A DNA stretch of 64,000 nucleotides from Luteimonas huabeiensis HB2 (GTDB lineage Bacteria; Pseudomonadota; Gammaproteobacteria; Xanthomonadales; Xanthomonadaceae). Positions 1 through 64,000 of the stretch are shown one piece after another. The notes under the pieces are model-generated. The model saw only the letters and a program-made list of their open reading frames with translations. It was not told where the DNA came from and did no database searches. How positions within the stretch are numbered: the first letter of the stretch is position 1; the number at the start of each line of letters is the position of its first letter. The position numbers were made by a program, and so were the translations under genes. The stretch spans positions 1-64,000 of the forward strand of contig NZ_JAAN01000010.1 in assembly GCF_000559025.1 (NCBI RefSeq), read 5' to 3'.

Positions 1-112
1 GCTTGCGGGAGAAGGGACAGCGTGCGCCCGCTTGCGGGAGAAGGGAGGGCATGCGCCCGCTTGCGGAGCAGGGACAGCTTCGGCGCCGCAGGTCGCATGT
101 CGATGCGCGCTG
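1..112. repeat. Composite intergenic repeat, copy 1 (cut by window start)
   Basis: Three copies of a 29-bp unit begin at 1, 30 and 59. Each carries the hairpin-forming core GCTTGCGGGAGAAGGGA, the last one degenerate. A terminal motif follows at about 95-106 (GCATGTCGATGC), which matches in inverse orientation the TATCGACATT edge of the other copies in this window. The copy stops 8 bases before the stop codon of the PepSY gene. No gene is seen in it; short open frames across it are by-products of the repeat. Confidence 0.8.
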
Positions 113-119
113 GGGCCGC

Positions 120-1583
120 TCAGCCTCGCTCGTAGCGCCAGCCGCGCGTGGCGACGAAGTCGATCGCGCCGACGAGCAGCAGCGACAGCCCCGCCAGGGG
201 AAACAGCGCGCCGCCGATGCACAGCAGGGCGAACACGCCGGCGACGGTGCGCGGCTGCGGCGGCAGGGGCGGTACGCCGAGGCGGCCGCGGGGGCGGCGC
301 ATCCACCACATCGCGGCGGCGCCGATGCACATCACGATGATCGCGGCGCAGGCGATCAGCAGGAGCAGACGGTTGACGGCGCTGTATTCCTGGCCGAGAT
401 GGACGTTGATGCCCCACTCCAGGGCACGGCCCAGCGCGCCGTAGTCGGCGTAGCCCATGTCCAGCAGGACGCGGCCGCTGTATTGGTCGAGGTGGACCAC
501 GCGTTGCTGCGCGACGTCTTCCGGGTACACGGAGGCGGTGTATACGCCGTGCGGGCCGCGCGGCAGGGCGACGCTGTAGCCGGGCGCCAGGCCCAGCGCG
601 TCGAACCGGGCGATGGCCGCGTCGATGCCGATCGCGCCGGGCTGCGGTGCGAACGCGTCCAGCGCGCCGCCGCTGCCGTGACCTTCGTGGCCGGCATGGG
701 CCGAGGCCGGCCCGCCGAGCGGCCGGTCCTGCGACATCGGCAGCCGCGCGTGTTCCAGCGACCACGCCGGCTGCGTGGTGTCGGCCAAGCGCTGGTCCGA
801 CATGGGCAGATCGACCCGTACGCCCGCGGGATAGCCGAAATCGTGGCCGTTGGCCCAGGCGTTGACCTGTTGGCCCCACAGCACCGACCACGGCATGCCG
901 GTGATCGCCAGGAACAGCACCACCAGCCCCACCCATGCGCCGGTGACCGCGTGCAGGTCGCGCCAGAACAGCCGCTGCACCGGCGCGCCCCGCACCCGGG
1001 CGACGCCGCCCGACTGCCCGCGCGGCCACCACAGGTACACGCCGGTCAGCACCAGCAGGATCGCCCAGCCCGCCGCGATCTCGATCAGCGCGCTGGCGAA
1101 GCCGCCGAGCAGGTCCAGGCTGTGCAGGCGCCGTACGATCCGCGAAAACGTGCCGTCCTCGGGTAGCCAGCCGAGCACAGCGGCCGACGACGGGTCCACG
1201 TAATGGACCTCGCGCCGGCCTTCGGCATCGAGCACGCCGATTTCCACGCTGCCATCGGCGCGCTCGGGCGTGGCGTAGCGGAAGGCGCGGCCGCCCGCGG
1301 CGGCTTCCGCGGCGGCGATCTGCGCACTGGGCGGGGCCCGGAGCGCGGGCGTGGCCTCGACCACCTTCAGGTCGTGATGGATCCAGCGGTCGATCGGCTT
1401 CTGGTACAGGTAGGCCGCACCGGTCAGCGCGAGCCAGGCCAGGAACGGCAGCGTGAACAGCCCCGCGTAGAAGTGCCAGCGCCACACCGCGCGATAGAAG
1501 CGCACACGGCCGATGGCCGGGGCGCGGGAGGTACCGGCCACGTCAGAGCGCCCGGGTCCAGGTGAGGTAGACGGCACGGCCAT
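120..1583 (-). CDS. PepSY-associated membrane protein of a metal-uptake locus
   Basis: This 487-residue integral membrane protein of the PepSY_TM family probably acts in the inner membrane beside a TonB-dependent receptor. Related proteins are thought to reduce or process imported metal or siderophore complexes. The N-terminal helix lies at about residues 31-55, others at about 165-187, 212-235, 385-410 and 440-475. An internal His-rich stretch (HAGHEGHG) lies near residue 196, which fits metal handling. The first ATG overlaps the receptor gene by 41 bases. A GTG at 1541, one base after the receptor stop, is an alternative start that would remove 14 residues. It is the last gene of the locus DUF2946 protein, TonB receptor, PepSY. 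Family is clear; the substrate is inferred. Confidence 0.85.
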   Translation of the reverse strand: MAVPSTSPGPGRSDVAGTSRAPAIGRVRFYRAVWRWHFYAGLFTLPFLAWLALTGAAYLYQKPIDRWIHHDLKVVEATPALRAPPSAQIAAAEAAAGGRAFRYATPERADGSVEIGVLDAEGRREVHYVDPSSAAVLGWLPEDGTFSRIVRRLHSLDLLGGFASALIEIAAGWAILLVLTGVYLWWPRGQSGGVARVRGAPVQRLFWRDLHAVTGAWVGLVVLFLAITGMPWSVLWGQQVNAWANGHDFGYPAGVRVDLPMSDQRLADTTQPAWSLEHARLPMSQDRPLGGPASAHAGHEGHGSGGALDAFAPQPGAIGIDAAIARFDALGLAPGYSVALPRGPHGVYTASVYPEDVAQQRVVHLDQYSGRVLLDMGYADYGALGRALEWGINVHLGQEYSAVNRLLLLIACAAIIVMCIGAAAMWWMRRPRGRLGVPPLPPQPRTVAGVFALLCIGGALFPLAGLSLLLVGAIDFVATRGWRYERG

Positions 1584-3585
1584 CGCCCGGGGAATAGCCG
1601 GACGATCCGCTGTCGTACCAGGCGTACACGTAGAACCGGTCGGTGACGTTCTTCAATTGCAGGGTCAGGCTGTTGCGATCGTCGAGCCGATGGCGCGCGC
1701 TGAGGTTGAGCAGGGCGTAGCCGCCGTAGCGGCCCTGGGTGTTGGTGCGCTCGACGTAATAGTCGCTCTGGCCGTTGCCCCAGGCGGAGAACGTCCAGTC
1801 GGGCGAGGCCAGGTACTCGACGCCGGCGCTGGCCAGCCAGTTCGGGACGTTCTCGATCTGCCGGCCGCGGGTGAGCGGTGCGCTCGGGTCGGGGATCTCG
1901 ATGGTGGCCTTTTGGCGCGAATAGGCGGCCCAGGCGCGCCAGCGCGCGGCCGATTGCCAGTTCACCTGCACGTCCCAGCCGCGCCGCAGGGTCCGGCCCA
2001 CGTTGCCGACCTCGTCGCTGCCGACGCTGCCGTCCACGCCCAGGATCGTCGCCACCTCGTCGGAGGCTTTCTGCTCCCAGCGGGCCACGCGCCCCTGCAG
2101 CCCGGGCAGCGGCGACCACTTGAGCCCGGCTTCCCAGCCTTCGTTGATGGAGGGGGCGAGGTCGCGGGCCTGCAGGCGATACGCGCCGTTGCCGCTGCCG
2201 ATCTGGAAGGTGCGGCCCCAGTTGGCGTAGCCGACCAGGCCATCGGCGAGGTCGTAGGACACGCTGAGCTTGGGTTGCCGGATCAGGCCGTAGTCGTAGA
2301 CCGGCGCGGTCGCGCCGGTGGCCTTGTCGGCGAAGTCCCCGTACACCCGGCCGATGCGGTAGGCCGGCACCAGCTTGAGCGCCGGGATCGGCCGGATGAC
2401 GGCCTGGAGGTAGGCGCCGCGGGTGTCGAGATCGAAATCCCAGTCGCGCAGCGTGGCCTGGCGCTGCCGTTGCACGGTGCGGAAGCGCTGCGCCACGTTG
2501 GCCTGCCACTGGCCGTCGAGGCCGGCATCGACGACGAGTTCGTCGAGCGCGCTGCGGGGCCGCCAGGTGGCGTTGAGCAGCAGCCCGCGATGGCGTTCGT
2601 CGTTGAAGCGCTCCTGCTGGGCGCCGCCGGCGGTGAAGGTCACCCAGCGCTGGTTGCGGTAGTCGTTCTGGTAGGCGCGGGCGTTCCAGGTCCAGTGCGC
2701 GCCGAGGCGGCCGTCGGCATGCAGCGCGGTCTGCACGGTCTCGCGGTCGCTGCGGTCGTCCCGGGCGTAGTCGGGCGACCGGCGGGGATCGGCCACCACC
2801 TCGGGGTAGCTCAGGTAGCCGGCTTCCAGCGCGCCGTTCTCGTAGTAGCGGCCGGTCAGCCCGGCCCGCCAGCGCCCGTCGGGGTCGGTATAGAACCACT
2901 TGCCGGCGAAGCTGCGCTGGGTGGCGTCGGCGTGGTCGCGCTCGCCGTCGGCATGCCGCCAGCCGAAGAAGTAGTTCTGCGCCCAGGCGCCGCGCTCGAA
3001 GCCCTTGGCCAGTTGCAGGTCGCGGGTGCCGAAGCTGCCGGCCGTCAGGCTCAGCGCGCCGTCGTCGCCGCCCTGCCGGGTGATCACGTTCGCGCTGCCG
3101 GCGATCGCGTGCAGGCCGTGGCGGGCATCGTTGGTGCCGCGCACGAGTTCGATGGCGGCGATGTCGAGGGGGAAGACGGCATCCAGGTAGGGCATGCCGC
3201 CGGCGTTGTCGTTGCTGGGGATGCCGTCGATCAACAGCTTCACCGCGTTGACGCGGCCTTCGCCGTTGAAGCCGCGGAACGAGAAGCGGCCGGCATCGGT
3301 GCCCATCTTGAACTGGGTCACCTGCACGCCCGGCGCGTTCGTCAGCAGCTCCCAGCTGTGATCGACGCGCTGCGATTGCAGCAGGTCGCCGCCGATGATG
3401 TCGACGGAACTGAAGACCGAGCCGGCGGTGAGTTCGCGCGGCGCGTGCGCGCGCGCATGCACGGTGCCCAGGGTGAGCGCGGTGCCGTCCTGGGCGCGGG
3501 CGGCGGGCGATGGTAGTGCGGTGGCGCAGGCGAGCGCGAGGCCGAGGGCCCTCGCGAGCGCCGAAGGGCTGAGGTGTGGTTGCAT
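1543..3585 (-). CDS. TonB-dependent outer-membrane receptor
   Basis: The 680-residue protein opens with a signal peptide (cleavage near AARAQDG, about residue 31). A plug domain follows at about 50-165, with the typical RGFNGEGR, LLIDGIP and ELVRGTNDARHG segments, then a long beta-barrel ending in a hydrophobic strand (VYLTWTRAL). It would import a metal chelate or metal across the outer membrane using TonB energy. Linkage to a His-rich DUF2946 protein upstream and a PepSY membrane protein downstream suggests copper or an iron/copper complex. The substrate cannot be read from the sequence. No separate N-terminal signalling domain is present, so sigma/anti-sigma control is not indicated. Confidence 0.9.
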   Translation of the reverse strand: MQPHLSPSALARALGLALACATALPSPAARAQDGTALTLGTVHARAHAPRELTAGSVFSSVDIIGGDLLQSQRVDHSWELLTNAPGVQVTQFKMGTDAGRFSFRGFNGEGRVNAVKLLIDGIPSNDNAGGMPYLDAVFPLDIAAIELVRGTNDARHGLHAIAGSANVITRQGGDDGALSLTAGSFGTRDLQLAKGFERGAWAQNYFFGWRHADGERDHADATQRSFAGKWFYTDPDGRWRAGLTGRYYENGALEAGYLSYPEVVADPRRSPDYARDDRSDRETVQTALHADGRLGAHWTWNARAYQNDYRNQRWVTFTAGGAQQERFNDERHRGLLLNATWRPRSALDELVVDAGLDGQWQANVAQRFRTVQRQRQATLRDWDFDLDTRGAYLQAVIRPIPALKLVPAYRIGRVYGDFADKATGATAPVYDYGLIRQPKLSVSYDLADGLVGYANWGRTFQIGSGNGAYRLQARDLAPSINEGWEAGLKWSPLPGLQGRVARWEQKASDEVATILGVDGSVGSDEVGNVGRTLRRGWDVQVNWQSAARWRAWAAYSRQKATIEIPDPSAPLTRGRQIENVPNWLASAGVEYLASPDWTFSAWGNGQSDYYVERTNTQGRYGGYALLNLSARHRLDDRNSLTLQLKNVTDRFYVYAWYDSGSSGYSPGDGRAVYLTWTRAL

Positions 3586-3732
3586 GGTCGAAAGCGATCT
3601 GCGCCACGGCCCGGGGCCGCGGCAGGAGCGAGGCCCGCGCGTGTCGGAGGCCGCGGGCGGTGGTCGGCGCGGACGCAGGCCGGCGCCGCAGGCCCAGGGC
3701 CTGGCGCGGGCGGTCGCAGGAACGGCCGGGGG

Positions 3733-4233
3733 TCAGGGCAGCGCGGGCGCCGGGGGGCCGCGGGCCCCCAGGGTGCTGCCGACGGCCGCGCGCCTCGGCG
3801 CAACGGCGCCTCGCGATGCGCGGAACGCTGCGCGCGCCGGGGCGCGCATCGGGAACGTCGCCACCAGCGGCAAGGCCAGGCGGGCGGCGATCAGGCAGTG
3901 CTCGCACTCGGCCGCCGTTGCGTGCCCTGCGTGGGGATCCGCGTGCTCGCCGGCGCGCGCTGCTTCGCCGTCGTCATGGTCGGCATGGGCGTGACGGGCA
4001 TGCGCGCTGTGGCCCGTCGCCTCTGTCGTTGCGCGATCGCCGCCGTGCCCGTGTTCCCCGTGCGCATGCATCGGGCTGGTATGCGCGCTGGCGGAGGCCG
4101 CGATGTCTGCGATCGGCGCTGATGCGGACGCGAGGCTTGCCAGAACGCGGCTTACCACCGGCGCGCAGATCAGCAGGCACATCGCCAGGCATGCGCAGCC
4201 GAGAAACGCGCGGTGGAAGCGGGAGCGATGCAC
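3733..4233 (-). CDS. DUF2946-family His-rich exported protein
   Basis: This 166-residue protein has an N-terminal hydrophobic segment (about residues 8-30) that reads as a signal peptide or anchor. A strongly His/Asp-rich middle follows (about 50-105, with HAHGEHGHGG and HARHAHADHDD). A CEHCLIAARL segment near residue 112 matches the Cys-x-x-Cys hallmark of DUF2946 proteins. These small proteins usually sit next to TonB-dependent copper or metal receptors, as here, 147 bases upstream of the receptor gene on the same strand. A role in periplasmic metal binding is inferred. The C-terminal 30 residues are low-complexity and may be poorly conserved. Confidence 0.7.
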   Translation of the reverse strand: MHRSRFHRAFLGCACLAMCLLICAPVVSRVLASLASASAPIADIAASASAHTSPMHAHGEHGHGGDRATTEATGHSAHARHAHADHDDGEAARAGEHADPHAGHATAAECEHCLIAARLALPLVATFPMRAPARAAFRASRGAVAPRRAAVGSTLGARGPPAPALP

Positions 4234-4325
4234 TCGACGATTCTAAGCGGGCCAACAGGCCGACGCGCCGATGCGAGAGCCCGTCGCCCTGCGACCGAAT
4301 GTCGCAGCCTCGCCCGATCGACCGG

Positions 4326-4655
4326 TCAGCGCACCGGCCGCTGCCGTGCGAAGTCCAGGATCAGTTCCGCCAGCTCGTCTTCTTCGGCATAGAAGTACGC
4401 CAGCGGGCACCCGAGTGCCGCGGCCAGCTTCTGCAGGGTCTGCAGATCCGGCTGGTGCACGCCGGTCTCGTAGCGATTGACCCGGGTGCTGGCGACGAAC
4501 TCGTCGAGGCCGGCTTCGATGCCGAGGTTGCGCTGCGAGATGCCGCGTGCCTCGCGGGCTTCCCGCAACCGCCGGCTGTAGACCGGAAGTCGCTTGCGCT
4601 TGCCCTGTTCTGCGCCGCGAGCTTTCATGCGCGAAAGCTTTGCGGAGCGCCGCAT
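4326..4655 (-). CDS. XRE-family transcriptional regulator (paralogue A)
   Basis: A small DNA-binding protein with one helix-turn-helix of the Cro/CI type at about residues 27-85 (SRRLREAREARGISQRNLGIEAGL, then the VNRYETGVHQPDLQTL recognition part). An acidic tail follows (AEEDELAELILDFARQ). It is a close paralogue of the neighbouring product at 4718-5011 on the same strand, so the pair arose by tandem duplication. Starts are possible at 4655 or at the internal ATG 4628; neither has a Shine-Dalgarno. A perfect 17-bp palindrome at 4664-4680 lies just upstream of 4655 and probably mediates autoregulation. No toxin gene is evident nearby. Confidence 0.82.
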   Translation of the reverse strand: MRRSAKLSRMKARGAEQGKRKRLPVYSRRLREAREARGISQRNLGIEAGLDEFVASTRVNRYETGVHQPDLQTLQKLAAALGCPLAYFYAEEDELAELILDFARQRPVR

Positions 4656-4663
4656 GCATGAAT

Positions 4664-4680
4664 ACTACGTTTAACGTAGT
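4664..4680. promoter_or_regulatory. Perfect 17-bp palindrome, probable XRE operator
   Basis: ACTACGTT-T-AACGTAGT is an exact inverted repeat with a one-base centre, in AT-rich sequence unlike the surrounding GC-rich DNA. It lies 8 bases upstream of the first ATG of the downstream XRE gene. On the minus strand its edge contains TAGTAT (4667-4662), a plausible -10 element that would place transcription start at or very near ATG 4655, so the gene could be leaderless. Operator function is inferred from position and symmetry. Confidence 0.7.
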
Positions 4681-4717
4681 CGCGCGCGGGGCGCTGCGCG
4701 GCCTCGAATCGCGCCCG

Positions 4718-5011
4718 TCAGGGCGCCGGTCGGGCGCGATCGCCGGCGCGCGAAAACTCCACGATCAACCGCGCAAGCTCGTCGTCTTCGGCGAAGAAGT
4801 AGGCGACCGGCAGGCCGAGCGCCCGGGCCAGGCGCGCGATCAGCTCGAACTTGGGCTGATGGACGCCGCGCTCGTAACGGTTGATGCGCGAGCTGGCGAC
4901 GAACGCGTCCAGGCCCGCTTCGATGCCCAGGTCGCGCTGCGACAGCCCGCGCCTTTCCCGCGCCTCGCGTAGCCGGCGGCTGTAGACCGGGATTTGCGCC
5001 TGTTCTGCCAA
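4718..5011 (-). CDS. XRE-family transcriptional regulator (paralogue B)
   Basis: This 97-residue Cro/CI-type helix-turn-helix protein has its HTH at about residues 11-70 (RRLREARERRGLSQRDLGIEAGL, then RINRYERGVHQPKFEL). Its tail is acidic and hydrophobic (AEDDELARLIVEFSRAG). It aligns nearly end to end with the product of 4326-4655, and both share the YSRRLREARE opening and the FAEDDELA-type tail. The 17-bp palindrome lies between this gene and its paralogue; no matching palindrome is seen upstream of this gene. The two may be co-transcribed. Confidence 0.85.
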   Translation of the reverse strand: MAEQAQIPVYSRRLREARERRGLSQRDLGIEAGLDAFVASSRINRYERGVHQPKFELIARLARALGLPVAYFFAEDDELARLIVEFSRAGDRARPAP

Positions 5012-5292
5012 GGCATGCCCGTCCTGGACCTGCCCGAGCGGGAGCTTCCAGAACGGCGCTCGAGCCGGATGCTACGCCAACGCAGTCCCGACTCGCTGCG
5101 AGAAGGGCAGCCGACGGGCTGGACCGTCGCCGATGCCGCAGGCGGGCAGCGCGGCATCGACGCCTTCGTCCGGACACCGCCGGCATGGAGGGCCGCTGCC
5201 GTGGGCCGCCCGAGGTCTGCCGAAAGGGCCAGCGTGATTGTTCCCGGCCGACCTGCCGATCCGTGGCGACCGATGGGAACGAGGTCGACGCC

Positions 5293-5323
5293 CTCTGCGG
5301 GCGCGGAAACCGCGCCCGCAGAG
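5293..5323 (-). terminator. Strong hairpin downstream of the Gly-rich gene
   Basis: CTCTGCGGGCGCGG, loop AAA, then CCGCGCCCGCAGAG forms a perfect 14-bp stem with a 3-base loop. It begins 8 bases past the stop codon of the minus-strand gene at 5332-5811. There is no T-run after it on the minus strand, so it may act as an RNA 3'-end stabiliser or a factor-assisted terminator. The remaining gap 5012-5292 holds nothing I recognise. Confidence 0.5.
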
Positions 5324-5331
5324 CCCTCCGG

Positions 5332-5811
5332 TCAGAGGCCGCCGGTGCCGCCGCCGCCGGGCGTAGCGGAGCGCGAGCCGCTGCCGCCGGTCGCGCCGGC
5401 GGTTTCGCTGACGTCGCCGGTGTCCGCGGAACCGCTGCCGGTCCCCGCAGCGCCGCCGGTCCCGCTGGCGCCCTGGCTGCTGGTCGTATCGCGGTCCGGG
5501 CCGCCGCTGGTGCCTGATCCGTGGGCGCCCGAGGTGCTTCCGCCCGGGCTGCCGTACACGCCCGATGCCCCGGCGGCCGAGCCCGTGGCGCCCCGGCCGC
5601 TCGAACCGCTGCCGGGCGTGCCGTCGCGCCCGGTGTCGATCGGGTCTCCATGGGGCCGGGTCCGGGCGCCATCGTCGCCGTGCGTTTCGGAACGGAGGGA
5701 GGCGCGCCCGCCGCTCTTGCCGCCGCCGTCTTCGCCGCCTTGCCGGCGCTGCCAGGCTCGGTAGGCGACGAAGCCGGCGGCGCCGGCGGCGAGCAATCTG
5801 AAGATACCCAT
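5332..5811 (-). CDS. Gly/Ser/Thr-rich membrane-anchored low-complexity protein
   Basis: The start at 5811 is chosen because GGAGATTCGAG precedes the ATG at good spacing. An upstream in-frame ATG at 5958 has no such support. The 159-residue product begins with a short hydrophobic segment (MGIFRLLAAGAAGFVAYRAW, residues 1-20). The rest is about 140 residues of Gly, Ser, Thr, Asp and Ala with no recognisable domain. Similar short anchored Gly-rich proteins occur in stress-related loci, but no function can be assigned. The low-complexity tail is probably disordered and could be cytoplasmic or periplasmic. Confidence 0.6.
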   Translation of the reverse strand: MGIFRLLAAGAAGFVAYRAWQRRQGGEDGGGKSGGRASLRSETHGDDGARTRPHGDPIDTGRDGTPGSGSSGRGATGSAAGASGVYGSPGGSTSGAHGSGTSGGPDRDTTSSQGASGTGGAAGTGSGSADTGDVSETAGATGGSGSRSATPGGGGTGGL

Positions 5812-6272
5812 CTCGAATCTCCATTGCGTGTGCTGGTGGGGCCCGCAGAATGGGTGGGATGCGGTGAGTCCGACGTGACATCCGCCGATCCACGCGCGCG
5901 CGTTCCGGCGGGCGTTTAGCGTGCGGTCGACATGGTCGCGCCGGTGCGAGGCGGGCATGTTCTAAACCCGCAGTGAACCCGGAACGTGCCGCCGCGGTCC
6001 AGGCGACGTGAAGATTCGACTGGGCTTCAGGCGGGAACTCTCCTACTGCCCTGCGCCGGTCGCGAAACCGCCGGCGCGTCGAGGATCTTCGACCTGGTCG
6101 GAGGTCCGGCGGCAGGATGGCGTGTCCGCCGGCGCTCGTGTGGCGAGACAGGCCCGGGCCGGTCGGCGAACCGCTCGCAGAGCCGGATGGGCAGCCGCGA
6201 CGCCCTAATATCCTGAGCCGCGTCCGTGCCGCCACGGATGCTCGCTCCATGACCCACAAGAAGGAACCCCCG

Positions 6273-6986
6273 ATGAAGAAACTGCTTCTCCCCGCCGTGC
6301 TCGCCGCCTTGTCGCCGGTGCCGGCCGCGCTCGCGCAGGATCGCCTGGCCCACGATACCTATCGCCCGGACCTGCAGTCCGGCCAGGGCCACTGGTTCGT
6401 CGCCGGCAACGTCGGCCGGACCGATGGCGGCACCGCCGACCGCTTCGGCTCCGGCGACTTCAACGTCTTCGAAAGCCGCGATGGCCGCAGGACCGGTTAC
6501 GGCCTGGTCGCCGGCTACCGCTGGAAGATCGGCGAGCGCTGGGGCCTGGGCCTGGAGGGCGGCTACAGCGACCTGGGCAACCTGCGCGTGCGCAACGTCT
6601 TCAACGACGACCCGGTGAACCAGCGCGACAGCGAAAACGCGCTGCGCGGCTGGCAGGTGGGCGGCAATGCGCGCTTCCACGTCACCCCGGCCTGGTACAT
6701 CGGCGCGCGCGGCGGCTATTTCCGCGCCTCCGACAACGATGCGGACTACTACAACAGCGTCGGTCAGGATCTCGGCCTGGAGAGCGGCGGGCGCGACGGC
6801 CGCAACAGCTGGTACGCGGGCATCGGCACCGGCTGGAACGCGACCGAGCGCTTCAGCATCGGCGTGCACTACGACTATTTCCGCGCGAAGTCGGGCGACC
6901 TGCGCGATCCGGCCACCGGCGTCGAGTTCGAGGGGCCGAAGCGGTCCACCGCGCTGCTGGGGCTGACCGCCGAGTACGCGTTCTGA
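6273..6986 (+). CDS. Outer-membrane beta-barrel protein
   Basis: The start at 6273 follows AAGGAA and opens a clear signal peptide (MKKLLLPAVLAALSPVPAALAQ, cut near residue 22). The mature part of about 215 residues has alternating aromatic strands (WFVAGNVGRTDGG, TGYGLVAGYRW, WGLGLEGGYSDLG, WYIGARGGYFRAS, FSIGVHYDYF). It ends in a strand with terminal Phe (LLGLTAEYAF), the usual signal for outer-membrane barrel insertion. The size fits an eight-stranded OmpW/OmpA-like or AcfA-like porin fold. No peptidoglycan-binding domain follows. Its ligand is unknown. It stands alone, transcribed away from the Gly-rich gene. Confidence 0.85.
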   Translation: MKKLLLPAVLAALSPVPAALAQDRLAHDTYRPDLQSGQGHWFVAGNVGRTDGGTADRFGSGDFNVFESRDGRRTGYGLVAGYRWKIGERWGLGLEGGYSDLGNLRVRNVFNDDPVNQRDSENALRGWQVGGNARFHVTPAWYIGARGGYFRASDNDADYYNSVGQDLGLESGGRDGRNSWYAGIGTGWNATERFSIGVHYDYFRAKSGDLRDPATGVEFEGPKRSTALLGLTAEYAF

Positions 6987-7173
6987 TCCGTTCGCTGCCG
7001 CCGGCGCAGGCCGGCTGCAGCCGCCGCCGGCGCGCATCGCGGACGGTCCGCCGCGCGCTCGCGCGCCACGCCCGGCTGCTCGGTCCGGCCGCGCGCCGGG
7101 TGCGCCGCGGCGACGCTTCGCGCGCCCGCGGCGAGGCCGGCGGGCACGGCGCCGGCAGGGGCGATTGGCGCGC

Positions 7174-9093
7174 CTACAGGGACCGCCGGCTGGCGGTCGG
7201 CGCGAAGTTCGCGCGGCGGCGCTCGACGATCCGGTCGCCGTCCATGCGGCCTTCCACCAGTTCGTAGCCCAGCAGCGCGAACACGCGCCGGCCGACGAAG
7301 ATCGGACGGGCGTCGCCGTACCAGTCCACGCAACTGACCTGGCAGCCGTCGTCGGCGTCGGATGCGTCGCCGGCGTCGAGCGTGCCGATCGGCGCGAGCG
7401 CGAGATCGCGGTTGCGCAGGAACAGCACCGAGGCGGCGGCCCGGCCCACGCGCGGCGCCGGGCCGTGGTGGGGCCCGGCGACGATCGGCAGGCCGGCGGT
7501 GCCGTTTCGCGCATCGTCGGCGCGGTAGAAGAAACCGTGGCTGCGGCGCTCGCCCTGCGCGGCGCCGGGTTGCACATAGACGCTGCCGGTCGCCGCCTCG
7601 CGCGCGGCCAGGCGCACGCTGGTGAAGTGCAGGTCGCGGCCGCGCCCGCCGACCAGCAGCGCATGGGCGCCGAGCGCCTCGATGCGCTCGACGCCGTGAT
7701 CGAGCGCCAGCGGCCGCGGCGCGCCGCGGGCGGCGTAGCGCACGGCGTAGGCGGTCGTCTGCGCGGCGCCGTCGCGGTCGTGCCAGCGGTGCGGTGCGCC
7801 GCCGTAGAGCAGCCAGTCGCCGACGAAGCGGTTCTGCAGGGTGCCGTCGGCGCGGCCGGGCAGGGGGCGGTAGGCGCGTTCGGGCGCTTCGTCGCGGCCG
7901 TCGCCGAAGCGCGACAGCGGCACCCGCAGCAGGGCGAGTCCGCCGCGGCTGGCGGCGGCGCCCCACATCCCCTCGCCGGCCCCCGTCTCCGCCAGCAGCA
8001 CGTTGAGGTGGCCGTCGCCGCCGTGCAGGAACGAGAACTGGTCGATCGGCATGCCGCGCGTCTTCAGCGCGGTGGGCGCGCCGTCGTCGAGCGGGATGCG
8101 GAGCACCGCGGCGGTCGGCTGCGGCCGCCGGCGACCGCCGGCGGTCCACACGAACACCGAATCGCCGGAGACGTAGAACACGCGTCCTGCCGGGCCCAGG
8201 ACCGCGCTGGCGGTGCAGTCGAGCTCGGCGGCGGAGAGCGGGCAGCGGATCACCGTGTGCAGGGCCACGCGGTCCTCGAACGGGTCCAGCGGCGCATCGG
8301 TGCGGTAGATGCGGGTGGCCGGCAGGATGCGGCGGAAGTCCCCGGGTACCGCCTGCGGCGTCCAGCGCCGCAGGCCGGGCAGGAACTCGCGCTGGTCGAG
8401 CGTCCAGGGCGAGAGCCGCATCGGCGCGTAGACCACCAGCGTGTCGCCGATCAGGCGACTGGCGTAGTTGCGCGAGGCGTAGTAGTCGTCGCTGCGCAGG
8501 TGATGGGTGTCCAGGTAGCGCAGGCCGCCGTCGCGCGAGAGTCGGAAGCGCACCAGCTCGGTGCCGCCGCGCGCGTAGCTGTAGCCGACGACGACGGTGT
8601 CGCGGCTGATCAGCATTTCGTCGTACCAGCCGCCGTCCGGATCGGTGCCGGGGCCGAACGCGTCCACGGCGGCGACCGGCCGCAGCTGGTCGCCGCCGAT
8701 GCGCAGAGTGAACAGCCGGCCGCGGCGCAGCACCACCAGATGGTCGCCGTGGCGCTTGACGATGCCGCCCTCGTCGACGCCGGCGGTCTGCACGTTGGTG
8801 ATCGCCTCCTCGTCGGCGCGACCGCCGGCGACGGCCGACTCCTCCGCCATCGGTGCGGGCGCAGCCAGCGGCGCGGCCTGAGCCGCGCGCCGGCGCATGC
8901 GCGCGGTGGCGCGCTCGCGCGCCGCGCGTTCGGACCAGTCCGCCAGCAGGCGCTCGAAGTCCGCCTCGTCGGCGAAGGGCGCCAGGGCGCTGCGCCGGTC
9001 GCCGTCGGTGCGTCCGGCAGCGGCGGCGTTCGATGGCAAGACGGCGATGGCGCTCAGGCACAGCGCGACGATCAGGGGGAGGCGCGGCGTCAT
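7174..9093 (-). CDS. Exported beta-propeller domain protein
   Basis: The ATG at 9093 opens a signal peptide (MTPRLPLIVALCLSAIAVLPSNAAAA). A longer upstream in-frame reading has no family support. The 639-residue protein carries the secreted beta-propeller family signature ITNVQTAGVDEGGIVK near residue 100, then VVLRRGRLFTL and repeated blade-like stretches rich in Tyr, Val and Asp to the C-terminus. Members of this family (Pfam 'beta propeller domain', archaeal and bacterial) are extracytoplasmic and of unknown activity. It is convergent with the barrel gene, with 187 bases of GC-rich sequence between them. Confidence 0.8.
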   Translation of the reverse strand: MTPRLPLIVALCLSAIAVLPSNAAAAGRTDGDRRSALAPFADEADFERLLADWSERAARERATARMRRRAAQAAPLAAPAPMAEESAVAGGRADEEAITNVQTAGVDEGGIVKRHGDHLVVLRRGRLFTLRIGGDQLRPVAAVDAFGPGTDPDGGWYDEMLISRDTVVVGYSYARGGTELVRFRLSRDGGLRYLDTHHLRSDDYYASRNYASRLIGDTLVVYAPMRLSPWTLDQREFLPGLRRWTPQAVPGDFRRILPATRIYRTDAPLDPFEDRVALHTVIRCPLSAAELDCTASAVLGPAGRVFYVSGDSVFVWTAGGRRRPQPTAAVLRIPLDDGAPTALKTRGMPIDQFSFLHGGDGHLNVLLAETGAGEGMWGAAASRGGLALLRVPLSRFGDGRDEAPERAYRPLPGRADGTLQNRFVGDWLLYGGAPHRWHDRDGAAQTTAYAVRYAARGAPRPLALDHGVERIEALGAHALLVGGRGRDLHFTSVRLAAREAATGSVYVQPGAAQGERRSHGFFYRADDARNGTAGLPIVAGPHHGPAPRVGRAAASVLFLRNRDLALAPIGTLDAGDASDADDGCQVSCVDWYGDARPIFVGRRVFALLGYELVEGRMDGDRIVERRRANFAPTASRRSL

Positions 9094-9324
9094 GTCGGAT
9101 CCTGCGGCGGCGGCGATGGGACGGCGAACGCGCGAGGCCGGCGCGTGGGGTCGAGCCGTCCGCGCCCGGCCTGTCCGGGCATGCGATGGCGGGCGGATCG
9201 TCCGGACGGCGGCGGCTCCGGTCGAAGCGTCCGGTCCTTCGAGCGGCGCCTGCAGGGGCGCGCGTCGCCGATGGCCGCCAGCGCCCGGATGCGGCGCGGC
9301 CGCGGGCATGGCACTGTGCGTGGC

Positions 9325-9948
9325 ATGAGCCCGCCGACGATCCCGACCGACGCGCCGATCCTGCTGGTCGTCGACGGCCACCCCGATCCGAACTCGCTGT
9401 GCGCTGCGCTGGCGGCGCGCTACGCGGCGGCGGCCCGCGCGTCGGGCGCGGTGGTGGACGAGCTGCGCGTGCGCGAGCTCCGCTTCGATCCGGTCCTGCA
9501 CGCCGGTCTGCATGGCGGGCAGCCGCTGGAGCCGGACCTGGCCGAGGCGCAGCGGCGCATCGAGCGCTGCCGTCACCTGTGCCTGGTCACGCCGCTGTGG
9601 TGGGGCAGCGTGCCGGCACTGCTGAAAGGCTTCCTCGACCGCACCCTGGAGCGCGGCTGGGCGTACCGATACAGCCCGCGCGGCATTCCCCAGGCGTTGC
9701 TGAAAGGGCGCAGCGCGCGGGTCCTGATGACCGCCGACTCCCCGGGCTGGTACTTGTGGCTGCTGCAGGGTCAGCCCACGCGCCGCCAGCTGGTGCGCAG
9801 CACGCTGCGCTATTGCGGCTTCCGGCCGGTCGATTTCGTGCGCTACGGGCCCGTCCACGGCAGCACGCAGCAAGCGCGCGCCCGCTGGCTGGAGGATGCC
9901 GCCCGGTGCGGCGCCACCGATGCGCGGCGCCGGTGGGCGCCGCGATAG
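9325..9948 (+). CDS. NAD(P)H dehydrogenase (quinone)-type flavodoxin-fold protein
   Basis: This 207-residue protein has the flavodoxin-like fold of the NAD(P)H:quinone reductase/azoreductase family. It begins with a first strand and FMN phosphate loop (ILLVVDGHPDPNSLCAAL, residues 11-28), then the CLVTPLWWGSVPALLKGFLDRTLERG segment that forms the flavin-binding loop and dimer contact. It would reduce quinones or related electrophiles with two electrons from NAD(P)H. It is transcribed toward the trehalase remnant, with only 21 bases between the stop codons, and away from the beta-propeller gene (231 bases between starts, nothing recognised there). Confidence 0.85.
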   Translation: MSPPTIPTDAPILLVVDGHPDPNSLCAALAARYAAAARASGAVVDELRVRELRFDPVLHAGLHGGQPLEPDLAEAQRRIERCRHLCLVTPLWWGSVPALLKGFLDRTLERGWAYRYSPRGIPQALLKGRSARVLMTADSPGWYLWLLQGQPTRRQLVRSTLRYCGFRPVDFVRYGPVHGSTQQARARWLEDAARCGATDARRRWAPR

Positions 9949-9969
9949 CGAGGGGGCGCCGGCGCCCGG

Positions 9970-11605
9970 TCACGGCGGCGTGCGGGCGGACGACGCGTCC
10001 GCTTCCAGGTCCGGGTAGCGGCCGAACAGCGCCAGCACCACGCCGTTGGTCCAGCCGAAGCCGTCCTGCAGCGGGTACTCGCCGCCGCCGCCGCCGCGCG
10101 GGCCCTCGGCGTCGTACTTCTCCACCAGCTTGCGTTCGCGCGCGTACACCGCCTGCACGTTGCCGAGGAAGTTGCGGGCGATCGCGCGCGCGAACGCGTC
10201 CTCGCCGTAGCGCGAAAGCCCGTCCACCGCCACCCATTGCAGCGGCGCCCAGGCGTTGGGCGCGTCCCACTGCTGGCCGCTTTCGACCGCGGTGGTGGCC
10301 AGGCCGCCGGGACGCAGCAGGACGCGCGCGGCGTGCGCGGTGGCGCGGGCGCGCTCGGGTGCGGCGAGGCCGACGAACAGCGGATAGAAGGCGGCCGCGG
10401 TCAGCGCGTCGCGAGGGCGCCCGGTGCGCAGGTCGTAGTCGGCGTAGTACCCGTCGGGGTGCCACAGGTGCGCCTCGATCGCCGCCCGGCGCCGCTCGGC
10501 GCCGCTCGGCGCGCTCGGAGAACTCCCGCGCGCAATCGGGTTGCGCGTCCAGCGCGCAGCCCTGCGCGATGGTCGATTCCAGGTGGTGCAGCAGGCTGTT
10601 GAGATCGACCGGCACGATCGCGGTGGTGCGGATGGCAGGCAGGCTGCGGCCGTCGTCCAGCCAGCGGCTGGAGTAGTCCCAGCCGCTTTCGGCGCCCGCG
10701 CGCAGGTCGCGGTAGACCTCGGCCGGCGGACGCGCCGCTTCGGCCGCGGTCTCGCGGTCCTGCACGAAGGATTCCGGGCGCGGGGTGTCGCGGTCGTCCC
10801 AGTAGCGGTTGAGCAGGCTGCCGTCGGCCAGGCGCACCACGCGGCGGTGCGTGGCGCCCGGCGCGAGATCATCCTCGCCGGCCATCCAGAACGCGTGCTC
10901 GCGGCGCAGCTGCGGCAGGTGGCGGCGCAGCACGGCCGGGTCGTCGCGCGCTTCCAGCGCCACCATGTGCGAGAAGAACGGCGGCTGCGAGCGGCCGAGG
11001 TAGTAGCTGCGGTTGCCGTTGGGAATGCGGCCCCAGGTGTCGAGCAGGTCGGCGAAGTTCTCCAGCATGCCGCGCGACAGGTCGCCGCGACCGCTCTCCA
11101 CCAGTCCCAGCATGGTGAACCAGGAGTCCCAGTAGTAGACCTCGCGGAAGCGCCCGCCCGGCACCACGTAGGGCCGCGGCAGCGGCAGCAGGCTGTCGTG
11201 CGCGGCGGGCTCGGCGCGGCGGGTCAGCAGCGGCCACAGCGCGTCGATGTGCGCGCGCAGGGTCGGTTGCGGCGCGACATCGGCCGTGGCCACGTCGGGC
11301 GGCAGCGCGAAGCGGGATTGGACGAAGCCGGCCAGGTCGAAGCCGGGACGCTCGCGCGCGGCCAGGTACTCGGCGCGGATCGCCGCCGGGTCGCGGCGCG
11401 GCACCGCGTCGGCGAAACGCTTCTGGTCCTCGAACAGCCGCGCGGTCTGCACCGCCTCGAACAGTTCCGGGTAGGCCTCGTCGGGCGTGGCCGGCGCCGC
11501 GGCCGTGCGCGGCTTCAGCGGCGCGCAGGCCGACAGCAGCAGGGCGAGCGCGAGCCAGCAGGCGGCGAGGCGCCGCGGGGCGGTCGGAGCGGGCATGGTC
11601 GGCAT
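9970..11605 (-). pseudogene. treA: Periplasmic trehalase, frameshifted by a 10-bp repeat
   Basis: Trehalase (GH37) splits trehalose into two glucoses in the periplasm. The first frame begins with a lipoprotein-like signal (LALALLLSACAP, Cys27). It carries family signature 1 ([20 protein letters not shown], residues 149-168) and the catalytic-acid segment [10 protein letters not shown] (Asp310). Near residue 370 (position about 10500) the frame is lost. The downstream frame continues the enzyme exactly: [12 protein letters not shown], signature 2 ([14 protein letters not shown]) and the catalytic-base segment [17 protein letters not shown]. Removing one copy of a 10-bp tandem repeat restores a single frame. 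As written, the product lacks the catalytic Glu and should be inactive, unless slippage or a sequencing error is involved. The shifted frame runs on into the convergent gene. Confidence 0.85.
10481..10510. repeat. 10-bp tandem repeat that breaks the trehalase frame
   Basis: GCCGCTCGGC occurs twice in direct succession (10491-10500, 10501-10510), after a one-mismatch copy GCCGCCCGGC at 10481-10490. An extra 10-bp unit shifts the frame by one. Deleting one unit rejoins the trehalase frames as [15 protein letters not shown]. Such a short perfect repeat is a natural site for replication slippage. Confidence 0.85.
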
Positions 11606-11725
11606 CGTGCGGATGGGTCCGGCCCGACCCTAGCGCGTCGCGCCGCGCGCTCCAAGCCCGCGCGGGCGCCTGCACGCGATGCTGATCGGCGCGCGGGCAG
11701 GGTGGGGCGTCCAACGGAGCCCGCC

Positions 11726-12826
11726 ATGCCGACCCAGCCCGCCCGCACATTCCAGCGCTACGACGCCCGCCTCGCCGAACCCGGACCCGACGAGGCGGCG
11801 CTGGCGGTCGAGCTCGACGCGGTGCTGCTGTCGATCTGCCGCCGGACCTGGGAGGACGAGGGCCGCGCGCTGCGCGCGGTGCACGCCAAGAGCCATGGGC
11901 TGCTGGCCGCGGAGTTCGAGGTGCCGGCGGACCTGCCGGCCGAGCTGGCGCAGGGCCTGTTCGCCTCCCCCGGCCGCTACGACGCGCTGCTGCGCTTCTC
12001 CACCACGCCCGGGGATCTTCTGCCCGACCGCGTGTCCACCCCGCGCGGCGTCGCACTGCGCGTGTGCGAGGTGGCCGGCGAGCGGCTGGAAGGCGCGGAG
12101 GCGATGCGCTGCCAGGACTTCGTGATGGTCAACGGCCCGCGCTTCAATGCCCCCGACGGCCGCGCGTTCCTGCGCAGCCTGAAGCTGCTGGCCAGGACCA
12201 CCGACCGCATGGCGCGCACCAAGCAGGCGATCTCGCTGATCCTGCGCGGCACCGAGCGCGCGCTGGAGGCGATGGGCGGCGAGAGCGCCGGGCTCAAGGC
12301 CATGGGCGGCGAGCCGCCGCGGCACATCCTCGGCGAGACCTTCTTCACCCAGCTGCCGCTGCGCCACGGCGACCACATCGCGCGCCTGCAGCTGGCGCCG
12401 GCCTCGCCGGCGCTATGCGCGCTGGCCGACGCGCGCCTGGAGCTGGCCGACGACGACGCGATCCGCAGCGCGGTGGTGGACTACTTCGCCGAGCACGAGG
12501 CGGTGTGGGAGCTGCGCGCGCAGCTGTGCACCTCGCTCGACGAGATGCCGGTCGAGGACGCCAGCGCCGAGTGGGACACCGCGCACAGCCCGTTCCGCAC
12601 CGTGGCGCGGGTACGCGCGCGCCCGCAGGTGGCCTGGAGCGAGGCGCGCAGCCGCGCGGTCGACGACGGCGTCGGCTTCAGCCCCTGGCACGGCCTGCAG
12701 GCGCACCGCCCGCTGGGCGAGATCATGCGGCTGCGCCGCTCGGCCTACGCGGCCTCGCAGGCGTTCCGGGCGGAGAAGAACGGCGCCGCGATGGACACCG
12801 GCTGCCCGTTCGTCCTGCCGCGGTAG
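11726..12826 (+). CDS. Catalase-family (haem-fold) protein
   Basis: The 366-residue protein belongs to the diverged 'catalase family protein' group, shorter than true catalases (about 480 or more). The segment YDALLRFSTTPGDLLPDRVSTPRGVALRV (about residues 90-120) matches the catalase core pattern around the haem (FST...PRG.A..), and FVMVNGPRFN and FSPWHGLQAHRPLG correspond to later core elements. The start follows ACGGAG. Whether it removes hydrogen peroxide or acts on lipid peroxides like allene-oxide-synthase relatives cannot be read here. It stands alone and is divergent from treA. Confidence 0.8.
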   Translation: MPTQPARTFQRYDARLAEPGPDEAALAVELDAVLLSICRRTWEDEGRALRAVHAKSHGLLAAEFEVPADLPAELAQGLFASPGRYDALLRFSTTPGDLLPDRVSTPRGVALRVCEVAGERLEGAEAMRCQDFVMVNGPRFNAPDGRAFLRSLKLLARTTDRMARTKQAISLILRGTERALEAMGGESAGLKAMGGEPPRHILGETFFTQLPLRHGDHIARLQLAPASPALCALADARLELADDDAIRSAVVDYFAEHEAVWELRAQLCTSLDEMPVEDASAEWDTAHSPFRTVARVRARPQVAWSEARSRAVDDGVGFSPWHGLQAHRPLGEIMRLRRSAYAASQAFRAEKNGAAMDTGCPFVLPR

Positions 12827-12876
12827 GCCGCACCGGGCATTTCCGCTGCCTCGGCGGGCAGCGTGGTCGCGATCGG

Positions 12877-14949
12877 TCAGCCGGCGTCGATCATGCGGAA
12901 CTCGCCGGGCAGGGGCTCGCCGCCGTGGCTCATAGCCAGCAGCGATTCGATGACCGCACCGCCATGCGCATCGTTGCCGAGCACGGCGAAGACCTCTTCG
13001 GGCGTCTGCGCGATCGCCAGCGCTTCCTCCTGGCTGGACCACCATGGCGTCTCCACGCCGCTGTCGAGGTTGTCGAGCTTCGCCTGGCCCTGGGTCTGCA
13101 GCACGTGGTCGCGCGCGCGGTCGCGCAGCTCCATCAACTGGTCGGTGCTCAGGACCATCTGCGCGTGCTGCGGCCGGTCGGGGAACTGGTTGGCGCGCGA
13201 AGGATCGTAGGCGCTCTCCAGGTAGTTCGCCAGCGTGGGGTCGAGGTCGGCGCGGACCACGGTCCAGGTCGCATCGGCGTAGTCGGGCTGGCCGGACGCG
13301 TCCAGCGTGTAGCGCACGTCGGTGGTCACGCCGCCGGCGGACGTGTACGTGTTGCTGTATGCCGTGGTGCCGTCTGCCCAGGTGGTGCGGGCGATGTTGC
13401 CGTTGGCCTGGCTGGCGCTTCCGATCTCCAGTCCGCCGACCTGGAGTCCGATCGAGCGCGCGTACTCGTGGGAGAACACCTCGGTCGTCCCGGACTGCTG
13501 CACGCCCGGCGGCGCCCAGTCCGGCACCTGCCCGGTGCTGATGAAGGCCTGGTAGGCCGCCTGGCCTTCCTCGGTCGAGAGATCGATGCGCGCGATCTGC
13601 ATTTCGCGCGTCTCCATGCTGAGCTCGGAACCGATCCCGACCGCCAGCGAGCCCTGGCGGCCGACGCCGAAGAAGGCGCTGTTCTCCACGGTCTCCACCG
13701 GGCCGGAATACACCTCCACGATCGACCCCTCGCCGCGGGTCACGCCGAAGCCGAGGCCCGCCAGTTCGGTATGCGTGCCGCCGATCGTGAGCGCCTTCCA
13801 GTTGGCCTCGAAGCTGCTGCCCTCCAGCGATTGCCCGCGCATCAGCACCGAGGTGCCTTCGGGCATGTCCAGCGGCGCCAGCGGGTTGGGCATCCCGGAT
13901 GCGTCGCCCTCGGCCAGCTGCTCGCCCTGCTGCGGCGTCACCGTGGCCTCGTAGCTCAGCCGCCCGCCCTGGAACTCGGTGTAGGAGCCCGTGACCGGCA
14001 GGCCCTTGGCCACTTGCCTGAGCAACGGCGATCCGTTGACCAGGTCGCGGACCTCGTCCGGCAGCTTGTTGAGGCGATCGGCCCACTTGTAGAGCTTCTG
14101 CGGCAGCGTCCGGCTGACGTCGAACGCGGCGCCGCCCTGTACCTGGACCGACATCTCGAACTGCTGGGTCTGCTCGAAGTTCACGCCGGTCTGCACGTCC
14201 GACAGTTCGACCTGGCCCCCGATGTCGACGTTGTACTGCAGGTTCGGTCCGGTCAGGTTCGGCGTGCCCACGCCGCCGCCGCCGGTGAAGGACACCTGGG
14301 AGCCGGGGTTGATCAGCGTGCCGAGCAGGTCGTCGGGCACGGTCTCGAGGATCCGGCGGCCGGCTTCGAGCTGTTCGGGGCTGCCGCCGGCGGGCAGGTC
14401 GACGCCCAGCAGCGAAAGCGCGTCGCGCACCTGGTCGGGCGTGAACTGCTGCGCGTCGGCGGTGGCGTCCGTCGCGGTCAGGTAGGCCGGGATCTCGCCC
14501 GGCGAGGCATTGGCCTCGTCGACGATGCGCTGCAGTTCCTGCGCATAGGGATTCCCGGCCCAGGCCGATCGCGCGTCGGCGTATTCCATCTCGCCGGTCC
14601 GGCCGGGCAGCGACGAGAAGTCCTCGCGCGTCGGCGCGAAGCGGTCGAGCGCGGACTGCGCGGCGTTGGCCCGGGTCGCGTTGTAGATCTCCGCGCGCTC
14701 CTGCGCGAGCGAGCTGGCCAGGTCCGGCGGCAGGTGCGCGAGATCGCCGTTGTCGGGCGGCGCCAGGTCGTGCAGCGCGGCCACGGCCTCGCGCGGCGTC
14801 GTGGCCTGCTCGACCGTCGGTGCGGGCAGCGGTTCCGCGGCCGGGGCTTCCGGCTCCTGCCGGGCCTGGTAGGCGTTGCGGATCGAGGCCTGGTCTTCGG
14901 GAGGCAGGCGATGGTAGGTCTGTGCGTTGACGCCGTAGATCGTGCTCAT
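12877..14949 (-). CDS. Large hypothetical protein of unknown function
   Basis: A 690-residue protein that I do not recognise. It has no signal peptide or membrane segment. The N-terminus is MSTIYGVNAQTYHRLPPEDQ. Residues about 30-60 are Pro/Glu/Ala-rich, and about 60-235 look helical (ERAEIYNATRANAAQSALDRF, DQVRDALSLLGVDLP). A central block (about 240-530) is rich in Gly, Thr, Ser and Val, with repeated beta-like stretches (QVSFTGGGGVG, NIARTTWADGTTAYSNTYTSAGG). The C-terminal 120 residues are helical again. The region before the ATG lacks a Shine-Dalgarno. Absence of a signal with such a beta-rich middle would fit a protein secreted by a dedicated system, but that is only a guess. Confidence 0.55.
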   Translation of the reverse strand: MSTIYGVNAQTYHRLPPEDQASIRNAYQARQEPEAPAAEPLPAPTVEQATTPREAVAALHDLAPPDNGDLAHLPPDLASSLAQERAEIYNATRANAAQSALDRFAPTREDFSSLPGRTGEMEYADARSAWAGNPYAQELQRIVDEANASPGEIPAYLTATDATADAQQFTPDQVRDALSLLGVDLPAGGSPEQLEAGRRILETVPDDLLGTLINPGSQVSFTGGGGVGTPNLTGPNLQYNVDIGGQVELSDVQTGVNFEQTQQFEMSVQVQGGAAFDVSRTLPQKLYKWADRLNKLPDEVRDLVNGSPLLRQVAKGLPVTGSYTEFQGGRLSYEATVTPQQGEQLAEGDASGMPNPLAPLDMPEGTSVLMRGQSLEGSSFEANWKALTIGGTHTELAGLGFGVTRGEGSIVEVYSGPVETVENSAFFGVGRQGSLAVGIGSELSMETREMQIARIDLSTEEGQAAYQAFISTGQVPDWAPPGVQQSGTTEVFSHEYARSIGLQVGGLEIGSASQANGNIARTTWADGTTAYSNTYTSAGGVTTDVRYTLDASGQPDYADATWTVVRADLDPTLANYLESAYDPSRANQFPDRPQHAQMVLSTDQLMELRDRARDHVLQTQGQAKLDNLDSGVETPWWSSQEEALAIAQTPEEVFAVLGNDAHGGAVIESLLAMSHGGEPLPGEFRMIDAG

Positions 14950-15018
14950 GGAGGGGGCCGTGCCTGGGCTGGCGCCAGTCTAGGATGGCACCAGGCGCCG
15001 CCGCACCCGGGAGTAACC

Positions 15019-15236
15019 CTAGGCTGTTCGAAATCCAGCGCGCGAAAGAGGTCCCGCTTCGGCGTCAGGCGGTCTTTGCCTTCCGCCAGCGGGGAGCATC
15101 CTGTTTTTTCCTTCCCCCGAAAGGCCGCCCTCATCCGGCGCTGGCTTGCGGGAGAAGGGACGAGATGCGCCCGCTTGCGGGAGAAGGGACGATTGCGCCC
15201 GCTTGCGGGAGAAGGATCGGCAGGGGCCCGATCAGT
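15019..15236. repeat. Composite intergenic repeat, copy 2
   Basis: The edge starts at CTAG (15019-15022), continues GGCTGTTCGAAAT and CAGCGCGCGAAAG, and matches the edges of copies 3 and 6. Inside are a core fragment (CCCTCATCCGGCGCTGG) and three 29-bp units GCTTGCGGGAGAAGG beginning at 15144, 15173 and 15201. The element fills most of the 306-base gap between the 690-residue gene and the lipase gene and ends about 20 bases from the lipase stop. No gene is seen in this gap. Confidence 0.8.
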
Positions 15237-15255
15237 TCGCCCAGGCGGCGCGGAC

Positions 15256-15957
15256 TCACTCGATCAGGTCGACCTGGAACGCGGCGGTGTCGGTCAGCAG
15301 GCCGAAGTGGCCGGTGGCGAAGTCGTGGCTGGCGTTCTCGCCGGGGATGCGCGAGCTGTGCACGCCGCCGACGGTGCATACGCCGCCGTAGCAGACCACC
15401 TGGTCGATCCAGGACTTGATCGTGTGCACGCGCGCGCCCAGCGGGTGGCCCCACAGGCCGGTCAGCAGCGGGCTGTTGACCGACAGGCCGTGCGCGCCGC
15501 AGGTCGAGGTGACGACGTGGAAGGGGTAGGTGCCGCAGCTCCACAGGCCGCGGTAGGCGCCGGCGATGCCGACGAAGGCGTCGACGTCCGCGGCCAGGCC
15601 GTACTGGACGATCTGCTTCGCGGCCAGGGTCACGCCCATCGAGTGCGCGATCACGTCGATCTTGCCGGTGCACGAGCGCGCCAGCGCTTCCACCAGCGCT
15701 TCGCGCACGGGCGTTTCCTCGCTGCCGTCGTGGTCGTTGCACGCCGCGCAGAGCCGGTTGCCCCAGGCCGGTCGCAGGATTTCGGCGTCGTTCCAGCCGC
15801 GCGCGCGCAGCTCGACGTAGGTGTTGTCGAACTGCGAGGGCGTGCCGGCGTTGCCGTGCACCAGCACCACCGCGTCGCGGCAGGCGGCCCACGCGGCGGG
15901 CAGCAGCGAACAGGCGGCAAGCGCGCCGCACAGCAACAGACGGATCTTGGAACGCAT
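15256..15957 (-). CDS. Secreted lipase/esterase (alpha/beta hydrolase, LipA-like)
   Basis: The start at 15957 follows GGGAGGA. The 233-residue product has a signal peptide (MRSKIRLLLCGALAACSLLPAAWA). The mature enzyme begins with VVLVHGNAGTPSQFD (oxyanion loop) and has the nucleophile motif AHSMGV (G-x-S-x-G relaxed to A-H-S-M-G) near residue 120. The small size and layout fit lipase class 2/family I.4-type secreted lipases. Four or more cysteines in the mature part suggest disulfides. Asp and C-terminal His (ASHDFATGHFG) complete a plausible triad. It would hydrolyse short- or medium-chain esters outside the cell. Confidence 0.85.
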   Translation of the reverse strand: MRSKIRLLLCGALAACSLLPAAWAACRDAVVLVHGNAGTPSQFDNTYVELRARGWNDAEILRPAWGNRLCAACNDHDGSEETPVREALVEALARSCTGKIDVIAHSMGVTLAAKQIVQYGLAADVDAFVGIAGAYRGLWSCGTYPFHVVTSTCGAHGLSVNSPLLTGLWGHPLGARVHTIKSWIDQVVCYGGVCTVGGVHSSRIPGENASHDFATGHFGLLTDTAAFQVDLIE

Positions 15958-16203
15958 GACGGGTCCTCCCTTCGGCCGTGGCCGAGTCGTGGGTACAGCG
16001 CCGCGCGCATGCACGGCGGTCGGCTGGCCACGAGCGTGGGGGGAGGCCAGTGCGGGCATCCCAGCACGCCGGCGCGCGCGCCGGCATTGGCCGAACGGCC
16101 ATCCGTGACCGCTGTCACTGCGGGCGCCACGACGCCGGGCGACTCACGCCGGCGGCACGTCGCGGCGGCTACGGTGCGGGCCTTTCCTGCAACGGAGGCC
16201 GAC

Positions 16204-17043
16204 ATGAACCAGCCCAGACAGCAGCAACCCGTCCCCGGCATCGAAGGGCGCCTGGATCCGCCCGCCGACCACGGCGAGCGGAGCTATCGCGGCCACGGCC
16301 GGCTGCAGGGCAAGGCCGCGATCGTCACCGGCGGCGACAGCGGCATCGGCCGCGCGGTGGCGATCGCCTTCGCGCGCGAGGGCGCCGACGTGCTGGTGAG
16401 CTACCTGTGCGAGGACGAGGACGCGCAAGAGACCCGGCGCTGGGTCGAGGAGGCGGGCCGCCGCTGCGTGCTGGTGCGCGGGGACATCGCCGAGCCGGCG
16501 CATTGCCGCGAGATCGTGCGCCGGGCGGTGGATGCGTTCGGCCGGCTCGACGTGCTGGTCAACAACGCCGCCTACCAGATGGCGCGCGAGTCGCTGGAGG
16601 AGATTCCGGACGAGGAATGGGACTACACCTTCCAGGTCAACGTCACCGCGATGTTCCACCTGTGCAAGGCGGCGGTGCCGCACATGAAGCCGGGCGCTTC
16701 GATCATCAACACCAGCTCGATCAACTCCGACAAGCCCAATCCCACCCTGCTGCCCTACGCGGCGACCAAGGGCGCGATCGCCAACTTCAGCGCCGGGCTG
16801 GCGCAACTGCTGGCCGACAAGGGCATCCGGGTGAACTCGGTCGCGCCGGGGCCGATCTGGACCCCGCTGATCCCCGCCACGCTGCCGCCCGACGCGGTCG
16901 AGCGCTTCGGCAAGCAGACCCCGCTGCAGCGGCCCGGCCAGCCGGCCGAGGTCGCCCCGATCTTCGTGCTGCTGGCATCCGACGAGGCCAGCTACATGAC
17001 CGGCGGCCGCTACGCCGTGACCGGGGGCACCCCGATCCTTTAG
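16204..17043 (+). CDS. SDR family NAD(P)-dependent oxidoreductase
   Basis: This 279-residue short-chain dehydrogenase is of the YghA/general-stress-protein-39 type. It has a polar N-terminal extension (about 35 residues), the cofactor loop VTGGDSGIGRAVA, VLVNNAAYQ, the catalytic Ser (INTSSINS), and Tyr-x-x-x-Lys as PYAATKGA. The C-terminus (DEASYMTGGRYAVTGG) is typical of the subfamily. It likely oxidises or reduces small alcohols or aldehydes. The start at 16204 follows AACGGAGG. The gene is isolated and divergent from the lipase gene; the 246-base gap between them holds no recognised feature. Confidence 0.9.
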   Translation: MNQPRQQQPVPGIEGRLDPPADHGERSYRGHGRLQGKAAIVTGGDSGIGRAVAIAFAREGADVLVSYLCEDEDAQETRRWVEEAGRRCVLVRGDIAEPAHCREIVRRAVDAFGRLDVLVNNAAYQMARESLEEIPDEEWDYTFQVNVTAMFHLCKAAVPHMKPGASIINTSSINSDKPNPTLLPYAATKGAIANFSAGLAQLLADKGIRVNSVAPGPIWTPLIPATLPPDAVERFGKQTPLQRPGQPAEVAPIFVLLASDEASYMTGGRYAVTGGTPIL

Positions 17044-17201
17044 CGGTACGCGCCGCGCGCGGCCGGCGCGATCATGCGTACTTCACGGCGCGTGCACCAA
17101 ACTGACCGGCATGAACGATCCGAGCCGGACCCCGCCAGCGGCCGTCACTCCGAGGGGGCGCGGTCGTGCCCGTCCGCGTGCCTGGCCGAGGGAGTGCGGG
17201 C

Positions 17202-19106
17202 ATGAGCGCGAGGCAGGAAGCCGCGCGCCTGCGTGCCCTCGTCGATGCCGCACCCGCCGTGCTCTGGATCACCGAGGCCGATGGCCACTGCAGCTTCGTC
17301 GCCGACGGCTGGCACGCATTGACCGGGCAGGCGGTGGACGAGGCGCTGGGCCACGGCTGGCTGGAGGCGCTGCATCCCGACGACCGGCCGCGCGTGCGCG
17401 CCGAGTTCGCGCTCGCGCACCAGCGGCAATCGGCGTTCGAGCTCGAGTACCGGGTCCATGGCGATGGCGGACGCCACTGCTGGGTCGCGCACGCGGGCAA
17501 GCCGCGGCACGACGCCTCGGGCGCGTTCGCCGGTTTCGCGGGCTCGGTCTTCGACATCGACGAACGCCATCGCTCGGCGGAGAAGTACCGTGCGCTGTTC
17601 GAGTCGATCGACCAGGGCTTCTGCATCCTGCAGATGCTGTTCGACGAGTCCGGGGCGCCGGCCGACTACCGCATCCTCGAGGTCAATCCGTCCTATGCCC
17701 GGCATACCGGGCTGCTGGACGCGGAGGGCCGCACCGTCCGCGAGCTGGTCCCGGATCTGGAGCCGCACTGGTTCGACATCTACGGGCGGGTCGCCAGCAG
17801 CGGCGTGGCCACGCGCTTCGTCGAGGGATCGGCGGCGATGGGCCGCTGGTTCGACGTCTACGCGTTCCCGGTCGGCGACGTCGCCGATCGCCAGATCGCG
17901 GTGCTGTTCTCGGACATCACCGAACGCCGCGAGCAGGAGCAGGCGCTGCTGGATGCCGATCGCCGCAAGGACGAGTTCCTCGCCACGCTGGCCCACGAAC
18001 TGCGCAACCCGCTGGCGCCGATCCGCACCTCGCTCTACGTGCTGCGCCTGGAGCCGCACCCCAATTCCACCCGTCGCATGCTCGACATCCTGATGCGGCA
18101 GGTGGACCAGCTCACCCGCCTGGTCGACGACCTCATGGAGGTCTCGCGCATCACCCGCGGCCGCATCGAGCTGCGGCCGGTCGACGTGCGCCTGGACCTG
18201 GTGATCCGCAACGCGATGGAGACCGCGCAGCCCAACTACACCCAGGCCGGCCAGCGGCTGGAGCTCGACCTGCCCGCCGAGCCGGTCTGGCTCTACGCCG
18301 ATCCCGTGCGACTGGCGCAGGTGTTCACCAACCTGCTCAACAACGCCTCGCGCTACAGCCGCCCCGACGGCGCCGTGCGCCTGCAGGCGCGGGTGGAGGA
18401 CGGCGAGGCCGTGATCACGGTGCGCGACCAGGGCATGGGCATCGCCCCGGAGCACCTGCAGAGCATCTTCGAGCTGTTCACCCAGATCGACCGGGCGCGC
18501 AATGCCGACGCGCGCGGCCTGGGCATCGGCCTGGCGCTGGTCAAGAGCCTGGTGCAGATGCACGGCGGCCGCATCGGCGCCCGCAGCGACGGGCCGGGCC
18601 TGGGCGCGGAATTCGAGGTGCGCCTGCCGCTGCAGGGGCGGGCCGCGGCCGAGCCGCCGCCGCCCGAGCCCGGTCCTGAGCGCGCGTTCGCCGGCCTGCG
18701 CGTCCTGGTGGCCGACGACAACCGCGACGCCGCCGAAAGCCTCGGCGAATGGCTGTCGGCCTTCGGCGCCGAGACGGTGGTCGTCCACGACGGCCTGTCC
18801 GCGCTGAAGATGACCCAGCAGCGCCAGCCGCACGTGGCGCTGCTCGACCTGGGCATGCCCGAGTTGAGCGGACTCGAGGTGGCGCGCCAGCTGCGGCGCA
18901 GCCGCCAGCAGGACAATCTGCGGCTGATCGCCATCACCGGCTGGGGCCAGGCCCAGGACCGGACCGATACCCAGGCCGCCGGATTCGATCACCACATGAC
19001 CAAGCCGCCGGACATCGTCCAGTTGCGGCGCTTGCTGCTGGACGTGCGGCGGGAGCTGCTGGGCCCGCGGGACGCGACCGCGCACGCGCCGGCCGTCGAG
19101 CAGTGA
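17202..19106 (+). CDS. Hybrid sensor histidine kinase with two PAS domains and a receiver
   Basis: The 634-residue soluble sensor kinase has PAS 1 at about residues 8-125 (VLWITEADGHCSFVADGW) and PAS 2 at about 130-245. The dimerisation/phosphoacceptor domain has its His in LAHELRNPLAP near residue 264. An ATPase domain follows at about 365-480 (NLLNNASRYS, DQGMGIAP, GLGIGLALVKSLVQMHGG). The C-terminal receiver at about 500-620 has its phosphoacceptor Asp in ALLDLGMPE near 549. No transmembrane helix is present, so the signal is cytoplasmic. The start at 17202 is preferred over an upstream GTG because GGGAG precedes it. No response-regulator gene is adjacent, so the output partner is unknown. 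Confidence 0.9.
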   Translation: MSARQEAARLRALVDAAPAVLWITEADGHCSFVADGWHALTGQAVDEALGHGWLEALHPDDRPRVRAEFALAHQRQSAFELEYRVHGDGGRHCWVAHAGKPRHDASGAFAGFAGSVFDIDERHRSAEKYRALFESIDQGFCILQMLFDESGAPADYRILEVNPSYARHTGLLDAEGRTVRELVPDLEPHWFDIYGRVASSGVATRFVEGSAAMGRWFDVYAFPVGDVADRQIAVLFSDITERREQEQALLDADRRKDEFLATLAHELRNPLAPIRTSLYVLRLEPHPNSTRRMLDILMRQVDQLTRLVDDLMEVSRITRGRIELRPVDVRLDLVIRNAMETAQPNYTQAGQRLELDLPAEPVWLYADPVRLAQVFTNLLNNASRYSRPDGAVRLQARVEDGEAVITVRDQGMGIAPEHLQSIFELFTQIDRARNADARGLGIGLALVKSLVQMHGGRIGARSDGPGLGAEFEVRLPLQGRAAAEPPPPEPGPERAFAGLRVLVADDNRDAAESLGEWLSAFGAETVVVHDGLSALKMTQQRQPHVALLDLGMPELSGLEVARQLRRSRQQDNLRLIAITGWGQAQDRTDTQAAGFDHHMTKPPDIVQLRRLLLDVRRELLGPRDATAHAPAVEQ

Positions 19107-19202
19107 GCACCTGAATCGCCGCGCGCATGGACGGCCGGGATCCCTGGTCAGCAAGCCGTGTTGCATCGCACAATACGGTGCCCCGTCCCCTCCGGTAGGC
19201 CC

Positions 19203-20414
19203 GTGGCCGCATCCGCCGTTCCGCTCAGCCAGCGGCTGACTCCTCGCCAGCAGGGCTGGATCCTGTTCGCGCTGTCGATGGGCGGCTTCGCCATCGGCAC
19301 CAGCGAGTTCGCGCCGATGGGCCTGATGCCGGAGATCGCCGGCGGCCTCGGCGTGCGCGAGCCGCAGGTGGGGCACGTCATCAGCGCCTATGCGCTGGGC
19401 GTGGTGGTCGGCGCGCCGCTGCTGGCGATCCTGGGCGCGCGGCTGCCGCGGCGCCGGCTGCTGCTGGCGCTGATGGCACTCTACGCCGCCGGCAGCGTGG
19501 CCAGCGCGCTGGCGCCGGGCTACCTGTCGCTGATGGCGATGCGGTTCCTGGCCGGCCTGCCGCATGGCGCCTACTTCGGCGTGGCGGCGCTGGTGGCCGC
19601 CTCGATCAGCCCACCCGGCCGGCGCGGCACCGCGGTCGCGCGGGTGATGCTGGGGCTGTCGGTGGCGCTGCTGGTCGGCAACCCGCTGGTCACCTGGCTC
19701 GGCCAGATCCTGGACTGGCGCTGGGCGTTCTGGCTGGTGACCGCCATCGCGCTGCTGACGATGGCGCTGGTGGCGCGGCTGCTGCCGCCCGATCCCCACG
19801 AGCCCCGCCAGAACCCGGCGCAGGAACTGCGCGACTTCAACCGCTCGCAGGTCTGGCTGAGCCTGGCCATCGGCGCGGTCGGGTTCTCCGGCATGTTCTG
19901 CGTCTTCAGCTATCTCGCCCCGACCCTGATCCACGTGACCGGGGTGCCGGCGCGGCAGGTGCCGTTCGGCCTGGTCGCCTTCGGCGTGGGCGCGATCCTC
20001 GGCAACCTGGTCGGCGGCTGGCTCTCCGACCGCTTCCGCTTCCGTGCCGCGGCGATGATCCTGGTCTGGTCGATGGTGGTGCTGCTGGCCTATCCGCTGG
20101 CCGCGCAGGCGCGCTGGTCGATCCTGCTCGTCGTGGTGGCGGTGGGCACGATGGGCGCGCTGGCGACCGTCCTGCAGGCGCATCTGATGGACGTGGCCGC
20201 GGGCGCGCAGACCCTGGCCGCGGCCTCCAACCACGCCGCGTTCAACACCGCCAACGCGCTCGGTCCCTGGCTCGGCGGGATGGCGATCACCGCCGGCTAC
20301 GGCTGGACCTCCACCGGCTACGTGGGCGCCGCCACCGCCGCCGGCGGGCTGCTGCTGTACCTGTGGGCGCGCCACGACGCGCGCCGCGCGCGCGAGGCGG
20401 ACTGCGCCTGCTGA
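19203..20414 (+). CDS. MFS transporter, DHA1 drug/arabinose exporter type
   Basis: This is an inner-membrane permease of about 400 residues with 12 predicted helices. The AraJ/YdhP/PbuE-type opening GWILFALSMGGFAIGTSEFAPMGLMPEIA and the motif-A-like loop GARLPRRRLLL are present. The second half begins at about QVWLSLAIGAVGFSGMFCVFSYLAPTL. It likely exports small hydrophobic or sugar-like compounds by proton antiport. The GTG at 19203 is given as start because it leaves the usual short N-terminus. A GTG at 19158 would add 15 residues. It follows the kinase gene by about 100 bases on the same strand, so co-transcription is possible. Confidence 0.85.
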   Translation: MAASAVPLSQRLTPRQQGWILFALSMGGFAIGTSEFAPMGLMPEIAGGLGVREPQVGHVISAYALGVVVGAPLLAILGARLPRRRLLLALMALYAAGSVASALAPGYLSLMAMRFLAGLPHGAYFGVAALVAASISPPGRRGTAVARVMLGLSVALLVGNPLVTWLGQILDWRWAFWLVTAIALLTMALVARLLPPDPHEPRQNPAQELRDFNRSQVWLSLAIGAVGFSGMFCVFSYLAPTLIHVTGVPARQVPFGLVAFGVGAILGNLVGGWLSDRFRFRAAAMILVWSMVVLLAYPLAAQARWSILLVVVAVGTMGALATVLQAHLMDVAAGAQTLAAASNHAAFNTANALGPWLGGMAITAGYGWTSTGYVGAATAAGGLLLYLWARHDARRAREADCAC

Positions 20415-20428
20415 CGCGGCCGACGACG

Positions 20429-20854
20429 CTAGCGCGAATCGACATTCGAACTGCAGCGTCGAAACCGTCCCTGCTCCCGCGCGCGGGCCCCATTGTTCCT
20501 TCTCCCGCTGGCGGGAGAATCTTGTTCTCTCTTTCTCCCGCAAGCGGGACCATGCCGTCCCTTCTCCCGCAAGCGGGGGTATGTCGTCCCTTCTCCCCCA
20601 AGCGGGTGCATGCCGTCCTTCTCCCGCAAGCGGGACGCCTGCGGCGTGCCCCCCATCCGCCTTCGGCACCTTCCCCCGCTTGCGGGGGAAGGGAAAACAA
20701 GATGCGCCCCGCTTGCGGGGGAAGGGAAAAACAGCGCGCTCCCCGCTTGCGGGTAAAGGGAAAAACCAGCATGACCCCGCTCGCGGGGGCAGGCCAAAGA
20801 CAGCGTGCCTCCAGGAGCGGGCCTTTCGCGCGCTGAAATGTCGATACAGCCTAG
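20429..20854. repeat. Composite intergenic repeat, copy 3 (complete)
   Basis: The left edge is CTAG then ATCGACATTC. The right edge, read inversely, is CTAG, GGCTG, TATCGACATTT, CAGCGCGCGAAAGG. Between them, about five 29-bp units run as TTCTCCCGCAAGCGGG (about 20500-20635). A core with the hairpin GGCACGCCGCAGGCGTGCC (inverse reading) and CCATCCGCCTTCGGCACC follows. Then about four units run in the opposite orientation as CCCGCTTGCGGGGGAAGGG. The whole is a large imperfect inverted repeat made of small palindromes. It fills the 436 bases between two convergent genes, and its right CTAG supplies the stop codon of the glycine-zipper gene. Confidence 0.88.
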
Positions 20855-21627
20855 CGGCCATCGCGGTCCGCGTCGCCGGGCAGCGCGCGCTCGACCCGGT
20901 GCCAGGCGTCGCGCACGGCGTGCCTGGCGTCCTCCCACGACAGCCTGGACGTGCCGCGCTCGCGTTCCCATTCGCGGCCCAGCCGCGCTTCGGTCTCCTC
21001 GTCCCAGCGCGCCTCGCGATCGGCGGCGCGCGCGCGGGTGCCGTAGCGGTAGGCGGCGCGGTAGTCGTCGTAGGTGTAGTCGTCGCTGTAGTAGTCGGCC
21101 TCGGCGTAGCGTTCGCCGTAGTGGCGGTCGGCATCCTCGTAGGCGCGGTAGGTGCGGTCGGTGCGCGCGTAGGCGTCTTCCACCGCCGGGCGCGCCTGGT
21201 TCCAGGACAGCAGCGAGGCGCCGCGCGCCTCCTCCCAGCGCTCGCGCAGTTCGGGCTCGGCCTCGTCCCAGCTGCGCGCCTGCAGGTTGCGGGCCTCGGT
21301 GCCGTAGCGGTAGGCCGGGGCGTAGTCGCGCTCGTAGTCGGATTCGGGTGCGTAGTAGTCGCGCGCCGGGGCGCTGGCGCGCCAGTAGTCCACCTCCACC
21401 GTCGGGTCCACGCGCTCGGCCACCGCCTTGCCGCCGGCGGCGCCGCCGAGGGTGCCGACCGCGCCGCCGACCAGGGTGCCGATCGGCCCGAACAGGCTGC
21501 CGATGGCGGCGCCGGCGAGCGCGCCCGCGGTGCCGCCCGCCGCCACGCCGAGCGGGTGCGCGCCCGGCCGGCCGCTGATCGGGTCGCGGTTGGCATCGGG
21601 CTGCTTGGGTTCGTGCTTGTCGTTCAT
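20851..21627 (-). CDS. Glycine-zipper protein with an internally duplicated C-terminal module
   Basis: This 258-residue protein has no signal peptide. Residues about 22-70 form a glycine-zipper membrane segment (GVAAGGTAGALAGAAIGSLFGPIGTLVGGAVGTLGGAAGG). Then a Tyr/Asp/Arg-rich region contains the same module twice: AYRYGTEAR...SWDEAEPELRERWEEARGASLLSWNQARPAVEDAY (about 105-165) and AYRYGTRAR...RWDEETEARLGREWERERGTSRLSWEDARHAVRDAW (about 190-248). The function of this family is unknown; glycine zippers usually mediate membrane association or oligomerisation. The TAG stop lies inside the edge of repeat copy 3, so the gene's end may have been set by insertion of that element. Confidence 0.75.
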   Translation of the reverse strand: MNDKHEPKQPDANRDPISGRPGAHPLGVAAGGTAGALAGAAIGSLFGPIGTLVGGAVGTLGGAAGGKAVAERVDPTVEVDYWRASAPARDYYAPESDYERDYAPAYRYGTEARNLQARSWDEAEPELRERWEEARGASLLSWNQARPAVEDAYARTDRTYRAYEDADRHYGERYAEADYYSDDYTYDDYRAAYRYGTRARAADREARWDEETEARLGREWERERGTSRLSWEDARHAVRDAWHRVERALPGDADRDGR

Positions 21628-21824
21628 GGCGCGCTCCGGCGGAAGGGGGAGTGCGCACTGTCGGTGCGGGATCGTGCAGGGGGCGTGCAGCGCCCGCGGC
21701 CGCCCTGGAGCGGTTTCGGCCGCGGCAGCGGGCCTGCACGGCGCGCCCGTTCACGTGGCGGACGACGCATCGCCGGGCGCAGGCCCTAAGCTAGGCGCCG
21801 ACCGTGCTGCCGACGCTCCGTCCC

Positions 21825-22382
21825 ATGCGTGCCTCTGCGTTCCTCCGTGCCACCGCCGTCGCGTTCGTCGCCGTCCTGCTCGCCGCCTGCGGCGGCAAGC
21901 AGGCGCAGACCCGGCCCGCGCTGCTGGGCGAGACCTTCGCGTTCGACGACATGTATTCCCGCAGCTTCGAGACCACGCCGGCGGTCGCCTGCGAGGCGGC
22001 GCGCCGCGCGCTGCTGGGCCAGGGTTACGTGGTGGCGCGGGCGGATGCGGGCACGGTCGAGGCGAGCAAGAACTTCCAGCCCGAGGACGAGGCGCACCTG
22101 CAACTGGCGATCCGGGTCTCCTGCGTGCCGCAGGGCAGCGGCACGCTGCTGTTCGTCAGCGCCGTGCAGGACCGCTACGCGCTGCGCCGCAGCGCCAATT
22201 CCGCCAGCCTCGGCGTCGGCGCCCTCGGCTCGGTCTCGCTGCCGATCGGCAGCACCGAGGACTCGCTGGTGCGCGTGGCCAGCAGCACGGTTCAGGACGC
22301 CGATTTCTACGGCCGCTTCTTCGACCGCGTGCGGTATTACCTGCCGGCCCACGTGCAGGAAAGCCCCGCCGAACAGCCGTAG
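21825..22382 (+). CDS. DUF2242 lipoprotein
   Basis: The start at 21825 gives MRASAFLRATAVAFVAVLLAACGG, a lipoprotein signal with lipobox LLAAC. An ATG at 21804 would add seven residues. The 185-residue product has the DUF2242 pattern throughout: FAFDDMYSRSF, ACEAARRALLGQGYVV, KNFQPEDEAHLQLAIRVSC, SAVQDRYALRRSANSASLGVGALGSVSLPIG, EDSLVRVASSTVQDADFYGRFFDRV. Family members are envelope lipoproteins of unknown activity. The lack of an Asp at +2 predicts outer-membrane sorting. Confidence 0.85.
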   Translation: MRASAFLRATAVAFVAVLLAACGGKQAQTRPALLGETFAFDDMYSRSFETTPAVACEAARRALLGQGYVVARADAGTVEASKNFQPEDEAHLQLAIRVSCVPQGSGTLLFVSAVQDRYALRRSANSASLGVGALGSVSLPIGSTEDSLVRVASSTVQDADFYGRFFDRVRYYLPAHVQESPAEQP

Positions 22383-22633
22383 CCGCCCCGTGCCCGCCCC
22401 GCGTCCGGCAGGATTCCACCCGGAAGCCGCGGATGGGGCCCGGCCCCGAGGACGCGGACGGTTCGGGCGACACGCCCGCGGGACGCCCCAGGGGGCGTTA
22501 TGCTGCCGGGGCGCGCTGCGCGATCCGGGCGAGGCTTCGAAGCCGGCGCGGAACGGCGGCGGCGCCTGCTCTCCGGTTTCCGCGCCCCGAGTACCGTCCG
22601 AACCCGGCGCCGCAGCAGCGGTACGATTTGACG

Positions 22634-23128
22634 ATGCGCATCGACGACGCGCCCGGCGAGTTCGGGTGGATGGTCGGACGGATGCAGTTCGACGTGACCA
22701 ACCGCGAGTGCCCGCCGCCGCCGAAGGAGAATCCGGGCGGCACCTCGTCGCCGGTGCCGACCTACTCGATCCTTTTCGAACTGGTGCGCCAGCCCGACGG
22801 CACCTACGCTGGCCAATTCTTCACGGACGGCATGATCGACGAGGATGACTACGGACGCGGGGTCTGCCGCTGGGCGCTGACGAACCTGCAGGTGCAGATG
22901 CGGGCGACGGGGGCGGAGGGGGAAACCCTGTTCATCTCCAATTTCGTTGGCGATGAAATTGAAGGCGGTCAAACGGAGAAGTCCTTCTACTACTGGAGCC
23001 GTCGTTATCCGCGATCCAGGATCGACAACTATCCTGCTTCCGGCTCGCCTTCGCCGGAGGATTTCGGGGCAGATGTCAGAAATCAACTGTTCAAGATCAC
23101 GCTCGCGATCGAGGGGGCGAAGTCATGA
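22634..23128 (+). CDS. Immunity-like protein, N-terminally eroded (candidate)
   Basis: The 164-residue reading starts abruptly inside what looks like a conserved domain (YDLTMRIDDAPGEFGWMVGRMQFDV, then DEDDYGRGVCRWALTNLQ and FKITLAIE near the end). From memory, similar secreted or lipoprotein domains accompany lipase-type effector genes in Xanthomonadales; that is unverified. No signal peptide exists in this frame. A lipoprotein-like GGGACSPVSAP occurs in another frame at about 22558-22590, suggesting a frameshift or lost 5' end. Base composition drops toward AT at about 22925-23045, unlike the neighbours, a sign of transfer. The stop overlaps the next ATG (ATGA at 23125). Confidence 0.5.
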   Translation: MRIDDAPGEFGWMVGRMQFDVTNRECPPPPKENPGGTSSPVPTYSILFELVRQPDGTYAGQFFTDGMIDEDDYGRGVCRWALTNLQVQMRATGAEGETLFISNFVGDEIEGGQTEKSFYYWSRRYPRSRIDNYPASGSPSPEDFGADVRNQLFKITLAIEGAKS

Positions 23129-23250
23129 GCCTGACGTCCCAGCAGTATGCGAATCTGTCCGATCATGCCTACGCCGGGCCCGGGCGGGCCCCGCGCTCGC
23201 GCGCGGCGATGCCGGTCAGCGGATCCAGCCGCGCAGTTCCTCGCGGGTGA
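23125..23250 (+). pseudogene. 5' remnant of an effector gene (probable lipase-type)
   Basis: ATGA overlap couples this ATG to the preceding gene. The first 18 residues, MSLTSQQYANLSDHAYAG, resemble from memory the opening of lipase-type antibacterial effectors of Xanthomonadales ('LT..QYA.L.DHAY'). After that the sequence turns into GC-rich filler that crosses the 3' end of the opposite EF-hand gene and stops after 41 residues. I read it as the stump left when the body of the effector was deleted, while its upstream immunity-like gene partly remains. Confidence 0.45.
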
Positions 23251-23593
23251 GGCGGCCGTCGCCATCGATGTCGACGCCGCGGAACTCCTGCGACAGCCGC
23301 GGGTGCGCCGCGGCCTCGCTGCGGCTGATGACCCCGTCGCCGTCGGTGTCCAGCGCCTCGAAGCTGATCCGGTAGGCGTCGCCGGCGGTGCCGTCGGGCT
23401 CGTAGGAGCGCACGATGACCTGCTGCTCGCCGGGGTTGCCGAAGGTGACGATGCCGGTCTGCGCAGTCTGCGCGCTCGCCCGTTCGGGCGCGGGGGCGGC
23501 CGGCGGCAGCGGCCGGGTCTGCACCTGCGCCGCGACGGCGGCGGGCAGCAGCAGGGCGGCGGCGAAGGGGAGGGTGGTGGGTCGTCGGGTCAT
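23216..23593 (-). CDS. Exported EF-hand calcium-binding protein
   Basis: This 125-residue protein has a signal peptide (MTRRPTTLPFAAALLLPAAVAAQ) and two canonical EF-hand loops near the C-terminus, DTDGDGVISRSEA (about residue 83) and DIDGDGRLTREEL (about 108). Both keep the Asp/Asp/Asp/Gly/Glu ligand pattern. The middle is Pro/Ala-rich. It should bind calcium in the periplasm or outside. Its start overlaps the stop of the upstream EEP-family gene by four bases, so the two are translationally coupled. Confidence 0.85.
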   Translation of the reverse strand: MTRRPTTLPFAAALLLPAAVAAQVQTRPLPPAAPAPERASAQTAQTGIVTFGNPGEQQVIVRSYEPDGTAGDAYRISFEALDTDGDGVISRSEAAAHPRLSQEFRGVDIDGDGRLTREELRGWIR

Positions 23594-24693
23594 GGCGTGG
23601 CCTCCGGGTGCTTGCGGTCCCGCTGGATGGTACCCGCGCCGGCTGTCCCGGCGCCGCTGATCGCCTCGCGCGCGTCGCGGCGCGCCTGCGCGTCCTCGTC
23701 CAGCCCGGCGCGGGCCGGGTTGCGGCCGGGCTCGAGCGCCAGCTCGACCAGGATCGGGAAGTGGTCCGAGCCGATCGCCGGCAGCCGGCGCAGGGCCACG
23801 AGGCTGAAGTCGCGGCTGTGGAACACGTGGTCCAGGGGCCAGCGCAGGCCGGGCAGCCCGGCGTGGAAGGTGTTGAACATGCCGCGGCCGATGCGCGGGT
23901 CGAGCAGGCCGCTGACCTTGCGGAACAGGCGCGTGGTGCGCGACCAGGCGACGTCGTTGAGGTCGCCGGCGACGATGGCCGGCAGCGCGCTGCCGGCGGC
24001 GGCGCGGCCGACGGCCACCAGCTCCGCGTCGCGCTCGGCCGAACCGTCGGCCTCGGTCGGGCTGGGCGGCCGCGGGTGCAGGCAGTGCAGGGCGACGCTC
24101 GCGCCGCCGTCGAGCTCCAGGCGCGCGTGCATCGAGGGGATGTCGTCCTCGACGATGAACTTCACCTCGGCGTCGTGCAGCGGCAGGCGCGAGTACAGGT
24201 GCATGCCGTAGAGATTGTCGAGCGGACGCCGCAACGCGTGCGGCAGCAGGTCGGACAGGGTGTCCAGCCGCGCCTCCCACCAGGCGTCGGTCTCCACCGC
24301 GATCAGCACGTCCGGGCGCTCCTGCCGGACCAGCGCCAGCAGGCGGTCGGCCTCGCGGTTGGTCATCAGCACGTTGGCGGCCATCAGCCGCAGCCGCGGC
24401 CGCGACGGATCGCCGCACTCGCGCACCTCGACCGGGTGCAGGCGGGTGTAGGGCAGGATCCACCACGCCTGGTAGAGCATGCAGGCGGCGTTGGCCGCGA
24501 TCACCCCGATCTCCACCGCGTCGTCGATGCGGTGCAGGACGCACTGCGCCAGCAGTACCCCCGCCGAGACCAGCAGCAGCTGCAGGCGCGGGAAGTCGAG
24601 GGCGCGGATCCACCAGGCCCGGCTGCGCGACAGCGGCAGCAGGGTGGCGGCCAGCAGGACGAGGGTGATCGCGGCGAAGATGCCGGTGTTCAA
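23590..24693 (-). CDS. Endonuclease/exonuclease/phosphatase-family membrane protein
   Basis: The 367-residue protein has two or three N-terminal membrane helices (about residues 3-90) followed by an EEP hydrolase domain. That domain has the opening strand LRLMAANVLMTNREADRLLALVRQERPDVLIAVET (metal-binding Asn and Glu), a middle His-containing strand, GDLNDVAWSRTTR (catalytic D-x-N) and the terminal GSDHFPILVEL (Asp-His pair). The active domain is probably periplasmic. Relatives cleave phosphodiesters of nucleic acids, nucleotides or phospholipids; the substrate cannot be told. A C-terminal tail of about 50 residues is charged and low-complexity. Confidence 0.85.
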   Translation of the reverse strand: MNTGIFAAITLVLLAATLLPLSRSRAWWIRALDFPRLQLLLVSAGVLLAQCVLHRIDDAVEIGVIAANAACMLYQAWWILPYTRLHPVEVRECGDPSRPRLRLMAANVLMTNREADRLLALVRQERPDVLIAVETDAWWEARLDTLSDLLPHALRRPLDNLYGMHLYSRLPLHDAEVKFIVEDDIPSMHARLELDGGASVALHCLHPRPPSPTEADGSAERDAELVAVGRAAAGSALPAIVAGDLNDVAWSRTTRLFRKVSGLLDPRIGRGMFNTFHAGLPGLRWPLDHVFHSRDFSLVALRRLPAIGSDHFPILVELALEPGRNPARAGLDEDAQARRDAREAISGAGTAGAGTIQRDRKHPEATP

Positions 24694-24752
24694 GCGCTGC
24701 GCCCTCTGGCCGGTGACCGCGGGATTCTAGGCGCGATCGCGTCAATGCCCAT

Positions 24753-26798
24753 TCATCGCCGGACCTCGGCGCCGGCGCTCATGCCGCTGTGGCGCAGCAG
24801 GGCGTCGATCCGCGGCTCGCGGCCGCGGAAGGCGCGGAAGTTCTCCAGCGCCGGCCGGCTGCCGCCGCGCGCGAGGACCTCGGCGCGGAAGCGCGCGCCG
24901 GTGTCGGCATAGGCCCCGGGCCGCTCCTCGAAGGCGGCGTAGGCATCGGCGCTCAGCACCTCGGCCCACTTGTAGCTGTAGTAGCCGGCCGCGTAGCCGC
25001 CGGCGAAGATGTGGGCGAACTGCTGCGGGAAGCGGTGCCAGGCCGGCGGCCGGTTCACCGCCACTTCCTCGCGGATGCGCTCCAGCAGCGCCAGCACGCC
25101 CGCCTGCGGCGGCTCGGCGGCGGCATGCAGTTCCATGTCGAACAGCGCGAACTCCAGCTGGCGCACGGTCTGCATGCCGCTCTGGAAGTTGCGCGCGGCG
25201 AGCATGCGCTCGAACAGCGCGCGCGGCAGCGGTTGGCCGGTGTCCACGTGCGCGGTCATCGCCTCGATGCGCGGCCACTCCCAGCAGAAGTTCTCCATGA
25301 ACTGGCTCGGCAGCTCCACCGCGTCCCATTCCACGCCGTTGATGCCGGCCACCGCCAGCGCGTCGACCTCGGTCAGCAGCTGGTGCAGGCCGTGGCCCAT
25401 CTCGTGGAACAGGGTGACGACCTCGCTGTGGGCGAAGGTCGCGGGCTTGCCGTCGGCGCCGCGGCCGAAGTTGCACACCAGGTAGACGATCGGCGTCTGG
25501 ACGCGGCCGTCGCTGCGGCGGCGGCGGTTGCGGCAGTCGTCCATCCACGCGCCGCCGCGCTTGCCTTCGCGGGCGTAGAGGTCGAGATAGAACTGGCCGA
25601 CCAGGCGGCCCTCGGCGTCGGTGAGCCGGTAGAAGCGCACGTCCTCGTGCCAGACCGGGGCGGTGTCGGGCTCCACGCGCAGGCCGTAGAGGTCGCCGAT
25701 CGCGCCGAACAGCCCCGACAGCACCCGCGGTTCGGTGAAGTAGCGCTTGGCCTCCTGCTCGGAGTAGCTGTAGCGGGCCTGGCGCAGCTTCTGGCTGGCC
25801 CAGGCCAGGTCCCAGGGCTGCAGCGAGTCCAGGCCCAGTTCGTCGCGCGCGAACGCCTCCAGCTCGGCGCGGTCGCGGCGCGCGTGCGGCAGCGCGCGCG
25901 CGGCCAGGTCGCGCAGGAAGGACAGCACCTCCTCGGGGCTGCGCGCCATCTTGGTCGCCAGCGACAGCTCGGCGTAGCGCGCGTATCCGAGCAGGCGCGC
26001 CTGCTCGGCGCGCAGCGCCAGGATGCGCTCGATCAGCGGCCCGTTGTCGCGCTCGGCCGGACCGGTCTCGGAGGCGAGCACGCCGTAGGCGCGATAGAGC
26101 CGCTCGCGCAGCGGGCGATGCTCGGCGTAGGTCTGCACCGGCAGGTAGCAGGGCATCTGCAGGGTCAGGCGGTAGCCGTCGCGGCCGGCCTTGCGGGCCT
26201 CGGCCGCGCACCGGGCGACGACGTCGTCCGGCAGGCCGGCCAGCTCCGCCGGGTCCTCGACGTCGTACGTCCAGGCGTCGGTGGCGTCCAGGACGTTCTC
26301 CGAGAACTTCGCCGACAGCGAGGCCAGTTCCTCCTGGACCTCGGCCAGGCGCGCCTTCCCGGCGTCGGCCAGTTCCGCGCCGCCCAGGCGGAAGTCGCGC
26401 AGCGCGTTGTCGACCGCGCGCCGCCGCGCCGCGTCCCAGCCCGCGGCCTCGGGCGAGGCCGCCAGCGCCTTGAACTGCGCGTACAGCACCGGGTCCTGCT
26501 GCATGGCGCTGTGGAAGCGGCTGATCTTCGGCAGCGCGGCGTTGTAGGCCTGCCGCAACGCCGGCGTGTTGGCCACCGCGTTGAGGTGGGCGACCTGGTT
26601 CCAGGCCCGGCCGAGGCGCTCGGTCGCGTCTTCCAGCGGTTCCACGAAGTCCGACCAGGTGGCCGGCGCGGTGCGGGCGCGGGCCAGGGCCGCTTCGGCC
26701 TCGGCCAGCAGGGTGTCGATGGCGGGGCCGACGTGCTCGGGACGGATCGCGTCGAAGCGCGGCAGGGCGGAGAAGTCGAGGAGGGGATTGGGCGTCAT
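24753..26798 (-). CDS. prlC: Oligopeptidase A (M3 zinc metallopeptidase)
   Basis: This 681-residue cytoplasmic zinc peptidase degrades short peptides, including signal-peptide fragments. The zinc motif HEMGHGLHQLL lies near residue 466, and the third ligand Glu follows in FMENFCWEW about 28 residues later. The N-terminal half is helical and typical of M3A (MTPNPLLDFSALPRFDAIRPEHVGPAI). The C-terminus has HIFAGGYAAGYYSYKWAEVLSADAYAAFEE, the substrate-side Tyr/Gly loop of the family. The ATG at 26798 is preferred over a TTG nine bases upstream. Length matches E. coli PrlC (680). Confidence 0.93.
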   Translation of the reverse strand: MTPNPLLDFSALPRFDAIRPEHVGPAIDTLLAEAEAALARARTAPATWSDFVEPLEDATERLGRAWNQVAHLNAVANTPALRQAYNAALPKISRFHSAMQQDPVLYAQFKALAASPEAAGWDAARRRAVDNALRDFRLGGAELADAGKARLAEVQEELASLSAKFSENVLDATDAWTYDVEDPAELAGLPDDVVARCAAEARKAGRDGYRLTLQMPCYLPVQTYAEHRPLRERLYRAYGVLASETGPAERDNGPLIERILALRAEQARLLGYARYAELSLATKMARSPEEVLSFLRDLAARALPHARRDRAELEAFARDELGLDSLQPWDLAWASQKLRQARYSYSEQEAKRYFTEPRVLSGLFGAIGDLYGLRVEPDTAPVWHEDVRFYRLTDAEGRLVGQFYLDLYAREGKRGGAWMDDCRNRRRRSDGRVQTPIVYLVCNFGRGADGKPATFAHSEVVTLFHEMGHGLHQLLTEVDALAVAGINGVEWDAVELPSQFMENFCWEWPRIEAMTAHVDTGQPLPRALFERMLAARNFQSGMQTVRQLEFALFDMELHAAAEPPQAGVLALLERIREEVAVNRPPAWHRFPQQFAHIFAGGYAAGYYSYKWAEVLSADAYAAFEERPGAYADTGARFRAEVLARGGSRPALENFRAFRGREPRIDALLRHSGMSAGAEVRR

Positions 26799-26879
26799 GC
26801 CCGGCAAGATAAGGGCGCCGGGCGCGCGACGCCATGCCGCCGTGGGACGAGGGCCCGGGAGGTATCGTCGTTCGGCCTG

Positions 26880-26948
26880 GCGCGTCGAAGCCGTCCGTCT
26901 CCCGCGCGCGGACGCATGCCGTTCTTCGCGCGCTGCGTGTCAGCCTAG
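26880..26948. repeat. Decayed composite repeat, copy 6
   Basis: Read inversely from 26948: CTAG, GGCTG, then CAGCGCGCGAAGAACGGCAT and one worn unit with CCGCGCGCGGGAGACGG. This matches the edge plus a single unit of the complete copies but has lost the TATCGACATT block. Its CTAG (26945-26948) provides the stop codon of the small gene at 26945-27142. Confidence 0.55.
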
Positions 26949-27142
26949 TCCGTGGCGAGCAGGGCGACGATGCGGTCCTGCACCCAGGTGGCGTCCTCGC
27001 GGGACAGGTCGGCCTGCGACAGGCGACCGGTCTCGCGCGAGAAGGCGGCCCAGAAGTCGCTGTCGTGCGGGTGCTGCTGGCGCAGCAGCGGCAGGCGGTC
27101 GTGGAGACCGGTCAACCAGCGATCGAGTTCGGGACGGGTCAT
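26945..27142 (-). CDS. Small hypothetical protein
   Basis: The 65-residue product (MTRPELDRWLTGLHDRLPLL...) is acidic, soluble and predicted helical, with an aromatic DFWAAF motif near residue 31. GAGGTAGCC precedes the ATG, so translation is likely. A longer reading to 27343 has no start-site support. I do not recognise the family. The stop codon TAG falls inside the edge motif of a worn intergenic repeat, so the native C-terminus may differ in relatives. It lies upstream of prlC on the same strand, separated by about 146 bases. Confidence 0.6.
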   Translation of the reverse strand: MTRPELDRWLTGLHDRLPLLRQQHPHDSDFWAAFSRETGRLSQADLSREDATWVQDRIVALLATD

Positions 27143-27413
27143 GGCTACCTCGCGCAAGGGGGAGCCCCGCGCGGCTCTGCGGCCGCTCGCGGGGGGACAG
27201 TGGAATCTGGTCGCGTCGCGCGGGATCGGCCGCCGCGGGCGGCTTGGGATCGGGCTCGACGCGTACGGCCACCATAGGCGCGCGATGGCGTGCGTCGCGT
27301 GAAAAATGCGCCTGGAAAGAGCGGCGAACAGCAGCTGTCGCATTCAGCATAACCGATCCGCGCCGATGGCCCCCGTCTCACCGATTGAGACGAGCCTTCG
27401 CCATCGTGCGCGG

Positions 27414-28658
27414 GTGAAGACCATCGAGAAACTCGCGATCCTGGCCGATGCCGCCAAGTACGACGCCTCCTGCGCCTCCAGCGGGGCGAACAAGCGGCAT
27501 TCGCTCGGCACCGGCGGCATCGGCAGCACCGAGGGCATGGGCATCTGCCACTCGTACACGCCGGACGGCCGCTGCGTGTCGCTGCTGAAGATCCTGCTGA
27601 CCAACTTCTGCATCTACGACTGCGCCTACTGCGTCAACCGGGTCAGCAGCAACGTGCGCCGCGCGCGCTTCGCGCCGCAGGAAGTGGTGCGGCTGACGCT
27701 GGACTTCTACAAGCGCAACTATGTCGAGGGACTGTTCCTGTCCAGCGGCATCATCCGCAACAGCGACTACACCATGGAGCAACTGGTGGAGGTGGCGCGC
27801 AGCCTGCGCGAGGACCACCGCTTCGCCGGCTACATCCACCTCAAGACCATTCCCGACGCATCCCCCGAGCTGCTGGCCGCCGCCGGCCGCCACGCCGACC
27901 GTCTGAGCATCAACGTCGAGCTGCCGACCGAGCGCGGCCTGGCCGAACTGGCGCCGGAGAAGACCGCCGGCGGCATCCGCGCGGCGATGGGCGAGCTGCG
28001 CTGGCGCATCGAGGAAGGCCGCGAGGCGCGCAAGGCCGTGCGGCTGCCGGCCTCGAAGCCGCCGCGCTTCGCGCCGGCGGGGCAGAGCACGCAGATGATC
28101 GTGGGCGCCGATGGCGCCGACGACCGCAGCATCCTGCGCACCAGCGACAACCTCTACGGCAACTACCGGCTGCGCCGCGTCTACTACTCGGCGTTCTCGC
28201 CGATCCCGGACGCGTCCTCGCGGCTGCCGCCGCAGGCGCCGCCGCTGGCGCGAGAGCACCGCCTCTACCAGGCCGACTGGCTGCTGCGCTTCTACGGCTT
28301 CGGCGTGGACGAGATCGCCCCGCCCGAGGCCGGCGGCATGCTGGATCTCGACATCGACCCCAAGATGGCCTGGGCGCTGCGCCACCCCGACCGCTTCCCG
28401 GTGGACGTCAACCGTGCGCCGCGCGAACTGCTGCTGCGGGTGCCCGGGCTGGGCGCGCGCAACGTCGCGCGTATCCTCGCCTCGCGCCGGCAGGGCGCGC
28501 TGCGGGTGGACGACCTGGTGCGGTTGCGGGTGCCGGTGCGGCGCACGCTGCCGTTCGTGTCGCTGCTCGACCACCATCCGCGCCGCCAGCTCGACGATCC
28601 CGCGCGCCTGCGCGCGCGGCTGGCGCCGCCGCCCCGGCAGCAGGACCTGTTCGCATGA
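27414..28658 (+). CDS. Putative DNA modification/repair radical SAM protein
   Basis: This radical-SAM enzyme of about 414 residues is of the family found next to UdgX-type glycosylases. The 4Fe-4S cluster motif lies in NFCIYDCAYCVNRVSS (Cys-x3-Cys-x2-Cys). The conserved KYDASCASSGANKRH opening and the CHSYTPDGRCVSLLKILLTN segment precede it. The C-terminal part has a helix-hairpin-helix (RVPGLGARNVARILASRR), suggesting DNA binding. GTG 27414 gives the usual MKTIEKL-type opening; ATG 27366 is an alternative. Four-base overlap with the next gene shows coupling. The reaction is unproven; repair or modification of DNA is the accepted proposal. Confidence 0.88.
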   Translation: MKTIEKLAILADAAKYDASCASSGANKRHSLGTGGIGSTEGMGICHSYTPDGRCVSLLKILLTNFCIYDCAYCVNRVSSNVRRARFAPQEVVRLTLDFYKRNYVEGLFLSSGIIRNSDYTMEQLVEVARSLREDHRFAGYIHLKTIPDASPELLAAAGRHADRLSINVELPTERGLAELAPEKTAGGIRAAMGELRWRIEEGREARKAVRLPASKPPRFAPAGQSTQMIVGADGADDRSILRTSDNLYGNYRLRRVYYSAFSPIPDASSRLPPQAPPLAREHRLYQADWLLRFYGFGVDEIAPPEAGGMLDLDIDPKMAWALRHPDRFPVDVNRAPRELLLRVPGLGARNVARILASRRQGALRVDDLVRLRVPVRRTLPFVSLLDHHPRRQLDDPARLRARLAPPPRQQDLFA

Positions 28659-30115
28659 GCGCGGCCGGCGACCTGTTCGTCGCCGACGCGCGCGCGCAGC
28701 CGCTGGTGCGCGCCGAGGTGGTGCCGCCGTGGGACGCCGATGCCTGGCGCGACGCGGCGCGCGCGGCCTGGCGCGCCGGGGTGGCGCCGGAGCGCCTGAT
28801 CTGGGAGGGCGATCCCCAAGGCGGGCTGATCGGCGCGACGGCGCTGGATGCGCTGCCGCCGCGGCGGCCGGCGCCGCGGGTGGGCGCCGAGTTCCTGTCG
28901 CTGGCCGGCGCGGTCGCCTGCCACCGCGACCCGCAGCGCTTCGCGCTGCTGTACCGGCTGCTGTGGCGCATCGCCGGCGGCGCGCCGCGCCTGCTGGAAC
29001 GCGCCACCGATCCCGACGTGCATCGCGCCCGCCTGCTGGAGAAGGCGGTGCGCCGCGACGCGCACAAGATGAAGGCCTTCGTGCGCTTCCGCGAGGTGCC
29101 CGGCGACGGCGAGGCCTACATCGCCTGGTTCGAGCCGGCGCACCGCATCCTCGACCGGGTGGCGCCGTTCTTCGCGCGCCGCTTCTCCGGCATGCGCTGG
29201 GCGATCCTGACCCCGGACCGCAGCGCGTTCTGGGACGGCCGCGCGCTGGCCTTCGGCCCCGGCGGCACCCGCGCCGACGCGCCGGCCGACGACGCCCAGG
29301 ACGCACTGTGGCGTACCTACTACGCGCACATCTTCAACCCGGCGCGGCTCAACCCGCAGGCGATGCGCGCGGAGATGCCGCAGAAATACTGGAAGGGCCT
29401 GCCCGAGGCCGCGTTGCTGCCGGTGCTGATGCGCGAGGCCGGCCCGCGCGTGCGCGAGATGGCCGAGCGCGCGCCCGAGGCGCCGCGCCGGCGCATCCCG
29501 GCGCCGGTGCCGGCGCCCGTCGCGCCCGCAGGCGGCCTGGAGGCGGTGCGCGCCGCGGCGGAGGGCTGCCGCCGCTGCCCGCTGTGGGAGCCGGCCACGC
29601 GTACCGTGTTCGGCGAGGGGCCGGCCGACGCGCGCGTGGCGCTGGTGGGCGAGCAGCCCGGCGACGAGGAAGACCTGACCGGTCGGCCCTTCGTCGGCCC
29701 GGCCGGGCGCCTGCTCGACCGCGCGCTGGCCGAGCTCGGCATCGCGCGCGAGCGGCTGTGGCTGACCAACGCGGTCAAGCACTTCCGCTTCGAGCCGCGC
29801 GGCAAGCGGCGGCTGCACCGCAACCCCGAGGCGACCCACGTGCGCGCCTGCCGGCCCTGGCTGCAGCAGGAACTGGCCGCGCTGCAGCCCAGGGTCGTGG
29901 TGTGCCTGGGCGCGACCGCCGCGCAGGCGGTGTTCGGCAGCGGCTTCCGCCTGATGGCCGAGCGCGGGCGCTGGCGCGAACTGGAAGGCGCGCGCGCGTT
30001 CGCCACCGTGCACCCGGCCTGGGTGCTGCGCCAGCGCGATCCCGCCGCGCGCGAAGCCGCCTATGCCGGCCTGGTGGACGACTTGCGCCTGCTCGCCGAG
30101 ACCAGCCTCGTCTAG
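28655..30115 (+). CDS. DUF4130/UdgX-type uracil-DNA glycosylase fusion
   Basis: The 486-residue protein has two parts. Residues about 1-270 form a TIGR03915/DUF4130-like domain (HKMKAFVRFREV, YIAWFEPAHRILDRVAPFFARRF, MPQKYWKGLPE). Residues about 300-480 form a family-4/UdgX-like uracil-DNA glycosylase (CRRCPLWEPATRTVFGEGP, VGEQPGDEEDLTGRPFVGPAGRLLD, TNAVKHFRFEPRGKRRLHRNP, VCLGATAA). The KRRLH segment matches the R-loop whose His becomes covalently bound to DNA in characterised UdgX. Cysteines CRRC and a later Cys fit a 4Fe-4S cluster. It probably removes or traps damaged bases with the radical-SAM partner. Its TAG stop is contributed by the edge of repeat copy 4. Confidence 0.9.
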   Translation: MSAAGDLFVADARAQPLVRAEVVPPWDADAWRDAARAAWRAGVAPERLIWEGDPQGGLIGATALDALPPRRPAPRVGAEFLSLAGAVACHRDPQRFALLYRLLWRIAGGAPRLLERATDPDVHRARLLEKAVRRDAHKMKAFVRFREVPGDGEAYIAWFEPAHRILDRVAPFFARRFSGMRWAILTPDRSAFWDGRALAFGPGGTRADAPADDAQDALWRTYYAHIFNPARLNPQAMRAEMPQKYWKGLPEAALLPVLMREAGPRVREMAERAPEAPRRRIPAPVPAPVAPAGGLEAVRAAAEGCRRCPLWEPATRTVFGEGPADARVALVGEQPGDEEDLTGRPFVGPAGRLLDRALAELGIARERLWLTNAVKHFRFEPRGKRRLHRNPEATHVRACRPWLQQELAALQPRVVVCLGATAAQAVFGSGFRLMAERGRWRELEGARAFATVHPAWVLRQRDPAAREAAYAGLVDDLRLLAETSLV

Positions 30116-30442
30116 GCGGAATCGACATTCAGCGTGCGCAAGGCGCCTTCCGCGCAGGCGCGCAAGCTGTTTTCCTTGCCCCGCAAGCGGGGAGCATCCT
30201 GCTTTTCCCTTCCCCCGCAAGCGGGGGGCACTCTGTTTTTCCCTTCCCCCGCAAGCGGGGGAAGGTGCCGAAGGCGGATGGGGGGGGGCACGCCGCAGGC
30301 GTGCGAACGTGCCCTCATCCGGCGCTGCGGCGGGAGAAGGAACGACATGCCCCGCTTGCGGGAGAAGGAACGACATGCCCCCGCTTGCGGGAGCAGGGAC
30401 AGCCCGGCGCTGCGGGCCGAATGCCGATACACCCCGGGGCCA
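30112..30442. repeat. Composite intergenic repeat, copy 4 (complete)
   Basis: The left edge is CTAG, then GGCGGA, ATCGACATTCAGCG. Three units follow as CCCCGCAAGCGGGG (about 30179-30262). The core has GGTGCCGAAGGCGGATGGG, the hairpin GCACGCCGCAGGCGTGC and CCCTCATCCGGCGCTGC. Units then run in the opposite orientation (CCGCTTGCGGGAGAAGG), and the right edge reads inversely TATCGGCATTC. The core is nearly identical to that of copy 5 at 56.7 kb. The element begins on the stop codon of the UdgX gene. Confidence 0.87.
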
Positions 30443-30749
30443 TGAGCGTTGACAGGCCTTGGGCGCCCGAGCGGCGGAGGCCGTCCGGGCCGCCCGACGG
30501 GCGGCGCGTGCGCTTCGCGGCCGGGTTGCGGCGCCCGCCGCGGCCGGCGAAGCGGCACGAGGCCGGCTTCCGCGCGGCGACCCGTTCGCCGCGGACGGGC
30601 TGTCCCGCCGCCCGCGTTTTGGGCCGCCGCGGGCGCGTCCCGCCGGATGCGCGCGTCCCCGCCGGCGCTCGCGTTTTTTGTGCGCCGATGTCCCCGGCTG
30701 CGTTATCGTATCGGCATCCCGGGGGCTGGCCGCGGGCCCTGCGAGCGCG
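30443..30749. other. Gap upstream of the antiporter, nothing recognised
   Basis: GC-rich sequence with an in-frame extension of the antiporter reading but no start-site or family support for it. A T-run (30674-30679) follows a weakly paired GC stretch; I could not build a convincing terminator or promoter. Confidence 0.5.
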
Positions 30750-32366
30750 ATGTACTCGATCGAAGTCGTCCTGGCGATGCTGCTGCTGGTGCTGGCCAGC
30801 GGCTACGTGGCCAGGATGCTGCCGGCGTGGCTGCCGCTGCCGCTGGTGCAGATCGGCTTCGGCGCGGTGGTGGCGGGCGTGTTCCAGGAGGGCGTGCAGC
30901 TCGATCCGCATGTGTTCTTCCTGCTGTTCCTGCCGCCGCTGCTGTTCCTCGACGGCTGGCGCATCCCCAAGACTGGCCTGTTCCGCGACAAGACCCCGAT
31001 CCTGGCGCTGGCGCTCGGGCTGGTGGTGTTCACCGTGGTCGGCATGGGGTTCCTGCTGCACTGGCTGATCCCGGCGATGCCGCTGCCGGTCGCGTTCGCG
31101 CTGGCGGCGGTGGTGTCGCCGACGGATCCGGTCGCGCTGTCGTCGATCACCGCGCGCGCGCCGTTGCCGCCGCGCCTGCGGCATATCCTGGAAGGCGAGT
31201 CGCTGCTCAACGACGCCTCGGGCCTGGTCTGCTTCCGCTTCGCGGTGACCGCGGCGCTGACCGGCGGTTTCTCGCTGCTGTCGGCCGGCGCCACCTTCGC
31301 CTGGCTGGCCCTGGGCGGCATCGGCGCCGGCGTGCTGCTGACCCTGGCGGCCACCCATTTGCACACGCGGCTGTCGCGCAGCGCCGGCGAGGAGGCCGGC
31401 CTGCCGATCCTGCTCAGCGTGCTGATCCCCTTCGGCGCCTACCTGCTGGCCGAGGACATCGGCGCCTCCGGCATCCTGGCCGCGGTGGCCGCGGGCATCA
31501 CCATGAGCTACGTCGAGCTCAGCGGCCGCGCGCTGGCGACCACGCGGGTGCAGCGCACCGCGGTGTGGGACATGCTGCAGTTCGCGCTCAACGGCATCAT
31601 CTTCGTGCTGCTGGGCGAGCAGCTTCCCGGCATCGTGACGCGGGCGGCGGCCGGCCACTCCGCGCTGGCGCTGGCCGGCTACGCGCTGGCGATCAACCTC
31701 GGGCTGGCCGCGCTGCGCCTGGCCTGGGTGTGGGCGACCATGCGCCTGCTGCTGTTCCGCGCGCACCGCAACGGCCGCGAGAGCATCGCGCCCAGCTTCA
31801 AGGTCGTCGCGGTGACCACGCTGGCCGGCGTGCGCGGCGCGATCACCCTGGCCGGCGTGCTGACCCTGCCGCTGGTGATGTCCGACGGCAGCCCGTTCCC
31901 GGGACGCGACCTGGCGATCTTCCTGGCGACCTCGGTGATCCTGGTGTCGCTGGTGGTGGCCAGCGCCGTGCTGCCGTCGCTGGGCGGGCGCATCCACCTG
32001 CCGGCCGAGCCGGAGGTGCAGCGCGCCGAGGACGCGGCGCGGCTGGCGGCCGCGCGCGCCGGGGTGGCCGCGGTGGAGCGCGCGCAGGCGACGCTGCCCG
32101 AGGCGCGCCGCGACCCGGACCTGTACGCGCAGGCGGCGGTACGGGTGATGGCGCTCTACGACGAGCGCATGAAGCGCGACGGCTCCACCGGCATCGACGC
32201 GGACGTGCTGCGTCGCGCCGACGCCGCCGAGCGCGCGCTGCGCCTGGCCGGGCTGCAGGCCGAGCGCGAGGTGCTGTTCGACATGGCGCGGCACATGCGC
32301 ATCTCCGACGAGGTGGCGCGGCGGCTGGTCCGCGAGATCGACCTGGTGGAGTCGCGCTACCGCTGA
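30750..32366 (+). CDS. Na+/H+ antiporter (CPA1 family)
   Basis: The 538-residue cation/proton antiporter is in the inner membrane. About 12 helices span residues 1-405, including the family core LAAVVSPTDPVALSSI with the Asp of the transport site, LEGESLLNDASGLVCFRF (second acidic motif) and GVRGAITLAGVLTLPL. A helical cytoplasmic tail (about 420-538) is rich in Ala, Arg and Glu. It would exchange Na+ or K+ for H+ to control pH and sodium. The start MYSIEVV is chosen by family alignment. Confidence 0.9.
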   Translation: MYSIEVVLAMLLLVLASGYVARMLPAWLPLPLVQIGFGAVVAGVFQEGVQLDPHVFFLLFLPPLLFLDGWRIPKTGLFRDKTPILALALGLVVFTVVGMGFLLHWLIPAMPLPVAFALAAVVSPTDPVALSSITARAPLPPRLRHILEGESLLNDASGLVCFRFAVTAALTGGFSLLSAGATFAWLALGGIGAGVLLTLAATHLHTRLSRSAGEEAGLPILLSVLIPFGAYLLAEDIGASGILAAVAAGITMSYVELSGRALATTRVQRTAVWDMLQFALNGIIFVLLGEQLPGIVTRAAAGHSALALAGYALAINLGLAALRLAWVWATMRLLLFRAHRNGRESIAPSFKVVAVTTLAGVRGAITLAGVLTLPLVMSDGSPFPGRDLAIFLATSVILVSLVVASAVLPSLGGRIHLPAEPEVQRAEDAARLAAARAGVAAVERAQATLPEARRDPDLYAQAAVRVMALYDERMKRDGSTGIDADVLRRADAAERALRLAGLQAEREVLFDMARHMRISDEVARRLVREIDLVESRYR

Positions 32367-32482
32367 GCCGGCCGCGCGGTGAACGGCGCCGCAACGCGGC
32401 ATCGGCCGCGCTGGGGAGATTTCACCTGCGGTTGGCGGCCTCCGGCCGAGACTGCCGCGCCAGGCCGAACGGGAGACCGCTC

Positions 32483-32920
32483 ATGACGCAACGCAACGCA
32501 CGCCGCCTTCGCCTGCTCGCCGCCGCGCTGGGCCTCGCGCTCGCCGGCACCGTCGTCGCCCAGGATGCGATGCGGGAGGCGCAGGTGCGCAGCGCCCTGG
32601 AAGCGCAGGGCTATACCGACATCCATGACGTGAAGTTCGACGACGGCCTGTGGGAGGCCGATGCCACCAGCGCCGACGGCCGCAAGGTGGACGTGCGCAT
32701 CGATCCGGCCAGCGGCGAGATCTTCCCCGACAACGCCGTCTCGCAGGTCTCGGAGGCCGAGGTGCGCGCGCGCCTGTCGGCGGCCGGCTACGGCCGGATC
32801 GGCGAGGTCGAGTTCGACGACGGCCTGTGGAAGGCCGAGGCCTGGAAGGCCGACGGCCGCAAGATGAAGGTGCTGCTGGCGCCGCAGGACGGCCGCGTGC
32901 TGCACGAGCGCGCCGACTGA
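32483..32920 (+). CDS. Exported protein with two PepSY repeats
   Basis: This 145-residue protein has a signal peptide (RLLAAALGLALAGTVVAQ). Two clearly duplicated PepSY-type modules follow: EAQVRSALEAQGYTDIHDVKFDDGLWEADATSADGRKVDVRID (about 33-75) and EAEVRARLSAAGYGRIGEVEFDDGLWKAEAWKADGRKMKVLLA (about 92-134). Periplasmic PepSY domains are thought to modulate peptidases or bind metals or ligands. The duplication is internal and recent, since the cores are almost identical. It is downstream of the antiporter with a 116-base gap and may have its own promoter. Confidence 0.85.
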   Translation: MTQRNARRLRLLAAALGLALAGTVVAQDAMREAQVRSALEAQGYTDIHDVKFDDGLWEADATSADGRKVDVRIDPASGEIFPDNAVSQVSEAEVRARLSAAGYGRIGEVEFDDGLWKAEAWKADGRKMKVLLAPQDGRVLHERAD

Positions 32921-32953
32921 GTCCGGATCGGCGGGCCCTCGCGCCCGCCGCGC

Positions 32954-33697
32954 CTACGCGCGCGGCCCGGCGCGGCGGGTGCGCAGGCGCAGCCAGAGCG
33001 TCTGCGCCGCCACCAGCGCCGCCAGCGCGGCGGCCGCCCAGGCCACGGTCCCGGCGCCGGCCAGCGCGCCGCGCGACTGTTCGACGTGGATCGCGGCCAG
33101 CCCCCAGATCGCCGCGGCGGCGTAGGCCGCGTCGCCGCGCAGGGCGCGGTTGGCGGCCAGCAGCACCGCCGCGGCCAGCGCCAGCAGGCCCAGGCTCCAG
33201 CCGAGCTGCTCGCCGCCGGGGAGCAGGCCGGCGCCGAGGCCGGCCTGGGCCAGGTTGAGGAAGGTCGCCAGCGTGAGCCAGCCGGCATGCAGCGAGAGCG
33301 CCAGCCGGGCCCAGCCGTCGCCACCGCCGCGCGCGAGCGCGATCGCCGTCCACAGCAGCGTCGCCCAGGCGCCCACGATGACCGCCAGGCAGGCCCACAG
33401 CCATTCCTGCGCGTACAGCGGCATCCATAGCGCGGTCAGCGCGAAGCCGGCGGCGGTGGCCGGAGCCACGCGGGCGAGCAGCGGGTCGTGGCGGCGCCGG
33501 CCGGTCGCCTGCCGCACGGCGTGCGCCAGGTCGAGCACGAACACCAGGCCCCAGATCGAGAACGCGTAGCCGGCGGGCACCAGCACGATCGGGTAGCGGG
33601 CCGAGACGGTGGCCTGGTCCGGGCCGAAGACTTCCATCTGCGACAGCCAGGCGACGACCGGCATCGCCAGCGCCGCGAACAGGACGAGCCAGCGCAT
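32954..33697 (-). CDS. TspO/tryptophan-rich sensory-like membrane protein
   Basis: A 247-residue polytopic membrane protein of about seven helices. The segment YPIVLVPAGYAFSIWGLVFVLDLAHAVRQ (about residues 38-68) is the typical signature of the extended tryptophan-rich sensory/TspO-related group, and it is rich in Trp throughout. The start at 33697 follows AGGAGC; an upstream ATG at 33736 lacks support. TspO relatives bind tetrapyrroles or sterols and affect porphyrin traffic. That would fit the nearby haem-related genes (ferric-reductase-like, CtaG, HemJ-like, cytochrome oxidase), but its ligand is not known. Confidence 0.7.
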   Translation of the reverse strand: MRWLVLFAALAMPVVAWLSQMEVFGPDQATVSARYPIVLVPAGYAFSIWGLVFVLDLAHAVRQATGRRRHDPLLARVAPATAAGFALTALWMPLYAQEWLWACLAVIVGAWATLLWTAIALARGGGDGWARLALSLHAGWLTLATFLNLAQAGLGAGLLPGGEQLGWSLGLLALAAAVLLAANRALRGDAAYAAAAIWGLAAIHVEQSRGALAGAGTVAWAAAALAALVAAQTLWLRLRTRRAGPRA

Positions 33698-33767
33698 CTT
33701 TCGAGCTCCTGTCGGGTGGGACGCGCAGCGTGACACGCCACCGCGGGCGCGCGGATGAAGACGGCGC

Positions 33768-33857
33768 CTAGCCGCGCAGCCAGCCCGCGGCGATCGCGAC
33801 GGCGACCAGGGCCAGCGCGACCAGGGTGGCGGCGCGGCGGGCGTGTCGGTGCATCAT
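33768..33857 (-). CDS. Tiny single-helix membrane peptide (candidate)
   Basis: MMHRHARRAATLVALALVAVAIAAGWLRG is encoded 16 bases after the stop of the ferric-reductase-like gene on the same strand. It has a basic, His-containing start and one clear membrane helix (about residues 11-25). A GGGGG stretch lies upstream. Its position suggests a small accessory subunit, but 29 codons could be chance. Confidence 0.35.
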   Translation of the reverse strand: MMHRHARRAATLVALALVAVAIAAGWLRG

Positions 33858-33873
33858 CGGCGGACCCCCGGGC

Positions 33874-35193
33874 TCATACCATGTCGAAGCGTTCGGAGTA
33901 GAGGTTCCTCGCCGGCACGCCGCGCGCCAGCAGCGCCGGCTCCACCGCGTCGGCCATCGGTTCTGGACCGCAGAGGTAGCAGTGCATGCGCGCCACCTCG
34001 CCGGGCAGGCAGCGCTCGAGCAGGGCCGCATCGACGTGCCCGGTCTCGCCGGTCCAGTCCTCGGGCGGCGCCTCCAGCACGTGGATCACGGTCAGCGGCA
34101 GGCGCGCGGCGAGCGCGTCGAGCTCCTCGCGGGCGATGGCCTCGTCCAGGTTGAGGTTGGCGTAGACCAGCCACAGCGGCTCGCGCACGCCGCGCGCGGC
34201 CGCGGTGCGCAGCATCGACAGGAACGGCGTGATGCCCACGCCGCCGGCGACGAACACCGCGCCTTCGGGCGAGCGGCCGGGCACCCAGGTGAACACCCCG
34301 TAGGGGCCTTCGACGAAGGCGCGCGCGCCCGGCGCGAGGTCGCGCAGGCCGCCGGTGAAGTCGCCGAGCGCCTTGATCGTGAAGCGCAGCTCGCGCTCGC
34401 CGGCGGCCGATGCGATCGAGAACGGATGCTGCTGCAGCCGCCAGGGCGTCTCGCCCAGCGTCAGCCAGGCGAACTGTCCCGGCGCGAAGCGCAGGCCGTC
34501 GTGCCCCTCGGGCGACAGGCGCAGGGTGACCGCGTCGCCCGGCTCCGGTTCCACCGCCGCCACCCGCCACGGCCGTCGCCGCAGCCGCCACGGCCGCAGC
34601 AGCCGCGTCTCCAGCGCCAGCCACAGCGCGGCGCCGACGGCGGCCGCCAGCGCGCCCTTCTTCCACAGCGGCTGGGTGTAGTGATCGACCAGCAGCGCGT
34701 GGCCCAGGCCCAGGCCCACCACGCACAGCGCGAGCGCCCCGTGCAGCAGGCGCCAGCGCTCGTAGGAGAGCCCGAAACGCTCGCGCCAGAGCGAGGTCGC
34801 GACCAGCAGGCTGGCCGCCAGCAGCACCGCCCACAGCGACAGCGCGCGCAGCAGCCCGGCGCGCGGATCGAGGTAGGCGAGCAGCGCCGGATCGGCGGCG
34901 AACATCGTCAACGGATGGGCCAGCACCAGCGCCCACGCGAACAGGCCGGCGCGGCGGTGGAACTGCAGCAGGTCGTCCTGGCCGAGCCCGCGCGCGAACC
35001 AGCGCTGGCGCCCGGAGACCACCGACTGCGCGGCCAGCATGCCCAGGCCGAGGAAGCCGAGCATCGCCCCGGTCTCCTTCAGCCGCGCGCGCGCCGCCGG
35101 CGTCTCGCCCGACAGCGCCACCGCCATCGGCAGCAGCGCCAGCGCCATGTAGGCCAGCATCCAGCCCCAGAAGCGCAACCAGCCGAGGTTCAT
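33874..35193 (-). CDS. Ferric-reductase-like membrane flavoprotein
   Basis: The 439-residue oxidoreductase has an N-terminal ferric-reductase-like membrane domain of six or so helices (about 1-205, with paired His in FHRRAGLFAWALVLAHPL and LLHGALALCVVGLGLGHALL as haem ligands). A ferredoxin-reductase-type FAD domain follows (about 215-310; QHPFSIASAA binds FAD), then a NAD(P) domain (GGVGITPFLSMLRTA, YLCGPEPMADAVEPAL). It would move electrons from NAD(P)H through FAD and haem b across the inner membrane to metal or oxygen. The start overlaps the ctaG-like stop by four bases, so the two are coupled. Confidence 0.88.
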   Translation of the reverse strand: MNLGWLRFWGWMLAYMALALLPMAVALSGETPAARARLKETGAMLGFLGLGMLAAQSVVSGRQRWFARGLGQDDLLQFHRRAGLFAWALVLAHPLTMFAADPALLAYLDPRAGLLRALSLWAVLLAASLLVATSLWRERFGLSYERWRLLHGALALCVVGLGLGHALLVDHYTQPLWKKGALAAAVGAALWLALETRLLRPWRLRRRPWRVAAVEPEPGDAVTLRLSPEGHDGLRFAPGQFAWLTLGETPWRLQQHPFSIASAAGERELRFTIKALGDFTGGLRDLAPGARAFVEGPYGVFTWVPGRSPEGAVFVAGGVGITPFLSMLRTAAARGVREPLWLVYANLNLDEAIAREELDALAARLPLTVIHVLEAPPEDWTGETGHVDAALLERCLPGEVARMHCYLCGPEPMADAVEPALLARGVPARNLYSERFDMV

Positions 35194-36095
35194 CGCGGCG
35201 CGCTCGCGCGCGGCGCCCGCCGCTCGATCCGCCGCAGGCCCTGCCGCATCAGCCACAGCGCGCCGACCAGGTACGGGATGCAGCTCGGCACCCACATCAG
35301 GATGCCGGCCAGTTGCTGGTCGGCGAGCGCATCCAGGCCCAGCTGCGGTGCGCGCACGGCATAGAGGGGATACAGCGCGCGCGATGCGAAGGTCAGCAGC
35401 GCGCCGAGAAAGCCCATCTGCATCATCACCGCCAGCAGCGCCACCACCGCGCCGCCGGCGCCGGTGGCCGGGTCGCGCAGGCGGCGCCAGGCCGCGGCCC
35501 AGAACCACACGCCGGCGAGCAGGAAGGTGACGTGCATGAGGTGGTGCAGGGCCTCGTCGGCGAGTACCGCCTCCAGCGCCGCGGGCAGGTGCCAGACCCA
35601 CATCACCGCGCTGTGGGCGATGGCCGCGGCCGCCAGCCAGCCCGAGGCGCGCGCCAGCGGCCGCTGCAGGACGCGGTGCAGCGCACCGGACCAGCGCCGC
35701 GGCAGCGCGTACGCGGCCACCGCGAACGGCTTGCCGGCCAGCACCAGCGGCGGCACCACCGCCAGCAGCAGCATGTGCTGGGCCATGTGTGCGGCCAGCG
35801 ACCACGCGCCCAGCGCGTCCAGCGGCCAGATCGCGGCCAGCGCCATCGCCGCCATGCCGGCCCAGAACGCCAGCGCGCCGGCCATGCCCACGCCGTGGCC
35901 GCGCCCGGCCTGCGACCACAGCCGCGCCAGGCCCACGGCGTACAGCGCCGCCAGCAGCGCGAAGGGCAGCAGCACGGCCGGCGACAGCGTCCACGCCTCG
36001 GCCAGCGCGGGCGGGTGCGCGGCATGCGCGCCGTGCGCGCGCGCCGCGCCGGGCAGCGACAGCAGGAGCAACGGCACGGCGGGGCGGATGCGCAT
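35190..36095 (-). CDS. ctaG: Cytochrome c oxidase assembly factor CtaG (caa3 type)
   Basis: The 301-residue membrane protein is of the caa3_CtaG family, needed for assembly of the CuB/haem a3 centre in caa3-like oxidases. It has a signal-like start (MRIRPAVPLLLLSLPGAARAHGAHAAH). About seven helices follow, with conserved HMAQHMLLLAVVPPLVLAGKPF and HHLMHVTFLLAGVWFWA, where the His residues may bind copper, and DQQLAGILMWVPSCIPYLVGAL near the end. It sits about 1 kb from the cytochrome oxidase operon, in line with its role. Confidence 0.88.
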   Translation of the reverse strand: MRIRPAVPLLLLSLPGAARAHGAHAAHPPALAEAWTLSPAVLLPFALLAALYAVGLARLWSQAGRGHGVGMAGALAFWAGMAAMALAAIWPLDALGAWSLAAHMAQHMLLLAVVPPLVLAGKPFAVAAYALPRRWSGALHRVLQRPLARASGWLAAAAIAHSAVMWVWHLPAALEAVLADEALHHLMHVTFLLAGVWFWAAAWRRLRDPATGAGGAVVALLAVMMQMGFLGALLTFASRALYPLYAVRAPQLGLDALADQQLAGILMWVPSCIPYLVGALWLMRQGLRRIERRAPRASAPR

Positions 36096-36192
36096 GCCGG
36101 CACGCTAGCAAGCCCCCTGCCTGCGTCGTGTCTACACATGCGCCGCGCGCGCGCTCGCTTAGGCTGGCCTGCGGCGGTTCGCGGAGGCGCGC

Positions 36193-36669
36193 GTGTACTT
36201 CTGGCTCAAGGTCTTCCACATCGCGGCGATGGCCATCTGGTTCACCGGCCTGTTCTTCCTGCCGCGGCTGTTCGCCGCCCACCGGCGCGGCGGCGGGGAC
36301 GCCGCGCCCGGCTACTTCAACCCGGTCGCCAACACCGTGTTCCTCTGGCTGGCCACGCCCGCGGCCATCGTCACCATCGCGCTCGGCCTGGCCCTGATCG
36401 CCTATCGCCCCGACGGCGCCTGGCTGGTGCTGAAGCTCGCCACGGTCGCGGTGGCGGTGCTGTTCCACCTGTACTTCGGCCTGCTGCTGTACGAACTGGG
36501 CAAGGGCAACGACCGCCACGGCCCGCTGTTCTACCGCGTCCTCGGCTGGGTGCCGCTGCTGCTGCTGCTGGGCATCGCCGCGCTGACCGCCGGCAAGCCG
36601 CGCACCGTCGGCGACCTGCCGCCGCCGCCGTCGCACGCGCCGCGCGACGGCGGCGCGGCGCTACCATGA
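36193..36669 (+). CDS. HemJ/CopD-like membrane protein
   Basis: The 158-residue protein has four helices. It opens YFWLKVFHIAAMAIWFTGLFFLPRLFAAHR, the pattern of HemJ-type protoporphyrinogen oxidases (UPF0093) and CopD-like proteins, with the His of helix 1 kept. A second His lies in LFHLYFGLLLYELGKG. It may oxidise protoporphyrinogen in haem synthesis, or it may be a plain CopD-family membrane protein. The GTG start at 36193 is supported by CGGAGG five bases upstream. Its neighbours serve haem-copper oxidase assembly, which favours the haem reading. Confidence 0.75.
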   Translation: MYFWLKVFHIAAMAIWFTGLFFLPRLFAAHRRGGGDAAPGYFNPVANTVFLWLATPAAIVTIALGLALIAYRPDGAWLVLKLATVAVAVLFHLYFGLLLYELGKGNDRHGPLFYRVLGWVPLLLLLGIAALTAGKPRTVGDLPPPPSHAPRDGGAALP

Positions 36670-36699
36670 GCGTCCATCCCGATCGTCGCCGCGCTTGCC

Positions 36700-37077
36700 A
36701 TGCGTCCGAACCGTCCGATCCTCGCCGCCGCGCTGGCGGTCGCGCTGCCGCTCTGCGCGTTCTCGCAGGAGCGCGACTGGATCCTCAGCGGTGCGGAGCT
36801 GGCGCGCGCGCTGGAGGGCGACTTCGCGCCCGAAGCGTCGGGTGATCCGGAGCTGCGGCGCCGCCTGTCGCGCGAGCGCGGGCTGTCCTACGTGCAGGGC
36901 GTGGCGGACCTGACGCGCGGCACGCGCTGGTGCGGGCAGATCAAGCCGCACGAACTGGCCGACCGGGCGTACGCGCACCTGCGCGAGCTGCCGCCCGCGC
37001 GCCTGGAAGGCAACGCCGCGGCGCTGGCGGTCGAGGCGCTGGCGGCGCATTTCCCCTGCGAAGCGGCGCCGCGATAG
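36700..37077 (+). CDS. Rap1a/Tai-family exported protein
   Basis: This 125-residue protein has a signal peptide (MRPNRPILAAALAVALPLCAFSQ). The mature part follows the Rap1a/Tai pattern: ILSGAELARALEGD, YVQGVADLTRGTRWCGQIKP, LADRAYAHLRELPPARLEGNAAALAVEALAAHFPC. Known members neutralise type VI secretion amidase effectors. Here only two of the usual Cys residues (GTRWC and HFPC) remain and no effector gene is adjacent, so it may be an orphan immunity protein or do another periplasmic job. It starts 30 bases after the HemJ-like gene and may be transcribed with it. Confidence 0.65.
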   Translation: MRPNRPILAAALAVALPLCAFSQERDWILSGAELARALEGDFAPEASGDPELRRRLSRERGLSYVQGVADLTRGTRWCGQIKPHELADRAYAHLRELPPARLEGNAAALAVEALAAHFPCEAAPR

Positions 37078-37080
37078 TCC

Positions 37081-37614
37081 TCACTCCGCCGGCGGCCTGT
37101 CCTCGGCCTCGTGCGCGTGCGGATTGTCGTCGTCGCCGTAGACGCCGATGCCGTGGCGGAAGCTCAGCGTGCCGCCGAGCCAGCCGGCGATCATCACCAG
37201 CAGCAGCATCAGGCCCGACTGCAGCACGCCCCAGGGCCAGACCGCGGCGACCGGGTCCGGCGCGCGCAGCCACACGCCCAGCCCGGCCACGGCCAGCAGC
37301 ATCACCGCGACGATGAAGTGGTTCCAGGCCGAAACGTGGCGGCGCACGACGCGGATCAGGAACATGTCGGCGGTGCCGATCGCGCCGGCGAGCAGGCCGA
37401 CGGCCAGGCCGACGGCGTTCATCCAGTAGGCGGTCTGCGCCCAGAACGGCTGCTGCAGCCACAGCGACAACAGGTCGGCCGGCAGCACCAGCGACAGCAG
37501 CGCGATCGGGTAGACCACCAGCATCGGGTGCAGCGGGTGCTTGGCGATGGCCATCCGGCTGCGCACCGAATGGCTGACGGTCTTCGGCTTGGGCGGCTCC
37601 AGGCGGCGTCTCAT
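37081..37614 (-). CDS. DUF2231 membrane protein at the end of the oxidase operon
   Basis: The 177-residue protein has four membrane helices. The conserved opening KHPLHPMLVVYPIALLSLVLPADLLSLW places His residues at the start of helix 1, as in DUF2231, and WNHFIVAVMLLAVAGLGVWL holds another His. Such proteins are predicted haem- or redox-linked membrane components. The ATG overlaps the upstream gene by four bases, so it belongs to the cytochrome oxidase operon (coxB, coxAC fusion, 128-residue protein, this gene). Its exact role is unknown. Confidence 0.8.
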   Translation of the reverse strand: MRRRLEPPKPKTVSHSVRSRMAIAKHPLHPMLVVYPIALLSLVLPADLLSLWLQQPFWAQTAYWMNAVGLAVGLLAGAIGTADMFLIRVVRRHVSAWNHFIVAVMLLAVAGLGVWLRAPDPVAAVWPWGVLQSGLMLLLVMIAGWLGGTLSFRHGIGVYGDDDNPHAHEAEDRPPAE

Positions 37615-37997
37615 CGGGCGCAGGGCGGCAGCATGAGGATGGGCAGGGCGGTGAACGCGACCGTGATCGCGGCCAGCACCGCGGCGAGCGCGGCGACCGC
37701 GGTGGCGAAGCGGCGGCGGCGTCCGTCGGCATCGGGGCGGGGATCGGCCCTGGCGGCGCGCCAGGCGCGCTGCGCGCGCAGGCCCAGCCAGGCGATGGCG
37801 GCCAGCGCCAGCGCGGTCAGCGCGACCAGCAGCCAGCTCGCCGCTTCCGCCTCCACGCCGGCGATGGCCATCCGGCGGCGCAGCCAGCCTTCGCCGCAGG
37901 CCAGGCCCTGCAGGCTGTAGACGACCGCGAAGTGCAGTGCCCACACCGCCAGCGGCGCGGCGATCCCGGACAGGCGCTGGGGCGAGAGCGCGCGCAT
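37611..37997 (-). CDS. Small membrane protein of the cytochrome oxidase operon
   Basis: The 128-residue product has three hydrophobic helices (about residues 11-33, 50-72, 100-122) separated by basic loops, and Cys residues in GLACGEGW and LPPCAR. The start codon shares one base with the stop of the fused oxidase subunit gene (TGATG), so translation is coupled. Similar short membrane proteins occur beside caa3/aa3 oxidase genes. It might stabilise the complex, but I know of no assigned function. Confidence 0.7.
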   Translation of the reverse strand: MRALSPQRLSGIAAPLAVWALHFAVVYSLQGLACGEGWLRRRMAIAGVEAEAASWLLVALTALALAAIAWLGLRAQRAWRAARADPRPDADGRRRRFATAVAALAAVLAAITVAFTALPILMLPPCAR

Positions 37998-40531
37998 CAG
38001 ATCGCCCTCGGGAACAGGTGGATCACGATCCACGCCACCGCGCCGATGCCGACCGTGTAGCGCCAGAAGCCGGCCGCCACCCGCGCTTCCAGCGGGCGCT
38101 CGGCGCGGACGAAGCCGGCGCGCGCGCGCGCGGCCACGAACAGCGAGATCAGCGCGGCGATCGCCACGTGCACGAGCTGGAAGCCGGCCAGCGTCCACAC
38201 CACCGAGGCGTAGGCGTGCGCCTGCGGCGCGCCGACCGGCCCGGCCAGGGCCCAGGCGTGGGCGCCGACGAAGGCCGCGCCCAGCGCGGCGGCGGCCAGG
38301 TGCGGCGCCGCGATCGTCGCCGGCGACGGGGCGCGCACCGCGCGGCCGGCCCAGGCCGCCGCGGCCGCGAGCGCGCCCAGCAGCGCCAGCGCCAGCAGCG
38401 GCGGGCCCCAGGGCCCCACCGCGATGCCCGCCGGCGGCCAGGCCGGCGTGCCCAGCCAGAGATAGAAGTAGGCGAACACCAGCGAGGCGAACAGCGAGCC
38501 GTCGATCAGCAGCGCGATCACCAGCGCCCACCAGCCCGGCGCGTTGCGGCAGGCGTACTGCGAGGGCAGCGTGAGGCCGCGGCCGGCGTCGATGCGCAGC
38601 GGCGCGTGGCGATCGCCGGTGGTCCAGGCCCAGGCGCCGAACAGCGCCAGCAGCGGCGCCAGCATCAGCGCCGCGCCCCAGTAAAGCTTGGCGATGAAGC
38701 AGGCCAGCAAGGCGGCGATGGCCAGCGCCGACAGCAGCGGCAGCCAGGTGGAGCTCGACACGCGGATCACCTGCTCGGGTTCGGCACCGAGCATGCTGGT
38801 GCCGAGCACTTCGCGGCGGCCGTCGCGCGGATCGCCGAGCAGGCCGTCGGTGCGCGCGCACTCGTCGGCCAGCGCCGGCCGCGACCACAGCGGGTAGCGG
38901 TCGTCGACGATCGGCACGGAGGCGAAGTTGTACTGCGGGACCGGCCAGGACAGCGCCCATTCCAGCGTGCCGGCCTCCCAGGGATTGCGCTGCGCGGCGC
39001 GGTGGCCCAGGCGGAAGCTCAGCGCCACGTCGACCAGGATCGCGACCATGCCCACCGCCAGCAGGAAGCCGGCCGCGGTGGAGAGCAGGTTGAGCCATTC
39101 CACGCCGAGGTCGAGCGGGTAGGTGTACACGCGCCGCGGCAGGCCCAGCAGGCCGGTCAGGTGCATCGGCAGGAAGGCGAGGTTGAAGCCGACGAAGACC
39201 ATCCAGAACGCGCTGCGGCCCAGGCTTTCCGACGGCATGCGTCCGGAGGCCAGCGGCAGCCAGTAGTAGAGGCCGGCGAACATCGGGAACATCAGCCCGC
39301 CGATCAGCACGTAGTGCAGGTGGGCGACCACGAAGTGGGTGTCGTGGGCCTGCCAGTCGAAGGGCACGAAGGCCAGCATGACGCCGGTCAGCCCGCCCAG
39401 CACGAAGACGAAGAAGAACCCGGCCAGGTGCAGCATCGGCAGCCGCAGCCAGGGCCGTCCGGCCCACAGGGTGGCGATCCAGGCGAAGGTCTGGATGCCC
39501 ATGGGGATCGCCACCGCCATGCTCGCCGCGCTGAAGAACGCCAGCGCCAGCAGCGGGATGCCGACGGTGAACATGTGGTGCACCCACAGCCCGAAGCTGA
39601 GGAAGCCGGTGCCCACGATCGCCAGCACGATCCAGGTGTAGCCCACGATCGGGCGGCGGGCGAAGGTGGCCACCAGCATCGACACCACGCCCGCCGCCGG
39701 CAGGAAGATGATGTAGACCTCCGGGTGGCCGAACAGCCAGAACAGGTGCTGCCACAGCAGCGGGTCGCCGCCGCGCGGCACGTCGAAGAACGCGAAGTCG
39801 AACGCGCGCTGGATCTCCAGCAGCACGCTGGCCAGGATCAGCGGCGGGAAGCCGAACGCGATCATGAAGGCCATGACCAGGATCGCCCAGCAGAACAGCG
39901 GCATGCGCTGGATGCCCATGCCGGGCGCGCGGGTGAGCAGGATCGCCACGATCAGCTCCACCGCCGCGGTGACCGCCGCGATCTCGGCGAAGGTCACCCC
40001 GATCAGCCAGAAGTCGGCGCCCAGGCCGGGCGAATAGGTCGCGTCGGTCAGCGGCACGTACATGAACCAGCCGCCGTCGGGCGCGGCGCCGAACAGGAAG
40101 CTCGAATACAGGAACAGCCCCCCGAACAGGTAGCACCACCAGCCGAACGCGGACATGCGCGGGAACGGCAGGTCGCGCGCGCCGAGCATCTTCGGCACCA
40201 GGTACATCGCGAAGCCTTCCATGATCGGCACCGCGAACAGGAACATCATCGTGGTGCCGTGCATGGTCACGAACTGGTTGTAGCGCTCGGGATCAAGCAC
40301 CTCCAGGCCGGGCCAGGCGAGCTGCAGGCGGATGAACATCGACAGCATGCCGCCGACCAGCAGGAAGGCGAAGCCGGTGACGATGAAGCGCATCGCGATG
40401 GTGCCGTGGTTGACCGCGGTGAGCTGGCCGGCCAGCCCGGGGGCGTTGGCCCAGATGCGCGCCAGCGCCTGCAGGCGGCGGCGGTTCTCGCCCTCGTCGA
40501 TGCGGCCCGGGCCGTGCGCGGCGGTGGTCAT
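37997..40531 (-). CDS. Cytochrome c oxidase, fused subunits I and III
   Basis: This 844-residue haem-copper oxidase joins subunit I (about residues 1-560) to subunit III (about 640-844), as in caa3-type enzymes with CtaD-CtaE fusions. Subunit I keeps all metal ligands: a haem-a His in TMHGTTMMF, GHPEVYIIFLP (CuB His and cross-linked Tyr), VHHMFTVG (two CuB His), and HDTHFVVAHLHYV (haem a3 and haem a His). The III part starts near NAPGWWALVIALLIDGSLFASLVFAYFYLW and ends FWRYTVGIGAVAWIVIHLFPRAI. It reduces oxygen to water and pumps protons. It overlaps coxB by four bases upstream and shares one base with the downstream gene. Confidence 0.93.
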   Translation of the reverse strand: MTTAAHGPGRIDEGENRRRLQALARIWANAPGLAGQLTAVNHGTIAMRFIVTGFAFLLVGGMLSMFIRLQLAWPGLEVLDPERYNQFVTMHGTTMMFLFAVPIMEGFAMYLVPKMLGARDLPFPRMSAFGWWCYLFGGLFLYSSFLFGAAPDGGWFMYVPLTDATYSPGLGADFWLIGVTFAEIAAVTAAVELIVAILLTRAPGMGIQRMPLFCWAILVMAFMIAFGFPPLILASVLLEIQRAFDFAFFDVPRGGDPLLWQHLFWLFGHPEVYIIFLPAAGVVSMLVATFARRPIVGYTWIVLAIVGTGFLSFGLWVHHMFTVGIPLLALAFFSAASMAVAIPMGIQTFAWIATLWAGRPWLRLPMLHLAGFFFVFVLGGLTGVMLAFVPFDWQAHDTHFVVAHLHYVLIGGLMFPMFAGLYYWLPLASGRMPSESLGRSAFWMVFVGFNLAFLPMHLTGLLGLPRRVYTYPLDLGVEWLNLLSTAAGFLLAVGMVAILVDVALSFRLGHRAAQRNPWEAGTLEWALSWPVPQYNFASVPIVDDRYPLWSRPALADECARTDGLLGDPRDGRREVLGTSMLGAEPEQVIRVSSSTWLPLLSALAIAALLACFIAKLYWGAALMLAPLLALFGAWAWTTGDRHAPLRIDAGRGLTLPSQYACRNAPGWWALVIALLIDGSLFASLVFAYFYLWLGTPAWPPAGIAVGPWGPPLLALALLGALAAAAAWAGRAVRAPSPATIAAPHLAAAALGAAFVGAHAWALAGPVGAPQAHAYASVVWTLAGFQLVHVAIAALISLFVAARARAGFVRAERPLEARVAAGFWRYTVGIGAVAWIVIHLFPRAI

Positions 40532-41253
40532 GGCGCGGGCGCCTGCGCGCCGCCGGCCTCGCGCCAGGCCCGCCACTCGGCGGGCGCCAGCACCTGCACC
40601 CCGAACGCCATCCGGGTGTGCTCCAGGCCGCAGAACTCCGCGCACTGCCCGCGCAGCGGGCGGCCGCCGTCGTCGTCGGCGCGCAGCCGCAGCAGGTTGA
40701 CGCGGCCGGGAACGGCATCGACCTTGCCGCCCAGCCGCGGGATCCAGAAGCTGTGCACCACGTCCTCGCTCAGCACGCGGAACTCCACCATCTCGCCGCG
40801 CGGCAGGTACAGCGCATCGAAGCTGCGCGCGAGCACGGTGCCGGCGTCGTCGAGGTAGCGGAACTCCCAGGCCCACTGCCTGGCGACCACCTCGATCGCG
40901 TGGTCGGGGCGCTGGCCGAGGCCGGTCACGCGACCGCTGGTCGCGGTGCCCCAGGCCAGCAGCGCGACCAGCGCGATCGTCGGCAGCACCAGGCCGCCGG
41001 CGACGATCAGCCGCTGCGGCTCGCGCAGCGCGCGGGTGTTGCGCCCGCGCAGCAGCGCGTAGACGACGAAGCCCATCACCAGCAGCCAGATCGCGGCGGC
41101 GCCGCCGGCCATCAGCCACCAGGTGCGGGCGATGGCCTCGGCGGCGGGGCCGGCGGGATCGAGGGTGGACTGCGGCCCGTGGCGGCAGCCCGCGAGCGCC
41201 AGCGCGGCGGCGATGGCGGCCGCGTCGTGGAAAGAACCTGCTGGTCGCCGCAT
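40528..41253 (-). CDS. Cytochrome c oxidase subunit II
   Basis: The 241-residue subunit II carries the CuA electron-entry site: RGQCAEFCGLEHTRMAF gives Cys, Cys, His and Met, and VVHSFWIPRLGGKVDAVPGR gives the other His. A lipoprotein-type signal (ALALAGC) and two helices at about residues 45-70 and 80-105 anchor it, with WAWEFRYLDD preceding the cupredoxin fold. There is no C-terminal cytochrome c domain, unlike true caa3 enzymes. The ATG 41253 is chosen (a GGAGG lies about 12 bases upstream); an ATG at 41286 is also possible. It is the first gene of the operon. Confidence 0.9.
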   Translation of the reverse strand: MRRPAGSFHDAAAIAAALALAGCRHGPQSTLDPAGPAAEAIARTWWLMAGGAAAIWLLVMGFVVYALLRGRNTRALREPQRLIVAGGLVLPTIALVALLAWGTATSGRVTGLGQRPDHAIEVVARQWAWEFRYLDDAGTVLARSFDALYLPRGEMVEFRVLSEDVVHSFWIPRLGGKVDAVPGRVNLLRLRADDDGGRPLRGQCAEFCGLEHTRMAFGVQVLAPAEWRAWREAGGAQAPAP

Positions 41254-41430
41254 CGTGCTGCCGTGTCCTCCTGCCGTGCTTCGCATGGGGGCCCCGCGCG
41301 TCCGGATGGACGACGCGAGATCCACGCTAGCGATGCCGCGGGGCAGGCGGCGTGAATGCGATGCGCGTCGGCGGCGCCGGCGCGATAAGATGAACGGGTC
41401 GCGCACCGCGATGGAAACGGGGGCCACGCC

Positions 41431-41628
41431 ATGCATCTCAACGACGTCACCTGGATCCTGGTGGTGCTGCTGATCGCGGTCCCGGTGCTGATCGTCGCGG
41501 CGCTGCGCTTCGCCTTCCGCCATCGCGGCGGGATCGGCACCGGCATCGGCGGGGCGATCTTCGTGACCCTGTGCTGGGCGACGGCGCTGGCGATCATCCT
41601 GTACCGGGTCGGCGTCTTCGGCCGGTAG
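41431..41628 (+). CDS. Small two-helix membrane protein
   Basis: The 65-residue protein opens MHLNDVTWILVVLLIAVPVLIVAALRF and has a second helix GGAIFVTLCWATALAIILY. The connecting loop is basic (RHRGGIGTGIGG). The reading is clean, with a G-rich stretch before the ATG. It is divergent from the oxidase operon, separated by 177 bases without recognised control sites, and convergent with gltS. Function unknown. Confidence 0.6.
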   Translation: MHLNDVTWILVVLLIAVPVLIVAALRFAFRHRGGIGTGIGGAIFVTLCWATALAIILYRVGVFGR

Positions 41629-41638
41629 CGGCGCGACG

Positions 41639-42856
41639 CTACCCGGCCATCAGACCGATCACCACCGCGTTGATCAGGTCGATGAAGAAGCCGCACACCA
41701 GCGGCACGACCACGAAGGCCTTGGGCGCGGCCCCGTACTCGCGGGTCACCGCGCTCATGTTGGCCACCGCGGTGGCGGTGGAGCCCAGGGTGATGCCGCC
41801 GAAGCCGGCGCAGATCACCGCCGCCTCGTAGTCGCGGCCCATGGCCCGGAACACCACCAGCATGGTGAACAGCACCACCATCAGGATCTGCAGGGTCATG
41901 GTCACGGCGATGAAGGCCAGCATCGGCTGCAGCGCCCACAGCTGCAGGCCCATCAGCGCCATGGTCAGGAACAGGCCGAGGCTGATGTCGGAGATCAGCG
42001 CGATGCCCGGCTGCATGCTGTCGTAGCGCCACAGCCGGCCGCCGCGCGGCGGCGACAGCAGGTCGCCGAGCGCGCGCATCAGGATGCCGGCCAGCAGGCA
42101 GCCGACGAAGGCGGGCAGGTTGAGGCCGGTGTTGGCGATCAGCGCGCCGATGCCGTGCCCCAGCATCAGCGCCACGTTGAGCCAGAACACCGCCAGCAGC
42201 ACGCCGTGGTAGTTGAGCCGCTGGCGCGAGGTGTCGCCGTAGAGCGTGCCGACCTCCAGGTCGGCGTCGGCCGAGGGCATCACCGGGTGGCGGCGGATCA
42301 GCGAGCCGGCGATCGGGCCGCCGATCGTGCAGGCCGCGACCAGGCCGATCATGTTGGCGGCCAGGCCCAGCTCGCCGGCGCCCTCGATGCCCAGCACCTC
42401 GGCGAAGTGCGGCGCCCACGCCAGCGTGGTGCCGACGCCGCCGGTCAGCGAGATCGAGCCCACCATCAGGCCCGCGCGCGGGTCCATGCCGAACAGGCTC
42501 GCCAGCGCCATGCCCACGCCGTTCTGCATCACCATGAAGGCGCTGGCCAGCGCCACCAGCACCACCAGCAGGCGCCCGCCCTTGAACAGCGCGCGGATGT
42601 CGGAATTCAGGCCCAGCGCGGCGAAGAAGTAGAGCAGCAGCATGTCGCGCGCGCCGAGGTCGAACTCCACCCGCAGGTCGAAGCCGTAGTACAGCACGCA
42701 CACCACCAGCGCGCAGAGCATGCCGCCGACCACCGGCTCGGGGATGCCGTAGCGGCGCAGCGGCGCCACGCGCTCGGCCAGGCCCTTGCCGACGAACAGC
42801 AGCAGGATCGCGAGGGTGAAGCCGACGAAGGCGTCGATCTGGACGAGGTCTCGCAT
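41639..42856 (-). CDS. gltS: Sodium/glutamate symporter
   Basis: The 405-residue sodium-coupled glutamate carrier (GltS family) has about ten helices in two inverted halves. Typical family segments are YGIPEPVVGGMLCAL, YFFAALGLNSDIRALFKGGR, the re-entrant pore loop GSISLTGGVGTTLAWAP, and its second-half counterpart GFGGITLGSTATAVANMSAVT. It imports glutamate with Na+ across the inner membrane. Length equals E. coli GltS (401). It lies downstream of the lipase lipoprotein gene with a 13-base gap and may be transcribed with it. Confidence 0.93.
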   Translation of the reverse strand: MRDLVQIDAFVGFTLAILLLFVGKGLAERVAPLRRYGIPEPVVGGMLCALVVCVLYYGFDLRVEFDLGARDMLLLYFFAALGLNSDIRALFKGGRLLVVLVALASAFMVMQNGVGMALASLFGMDPRAGLMVGSISLTGGVGTTLAWAPHFAEVLGIEGAGELGLAANMIGLVAACTIGGPIAGSLIRRHPVMPSADADLEVGTLYGDTSRQRLNYHGVLLAVFWLNVALMLGHGIGALIANTGLNLPAFVGCLLAGILMRALGDLLSPPRGGRLWRYDSMQPGIALISDISLGLFLTMALMGLQLWALQPMLAFIAVTMTLQILMVVLFTMLVVFRAMGRDYEAAVICAGFGGITLGSTATAVANMSAVTREYGAAPKAFVVVPLVCGFFIDLINAVVIGLMAG

Positions 42857-42869
42857 GGGGCTCCGGGGG

Positions 42870-44873
42870 TCAGGGGCTGCCGGGCAGCGGCGCGCGGGCG
42901 GGGGCGTCGCCGCTCTCGCGCAGGTCCTCGTGGAGGATGCGGCGGATCTCCAGGATCGCCTCGGCGCTGCGCTGCACGCTGTGGCCGGAGACGATCACCC
43001 GCTCGGACACCGCGCCCGGCAGGTGCGCGCTGCGATAGGGCACCAGCCCGTCGTCGCTGTCCTCCAGCGCGCCGGCGGCGCTGGCGCGGGCGACGATCGA
43101 GTGGTAGCGCACGGACGGGGAGATCGGCAGGTCGGCGGCGGCGCGCACGAACGGGTCGTTCGCGTCGAGGTTGTCGATGCTGTTGGGCAGCCGCGGCTCG
43201 TCGGCGCCCGGCTCGCCGGCCAGCGCCTGGAGCGCGTCGCCGAAGCCTTCCAGCACGGTGATCGGCAGGCGCACCAGCCGCGACAGGAAGCGGCCCGCGC
43301 GGCTGCCGGCCACCGCGGTGCCGCGGTGCGGCGCGGCGATGAAGATCGCCCGTTCCACGCCCGGGAACGGCGCGAAGCCCAGCACCGGCTGCAGCCGCGG
43401 CCGCGCGCGCGCGAGCCGGTCCGGGTCGGGTTCGCGTTCGGCCAGGACGGCGTCCCACAGCCGGTCGCCCGCCGAGGAGACCATCAGCCGCGAGATCACC
43501 CCGCCCATGCTGTGGCCGATCAGCACGATGTCGCGCGAGGCCGGCATCAGCCGGAAGGGATCGACGCGGTCCAGCGCGTCGGACACGGTGCGGCGGATGG
43601 CGGCGTGGTTGAGCGCGATCGGCGCGTTGGTGGGGTAGTAGACCTGCCAGATCTGGAAGCGCTGGCGCAGGGTCTCGTCGCCGAGGATCTCGTTGGCCAG
43701 GTTGACCCAGGCCTCGGGGCTGCTGGCCAGCCCGTGCAGCATGAGGACGATGCGGCGATCGGGATCGTAGGGCTGCATCATGTACAGGTGCGGGCGGGCG
43801 ATGCCGTGCTCGCGCCCGAACAGCGTGCGCAGCGACTGCCGCGAAAAGCCCGAGCGCGCCAGCCACAGGCCGTAGCCGGCGGTGAAGTTGGCCGCCAGCG
43901 GCACCCGCTGGCCGCGCAGGTCCACTTCGGCGTCGACGTAGGGGTCGTGCACGCTCATGCGCGTGCGCCGGGTGCGCAGCACGGCGTCGAGATCGTCGCC
44001 CTCGAAGCGCAGCAGCACGGTCAGCGCCGGGAACGGCATCTCGCTCCAGTCCGGTGCCCGCGGCGGCGCGGGCGCCGGCGCCGCCGCGGGCGCGGTCACC
44101 GGATCGTCCATCACCGCCACCAGCTCGGCGCCGAAGCCATCGCGGCGGTAGACGCTGCGCAGGCCCTGGAACGACAGCGACGAGGCCGGCAGCAGCTCGC
44201 GCACGGTGTCCACGCCCTCGGGCATGCGCACCCCGCGCAGGTCCACCCGCAGGGTCCAGCCGGCGCGCCTCGCCTCCAGCGCATCGCCGCCGGCGGCGGC
44301 AGCCTCGTGCGCGCGCGCATCGAACAGTTGCGTGACGGCCTGCTGCACGGCGTGGTTGTACCAGTCGCGGACCTGGGTCTGGCGATCCTCGAAGGCGCGC
44401 GCGTCCGGCGGGCGCTCGCTGAAGAACAGGTAGGCGTAGGCGTGGCGGGCGGTCTCCAGCCAGGCGTCGAGCCGCGCGTCGTCCATGGCGCGGTCGCCGG
44501 CCGGCAGCAGGGTCGCCCGCTGCAGCCACAGTTCCGAGAGCGCCGACTGCCTGCGCTCGGCGGTCAGACCCTCGGCGTCGGCCAGCGCCTGGATGCAGGC
44601 CGGGCCGGGCTGCGCACAGGGGCCCTCGTCCAGGCCGGCGACCTGCAGCGTCTCCCGCGTGGCCGCGCTGAGCGTGCCCTGGGTGAGCAGGTCGCCGCGC
44701 TTGAGCGCGATGTACTCGCCCGCGCTCATCTGCCGCACCTCGACCGAAGGACCGAACTCGCGCAGCACCGCGCAGCCGCCCAGCAGCAGGACGGCGGCCG
44801 CGGCCAGCAGGCCGCGCGCGCAGGCCACGGCGCCGCGGCGCAGGGGAGCGGGACGGCGGCGGCCGGGGCTCAT
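42870..44873 (-). CDS. Lipase-like alpha/beta-hydrolase lipoprotein
   Basis: The 667-residue lipoprotein has an N-terminal signal with lipobox LLLGGC (Cys near residue 34). It has a helical region to about 230, a beta-rich stretch, and a C-terminal hydrolase domain (about 375-640). That domain contains the oxyanion loop VLMLHGLASSPEAWVNLANEI, nucleophile LIGHSMGGV (Ser near residue 455), IFIAAPHRGTAVAG and the catalytic-His candidate IVSGHSVQRS. It likely hydrolyses lipids or esters at the envelope. The start codon overlaps the TetR stop by four bases, so it is probably under direct control of that regulator. Confidence 0.85.
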   Translation of the reverse strand: MSPGRRRPAPLRRGAVACARGLLAAAAVLLLGGCAVLREFGPSVEVRQMSAGEYIALKRGDLLTQGTLSAATRETLQVAGLDEGPCAQPGPACIQALADAEGLTAERRQSALSELWLQRATLLPAGDRAMDDARLDAWLETARHAYAYLFFSERPPDARAFEDRQTQVRDWYNHAVQQAVTQLFDARAHEAAAAGGDALEARRAGWTLRVDLRGVRMPEGVDTVRELLPASSLSFQGLRSVYRRDGFGAELVAVMDDPVTAPAAAPAPAPPRAPDWSEMPFPALTVLLRFEGDDLDAVLRTRRTRMSVHDPYVDAEVDLRGQRVPLAANFTAGYGLWLARSGFSRQSLRTLFGREHGIARPHLYMMQPYDPDRRIVLMLHGLASSPEAWVNLANEILGDETLRQRFQIWQVYYPTNAPIALNHAAIRRTVSDALDRVDPFRLMPASRDIVLIGHSMGGVISRLMVSSAGDRLWDAVLAEREPDPDRLARARPRLQPVLGFAPFPGVERAIFIAAPHRGTAVAGSRAGRFLSRLVRLPITVLEGFGDALQALAGEPGADEPRLPNSIDNLDANDPFVRAAADLPISPSVRYHSIVARASAAGALEDSDDGLVPYRSAHLPGAVSERVIVSGHSVQRSAEAILEIRRILHEDLRESGDAPARAPLPGSP

Positions 44874-45502
44874 CGCGGCTGCAGCACGTCGAGCAGCAGG
44901 CGCGCATGCGCCTGGCGCATCTGCGCCAGCGACATCGGCACCGCCTCCTTGAGGGTGATGTACATGTTCATCCACATCACCACCGGCGCCACCGCCAGCT
45001 CGAAATGCTCGGTCAGGGCGCTGGGCCGCATCACCCCGCGGCGCACGCACGCGTCGACGAAGGCCTGGTCGCGCTGGCGCCGTGCGGTGGTCTGCGCGTG
45101 CCAGCGCCGGATCAGGCCCGGCGCGCGCTCGCTCTCGGCGATCAGCAGGCGGAAGGTGGCCAGCACCACCGGATCCTGCAGCCGCCCGTACAGGGACTGG
45201 ATGTAGGACTCGACCAGCTCGGGCAGCGGCATGTCGGGGTCCGGCTCCCAGGCGCCCTCGGGCGGGCTCTGCGGGCTGAGCACCTCCATCAGCAGGGCCT
45301 CGAAGATTTCGTCCTTGCCGGCGTAGTGCGCGTAGATGCCGCTCTTGGACAGCCCCGCGCGCGCGGCGATGTCCTCGATCCGGGCCGCGGCGAAACCGTG
45401 CTGGGAGAATTCGGCCAGGACCGCGTGGAGGATCTGCTGCGTGCGGATCTCGGGCTTGAGCCGGATGCGCTTGCGGCCGGCGGATGGGCGGGATGGCGTC
45501 AT
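44870..45502 (-). CDS. TetR-family transcriptional regulator
   Basis: The 210-residue regulator has its HTH at about residues 20-66 (IRTQQILHAVLAEFSQHGFAAARIEDIAARAGLSKSGIYAHYAGKDEIFEALL). The C-terminal ligand domain is predicted all-helical. It is coupled to the downstream lipase lipoprotein gene and followed by gltS. A perfect 8+8 inverted repeat at 45633-45654 in its upstream region is the likely operator, so autoregulation and control of the divergent side are expected. Adjacency to a lipase and a fabI remnant hints at a fatty-acid-type ligand, which is inference. Confidence 0.9.
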   Translation of the reverse strand: MTPSRPSAGRKRIRLKPEIRTQQILHAVLAEFSQHGFAAARIEDIAARAGLSKSGIYAHYAGKDEIFEALLMEVLSPQSPPEGAWEPDPDMPLPELVESYIQSLYGRLQDPVVLATFRLLIAESERAPGLIRRWHAQTTARRQRDQAFVDACVRRGVMRPSALTEHFELAVAPVVMWMNMYITLKEAVPMSLAQMRQAHARLLLDVLQPR

Positions 45503-45632
45503 GGGCCGGGGGGGCTCCGGGTCGGCGGCGCGCGTGCGCGCCTGGCATAACGGAAAGGGCGGGATTCTAGACCGTGCCCCGCGCGCGGACCGTCGCAGGC
45601 CGCGGCCGCCGGGGCAGCCCGCCCAGTGTAGA

Positions 45633-45654
45633 CTAACGACTCCGCGGTCGTTAG
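45633..45654. promoter_or_regulatory. Inverted repeat, probable TetR operator
   Basis: CTAACGAC, spacer TCCGCG, GTCGTTAG forms a perfect 8-bp inverted repeat 131 bases upstream of the TetR start and 99 bases upstream of the divergent fabI-remnant start. Symmetry, size and place between the divergent units fit a TetR-family binding site. Confidence 0.65.
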
Positions 45655-45655
45655 A

Positions 45656-45669
45656 TTGATCGCGATCAA
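45656..45669. promoter_or_regulatory. FNR/Anr-type box
   Basis: TTGATCGCGATCAA is a perfect match to the FNR-family consensus TTGAT-N4-ATCAA, embedded in a 16-bp palindrome (45655-45670) directly beside the TetR-type repeat. It lies 85 bases upstream of the ATG of the fabI remnant. It may make the divergent promoters oxygen-responsive. Consensus match is seen; function is inferred. Confidence 0.6.
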
Positions 45670-45753
45670 TGCGGGGCCACCGCCGGACCGCGATCCTGCT
45701 ACGGCCGCGGCGCCATGCCGCGGCGCGGGCGGACCGAAACGGAAGGAGCGGAC

Positions 45754-45828
45754 ATGGGCGCGCTGGACGGCAAACGCGGGTGGGTGGTGGGCATCGCCGA
45801 CGACCGCAGCATCGCTGCCGAGCTCGGG
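45754..45828 (+). pseudogene. 5' fragment of an enoyl-ACP reductase (fabI-like)
   Basis: AAGGAG precedes an ATG that opens MGALDGKRGWVVGIADDRSIAAELG, the typical start of FabI: the D-G-K strand, the first NAD loop, and the 'RSIA' that follows it. After about 25 codons the similarity ends abruptly, and the downstream DNA encodes the signal peptide of an LpxR-like protein in another frame. The body of the reductase gene is missing, so this is a deletion or recombination scar that keeps an original promoter and ribosome site. Confidence 0.65.
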
Positions 45829-46880
45829 CCGCGCCGGTCGCCGCGCTCCTGCTCGCGGCGGGCGCGCTGTGGCCCGCATCGCCCCTGCTCGCGGCGGAGG
45901 GGTGCCGCGCACGCGCCGCGCCGCTCGCGGCCCGTTCCACCTTCAACCTGCGCATCGACAACGACATGTTCGGTGGCGCCGGCCAGGACCAGGGCTACAC
46001 CAACGGCTTCCTGCTCAGCATGGTGTCGCCGAACCTGCTCGACTACCTCGACGATCCCTGCCTGCCGCTGCTCGTGCGCCGCTTGAACGGGTATCTGACG
46101 CGCCTGCAGCCGGAGGGGTTCGACGAGCAGAACATGACCATCGGCCTGGGCCAGATGATGTACACGCCGGTGGACCACGCGCGGACCGACCTGATCCCGG
46201 ACGACCGCCCCTATGCCGGGGCGCTGATGTTCAGCCTCGGCTACAACGCCCGGCGCGGCGACCATCTGCGCACCACACAGGTCCGCGTCGGCGTGGTCGG
46301 TCCAGCGTCGCAGGCCGATGCGATCCAGGACGGGTGGCATGATCTGATCGGGGCCGATCGGTTCCAGGGGTGGCAGCATCAGCTGCGCGACGAGCCGGTG
46401 TTCCAGCTGATCCACGAGCGCCGCAGGCGACTGCGGCGGCAGGCGGGCGCCACGGGCTGGGGCTGGGACCTGACCCGGCACTGGGGCGCGAGCCTGGGCA
46501 ACTTCGCGACCTACGCCAACTTCGGCGGCGAACTGCGCCTGGGCCTGCGTCTGCCCGACGACTTCGGCACCGCGCCGCTGCGCCCGGCCGGCGAGAACAC
46601 CGCGCCGGTCAATGCGACCGGCGACGGTCGGTGGAACGGGCACCTCTTCATCGCCGCCGACGCGCGCTGGGTGCTGCGCGACATCACCCTGGACGGCAAT
46701 ACCTTCAAGTCCAGCCACAGCGTGGACAAGCGCCCGTTCGTCGCCGACCTCGGCTACGGGCTCGCGGTCTACCGCGGCCACTGGCGGCTGGCGTTCGCGC
46801 GCTACCACCGCACCCGCGAATTCGACGGCCAGGGCGAGGTGCCGGTCTACGGCACCATCACCCTCGGCAGGCGGTTCTGA
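45780..46880 (+). CDS. LpxR/DUF2219-family outer-membrane lipid A deacylase-like protein
   Basis: A beta-barrel enzyme family that removes the 3'-acyloxyacyl chain of lipid A. The mature protein starts near CRARAAPLAARSTFNLRIDNDMFGGAGQDQGYTNGF, with the Asn-Asp pair of the active site. DRPYAGALMFSLGY and VVGPASQADAIQDGWHDLIG (catalytic-His segment) follow, and it ends with LGRRF, an outer-membrane C-terminus. A hydrophobic signal (APVAALLLAAGALWPASPLLA) lies upstream, but the only nearby starts are the GTG at 45780 or codons further up, all within the fabI scar. The native start seems lost, so translation may now depend on the fabI ribosome site or a weak GTG. Confidence 0.75.
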   Translation: MGGGHRRRPQHRCRARAAPVAALLLAAGALWPASPLLAAEGCRARAAPLAARSTFNLRIDNDMFGGAGQDQGYTNGFLLSMVSPNLLDYLDDPCLPLLVRRLNGYLTRLQPEGFDEQNMTIGLGQMMYTPVDHARTDLIPDDRPYAGALMFSLGYNARRGDHLRTTQVRVGVVGPASQADAIQDGWHDLIGADRFQGWQHQLRDEPVFQLIHERRRRLRRQAGATGWGWDLTRHWGASLGNFATYANFGGELRLGLRLPDDFGTAPLRPAGENTAPVNATGDGRWNGHLFIAADARWVLRDITLDGNTFKSSHSVDKRPFVADLGYGLAVYRGHWRLAFARYHRTREFDGQGEVPVYGTITLGRRF

Positions 46881-46912
46881 TCCTTCCCTTCATGTCGCAG
46901 ACCCGAGACGCC

Positions 46913-47800
46913 ATGCCCCGACTGATTCTGCCGATGCCCGGCAACGAGGCCTTCGCCGCACGCCTGGCCGCTGCCCTCGACGCCCAGGTCGGCCGCGTCG
47001 AGACCCGGCGCTTTCCCGACGGCGAAAGCTACGTGCGCCTGCACGGCGATCCCGCCGGCCGGGCGGTCGATCTGGTCTGCACGCTGGCGCGCCCGGATCC
47101 GCAGTTCCTGCCGCTGGTCTTCGCCGCCGATGCCGCGCGCGAACTCGGCGCCGCCCAGGTGAACCTGATCGCGCCGTACCTGGCCTACATGCGCCAGGAC
47201 AGCCGCTTCCGGCCGGGGGAATGCATCACGTCGCGCTCGTTCGCGCGCCTGCTGTCGTCGACCTTCGATCGCTTGCTGACCGTCGATCCGCACCTGCACC
47301 GGCACCCGGCGCTGTCGGCGATCTACGCCATGCCCACCGCGACCCTGCAGGCCGCGCCGCTGCTGGCCGGCTGGATCGCCGCGAACGTGGACGCGCCGCT
47401 GATCGTCGGCCCGGACGAGGAGAGCGAGCAGTGGGCGGGCGCCATCGCGCGCGGGATCGGTGCGCCGCACGCGGTGCTGCGCAAGACCCGGCACGGCGAT
47501 CGCGCCGTGGAGATCGACGTGCCCGATCTGTCCCGGCATCGCGGGCGTACCGCGGTGCTGGTGGACGACATCGCCTCGTCCGGGCGCACCCTGGCCGTGG
47601 CCGCGCGCAAGCTGTCCGAACAGGGCTTCGCCCGGCCCGAGTGCGTGGTGGTGCACGCGCTGTTCGCCGACGAGGCCTTCGCCGAGCTGGCGCCGCTGTT
47701 CGCGCGCATCAGCTCCACCGATGCGGTGCCGCACCCGAGCAACCGCATCGCGCTGGCGCCGTTGCTGGCCGACGCGCTGCAGCGCGACCTGCGCGATTGA
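46913..47800 (+). CDS. Divergent ribose-phosphate pyrophosphokinase (PRPP synthetase)
   Basis: The 295-residue protein has the PRPP-synthetase/phosphoribosyl-transferase fold. Family segments are RRFPDGESYVRL, APYLAYMRQDSRFRPGECITSRSFARLL, TVDPHLHRH (metal-binding His) and the PRPP loop TAVLVDDIASSGRTLAVAA. The usual flexible-loop region after the His is changed (VGPDEESEQWAGA). It interconverts ribose-5-phosphate plus ATP and PRPP plus AMP. Being in a catabolic operon, it may run toward ribose-5-phosphate and ATP. An ATG at 46892 would add seven residues. The next gene starts 58 bases downstream. Confidence 0.83.
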   Translation: MPRLILPMPGNEAFAARLAAALDAQVGRVETRRFPDGESYVRLHGDPAGRAVDLVCTLARPDPQFLPLVFAADAARELGAAQVNLIAPYLAYMRQDSRFRPGECITSRSFARLLSSTFDRLLTVDPHLHRHPALSAIYAMPTATLQAAPLLAGWIAANVDAPLIVGPDEESEQWAGAIARGIGAPHAVLRKTRHGDRAVEIDVPDLSRHRGRTAVLVDDIASSGRTLAVAARKLSEQGFARPECVVVHALFADEAFAELAPLFARISSTDAVPHPSNRIALAPLLADALQRDLRD

Positions 47801-47858
47801 ACCCATCCGCCGCCGGGCGGCACGCGCCGCCGGGGGCTCCAGAGGGAGGACCCACCGC

Positions 47859-50267
47859 ATGACCGCCGACACCGACCCCCGCGCCCGCTGGCTCGCCGGC
47901 CACGGCCCGATCGTCCACCGCGCCGACACCGTCGCGCGCATCGATGCGCAGGTCGCGCGCCTGCACGCCGAAGGCCGCATCCGCCATCCCGACCGGGCCC
48001 ATGCGCTGCTGGCCGCCGCCGACCGCATCGCCTGCACGGCGATGAACGTGGTCGCGCACATGACCTATGCGCGGCGCATCGACCTGGCCGGCGCCCCGCT
48101 GGCGGCCGACGATTTCAAGCCGGTGCCCGAAGGGCATACCGGCGGCTCGCTGAACATGGTGCCGGCCTATGTCGGCTACCTGCTGGCCAACGCGCTCAGC
48201 GGCGACACCCGCGGCTGGCTGATGGGCCAGGGCCATTGCGTGGCGGCGATCGAGGCGGTCAATGCGCTGACCGGCGACGTGTCGCCCGCCCAGCGCGGCC
48301 GCTACGACCGCAGCGAGGCCGGGCTGTCGCGGCTGTGCGCCGATTTCTACGCCTATGCCATCGACGCCGACGGCCGGCCGGCGGCGCCGCTGGGCAGCCA
48401 CGCCGGCCCGAACACCGCCGGCGCGGTCTGCGAGGGCGGCTATCTCGGCTTCGCCGCCCTGCAGTACGTGCACATGCCGCTGCCGGGCGAGTCGCTGGTG
48501 GCGTTCCTGAGCGACGGCGCGTTCGAGGAGCAGCGCGGATCGGACTGGGCGCCGCGCTGGTGGCGCGCCGAGGACAGCGGCTTCGCGGTGCCGGTGATGA
48601 TCCTCAACGGCCGCCGCATCGAGCAGCGCACGCAGATCGTGCAGGAAGGCGGCGCGCCGTGGCTGGCCGAGGACCTGCGCCACAACGGCTTCGCGCCGAC
48701 GATCGTCGACGGCCGCGACCCGGCGGCGATCGCCGGGGCCATCCTCGAGGCCGAGGCCGCGCTGCGCGCCTTCGCCGCCGCGCCGCAGCGGCGCTACCCG
48801 GCGCCGTTGCCGTACGTGATCGCCGAGACCGAGAAGGGCTTCGGCTTCCCGGGCGCCGGCACCAACGCGGCGCACAACCTGCCGTTGTCGGGCAATCCGC
48901 ACTTCGATGCCGATGCGCGCGCGCTGTTCAACCGCAGCGCGGCCGCGCTGCACGTCGCGCCGGCGGCGCTGGACGCGGCGCTGGCGGCCTTCGCCACCCA
49001 CGTCGAGCAGCGGCGCCCTCCGGAGAGCGCGCACCCGATGGCGCACCGCCGCCCGCCCGCGCCGATCCTGCCGGAACCCGCCTGGGCCTCCGGCGGCGGA
49101 GACGCCAGCGCGATGGCGGCGCTGGATCGCTGGTTCATCGACTTCGTGCGGGCCAACCCGCAGCTGCGGGTGCGCGTCGGCAACCCGGACGAGCTGGCCA
49201 GCAACAAGATGGGCGGGACCCTGGCCCTGCTCCGGCACCGCGTCAACGCGCCCGAGCCCGGCGTGCCCGAGGACCTGCACGGCGCGGTGATCACCGCGCT
49301 CAACGAGGAGGCCGTGGCCGCCGCCGCGCTGGGCAACAAGGGCGGGCTGAACCTGATCGTCAGCTACGAGGCCTTCGCGGTGAAGATGCTCGGGCTGCTG
49401 CGCCAGGAGGCGGTGTTCGCGCGGCGCCAGAAGGAACTCGGGCCGGGCCCGGGCTGGCTGTCGGTGCCGCTGGTGGTCACCTCCCACACCTGGGAGAACA
49501 GCAAGAACGAACAGTCGCACCAGGACCCGACCATCGGCGAGGCGCTGCTGGGCGAGATGTCCGACACCGCGCGGGTGCTGTTTCCGGTGGACGGCAACAC
49601 CGCGGTCGCGGCGCTGCGCGACGTGTACGCCGGCCGCGGCCAGGTGGCCTGCGTGGTGGTGTCCAAGCGCGAGGTGCCGCAGCGCTTCGATGCCGCGGCG
49701 GCGCAGGCACTGGTGTGCGACGGCGCAGGCCACGCGGCGGGCCGCCCCGACGAGGCCGAGGTGCAGCTGGTCGCCATCGGCGCCTACCAGCTCGACGAGG
49801 CGCTCAAGGCGCGGGCGCACCTGGCCGCGCGCGGCCGGCGCGCCTGCGTCAGCGCGATCCTGGAGCCGGGCCGGCTGCGCGTGCCGCGCGACCGCATCGA
49901 GGCCGGCTTCGTCGCCGGCGACGACACCGTGCGCGCCCTGTTCCCGCCGGGCTTGCCGCGCGTGCTGCTGACCCACACCCGTCCCGAACCCATGCTCGGT
50001 CTGCTGCGGCGCCTCGACGGCGGCCCCGCCGCCACCCGCGCGCTGGGCTACATCAGCCGCGGCGGTACGCTGGACGTGGCCGGCATGCTGTTCGCCAACC
50101 GCTGCACCTGGGCGCACGCGGTGGATGCCGCCGCCGACCTGGCCGGCTGGGAGCGCACGGCCTTGCTGGACGCGCCGCAGCGCGCCGCGCTCGACGGCCA
50201 CGGCGACCCCGCGGCGCTGCGCTTCGCTCTTTCCGACACCGACCAAGGATCCCCATGCTCTCGCTGA
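47859..50267 (+). CDS. Divergent phosphoketolase-like ThDP enzyme
   Basis: The 802-residue protein aligns with xylulose-5-phosphate/fructose-6-phosphate phosphoketolase over its whole length. Active-site equivalents are kept: His93 (EGHTGG), His126 (MGQGH), His339 (AHNLPL), Glu near 483 (LNEEAV) and His554 (SHQDP). The ThDP motif GDGEAETG is altered to SDGAFEEQRG (218-227), and Xfp's P-E-T loop is also changed, so activity may be shifted; database entries for such divergent members carry names such as xylulose-5-phosphate 3-epimerase. It would yield acetyl phosphate and a C3 phosphate. GGGAGGA precedes the ATG; the reading overlaps the next gene by 13 bases. Confidence 0.8.
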   Translation: MTADTDPRARWLAGHGPIVHRADTVARIDAQVARLHAEGRIRHPDRAHALLAAADRIACTAMNVVAHMTYARRIDLAGAPLAADDFKPVPEGHTGGSLNMVPAYVGYLLANALSGDTRGWLMGQGHCVAAIEAVNALTGDVSPAQRGRYDRSEAGLSRLCADFYAYAIDADGRPAAPLGSHAGPNTAGAVCEGGYLGFAALQYVHMPLPGESLVAFLSDGAFEEQRGSDWAPRWWRAEDSGFAVPVMILNGRRIEQRTQIVQEGGAPWLAEDLRHNGFAPTIVDGRDPAAIAGAILEAEAALRAFAAAPQRRYPAPLPYVIAETEKGFGFPGAGTNAAHNLPLSGNPHFDADARALFNRSAAALHVAPAALDAALAAFATHVEQRRPPESAHPMAHRRPPAPILPEPAWASGGGDASAMAALDRWFIDFVRANPQLRVRVGNPDELASNKMGGTLALLRHRVNAPEPGVPEDLHGAVITALNEEAVAAAALGNKGGLNLIVSYEAFAVKMLGLLRQEAVFARRQKELGPGPGWLSVPLVVTSHTWENSKNEQSHQDPTIGEALLGEMSDTARVLFPVDGNTAVAALRDVYAGRGQVACVVVSKREVPQRFDAAAAQALVCDGAGHAAGRPDEAEVQLVAIGAYQLDEALKARAHLAARGRRACVSAILEPGRLRVPRDRIEAGFVAGDDTVRALFPPGLPRVLLTHTRPEPMLGLLRRLDGGPAATRALGYISRGGTLDVAGMLFANRCTWAHAVDAAADLAGWERTALLDAPQRAALDGHGDPAALRFALSDTDQGSPCSR

Positions 50268-51613
50268 CGTCCCTCGGTGCCGCCGGCACCGTCACCGGCT
50301 CCAAGCACCTGCTGACCCACGGCGACACCCGCATCCTGATCGATTGCGGCCTGTTCCAGGGCCTGAAGAACCTGCGCGAACTCAACTGGCAGCGGCTGCC
50401 GGTGGAGCCGCGCGACATCGACGCGGTGGTGCTCACCCATGCCCATCTCGACCATTGCGGCTACCTGCCGCGGCTGCTGCTGGACGGCTTCTCCGGTCCG
50501 ATCTTCGCGACCGCCGCGACCCGCGACGTGGCCGAGCTGATCCTGCTCGACAGCGCCTGGCTGCAGGAGAAGGACGCCGAGTTCGCCAACCGCAAGGGCT
50601 TCTCCAAGCACAAGCCGGCGCTGCCGCTGTACCGGGTGGCCGACGCCGAACGCACCCTGGCCGCGTTCCGGCCGGTGCCGTGGCACCGGCCGGTGGCGCT
50701 GCCGGGCGGCGCGACGCTGCGATTCCGCCGCGCCGGGCACATCCTCGGCGCGGCCAGCGCGCAGATCGACGTGGCCGGCCGGACCTTCGCCTTCTCCGGC
50801 GACCTGGGCCGCTACGACGATCCGGTGATGCATCCGCCCGAAGCGGTGCCCGAGGCCGACTACGTCGTGGTCGAGTCGACCTACGGCAACCGCCGCCACG
50901 ACCGCGCCGATCCGGTCGAGGCCCTCGGCGAGACGATCGAGCGCACGGCGCTGCGCGGCGGCACCGTGGTGATTCCCGCCTTCGCGGTCGGCCGCGCGCA
51001 GACCCTGATCCACGAGCTGTGGCGGCTGCGCGAGGCCGGCCGGCTGCGCAACGTGCCGACCTACCTCGACAGCCCGATGGCCACCAGCGCCACCGAGCTG
51101 CTGCACCGCCACGCCGCCGATCACAAGCTCGATCCCGCCGACTACGAGGCCGCCTGCGCCGCGGTCACCTACGTGCGCGACGTGGAGGCATCCAAGGCGC
51201 TGTCGGCCAACCGCTATCCCAAGATCGTCATTTCCGCCAGCGGCATGGCCACCGGCGGCCGCGTGCTGCACCACATCGCCGCGTTCGCGCCGGACCATCG
51301 CAACACCCTGCTGTTCTCCGGTTTCCAGGCCGCGGGCACGCGCGGGCGCAAGCTGCTCGACGGCGCCCGCGAGACCAAGATCTACGGGCAGTGGGTGAGC
51401 GTGAACGCCGAGGTGGCGGAGATCCCCTCGCTTTCGGCGCATGCCGACAGCGACGAACTGATGCGCTGGCTGTCGGGCTTCCGGCGGCCGCCGCAGCGGG
51501 TGTTCGTGGTCCACGGCGAGCCGGAGGCCTCCGAGGCGCTGCGCGAGCGCATCCAGCGCGAGCTGGACTGGCCCGCGACGGTGCCGCTGCAGAACCGGAA
51601 CTACCCGCTGTGA
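50255..51613 (+). CDS. MBL-fold RNase/CPSF-like protein with RMMBL domain
   Basis: The 452-residue beta-CASP metallo-beta-lactamase is of the CPSF/YSH1-like group. Its metal sites are LTHAHLDHCGYLP (H-x-H-x-D-H), HILGAASAQ, FSGDLGR (Asp) and SLSAHADSDELM. Beta-CASP motifs include VVESTYGNR and ISASGMATGGRVLHH. The C-terminal RMMBL segment ends VFVVHGEPEASEALRERI. Members cut RNA endo- or exonucleolytically. In this operon, it could feed ribonucleotides to the phosphorylase downstream. Its stop overlaps the next start by four bases (GTGA). Confidence 0.88.
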   Translation: MLSLTSLGAAGTVTGSKHLLTHGDTRILIDCGLFQGLKNLRELNWQRLPVEPRDIDAVVLTHAHLDHCGYLPRLLLDGFSGPIFATAATRDVAELILLDSAWLQEKDAEFANRKGFSKHKPALPLYRVADAERTLAAFRPVPWHRPVALPGGATLRFRRAGHILGAASAQIDVAGRTFAFSGDLGRYDDPVMHPPEAVPEADYVVVESTYGNRRHDRADPVEALGETIERTALRGGTVVIPAFAVGRAQTLIHELWRLREAGRLRNVPTYLDSPMATSATELLHRHAADHKLDPADYEAACAAVTYVRDVEASKALSANRYPKIVISASGMATGGRVLHHIAAFAPDHRNTLLFSGFQAAGTRGRKLLDGARETKIYGQWVSVNAEVAEIPSLSAHADSDELMRWLSGFRRPPQRVFVVHGEPEASEALRERIQRELDWPATVPLQNRNYPL

Positions 51614-53154
51614 ACGCCGCAGCGCGCGCGCCGGTGCCGGTGCTGCACGCCCACCGCATGCGCCTGCATGCGCAGCACCAGTGCATCGCGATCGTGCACG
51701 CCGAGTGCCACGTCAGCCATGCCGAGGGACTGTCCCCGCGCAGCCAGGTGCTGGTGATCGCCGGCGGCCGCCAGGTGCAGGCGCTGCTGTACCAGACCGA
51801 CAGTCCGTCGTTCGGGCTCGACCGGGTGGCGTTGTCGGAAGCCGCCTGGGACGCGCTGGGGATCTCCGACGGCGACACCGTGGAGGTCCGCCACGCGCCG
51901 CTGCTCGAATCGCTGGCGGCGGTGCGCCGGCGCGTGTACGGCGGGCGCCTGGGCGCGGGGGACTTCGCCGCCATCGTCGGCGACGTGGCCGCCGGCCGCT
52001 ACACCGACGTGCACCTGTCGGCATTCCTCACCGCGACCGCGGTGCTGCCGCTGGACGCGGACGAGACCGTGCACCTGACCCGCGCCATGGTGGAGGCCGG
52101 CGAGCGCCTGCGCTGGCCGGGCGCGGTGGTGGTGGACAAGCACTGCGTCGGCGGGCTGCCGGGCAACCGCACCACCCCGCTGGTGGTCGCCATCGCCGCC
52201 GCCAACGGCCTGACCATGCCCAAGACCTCCTCGCGCGCGATCACCTCGCCGGCCGGCACCGCCGACACCATGGAGACCCTGGCGCCGGTCGATCTCGACC
52301 TCGCCACGCTGCGCCGGGTGGTCGAGGCCGAAGGCGGCTGCCTGGCCTGGGGCGGGGCGATGCACCTGAGCCCGGTGGACGACGTCTTCGTGCGCATCGA
52401 GCGCGAGCTGGACATCGACAGCGAGGGCCAGATGATCGCCTCGGTGCTGTCGAAGAAGATCGCCGCCGGCGCCACCCACGTGGTCATCGACATCCCGGTC
52501 GGCCCGACCGCCAAGGTGCGCAGCCGCGAGGCCGCCGAGCATCTGGCCCGCCGCCTGACGGCGACGGCGGATGCCTTCGGCGTCGCCCTGCGCTGCCTGT
52601 TCACCGATGGCATGCAGCCGGTCGGGCGCGGCATCGGGCCTGCGCTGGAAGCGCGCGACGTGCTAGCGGTGCTGCGCAACGCCGCCGATGCCCCGCAGGA
52701 CCTGCGCGAACGCGCCGTCCTGGTCGCCGGCGCGGTGCTGGAGCTGGGCGGCGCGGCCGCCGAAGGCGACGGCCCGCGCCTGGCGCTGGACACGCTCGAC
52801 AGCGGCCGCGCCTGGGCGCGCTTCCAGCGCATCTGCGATGCCCAGGGCGGTCTGCGCGAGCCGCCGCAGGCGCGTTATGTCGAACCGCTGCGCGCCGCGC
52901 GCGCCGGGCGGGTGACGGCGATCGACAACCGCAAGCTGTCGCGGCTGGCCAAGCTGGCCGGGGCCCCGGAGCGCAAGGCCGCCGGCGTCGATCTGTCGGT
53001 GCGCCTGGGCACGCGGGTCGAGCGCGGCCAGCCGCTGTTGTACCTGCACGCGCAGACGCCGGGCGAGCTGGCCTATGCGCTGGCGTTCGCCCGCGATGCC
53101 GGCGGCATCGTCCGCATCGAGGATCCCGCGCGCCCGCCCGAGGCTCGACCATGA
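51610..53154 (+). CDS. AMP/thymidine-phosphorylase family enzyme (long, archaeal-type)
   Basis: This 514-residue enzyme has an N-terminal beta-rich extension (about 1-95), then the phosphorylase core: GRYTDVHLSAFLTA, VVDKHCVGGLPGNRTTPLVVAIAAANGLTMPKTSSRAITSPAGTADTMETL, IDSEGQMIASVLSKKIAAGATHVVIDIPVGPTAKV and a C-terminal biotin-like strand region. The KHCVGGLPGNRTT segment and the extension are those of archaeal AMP phosphorylases (NMP plus phosphate gives base plus ribose-1,5-bisphosphate). Bacterial copies are often called thymidine phosphorylase. A GTG start overlaps the upstream stop; ATGA joins it to ackA. Confidence 0.85.
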   Translation: MNAAARAPVPVLHAHRMRLHAQHQCIAIVHAECHVSHAEGLSPRSQVLVIAGGRQVQALLYQTDSPSFGLDRVALSEAAWDALGISDGDTVEVRHAPLLESLAAVRRRVYGGRLGAGDFAAIVGDVAAGRYTDVHLSAFLTATAVLPLDADETVHLTRAMVEAGERLRWPGAVVVDKHCVGGLPGNRTTPLVVAIAAANGLTMPKTSSRAITSPAGTADTMETLAPVDLDLATLRRVVEAEGGCLAWGGAMHLSPVDDVFVRIERELDIDSEGQMIASVLSKKIAAGATHVVIDIPVGPTAKVRSREAAEHLARRLTATADAFGVALRCLFTDGMQPVGRGIGPALEARDVLAVLRNAADAPQDLRERAVLVAGAVLELGGAAAEGDGPRLALDTLDSGRAWARFQRICDAQGGLREPPQARYVEPLRAARAGRVTAIDNRKLSRLAKLAGAPERKAAGVDLSVRLGTRVERGQPLLYLHAQTPGELAYALAFARDAGGIVRIEDPARPPEARP

Positions 53155-54452
53155 GCGTCCGGCCCCCCGCCGCCGCCGACGCGCCGGACACGCTGCGCAA
53201 CCGCACCTTCGACGAATTGGCGGACGCCGCCGTGAGCGCTGCGCCAGCGCCGCCCGCCGACCGCTATCCCACCGAGGGCGAGCTGATCCTGGTGCTCAAC
53301 TGCGGCTCGTCGAGCATCAAGTTCGCGCTGTTCGACGCCGGCCGCGACCCGCTGCCGCGCGCGCCGGTGTGGAACGGCAAGGTGCAGGGCATCGGCGGGC
53401 CGTCGCCCACCTTCGGCGAGACCGGCGTGGCCCCGGCGCCGGTCGCGCTGGATGCCGCGCGGCCCCATCACGCGGCGCTGGCGCGGATCCGCGAGCGCGT
53501 GCTGGCGCGGCTGGGCGGCCGCCGCCTGCACAGCGTGGCCCATCGCGTGGTCCACGGCGGCAGCCGCTACTTCGCCCCGGTGCGCGTGGATGCCGGCGTG
53601 CTCGCCGACCTGAAGTCCTACGTCCCGCTGGCGCCGCTGCACCAGCCGTTCGCGCTGGAGGCGATGGAGATCCTGCTGCGCGAGCGGCCGGCGCTGCCGC
53701 AGGTCGCCTGCTTCGACACCGCCTTCCACCACACCCGGCCGCAGGTCGAGCAGCTGCTGCCGCTGCCCTACGCGGCCTGGGAGCGCGGCCTGCGCCGCTA
53801 CGGCTTCCACGGCCTGTCCTACGAGTACATGGCCGCGGCGCTGCCCGAGCGCCACGGCGAGGCGCTCGCGCGCGGGCGCACGATAGTCGCGCACCTGGGC
53901 AGCGGTGCCAGCCTGTGCGCCATGCGCGAGCTGCAGAGCGTCGCCACCACGATGGGCTTCTCCGCGCTGGACGGGCTGATGATGGGCACGCGCACCGGCG
54001 CGCTCGACCCGGGCGCGGTGCTCTACCTGATGGAGATCGAGAAGCTGAGCCTGGAGCAGGTGGCCCGCGTGCTCTACCACGAGTCCGGGCTGCTGGGCGT
54101 GTCCGGCATCTCCGCCGACCCGCGCGAACTGCTGGCCCGCGAGGCCGGGGCGCCGCGCGCGGCGCTGGCGCTGCAGCTCTACGTGCGCCGCATCGTGCGC
54201 GAGCTCGGCGCCCTGGCCGCGGTGCTGGGCGGGCTGGACCTGCTGGTGTTCACCGCCGGCATCGGCGAGCACAGCGCGGTCCTGCGCGAGCGCGTGTGCG
54301 CGCAGCTCGGCTGGCTCGGCGTCGCCCTGGACGCGGCGGCCAACGCCGCCGACGCGCCGACGATCTCCGCCGCCGGCAGCCGCGTGCGGGTGGGGGTGGA
54401 GCCCACCAACGAGGAATGGATCGCCGCCGGCCACGCGCGCGGCCTCGCATGA
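53151..54452 (+). CDS. ackA: Acetate/propionate kinase
   Basis: The 433-residue ASKHA kinase converts acetyl phosphate plus ADP to acetate plus ATP. Motifs are LILVLNCGSSSIKFALFD, AHRVVHGG, CFDTAFHHTRP (catalytic Asp), YGFHGLSYEY, VAHLGSGASLCA (phosphate loop), MGFSALDGLMMGTRTGALDPG and FTAGIGEHSAVLRE. An N-terminal extension of about 43 residues precedes the usual start. As last gene of the operon it would use the acetyl phosphate made by the phosphoketolase-like enzyme. No pta gene lies nearby, supporting that source. Confidence 0.93.
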   Translation: MSVRPPAAADAPDTLRNRTFDELADAAVSAAPAPPADRYPTEGELILVLNCGSSSIKFALFDAGRDPLPRAPVWNGKVQGIGGPSPTFGETGVAPAPVALDAARPHHAALARIRERVLARLGGRRLHSVAHRVVHGGSRYFAPVRVDAGVLADLKSYVPLAPLHQPFALEAMEILLRERPALPQVACFDTAFHHTRPQVEQLLPLPYAAWERGLRRYGFHGLSYEYMAAALPERHGEALARGRTIVAHLGSGASLCAMRELQSVATTMGFSALDGLMMGTRTGALDPGAVLYLMEIEKLSLEQVARVLYHESGLLGVSGISADPRELLAREAGAPRAALALQLYVRRIVRELGALAAVLGGLDLLVFTAGIGEHSAVLRERVCAQLGWLGVALDAAANAADAPTISAAGSRVRVGVEPTNEEWIAAGHARGLA

Positions 54453-54561
54453 GCCCGGTCTGCTGCCGTGCGGCCCGCCAGGCTCGCCGCCGCCTCGCGC
54501 GTCCGCGCGGCGGCCGCGCCCGAGCACCGCATCGCCTGTCGCGCGGACCCGCCGCGGTCGT

Positions 54562-56385
54562 TCAGGCCGGCGAGGCCGCGACCTCGCCGTCGCCGTCGCC
54601 GGCCAGGCGCCGCAGCTCGCGCAGCGATTCGGGTTCCTCCGCGATGCGCAGCGCCTCGCGCAGGCTGCGGAAGATCCGGTCCACGTAGCCCAGGTCGTTC
54701 ATCAGCGAGGCCGCCTGCAGGCCGTCCAGCTCCCCGTTGCGCACCATCGCGAACAGGCGCAGCCGGAACGCGCTGCCGAACTCGGCCGCGCTGCGGTCGA
54801 GCGCGTCCAGGCGCTCGTGGCGGGTCGCGTCCTCGGGCGGCAGCCGCCCGAGCGCGTACAACGCACGCAGTTGCGCGAACAGGTGGCGGCGCAGCGCCAG
54901 GTAGGCCTCGCGCCGCGGCGAATCCGCCTCGCGCAGGCGCAGGCCGAGGTTCTTCTGCAGGTGCTTGGCGTCCTTGACCGCGTTGACCAGTTGCAGCGCC
55001 ACCATCTGGCTCTGCGCCCAGAAGCGCTGGTGCGCCTCGTCCAGCGGCGCGTCCAGCCGGCCCATGAAGCTCAGCAGGTCGGCGTAGACGCCCTTGACGT
55101 GGCGCTGGTACAGCGCCTCGGCGTCCTCGTCGCCGTCGTCCGGACGCGCGTCCAGCGCCGTGGGGTCCGGCGCCGGCCCGTCCAGCCGCTCGACCGGCAG
55201 GTACAGCGCGCGGCAGATGGATTCCATGCACAGCCGGCCCAGGTGGCGCAGTTCCAGCGCGACCGCGGCGGCCGCGGCGTCGGCGGAATCCAGCGCCTGC
55301 TCGGCGAGGTGGCGCGCGCGGACGCGACCGGCCTGCGCCGGATCCGGCGCGGTGAGCACGGCCGGCTCGGCGGTATCGGGCAGCCGCCGCGCCAGCCAGG
55401 CGGCGAGCCGCGTCTGCGCCGGCCAGAACAGCGCCACGCCGCCGGCGTTGAACAGGGTGTGGAACAGCGCCAGCTGCAGCAGCGGATTGCCGCCGAAGCC
55501 GGCGAGATCCGCCGTCGCGCGCACCAGCCAGCCCAGCGGCGCCAGCAGCGCGAGCGCCAGCGCCGCGGTGACGGTGTTGAACACGACGTGCGCCAGCGCC
55601 AGCCGCTGCCCGCTGCGGTTGCCGCCGAGCATGCCGACCACAGCGGTGCTGAGGCTGCTGCCCACGTTCGAGCCGATCGCGATCGCCAGGCCCTGGTCGA
55701 GCTGCAGCTGGCCGCCGGCGAGCGCGGCCAGGGTCAGCATCAGCGTGGCATGGCTGGACTGCAGCACCACGGTGACCGCCAGGCCCGCGGCGACGAACAG
55801 CAACGTGCCCGCCGCGCCCGGCGACGCGATCGTTCCCAGGTCCGGGCCGCCGAAGGCGTCGAAGTCGGCCTTGATCTGGTCGATGCCCAGGAACACGAAG
55901 GCCACGCCCAGCACCACGCGCCCGGCCGCCTTGCTCCTGGGCCCGGCGAAGCCGGCGAGCACGCCGAACACCAGCATCGGCAGCGCCAGCGGCGACAGGC
56001 TCAGGTCCTGCCCGGCCAGCGCCAGCAGCCAGATGCCGCTGGTCGCGCCGAGGTTGGCGCCGAAGACGATGGCGATGCCGCCGGCGAGCTGGACCAGGCC
56101 CGCGCTCACGAACGCGATCGTCAGCAGCGACACCAGCGTGCTCGACTGCAGCACCATCGTGCCCGCGATACCGAACATCAGCCCCCGCGCCGGCGTGCCG
56201 GTGCTGCGCGCCAGCCACTGCTCGAGCCGGCCGCCGGCGAGCTGGCGCAGGCCTTCCTCCAGGCACTGCATGCCGAACAGGAACAGCGCCAGCCCGGCGC
56301 ACAGCTGCAGCCAGCCGTCGTTGCGCCAGAACGACCACGCCAGCGCAGCGCCTACCGCCGCGACCAGCCACATGCGCGCCTTCAC
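54562..56385 (-). CDS. Na/Pi cotransporter with PhoU-like tail
   Basis: The 607-residue protein is of the NptA/YjbB type. The two inverted transport repeats contain the signature QSSTLVSLLTIAFVSAGLV and GANLGATSG in the first half, and QSSHATLMLTLAALAGG and GSNVGSSLSTAVVG in the second. The C-terminal 220 residues form a helical PhoU-like domain (about 385-600). It moves phosphate with sodium across the inner membrane, usually for export or homeostasis. The GTG at 56385 or ATG at 56373 may serve as start. It is convergent with ackA. Confidence 0.9.
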   Translation of the reverse strand: MKARMWLVAAVGAALAWSFWRNDGWLQLCAGLALFLFGMQCLEEGLRQLAGGRLEQWLARSTGTPARGLMFGIAGTMVLQSSTLVSLLTIAFVSAGLVQLAGGIAIVFGANLGATSGIWLLALAGQDLSLSPLALPMLVFGVLAGFAGPRSKAAGRVVLGVAFVFLGIDQIKADFDAFGGPDLGTIASPGAAGTLLFVAAGLAVTVVLQSSHATLMLTLAALAGGQLQLDQGLAIAIGSNVGSSLSTAVVGMLGGNRSGQRLALAHVVFNTVTAALALALLAPLGWLVRATADLAGFGGNPLLQLALFHTLFNAGGVALFWPAQTRLAAWLARRLPDTAEPAVLTAPDPAQAGRVRARHLAEQALDSADAAAAAVALELRHLGRLCMESICRALYLPVERLDGPAPDPTALDARPDDGDEDAEALYQRHVKGVYADLLSFMGRLDAPLDEAHQRFWAQSQMVALQLVNAVKDAKHLQKNLGLRLREADSPRREAYLALRRHLFAQLRALYALGRLPPEDATRHERLDALDRSAAEFGSAFRLRLFAMVRNGELDGLQAASLMNDLGYVDRIFRSLREALRIAEEPESLRELRRLAGDGDGEVAASPA

Positions 56386-56544
56386 TCGTCCGCTGCCTTC
56401 GCGATCCGCCGAAAGGCGGCATTACATCACTTCGGCGATGCCGGCGCCGATACGCGCGGGCGAGGTCGCTCCGGCGCCGGTGTCGCGCGTAGACGACCGC
56501 GTGCCCGCGCAACGGGGCCGCGGAACACGCACGACGTGGCCCTG

Positions 56545-56818
56545 GGCTTGTATCGGCATTGCAGTGCGCGAAAGGGCCTCTTTTCCCCGCCTGCGGGGAC
56601 CTGTTGTCTTTCACTTCCCCCGCAAGCGGGGAGCATTCTGCTTTTCCCTTCCCCCGCAAGCGGGGGAAGGTGCCGAAGGCGGATGGGGGGGCACGCCGCA
56701 GGCGTGCGAACGTGCCCTCATCCGGCGCTGCGGCTTGCGGGAGAAGGAACGGCATGCGCCCGCTCGCGGGAGAAGGGGGCGACGGCAAGGGACTGCGGCC
56801 GCGCTGAAAGAGATTCGT
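56545..56818. repeat. Composite intergenic repeat, copy 5 (complete)
   Basis: The left edge is GGCTTGTATCGGCATTGC then AGTGCGCGAAAGGG. Units CCCCGCAAGCGGGG follow. The core (GGTGCCGAAGGCGGATGGG, hairpin GCACGCCGCAGGCGTGC, CCCTCATCCGGCGCTGC) is nearly identical to copy 4. Inverse units CTTGCGGGAGAAGG come next, and the right edge ends GCGCTGAAAG at about 56810. It lies between the divergent ends of the phosphate transporter start side and the BON gene 3' side. Confidence 0.87.
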
Positions 56819-57060
56819 GCGCAACTGGATACCGAGCCAGAGCGCTTGGCCGTGTACGCGCGCGAGTCTCCGGACCGGGGCGCATTCGCGCCGAGGGTGC
56901 GTCGATGCGAAGCAGGCGCGCCGCGAGAGGCGGGCGCGATCTTCAAGCCGGTTTGCCGTGAGCTTCGAGGCTGCGTTCGCGCCGCTCGCGGCTCGGGTCG
57001 CTCGGACGGTCTTCTCGCGCATCCGAACGGTGCGCACGTCCGGGGGAGGACGTCGCCGGA
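56819..57060. other. Gap between repeat copy 5 and the BON terminator
   Basis: Mixed-composition sequence without a supported reading frame, RNA gene or repeat. Together with copy 5 and the stretch 56386-56544 it makes up a 731-base gene-free interval; apart from the repeat and the terminator I see nothing in it. Confidence 0.5.
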
Positions 57061-57088
57061 CAAAAAAGACGGCGCCCGAAGGCGCCGT
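57061..57088 (-). terminator. Intrinsic terminator of the BON gene
   Basis: On the minus strand ACGGCGCC, loop TTCG, GGCGCCGT is followed by CTTTTTTG, a textbook stem, UUCG loop and U-run. It ends transcription of the gene at 57117-57491, whose stop lies 29 bases upstream. Confidence 0.9.
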
Positions 57089-57116
57089 TCGCTCCGACCG
57101 GGGCCGGAGGCGGAAC

Positions 57117-57491
57117 TCAATCGCGGTCGGTGGTGGCGCTGCCGACGGTCAGGTCGCTGTCGTCCACGCGCGCGACGCCTTCGATGTCCTGGGCGATGCG
57201 CTTGGCCTTGTCGGCCTGGGCCTGGGTCTCGACGTTGCCCGACAGCGCGACCACGCCGTTGTTGGTGACCACGCGGATGTCCATGCCGGAGACGTCGGAA
57301 TCGGCCAGCAGGCTGGACTTGACCTTGGTGGTGATCCAGGTGTCGTTGATCGGCTGGTCGGAGTCGGCGGCCGCTGCGCGGTCGGTGTTGGTGGGGCGGT
57401 GGTCGTCGGCCAGCGCGCCGCCGGCGACGAGCATCAGGCCGCCCGACAGGGCGATGGCGAGCGCGGCTTGCGGGGTGCGGAAACGGTTCAT
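57117..57491 (-). CDS. Exported BON-domain protein
   Basis: The 124-residue protein has a signal peptide (AALAIALSGGLMLVAGGALA) and one BON domain (about residues 47-118): INDTWITTKVKSSLLADSDVSGMDIRVVTNNGVVALSGNVETQAQADKAKRIAQDIEGVARVDDSDLTV. BON proteins (OsmY type) act in the periplasm under osmotic or envelope stress, probably binding phospholipid. The start 57491 is the one giving the signal peptide. A clear terminator follows, so it is a single-gene unit. Confidence 0.9.
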   Translation of the reverse strand: MNRFRTPQAALAIALSGGLMLVAGGALADDHRPTNTDRAAAADSDQPINDTWITTKVKSSLLADSDVSGMDIRVVTNNGVVALSGNVETQAQADKAKRIAQDIEGVARVDDSDLTVGSATTDRD

Positions 57492-57695
57492 GGGAAAGCC
57501 TTCGTCGTGTTGGGTGTGGGACCGGAGTGTTTCCGCGCGGTCGTCCACGAAGCGTGACCGCGGACCGGGCCGGCGTGAAATAAACGGGCGCTGGCGCTCA
57601 CGTGCGCGAACGCCGCCTGAGCGGCGCGCGAAAGCGCGCCCGCTGTCCGCTCTCGCAGCCGTCCGCCTCCGGCGCGTTTCGCGCCGCGGGCGCGT

Positions 57696-58091
57696 CTATC
57701 CGACGCGCACCATGCGCTGCAACAACCGCTCCATCACCGCGTCCAGGTCGCCGTGGCGGCAGCGGCCCATGTGCACGGTGGAGGTCTGCACCACCGCGCT
57801 GCGCTGGGCGGTGAGCCAGTGGAAGCGCGCGCGTTGCGGCAGCAGGCCGATCGGCCCGGCTTCGGCGCCGCCCGCGCACACGCGCGGGATCGCGGCCAGC
57901 GCGCGCCAGATCGCGTCCACGTCGGCGCCCGGGCACAGCGCCAGCAGCCGCGCGCGATCCAGCTCGATGCGCGCCTGCAGCCAGCGCCTGCGTTCGCACG
58001 ACAGCAGGATGCCGACGTTGAGGAATTCCTCGCGCTCCACGCGCGGCACCGCGCGCACCACCGCGTAGTCGTAGGTGTCAGCCGCGCGCAC
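57696..58091 (-). CDS. DUF3037 protein paired with a HipA-like kinase
   Basis: The 131-residue soluble protein starts at a GTG that lies inside the end of the HipA-like gene (14-base overlap), so the two are coupled. The opening ADTYDYAVVRAVPRVEREEFLNVGILLSCERRRWLQARI is the DUF3037 signature. This family nearly always accompanies a HipA-like kinase gene; the pair is of unknown function. The 204-base gap before the BON gene holds nothing recognised. Confidence 0.85.
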   Translation of the reverse strand: MRAADTYDYAVVRAVPRVEREEFLNVGILLSCERRRWLQARIELDRARLLALCPGADVDAIWRALAAIPRVCAGGAEAGPIGLLPQRARFHWLTAQRSAVVQTSTVHMGRCRHGDLDAVMERLLQRMVRVG

Positions 58092-58854
58092 GCATCGCCT
58101 CCTCGACGAACGCGGCGCGCTGCGCCAGCCGCGCCGACAGCCAGGCGACGTAGGCCGCGCGCTGCGCCTGCGGCGGCGCGAACGCATCGGGGCCGTCCAG
58201 CCAGGCATCCGGCACCTCGGCCACGATCGCGGCCAGGCGCGCGGGGTCGAGCTTCGGCGCCAGTTCCGCATCGGCCTGCGGGATCAGGTCGGCCCAGGGC
58301 AGCAGCACGTGGTCGCGGATCAGCGCGAACGCGGTGCCGGCGCCGTCCGCGCGGCCGTCCCAGCCGTGGTGGAAGTACAGCGCCGCGCCGTGGTCGATCG
58401 GGTGCAGGCGGCGGTGCCAGAGCATCAGGTTGGGGTTGCGCGCGGTGCGGTCGAGGTTGCAGACGTAGGCGTCGAACCAGACGATGCGCGAGGCCAGCGC
58501 CGGGTCCGGCTCCCAGGCCAGCGGATCGAAATTGATCGCGCCGGGCAGGTAGTCGAGGCCGAGGTTGAGGCCGCCGCTGGCGCGGATCAGGTGCTGGATC
58601 TCGGGATCGCCCTCGGTGCGCGCCAGTTCCGGGTCGAGTTCGGCGTACACCAGCTCCGGCACCGCCAGGCCCAGCGCCTGGCCGATGCGCCCGGCGATCC
58701 ATTCCGCCACCAGCGCCCGCGCGCCCTGGCCGGCGCCGCGGAACTTCAGCACGTAGAGCCCGTCGTCGTCGGCCTCGACCACGGCCGGCATCGAGCCGCC
58801 CTCGCGCAGCGGGGCGACGTAGCGATCGACCTGGACGGTGCGCGGTGCGTTCAT
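58078..58854 (-). CDS. HipA-like kinase domain protein
   Basis: The 258-residue protein of the HipA-like protein-kinase fold has PAVVEADDDGLYVLKFRGAGQGARALVAEWIAGRIGQALGL (ATP-side Lys), SRIVWFDAYVCNLDRTARNPNLMLW (catalytic Asp and Asn, H-x-D relaxed) and PIDHGAALYFHHGW (metal-binding Asp). It lacks the HipA N-subdomain and there is no HipB, so it is not a classic toxin-antitoxin kinase. With its DUF3037 partner it forms a conserved pair of unknown target. Confidence 0.82.
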   Translation of the reverse strand: MNAPRTVQVDRYVAPLREGGSMPAVVEADDDGLYVLKFRGAGQGARALVAEWIAGRIGQALGLAVPELVYAELDPELARTEGDPEIQHLIRASGGLNLGLDYLPGAINFDPLAWEPDPALASRIVWFDAYVCNLDRTARNPNLMLWHRRLHPIDHGAALYFHHGWDGRADGAGTAFALIRDHVLLPWADLIPQADAELAPKLDPARLAAIVAEVPDAWLDGPDAFAPPQAQRAAYVAWLSARLAQRAAFVEEAMRARG

Positions 58855-58904
58855 CGCGCGCAGCATAGCCGCTCGCGCGCTCGGCCTGCCGTGGCCGCGC
58901 CGCG

Positions 58905-59189
58905 CTACGGGGCCAGCCCGCGCCCCTGCGCGCGGGCGCGGGCGATCACCGCGCGCACGCGCTCGCGGTCGCGGTGCCGCGAGATCGCCACCGCGCCCAG
59001 CGCCAGCGCGCGCTCGCGCATGTCGGCGGGCACGTCGTAGTGCGCCCCGCTGGTCTTGTTCTGGAACGCATGGCGCGGGATGCCCAGCCGCGCCGCGAAG
59101 GCGTGCAGTTCGTCCAGGGTATCGGCCATCAGGTGCGCCCAGCGGCGCCCGCGCCACAGGACGACGGCGTCGTCCACGTAGACCGCCAT
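58905..59189 (-). CDS. DUF4031 protein
   Basis: This small 94-residue soluble protein opens MAVYVDDAVVLWRGRRWAHLMADTLDELHAFAARLG and continues with RHAFQNKTSGAHYDVPADMRERALALGAVAISRH, the DUF4031 pattern with conserved His, Tyr and Asp residues that look like a small catalytic or nucleic-acid site. No function has been assigned to the family. It lies 10 bases downstream of... the DUF3016 gene boundary on the opposite side (59200), same strand, so the two may be one transcript. Confidence 0.85.
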   Translation of the reverse strand: MAVYVDDAVVLWRGRRWAHLMADTLDELHAFAARLGIPRHAFQNKTSGAHYDVPADMRERALALGAVAISRHRDRERVRAVIARARAQGRGLAP

Positions 59190-59199
59190 CGGCGGCCGG

Positions 59200-59754
59200 T
59201 CAGCGCGCCGGGGCGGGGAACTCGCGCCGCGCCCAGTCGTCGATCATCCGCTTCTCGTAGTAGAGCGACTCGCCGCTGCGCCCGGAGCTCGCGCCCGTGG
59301 TCAGGTAGGAGGGATCGCGCAGGATCCGCTCGCCCTCGTCGATGGTCCGGCCGGAGGCGTCGGTGCGGCGCAGCTGCAGGGTGATCTGCGGCCAGTAGAT
59401 GTCGCGCATCATCCGCACGTCCTGCAGGTTCGGCCCGAGCCAGGGCTCGTAGTCGCCGGCGCGGCGGATGTCGGTGATCGTGATCTCGACCCGCTCGCCG
59501 GCCGGCAGGCGGGCCGCCACCGCATCGCGCAGGTGCTCGGCCAGTTCCCGCACCCAGTCGCCGCGGCGCGCTTCCCAGCGGTTGCCGCTGCGGGCGAGGT
59601 CGGAGAAGCGCGCCGGGTCGGTCCAGGAAACGGCCACCGGGCCGGCCTCGGGCAGCGCCCGCGGCAGTTCGGGATCGGTGACGTCGCGCACCGGGCCGCC
59701 CGCGCAGGCGGTCAGCACGGCGGCGAGCAGGGCGGCGGCGAAGGCGCGGACCAT
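59200..59754 (-). CDS. DUF3016 lipoprotein
   Basis: The start 59754 gives a lipoprotein signal (MVRAFAAALLAAVLTACAGG, lipobox LTAC). The 184-residue protein has the DUF3016 features: VSWTDPARFSDLARSGNRWEARRGDWVRELAEHLRDAVAARLPAGERVEITITDIRRAGDYEPW, then MRDIYWPQITLQLRRTDASGRTIDEGERILRD and YYEKRMIDDWARREF. Family members are secreted or lipid-anchored proteins of unknown role. It precedes the DUF4031 gene on the same strand. Confidence 0.85.
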   Translation of the reverse strand: MVRAFAAALLAAVLTACAGGPVRDVTDPELPRALPEAGPVAVSWTDPARFSDLARSGNRWEARRGDWVRELAEHLRDAVAARLPAGERVEITITDIRRAGDYEPWLGPNLQDVRMMRDIYWPQITLQLRRTDASGRTIDEGERILRDPSYLTTGASSGRSGESLYYEKRMIDDWARREFPAPAR

Positions 59755-60107
59755 GACGGCTTCCTCGAAGGGCGACGGCACCGGGGCAGACGCCCTCGAG
59801 TGTGGTGCCCGCCCGGCGGCGATTCAAGCCGGCGGCGGCGGGTTCTCCGCGGTGCCGGCTCGGGCCGCGCGTCGGCCACGTCGCCGGCCAGCCCGGCGCC
59901 GTCCTGCAGCGCATCGTGATGTCCACCAGCACCGTCTCGCTGGCCGGCATGCGCTCAGACTACCGCTGCACGGCCTTCGCGCCCTCGACGATGCCGCCGC
60001 CGGCACCGCCTCCATGCCCGCACGCCTGCGCGCGCGGCGTGCGATGTCTTGACTGGCTGTCGGACGGTGCGGAAGACTGCAGGCCGAGCCCGGCAAGGAA
60101 CGCTGCG
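59755..60107. other. Gap before the immunity-like lipoprotein gene
   Basis: No supported gene, repeat or RNA. Upstream in-frame extension of the lipoprotein reading exists but has no start-site or family support. The promoters of the two divergent units must lie here. Confidence 0.5.
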
Positions 60108-60746
60108 ATGCCCCGACGCCCCGGTCCCGTCGCGATCTTCGCGCCGCCGCTGGCCGCCGCGCTGCTGACCGCCTGCGCGCACAGCGCCGCGCCGTCTTCT
60201 TCGACCCCGGCACAGGAGTCCGCCGCCATGTCGCCCCCCGAAGCCGCTGCGCCCGCCGGGCAGCCGACGCTCACCGCGGAGCAGGCCCTGGCCCGGCTGC
60301 TCGAACTCATCCGCACGACCGAATCGGTGCGGGAGTTCACGCCGGAGAGGCTCGAAAGCGGATTCGGTCTGCCTGTCTGGCACGGACAGGGAGGGCGGTA
60401 CGGCGTTGGCGAGCAAGTGACGGCCGATTGGCGCTACACTGCGGAGTTCTACACCAGTCCCCTGGATGGCATCCAATTCCACCTGACTTTCTATCCGGTC
60501 GTCCCGGGATCGTTTCCGGACATGACCGGGATCTGTGGATTGGATTTCGAGAGATTCTCCGCTGCGCTGGAAGGCATGGGCTTCTCGAACCAGCCTGGCT
60601 ACGGTGAGCATGGCCGCCTGATGAGCCACATCTTCGACCGCCCGGGAATGCGCGTGGAGGTGTTTCCCGAAGGCGAGTGGATTTGGACCGAAGAGCGGGG
60701 CGGGGGACGCGCTTGCGTCAAGATGGTCGTCATTTCCCCACGCTGA
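60108..60746 (+). CDS. Immunity-like lipoprotein upstream of an effector gene
   Basis: The 212-residue lipoprotein (PPLAAALLTACAHS, lipobox LLTAC; AAGGAA before the ATG) has a Ser/Pro/Ala-rich linker to about residue 55. A globular part follows (LARLLELIRTTESVREFTPERLESGFGL, YTSPLDGIQFHLTFYPV, CGLDFERFSAALEGMGF, RACVKMVVIS). I do not know a named family. It ends 12 bases before a truncated secretion-effector gene on the same strand. A periplasmic lipoprotein in this position is the standard arrangement for an immunity protein protecting against that effector. Sequence from about 60400 is less GC-rich than its surroundings. Confidence 0.6.
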   Translation: MPRRPGPVAIFAPPLAAALLTACAHSAAPSSSTPAQESAAMSPPEAAAPAGQPTLTAEQALARLLELIRTTESVREFTPERLESGFGLPVWHGQGGRYGVGEQVTADWRYTAEFYTSPLDGIQFHLTFYPVVPGSFPDMTGICGLDFERFSAALEGMGFSNQPGYGEHGRLMSHIFDRPGMRVEVFPEGEWIWTEERGGGRACVKMVVISPR

Positions 60747-60758
60747 CGAGGACGCGAC

Positions 60759-61910
60759 ATGCCTACGCTCAGCCCGCAATCCGAGTCGCTGCTCACCGCC
60801 TTCGCGGCGCAGCCAGGCGTTGCCCAGCACCATGTGGGCAACCTGCGCGGCATTTTGGAGGGCTCGCCGGCCTTGGCGGATCGGTTCGATGCGGCCGTCG
60901 CGCAGGGACATCTCAAACAGCTCGCACCACTGGCCCATGCCAATGCGGGCGGCGAATACGATCCCGCGAGCAAGACCATCCGTCTGCCGCTGGGAAAACT
61001 GGACACGCCACCCAATGCAGGTGACCTCACCTTCGTGATGGGGCACGAACTGCAGCATGCCTTCAACGCCGAGGCGGTGCGTCAGGCGTCGGCGGCGTTC
61101 TCGAAGCAAGTAGAAGACGTAGCAAGCAGTTCCGGGGCGGTACACGACTACACCCCGGCCACGGCGGACATGCTGGCGGCCCATCGGCGCAATGAGGCGA
61201 GCGCGGAGATCGCGGGCTGGAATGCGATCGTCAGCCGGCTGCGAGTGACGAACCCGACGCCTACGTTGGCGGACATCCACGGTGCGGGCCGTGGCCGGAT
61301 GATGGACTTCATCGATGTTGGGGGCACTTCGCAGAACCCGACTCATACGTTGAAACCCGGTCTCTCCCTCAGTTCCGACATGACCATGCCAGCTACCCCA
61401 GAAAACCTGGAGGCGATGGGCCGGCACTACTTCGACAAGCCGCCGAGGCAACCCGGCGGCCTCGGCCCCCAGGGCAGCGCCGACTACGCCAACTACTACG
61501 CCGCGAGCCTGGTGAGTTTCGTGGCGCAGCGCGAGCGGCACCACAACCCGCCCCAGCCGGGCGTGGAGGCGCCGCGGATGACCTTCGACATGAGCCGGCT
61601 GCGGCTGTCGGAGAAGCTGCTGGAGGTGCGGTGGAACTGCAGGCGGAAGTGCTGGAGGCGTTGCGCCACGTGGAGATCACGTCCTGCGGCGGCCGCGCCT
61701 GCATCCGCTTGGACGACCGCGCGCCGACCTGGCGCGGCGGCGACGGGGAGTACGTCCTGGTCGACGGGCGGTGACCGGCATTCCTTGTGCGAAGCGCACG
61801 TCTGCTGGGGGATGGGCTACCGCACCAGCAGCGGCGCCAGCGCCCGCTTGACGTGGTCGCGCAGCGCCGGCTGCGCCTGCGCGGTGGGGTGCAGGTTGTC
61901 GGGCTGGTAG
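60759..61910 (+). CDS. Truncated antibacterial effector with N-terminal metallopeptidase domain
   Basis: Residues 1 to about 290 match, from memory, effectors of the Xanthomonadales antibacterial type IV secretion system: LLTAFAAQPGVAQHHVGNLRGILEGSPAL, the zinc motif MGHELQHAFN (His96, His100), NEASAEIAGWNAIV with the third-ligand Glu, NLEAMGRHYFDKPP and DYANYYAASLVSF. Family members continue into a C-terminal XVIPCD secretion signal. Here similarity stops at DMSRLRLSEKLLE (about 61620), and the frame then runs through unrelated sequence and into the opposite tesA gene. An adjacent frame (to about 61773) encodes VELQAEVLEALRHVEITSCGG and a neat stop, apparently the tail of another gene. The secretion signal is gone, so it is probably inactive. 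Confidence 0.65.
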   Translation: MPTLSPQSESLLTAFAAQPGVAQHHVGNLRGILEGSPALADRFDAAVAQGHLKQLAPLAHANAGGEYDPASKTIRLPLGKLDTPPNAGDLTFVMGHELQHAFNAEAVRQASAAFSKQVEDVASSSGAVHDYTPATADMLAAHRRNEASAEIAGWNAIVSRLRVTNPTPTLADIHGAGRGRMMDFIDVGGTSQNPTHTLKPGLSLSSDMTMPATPENLEAMGRHYFDKPPRQPGGLGPQGSADYANYYAASLVSFVAQRERHHNPPQPGVEAPRMTFDMSRLRLSEKLLEVRWNCRRKCWRRCATWRSRPAAAAPASAWTTARRPGAAATGSTSWSTGGDRHSLCEAHVCWGMGYRTSSGASARLTWSRSAGCACAVGCRLSGW

Positions 61911-62479
61911 CTGGCGCGGTCGAGCGCGATCGGCTCCAGCAGGAACGGCAGCAGCGGCACGTCGAAGAAATCGGCCAGCTCCGCGTACACGCGCTCGAAG
62001 CCGCGGGTGTAGTCGGGGCCGAGGTTGGGCGGCATGCGCATGCCGACCAGCAGCACCTTGGCGCCGACGAACTGCGAGGCGCCGATCATCCGCGCCAGGT
62101 TGCGGCGCATCTCGCGCAGCGGCAGGCCGCGCAGGCCGTCGTTGGCGCCCAGCGCGATCACCACCACGCCGGGGCGGTTGCGCAGCACTTCCTCGACGAT
62201 GCGCGCCGAGCCGCCGGCGGTGGTCTCGCCGCTGATGCTCGCGTTCACCACCCGCCATTCCGGATGCTCCGCGCGCAGGTCCTCGGCCAGCAGGCTCACC
62301 CAGCCATCCGCGGCGGCCATGCCGTAGCCGGCCGAGAGCGAATCGCCCATCACCAGGATCGTCCGGGTGGGCGGCGGGACCTGCGCCGCGGGCTGCGCCC
62401 AGGCCGCCAGCGACAGCAGCAGGCCGAGGCAGCCGGCGAGCCAGGCGAGGGCGGGGTGCGGACGGGGCGGGACGGGCAT
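61817..62479 (-). CDS. tesA: Arylesterase / thioesterase I (SGNH/GDSL hydrolase)
   Basis: The 220-residue exported SGNH hydrolase has a signal peptide (ALAWLAGCLGLLLSLAAWAQ). Block I is VMGDSLSAGYGM (nucleophile Ser), block II is ASISGETTAGG (Gly), block III is ALGANDGLRG (Asn) and block V is PDNLHPTAQAQ (Asp, His). It hydrolyses acyl-CoA, aryl esters and lysophospholipids in the periplasm. As in E. coli, it is divergent from a ybbA/ybbP-type ABC transporter. The last bases are overlapped by the run-on frame of the truncated effector. Confidence 0.92.
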   Translation of the reverse strand: MPVPPRPHPALAWLAGCLGLLLSLAAWAQPAAQVPPPTRTILVMGDSLSAGYGMAAADGWVSLLAEDLRAEHPEWRVVNASISGETTAGGSARIVEEVLRNRPGVVVIALGANDGLRGLPLREMRRNLARMIGASQFVGAKVLLVGMRMPPNLGPDYTRGFERVYAELADFFDVPLLPFLLEPIALDRASYQPDNLHPTAQAQPALRDHVKRALAPLLVR

Positions 62480-62713
62480 GCGGCGATCTCGGCGGCGGAG
62501 GTCGGGACAGCTTAGAACGTGCCGCGCGCGGCCGGCGTGCGCGTCGCGCCGCGCGGGCGGCCGCGGTTCGGCGTCGCGGCCCGCAACCGCGCCTGGAGGC
62601 GGGCCGCAGCATCCCGCGGCGGGTTCGCGCGGCGTCCGGCCGCCGCCCGTACACTGCGGGTCTCCCCCCGTCCCACGCCGGGCCGGCCCAGGCCGCCCGC
62701 AACAGGTGCCCGC

Positions 62714-63441
<728 letters not shown>

Positions 63442-63445
<4 letters not shown>

Positions 63446-64000
63446 GGACCGCCAAGCTCGCCTGGACCCAGTTCGTGCGCGACCTCGCCGCCGGCGAGGT
63501 GCGGATCATGCTGGCCGCGCTGGTGCTGGCGGTGCTGGCGGTGACCGCGGTCGGCTTCGTCACCGACCGCGCAGAGCGCGCGCTGGCGCAGCAGGCCAAC
63601 CGCCTGCTCGGCGGCGACGCGGTGCTGCGCTCGGACGCGCCGATCGGCGATGCGGTGCGCGAGGCCGCGCGCGCGGCCGGCCTGCAGACGACCGAGACCG
63701 TCGAGCTGGACAGCATGATCCGCGCCGGCGACGACCTGCGCCTGGGCGACCTCAGCGCGATCGCCGAGGGCTACCCGCTGCGCGGCGCGTTCCGCATCGC
63801 CGAGCGCAGCGGCGGCGCCGACCGCGAGGCCGAGGGGATCCCCGCGCCCGGCACCGTGTGGATGAGCCGCGCCGGTGCCGATACCCTGGACGCGGCGGTC
63901 GGCGACGAGATCGCGCTGGGCGAGGCGCGCTTCCGCCTGGCCGCGCTGGTGACCCAGGAGCCGGACGCCTCCATCGACTACTTCAACGTCGCGCCGAAGG
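63442..64000 (+). CDS. FtsX-type ABC permease (YbbP-like), N-terminal part
   Basis: The reading is cut by the window end after about 186 residues. It opens MRTAKLAWTQFVRDLAAGEVRIMLAALVLAVLAVTAVGFVTDRAERAL, the first membrane helix of large permeases of the YbbP family. A periplasmic MacB-like domain follows (LLGGDAVLRSDAPI, SAIAEGYPLRG, PGTVWMSRAG). It is coupled to the ATPase gene by a four-base overlap. Full-length relatives have about 800 residues and ten helices. Confidence 0.88.

Follow-up and report, generated by a model that had tools for sequence, protein, structure and literature searches.

A proteobacterial operon with a predicted AMP phosphorylase and a PRPP-synthetase-like protein that may consume ribose-1,5-bisphosphate in a route from nucleotides to acetate and ATP

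What becomes of ribose-1,5-bisphosphate (R15P) in proteobacteria that carry an AMP phosphorylase is a question on which our literature search found no account. In archaea, the pentose bisphosphate (AMP) pathway leads from AMP phosphorylase through R15P isomerase to type III RuBisCO. The question is raised here by five genes of Luteimonas huabeiensis HB2, all on the + strand of contig NZ_JAAN01000010.1, of which positions 1-64,000 were analyzed (hereafter the window), and which the initial annotation had read as an operon that might turn RNA-derived nucleotides into acetate and ATP:

46913-47800, + strand: PRPP-synthetase-like gene (PRK07199, 427.9 bits, cut-off 322)
47859-50267, + strand: phosphoketolase-like gene, XFPL (PF03894 and PF09364, 133.8 and 39.9 bits, cut-offs 22 and 23.7)
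50255-51613, + strand: beta-CASP metallo-beta-lactamase ribonuclease gene (beta-CASP PF10996 and RMMBL PF07521)
51610-53154, + strand: AMP/thymidine-phosphorylase-type gene with a GTG start (PRK04350 and TIGR02645, 659.8 and 568.8 bits, cut-offs 434 and 434.6)
53151-54452, + strand: acetate kinase gene (PF00871, 332.7 bits)

The frame coordinates and family matches bear out this gene set and its close packing, a 58-base gap being followed by overlaps of 13, 4 and 4 bases; an alternative ATG of the first gene lies at 46892. The genome contains three paralogous copies, on contigs C10 (that of the window), C15 and C19.

The phosphorylase, first described as of AMP or thymidine type, can be placed with the former. 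Its best PDB matches are the structures 4ga5/4ga4 of T. kodakarensis (344 and 330 bits; best thymidine phosphorylase, 128), its residues 43-100 pair with the N-terminal domain that the archaeal enzyme carries ahead of the thymidine-phosphorylase core, and in the alignment it is identical at G168, S194-S199, T203, D256, S264 and K288, which we take to be the substrate site of the T. kodakarensis enzyme. It also carries the family signature, kept in 80 of 81 family members:

52231-52248, + strand: SRAITS signature of AMP phosphorylase, aligned to T. kodakarensis AMP phosphorylase

The protein scores above the TIGR02645 and PRK04350 cut-offs and below that of the equivalog TIGR03327 AMP_phos (462.8 bits, cut-off 535). 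Membership of the AMP-phosphorylase type is strongly supported by sequence comparison, with NMPs as predicted substrate. That R15P would be its product is favoured by a gammaproteobacterial family in which 4 of 80 genomes have the phosphorylase fused in frame with PhnN, an R15P kinase that forms PRPP at the expense of ATP.

The first enzyme is therefore of the same family as in archaea, with SRAITS and the ligand residues shared and R15P as proposed intermediate, but the rest of the archaeal pathway was not found over cut-off. Family-model searches of the whole genome found no R15P isomerase, PhnN or RuBisCO over cut-off, extending the earlier remark that the operon has no obvious gene for the R15P step: RuBisCO gave no match, PhnN reached 54 bits against a cut-off of 156, and the best isomerase-family match, presumably a methionine-salvage homologue, 210.3 against 314.1. 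No R15P isomerase over cut-off was found in any of the 68 genomes searched. Of 35 genomes with the phosphorylase, 34 were searched for PhnN, and 7 of these exceeded its cut-off, the fusion-bearing G509 among them, versus 7 of 34 without phosphorylase; PhnN therefore does not travel with it. In the fusions, PhnN is an alternative partner of the same phosphorylase.

The PRPP-synthetase-like protein is a candidate for the R15P step. Across 299 genomes of the phylum, 37/39 AMP-phosphorylase-type genes lie near a member of its subfamily on the same strand (counted in reverse, 35/36 of the subfamily genes are near a phosphorylase), and the pairing persists with quite different neighbour genes. In the family with PhnN fusions, it stands beside 7 of 8 unfused phosphorylase loci examined and in none of the four fused ones (flanks of about 1.5 kb). 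Subfamily members retain the residues for nucleotide binding and catalysis (FxDGE, RQD, H, KxR, DD): R94, D96, H127, K191, R193, D218 and D219 in 75/75, Q95, F34 and E38 in 74/75, and D36 in 73/75. The DxGG glycines of the pyrophosphate loop of PRPP synthetase (EC 2.7.6.1) are absent, GG (20/20 canonical enzymes) being replaced by ES (E 74/75, S 72/75 in the subfamily):

47408-47434, + strand: altered pyrophosphate loop GPDEESEQW (canonical SPDVGGVVR)

We assume that this loop serves in pyrophosphate binding. We propose that the protein is an R15P-consuming phosphotransferase, the likeliest reaction being R15P + AMP -> R5P + ADP. Human PRS1 with the H130A substitution is reported to yield ADP as product instead of AMP (PMC4363470), and therefore a PRPP-synthetase active site can change its product; the residue read as the counterpart, H127, is itself unchanged in all 75 subfamily members.

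Two readings would keep the protein a PRPP synthetase. It may work forward as an accessory enzyme, the phosphorylase freeing bases and PRPP rebuilding other NMPs, so that the operon would serve base salvage and not energy. Its score of 186.5 bits against TIGR01251 (cut-off 113) agrees with this, as does the universal conservation of catalytic residues across the major PRPS classes stated in a 2026 preprint (PMC13252144); the near-obligate pairing with a catabolic-type phosphorylase, the diverged loop, and the phosphoketolase and acetate kinase modules, which better suit energy use, make it unlikely in our view. The initial annotation had instead run PRPP synthetase backwards, a PhnN-like kinase coded elsewhere lifting R15P to PRPP and PRPP + AMP giving R5P + ATP. 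The sequence family, the retained catalytic residues and the fusions, which mark PhnN as a natural partner of the phosphorylase, speak for this; because no PhnN over cut-off was found in this genome and the presumed pyrophosphate-holding loop has diverged, and since PhnN does not accompany the phosphorylase, we rank it somewhat lower still. What stands of the earlier route is the gene linkage and the enzyme families; its R15P step would be replaced by the proposed phosphotransferase.

The phosphoketolase-like protein has about 22% identity to canonical phosphoketolases; it exceeds the Pfam XFP and XFP_N cut-offs and falls below all the NCBIfam phosphoketolase cut-offs (best 125.2 bits, against 777 to 1518). 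The top 20 PDB fold matches of its AlphaFold2 model (pLDDT 81.9, pTM 0.84) are all phosphoketolases, several being chains of one entry, with TM of 0.71-0.75 and one exception at 0.68; transketolases come next. Taking the catalytic residues of phosphoketolase to be H64, H97, H142, H320, H553 and E479, their counterparts H93, H126, H181, H554 and E483 are conserved in 80/80 XFPL proteins and H339 in 79/80, the canonical enzymes having the same residue in 19/19. Three further positions differ: Q321 is N340 (77/80), Q546 is N547 (80/80) and H548 is K549 (80/80), versus Q, Q and H in 19/19 canonical enzymes. Model and sequence place XFPL in a clade of its own, a predicted phosphoketolase that shares the fold and retains most of the catalytic residues, and the earlier identification, together with the adjoining acetate kinase, holds at the level of fold and gene order. 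Compared with the heterofermentative phosphoketolase pathway, fold, most catalytic residues and the neighbouring acetate kinase are shared; the distinct clade, the three active-site changes and a proposed feed of nucleotides instead of sugars are not. Public records call such proteins xylulose 5-phosphate 3-epimerase, a name found in 14 of 15 plasmid records with a long match; our literature search found no paper behind it, and the fold of a ThDP enzyme, the conserved catalytic residues and neighbours such as acetate kinase, MaoC-PTA and PhaC make an epimerase very improbable.

Conserved linkage in other proteobacteria, on which the operon's interpretation had been made to depend, was found, and it is real but patchy. 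Among the loci of the 80 nearest XFPL relatives, the beta-CASP gene is near the phosphoketolase-like gene in 71, the phosphorylase in 51, the PRPP-synthetase-like gene in 49 and acetate kinase in 40. Twelve phosphorylase genomes have any phosphoketolase-family gene, and in 5 of these it lies elsewhere; a single genome, G340, has a phosphoketolase of canonical type 730 bases from its PRPP-synthetase-like gene. More distant XFPL genes of the class mostly adjoin AckA, the core being absent, and each of the three acetate kinases found in our genome is within 7 kb of one of three XFPL genes. The five genes are two modules: a core of phosphorylase and PRPP-synthetase-like gene, often with beta-CASP, and an optional pair of phosphoketolase-like gene and acetate kinase.

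The beta-CASP protein, first described as RNase-like, is by its domains and its alignment to TTHA0252 a predicted ribonuclease of that type, with HxHxDH and the other metal ligands present; it may act on RNA for regulation and not for bulk decay. Type VII CRISPR Cas14, also a beta-CASP protein, was rejected (NF045584, 390.5 bits, below the cut-off of 800).

Further features were noted at the locus:

45656-45669, + strand: predicted FNR/Anr-type box TTGATCGCGATCAA, 5' of the operon, an exact match to what we take to be the consensus
45669-46880, + strand: lpxR-like gene, coordinates of the open frame (PF09982, 349 bits)
45754-45819, + strand: remnant of a fabI-like gene start, 22 codons, out of frame and running into lpxR
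53169-53222, + strand: remnant of a MaoC-PTA (phosphate acetyltransferase) gene start, corresponding to acetate kinase residues 7-24

The box is the sole exact match within the 64-kb window; with up to one mismatch there are two sites against 0.85 expected, a count that is weak by itself because 23 of 100 shuffles reach two. The lpxR-like gene, ending 32 bases before the PRPP-synthetase-like gene, is probably the first gene of the operon; its family occurs in 16 of 111 clustered loci, and in L073 directly 5' of the PRPP-synthetase-like gene. The fabI-like remnant matches fabI of Novosphingobium plasmid pLA4 with 64% identity across 22 aa; E is 9e-6 in a comparison with 10 proteins and 0.006 when all 8095 frames of the set are compared. 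The other remnant matches MaoC-PTA, a family identified by the Pfam domains of one member, with 72% identity across 18 aa (E 2e-4 in a comparison with 13 proteins). Of the 111 loci, 13 have MaoC-PTA and 12 have PhaC. Metal P-type ATPases, ABC transporters and further exporters, universal stress proteins, MgtC and cardiolipin synthase are also among the neighbours of the operon genes.

In Bradyrhizobium diazoefficiens, the adjacent MBL, PRS and TP genes bll3115-3117, which we equate with the operon genes by name and order, are induced by microoxia (0.5% O2); they are given there as neither FixK2 nor NifA targets and as unchanged in bacteroids (PMC6515984). The low-oxygen-activated lxa locus of Burkholderia cenocepacia, which a paper on H111 describes as having genes for central metabolism, stress and transport, would by this description, like the microoxic regulon, be a similar kind of stress island. 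The genes might only be co-resident on a mobile stress and metal-resistance island under low-oxygen control, sharing no single pathway. The transport and stress neighbours listed above, the 115 plasmid records carrying the phosphorylase (46 predicted conjugative) and the absence of core genes from all four other sampled genomes of the window's own family are consistent with this; the same-strand pairing despite varied neighbours, the gene overlaps and the PhnN fusion render it improbable.

We give roughly an even chance to a low-oxygen or energy-stress operon converting NMPs, probably derived from RNA, to base, acetate, glyceraldehyde-3-phosphate and ATP. RNA would be cut by the beta-CASP enzyme; the phosphorylase would turn NMP + phosphate into base + R15P; the PRPP-synthetase-like protein would consume R15P, most likely by the phosphotransfer to AMP, and so fill the missing step; RpiA and Rpe, encoded elsewhere in the genome, would carry R5P to xylulose-5-phosphate, from which XFPL would make acetyl phosphate and glyceraldehyde-3-phosphate, and AckA would give ATP and acetate. 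For AMP the balance would be 2 AMP + 2 Pi -> adenine + glyceraldehyde-3-phosphate + acetate + ATP (+ water), phosphorolysis and R15P consumption forming the near-obligate core and the last two reactions an add-on module. We presume R15P + AMP -> R5P + ADP to be somewhat uphill, so that later steps must pull it.

More tentatively, we propose that the PRK07199 subfamily is an undescribed R15P-consuming enzyme and not a PRPP synthetase, forming with AMP phosphorylase a bacterial way of burning nucleotides free of RuBisCO and isomerase; joined in this operon to acetate kinase and a phosphoketolase of a new clade, it would supply ATP in emergencies when oxygen is low. If this is true, R15P + AMP <-> R5P + ADP would conserve in ADP the energy held by the ribosyl-1-phosphate bond, the widespread subfamily annotated as 'ribose-phosphate pyrophosphokinase' and the proteins annotated as 'xylulose 5-phosphate 3-epimerase' would have their names corrected, and a microoxia-induced gene set, so far listed by name only in an expression study, would gain a function.

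The five genes assigned by the initial annotation to one cluster lie on the forward strand with the overlaps it had described (13, 4 and 4 bases across the last three junctions), and its gene names agree with the family models. A gap of 32 bases separates the end of an lpxR-like gene from the PRPP-synthetase-like gene that follows it, and two genes of the opposite strand come after the operon:

46913-54452, + strand, operon of PRPP-synthetase-like (PRK07199 subfamily), phosphoketolase-like (XFPL), beta-CASP, AMP-phosphorylase-type and acetate kinase (AckA) genes
54562-56385, - strand, Na/Pi cotransporter gene
57117-57548, - strand, BON-domain (OsmY-like) gene

XFPL is present in three copies in this genome, one in the window and the others on contigs C19 (77% identity) and C15 (60%); each is adjoined by a PRK07199 gene and an AMP-phosphorylase-type gene, and the acetate kinases found in this genome, three in number, are encoded no more than 7 kb from these XFPL genes. 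No further phosphoketolase-family gene was found in the genome. Genes for Rpe and RpiA, which connect ribose-5-phosphate (R5P) with xylulose-5-phosphate, were found outside the cluster. The start of the acetate kinase gene (53169-53222) resembles the start of a MaoC-PTA gene and is likely a deletion scar; MaoC-PTA, SDR and AckA are separate genes in the C19 copy. A stretch of 22 codons from the start of a fabI-like gene (45754-45819), located 3' of an FNR-type box and running out of frame into lpxR, is likely another such scar. The beta-CASP protein (50255-51613) is related to Cas14 of type VII CRISPR systems, and its identification as Cas14 itself was rejected because it scores 390.5 bits against a cut-off of 800.

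The phosphorylase and the PRPP-synthetase-like gene form the core of the system. Among 299 sampled genomes of the phylum, 35 carry phosphorylases over the cut-off, 39 in all, and 33 carry PRK07199 genes over the cut-off, 36 in all. A PRPP-synthetase-like gene is located on the same strand near 37 of the 39 phosphorylases (33 within 171 bases and four at about 4 kb), two of these 37 neighbours scoring below the PRK07199 cut-off; reciprocally, 35 of the 36 PRK07199 genes are near a phosphorylase. The phosphorylase is present in every one of the 33 genomes that carry PRK07199 (hypergeometric probability 6e-42, relatedness being ignored). Two phosphorylases, in G496 and G509, were counted without an adjoining partner, but the first is divided between two contig ends and its below-cut-off piece (C46:5418-5702) is about 60 bases from a PRPP-synthetase-like gene, so that G509 is the sole true exception. 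The sample includes four further genomes from the window's family, and in none of them was either core gene found over the cut-off, which indicates a patchy distribution. Among public plasmid records, 115 carry an AMP-phosphorylase-type gene (E <=1e-60), 29 of them from Sphingobium and 46 predicted to be conjugative. A phosphorylase 67.5% identical to that of the window is found in MT836048.1, a 13.5 kb record from human faecal samples named 'Bacteriophage sp.', which we would guess to be of bacterial rather than phage origin.

Residues 43-504 of the phosphorylase align with the AMP phosphorylase of T. kodakarensis at 344 bits, thymidine phosphorylases reaching at most 128 bits, and all family members but one, a fragment, have the SRAITS motif (80 of 81); scores and motif together speak against a thymidine phosphorylase proper, a reading that was rejected. 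A literature search covering few subscription journals found neither this operon nor any bacterial AMP phosphorylase as the subject of a study.

The initial annotation had suggested surveying Proteobacteria for linkage of the five families; the linkage is real, both in the 299 genomes and around XFPL, while a strict five-gene unit is not upheld. In the 80 loci of the nearest XFPL relatives (the best 80 of at least 554 confirmed, some near-identical and 24 without full 10 kb flanks), beta-CASP is near in 71, the phosphorylase in 51, the PRPP-synthetase-like gene in 49 and AckA in 40, and all five genes are together in 18; in nine of the 71 the beta-CASP match reaches no more than 41-43% identity and may represent a paralogue. 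The corresponding counts in the 56 loci with full flanks are 50, 37, 36 and 29. Clustering of the genes of 111 loci, whose counts are lower bounds because the window's own beta-CASP and AckA were missed, gave as common neighbours AckA (at least 40), MaoC-PTA (at least 13) and PhaC (at least 12), which would use acetyl phosphate or acetyl-CoA derived from it. Among eight less closely related XFPL loci of the class, five have AckA nearby, two have the phosphorylase and PRPP-synthetase-like genes (one of these being among the five), one has beta-CASP alone, and one has none of these genes. Five plasmids were examined: in Novosphingobium and Sulfitobacter XFPL accompanies the core, without AckA; in Acidovorax core and XFPL are near each other on opposite strands, with AckA beside XFPL; the Alteromonas plasmid has XFPL and AckA only, and that of Phenylobacterium XFPL alone. 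These distant loci and plasmid gene orders argue for two modules, the core and an optional one of XFPL and AckA.

The predicted structure of XFPL (33 sequences, pLDDT 81.9) has phosphoketolases as all of its top 20 PDB matches, several being chains of one entry, with transketolases next. XFPL retains the catalytic histidines and glutamate and has substitutions at Q321, Q546 and H548, all of which we take to be active-site positions of known phosphoketolases; the canonical enzyme of G340 was removed from the XFPL side of this comparison. XFPL (36 of the 80 sequences) separates cleanly, with support 0.97 and about 22% identity, from 19 canonical phosphoketolases, used out of 22 loci tried (L023, L028 and L032 had no frame meeting the pattern). 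A canonical enzyme can also adjoin the core, as in G340, where it lies 730 bases from the PRPP-synthetase-like gene:

L163 5716-11301 (G340), canonical phosphoketolase beside phosphorylase and PRPP-synthetase-like genes

Genes for handling ribose-1,5-bisphosphate (R15P), together with phosphoketolases, were searched in 34 of the 35 phosphorylase genomes (G496 was left out) and in 34 hand-picked others. Any phosphoketolase-family gene is present in 12 of the phosphorylase genomes, in five of them (G509, G370, G301, G420, G373) elsewhere in the genome. No R15P isomerase was found over the cut-off in the 68 genomes, and the window genome has no match over the cut-off for PhnN, R15P isomerase or RuBisCO, and a RuBisCO or isomerase route was rejected there on this ground. 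RuBisCO is present in 18 of 34 phosphorylase genomes vs 3 of 34 others, but nine of the 18 belong to one family (f191) and no inference is drawn from this excess. PhnN, named ribose-1,5-bisphosphokinase in NCBIfam, is equally frequent over the cut-off in both sets (7/34 vs 7/34), which argues against its being a general partner of the phosphorylase. In G509 the phosphorylase core lacks the usual N-terminal domain and is joined in frame to a PhnN domain (168.6 bits, cut-off 156):

L191 8649-10580 (G509), and L214, L215 and L216: natural fusion of PhnN to the AMP-phosphorylase-type core

The full, stop-free fusion occurs in 4 of 80 genomes of that family (G509, G584, G621 and G587, from three genera). 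None of the four loci has a PRPP-synthetase-like gene within flanks of roughly 1.5 kb; such a gene is near seven of the eight unfused loci examined in the family, four further unfused matches having been left out. Given the activity for which PhnN is named, the fusion suggests that R15P is the probable product of the phosphorylase, and the gene pattern suggests that the PRPP-synthetase-like protein may be the alternative to PhnN, that is, an R15P-handling enzyme.

In the PRPP-synthetase-like protein R94, D96, H127, K191, R193, D218 and D219, the adenine and catalytic residues, are kept in 75 of 75 family members, compared with 20 canonical enzymes hand-picked from below-cut-off PRK07199 matches in the phylum sample. 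The loop SPDxGGxxR, presumably the one that binds pyrophosphate, has become GPDxESxQW, with E in 74 and S in 72 of the 75 vs GG in 20 of 20 canonical enzymes; the 75 are the whole cluster from the fetched loci, a phosphorylase having been detected with many but not with every one, and include L186, near a stretch edge, whose GG makes it a probable canonical gene. H127, by our reading the counterpart of human H130, is unchanged in the family. The H130A variant of human PRS1 is described as forming ADP instead of AMP (PMC4363470), so that a minor alteration can be enough to change what the enzyme makes. If ADP replaced ATP in the same attack, the reaction would be R5P + ADP <-> R15P + AMP, whose reverse direction would fit the pathway.

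As for regulation, an exact FNR-type box precedes lpxR in the window, and 20 such boxes occur in the 80 loci vs 2.75 expected; the highest count in 20 order-1 Markov simulations was 6. No core gene is shown with one of these 20 boxes immediately in front of it, and several boxes precede neighbouring genes, for example those for GAPDH or a metal ATPase; among the genome's other copies, no box is present in L039 or L040, and the single box of L192 precedes a metal ATPase gene. With these positions, the boxes give weak support. In B. diazoefficiens at 0.5% O2, bll3115 (MBL), bll3116 (ribose-phosphate pyrophosphokinase) and bll3117 (thymidine phosphorylase family), which we liken to the beta-CASP, PRPP-synthetase-like and phosphorylase genes by name and order rather than by sequence, are listed as increased, with log2 protein changes of 2.9, 4.4 and 2.1 and transcript fold changes of 15.4, 7.7 and 5.1 (PMC6515984, Table 2); the table marks them neither as NifA or FixK2 targets nor as altered in bacteroids, and a phosphoketolase family protein, bll2518, is also up (PMC6515984). 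Nucleoside-derived ribose has already been suggested as an energy source under micro-oxia in Burkholderia H111 (PMC3759415).

The cluster and its linkage are real, and the idea that nucleotides serve it as a source of energy is plausible; what the PRPP-synthetase-like partner does with R15P is the most testable new point.
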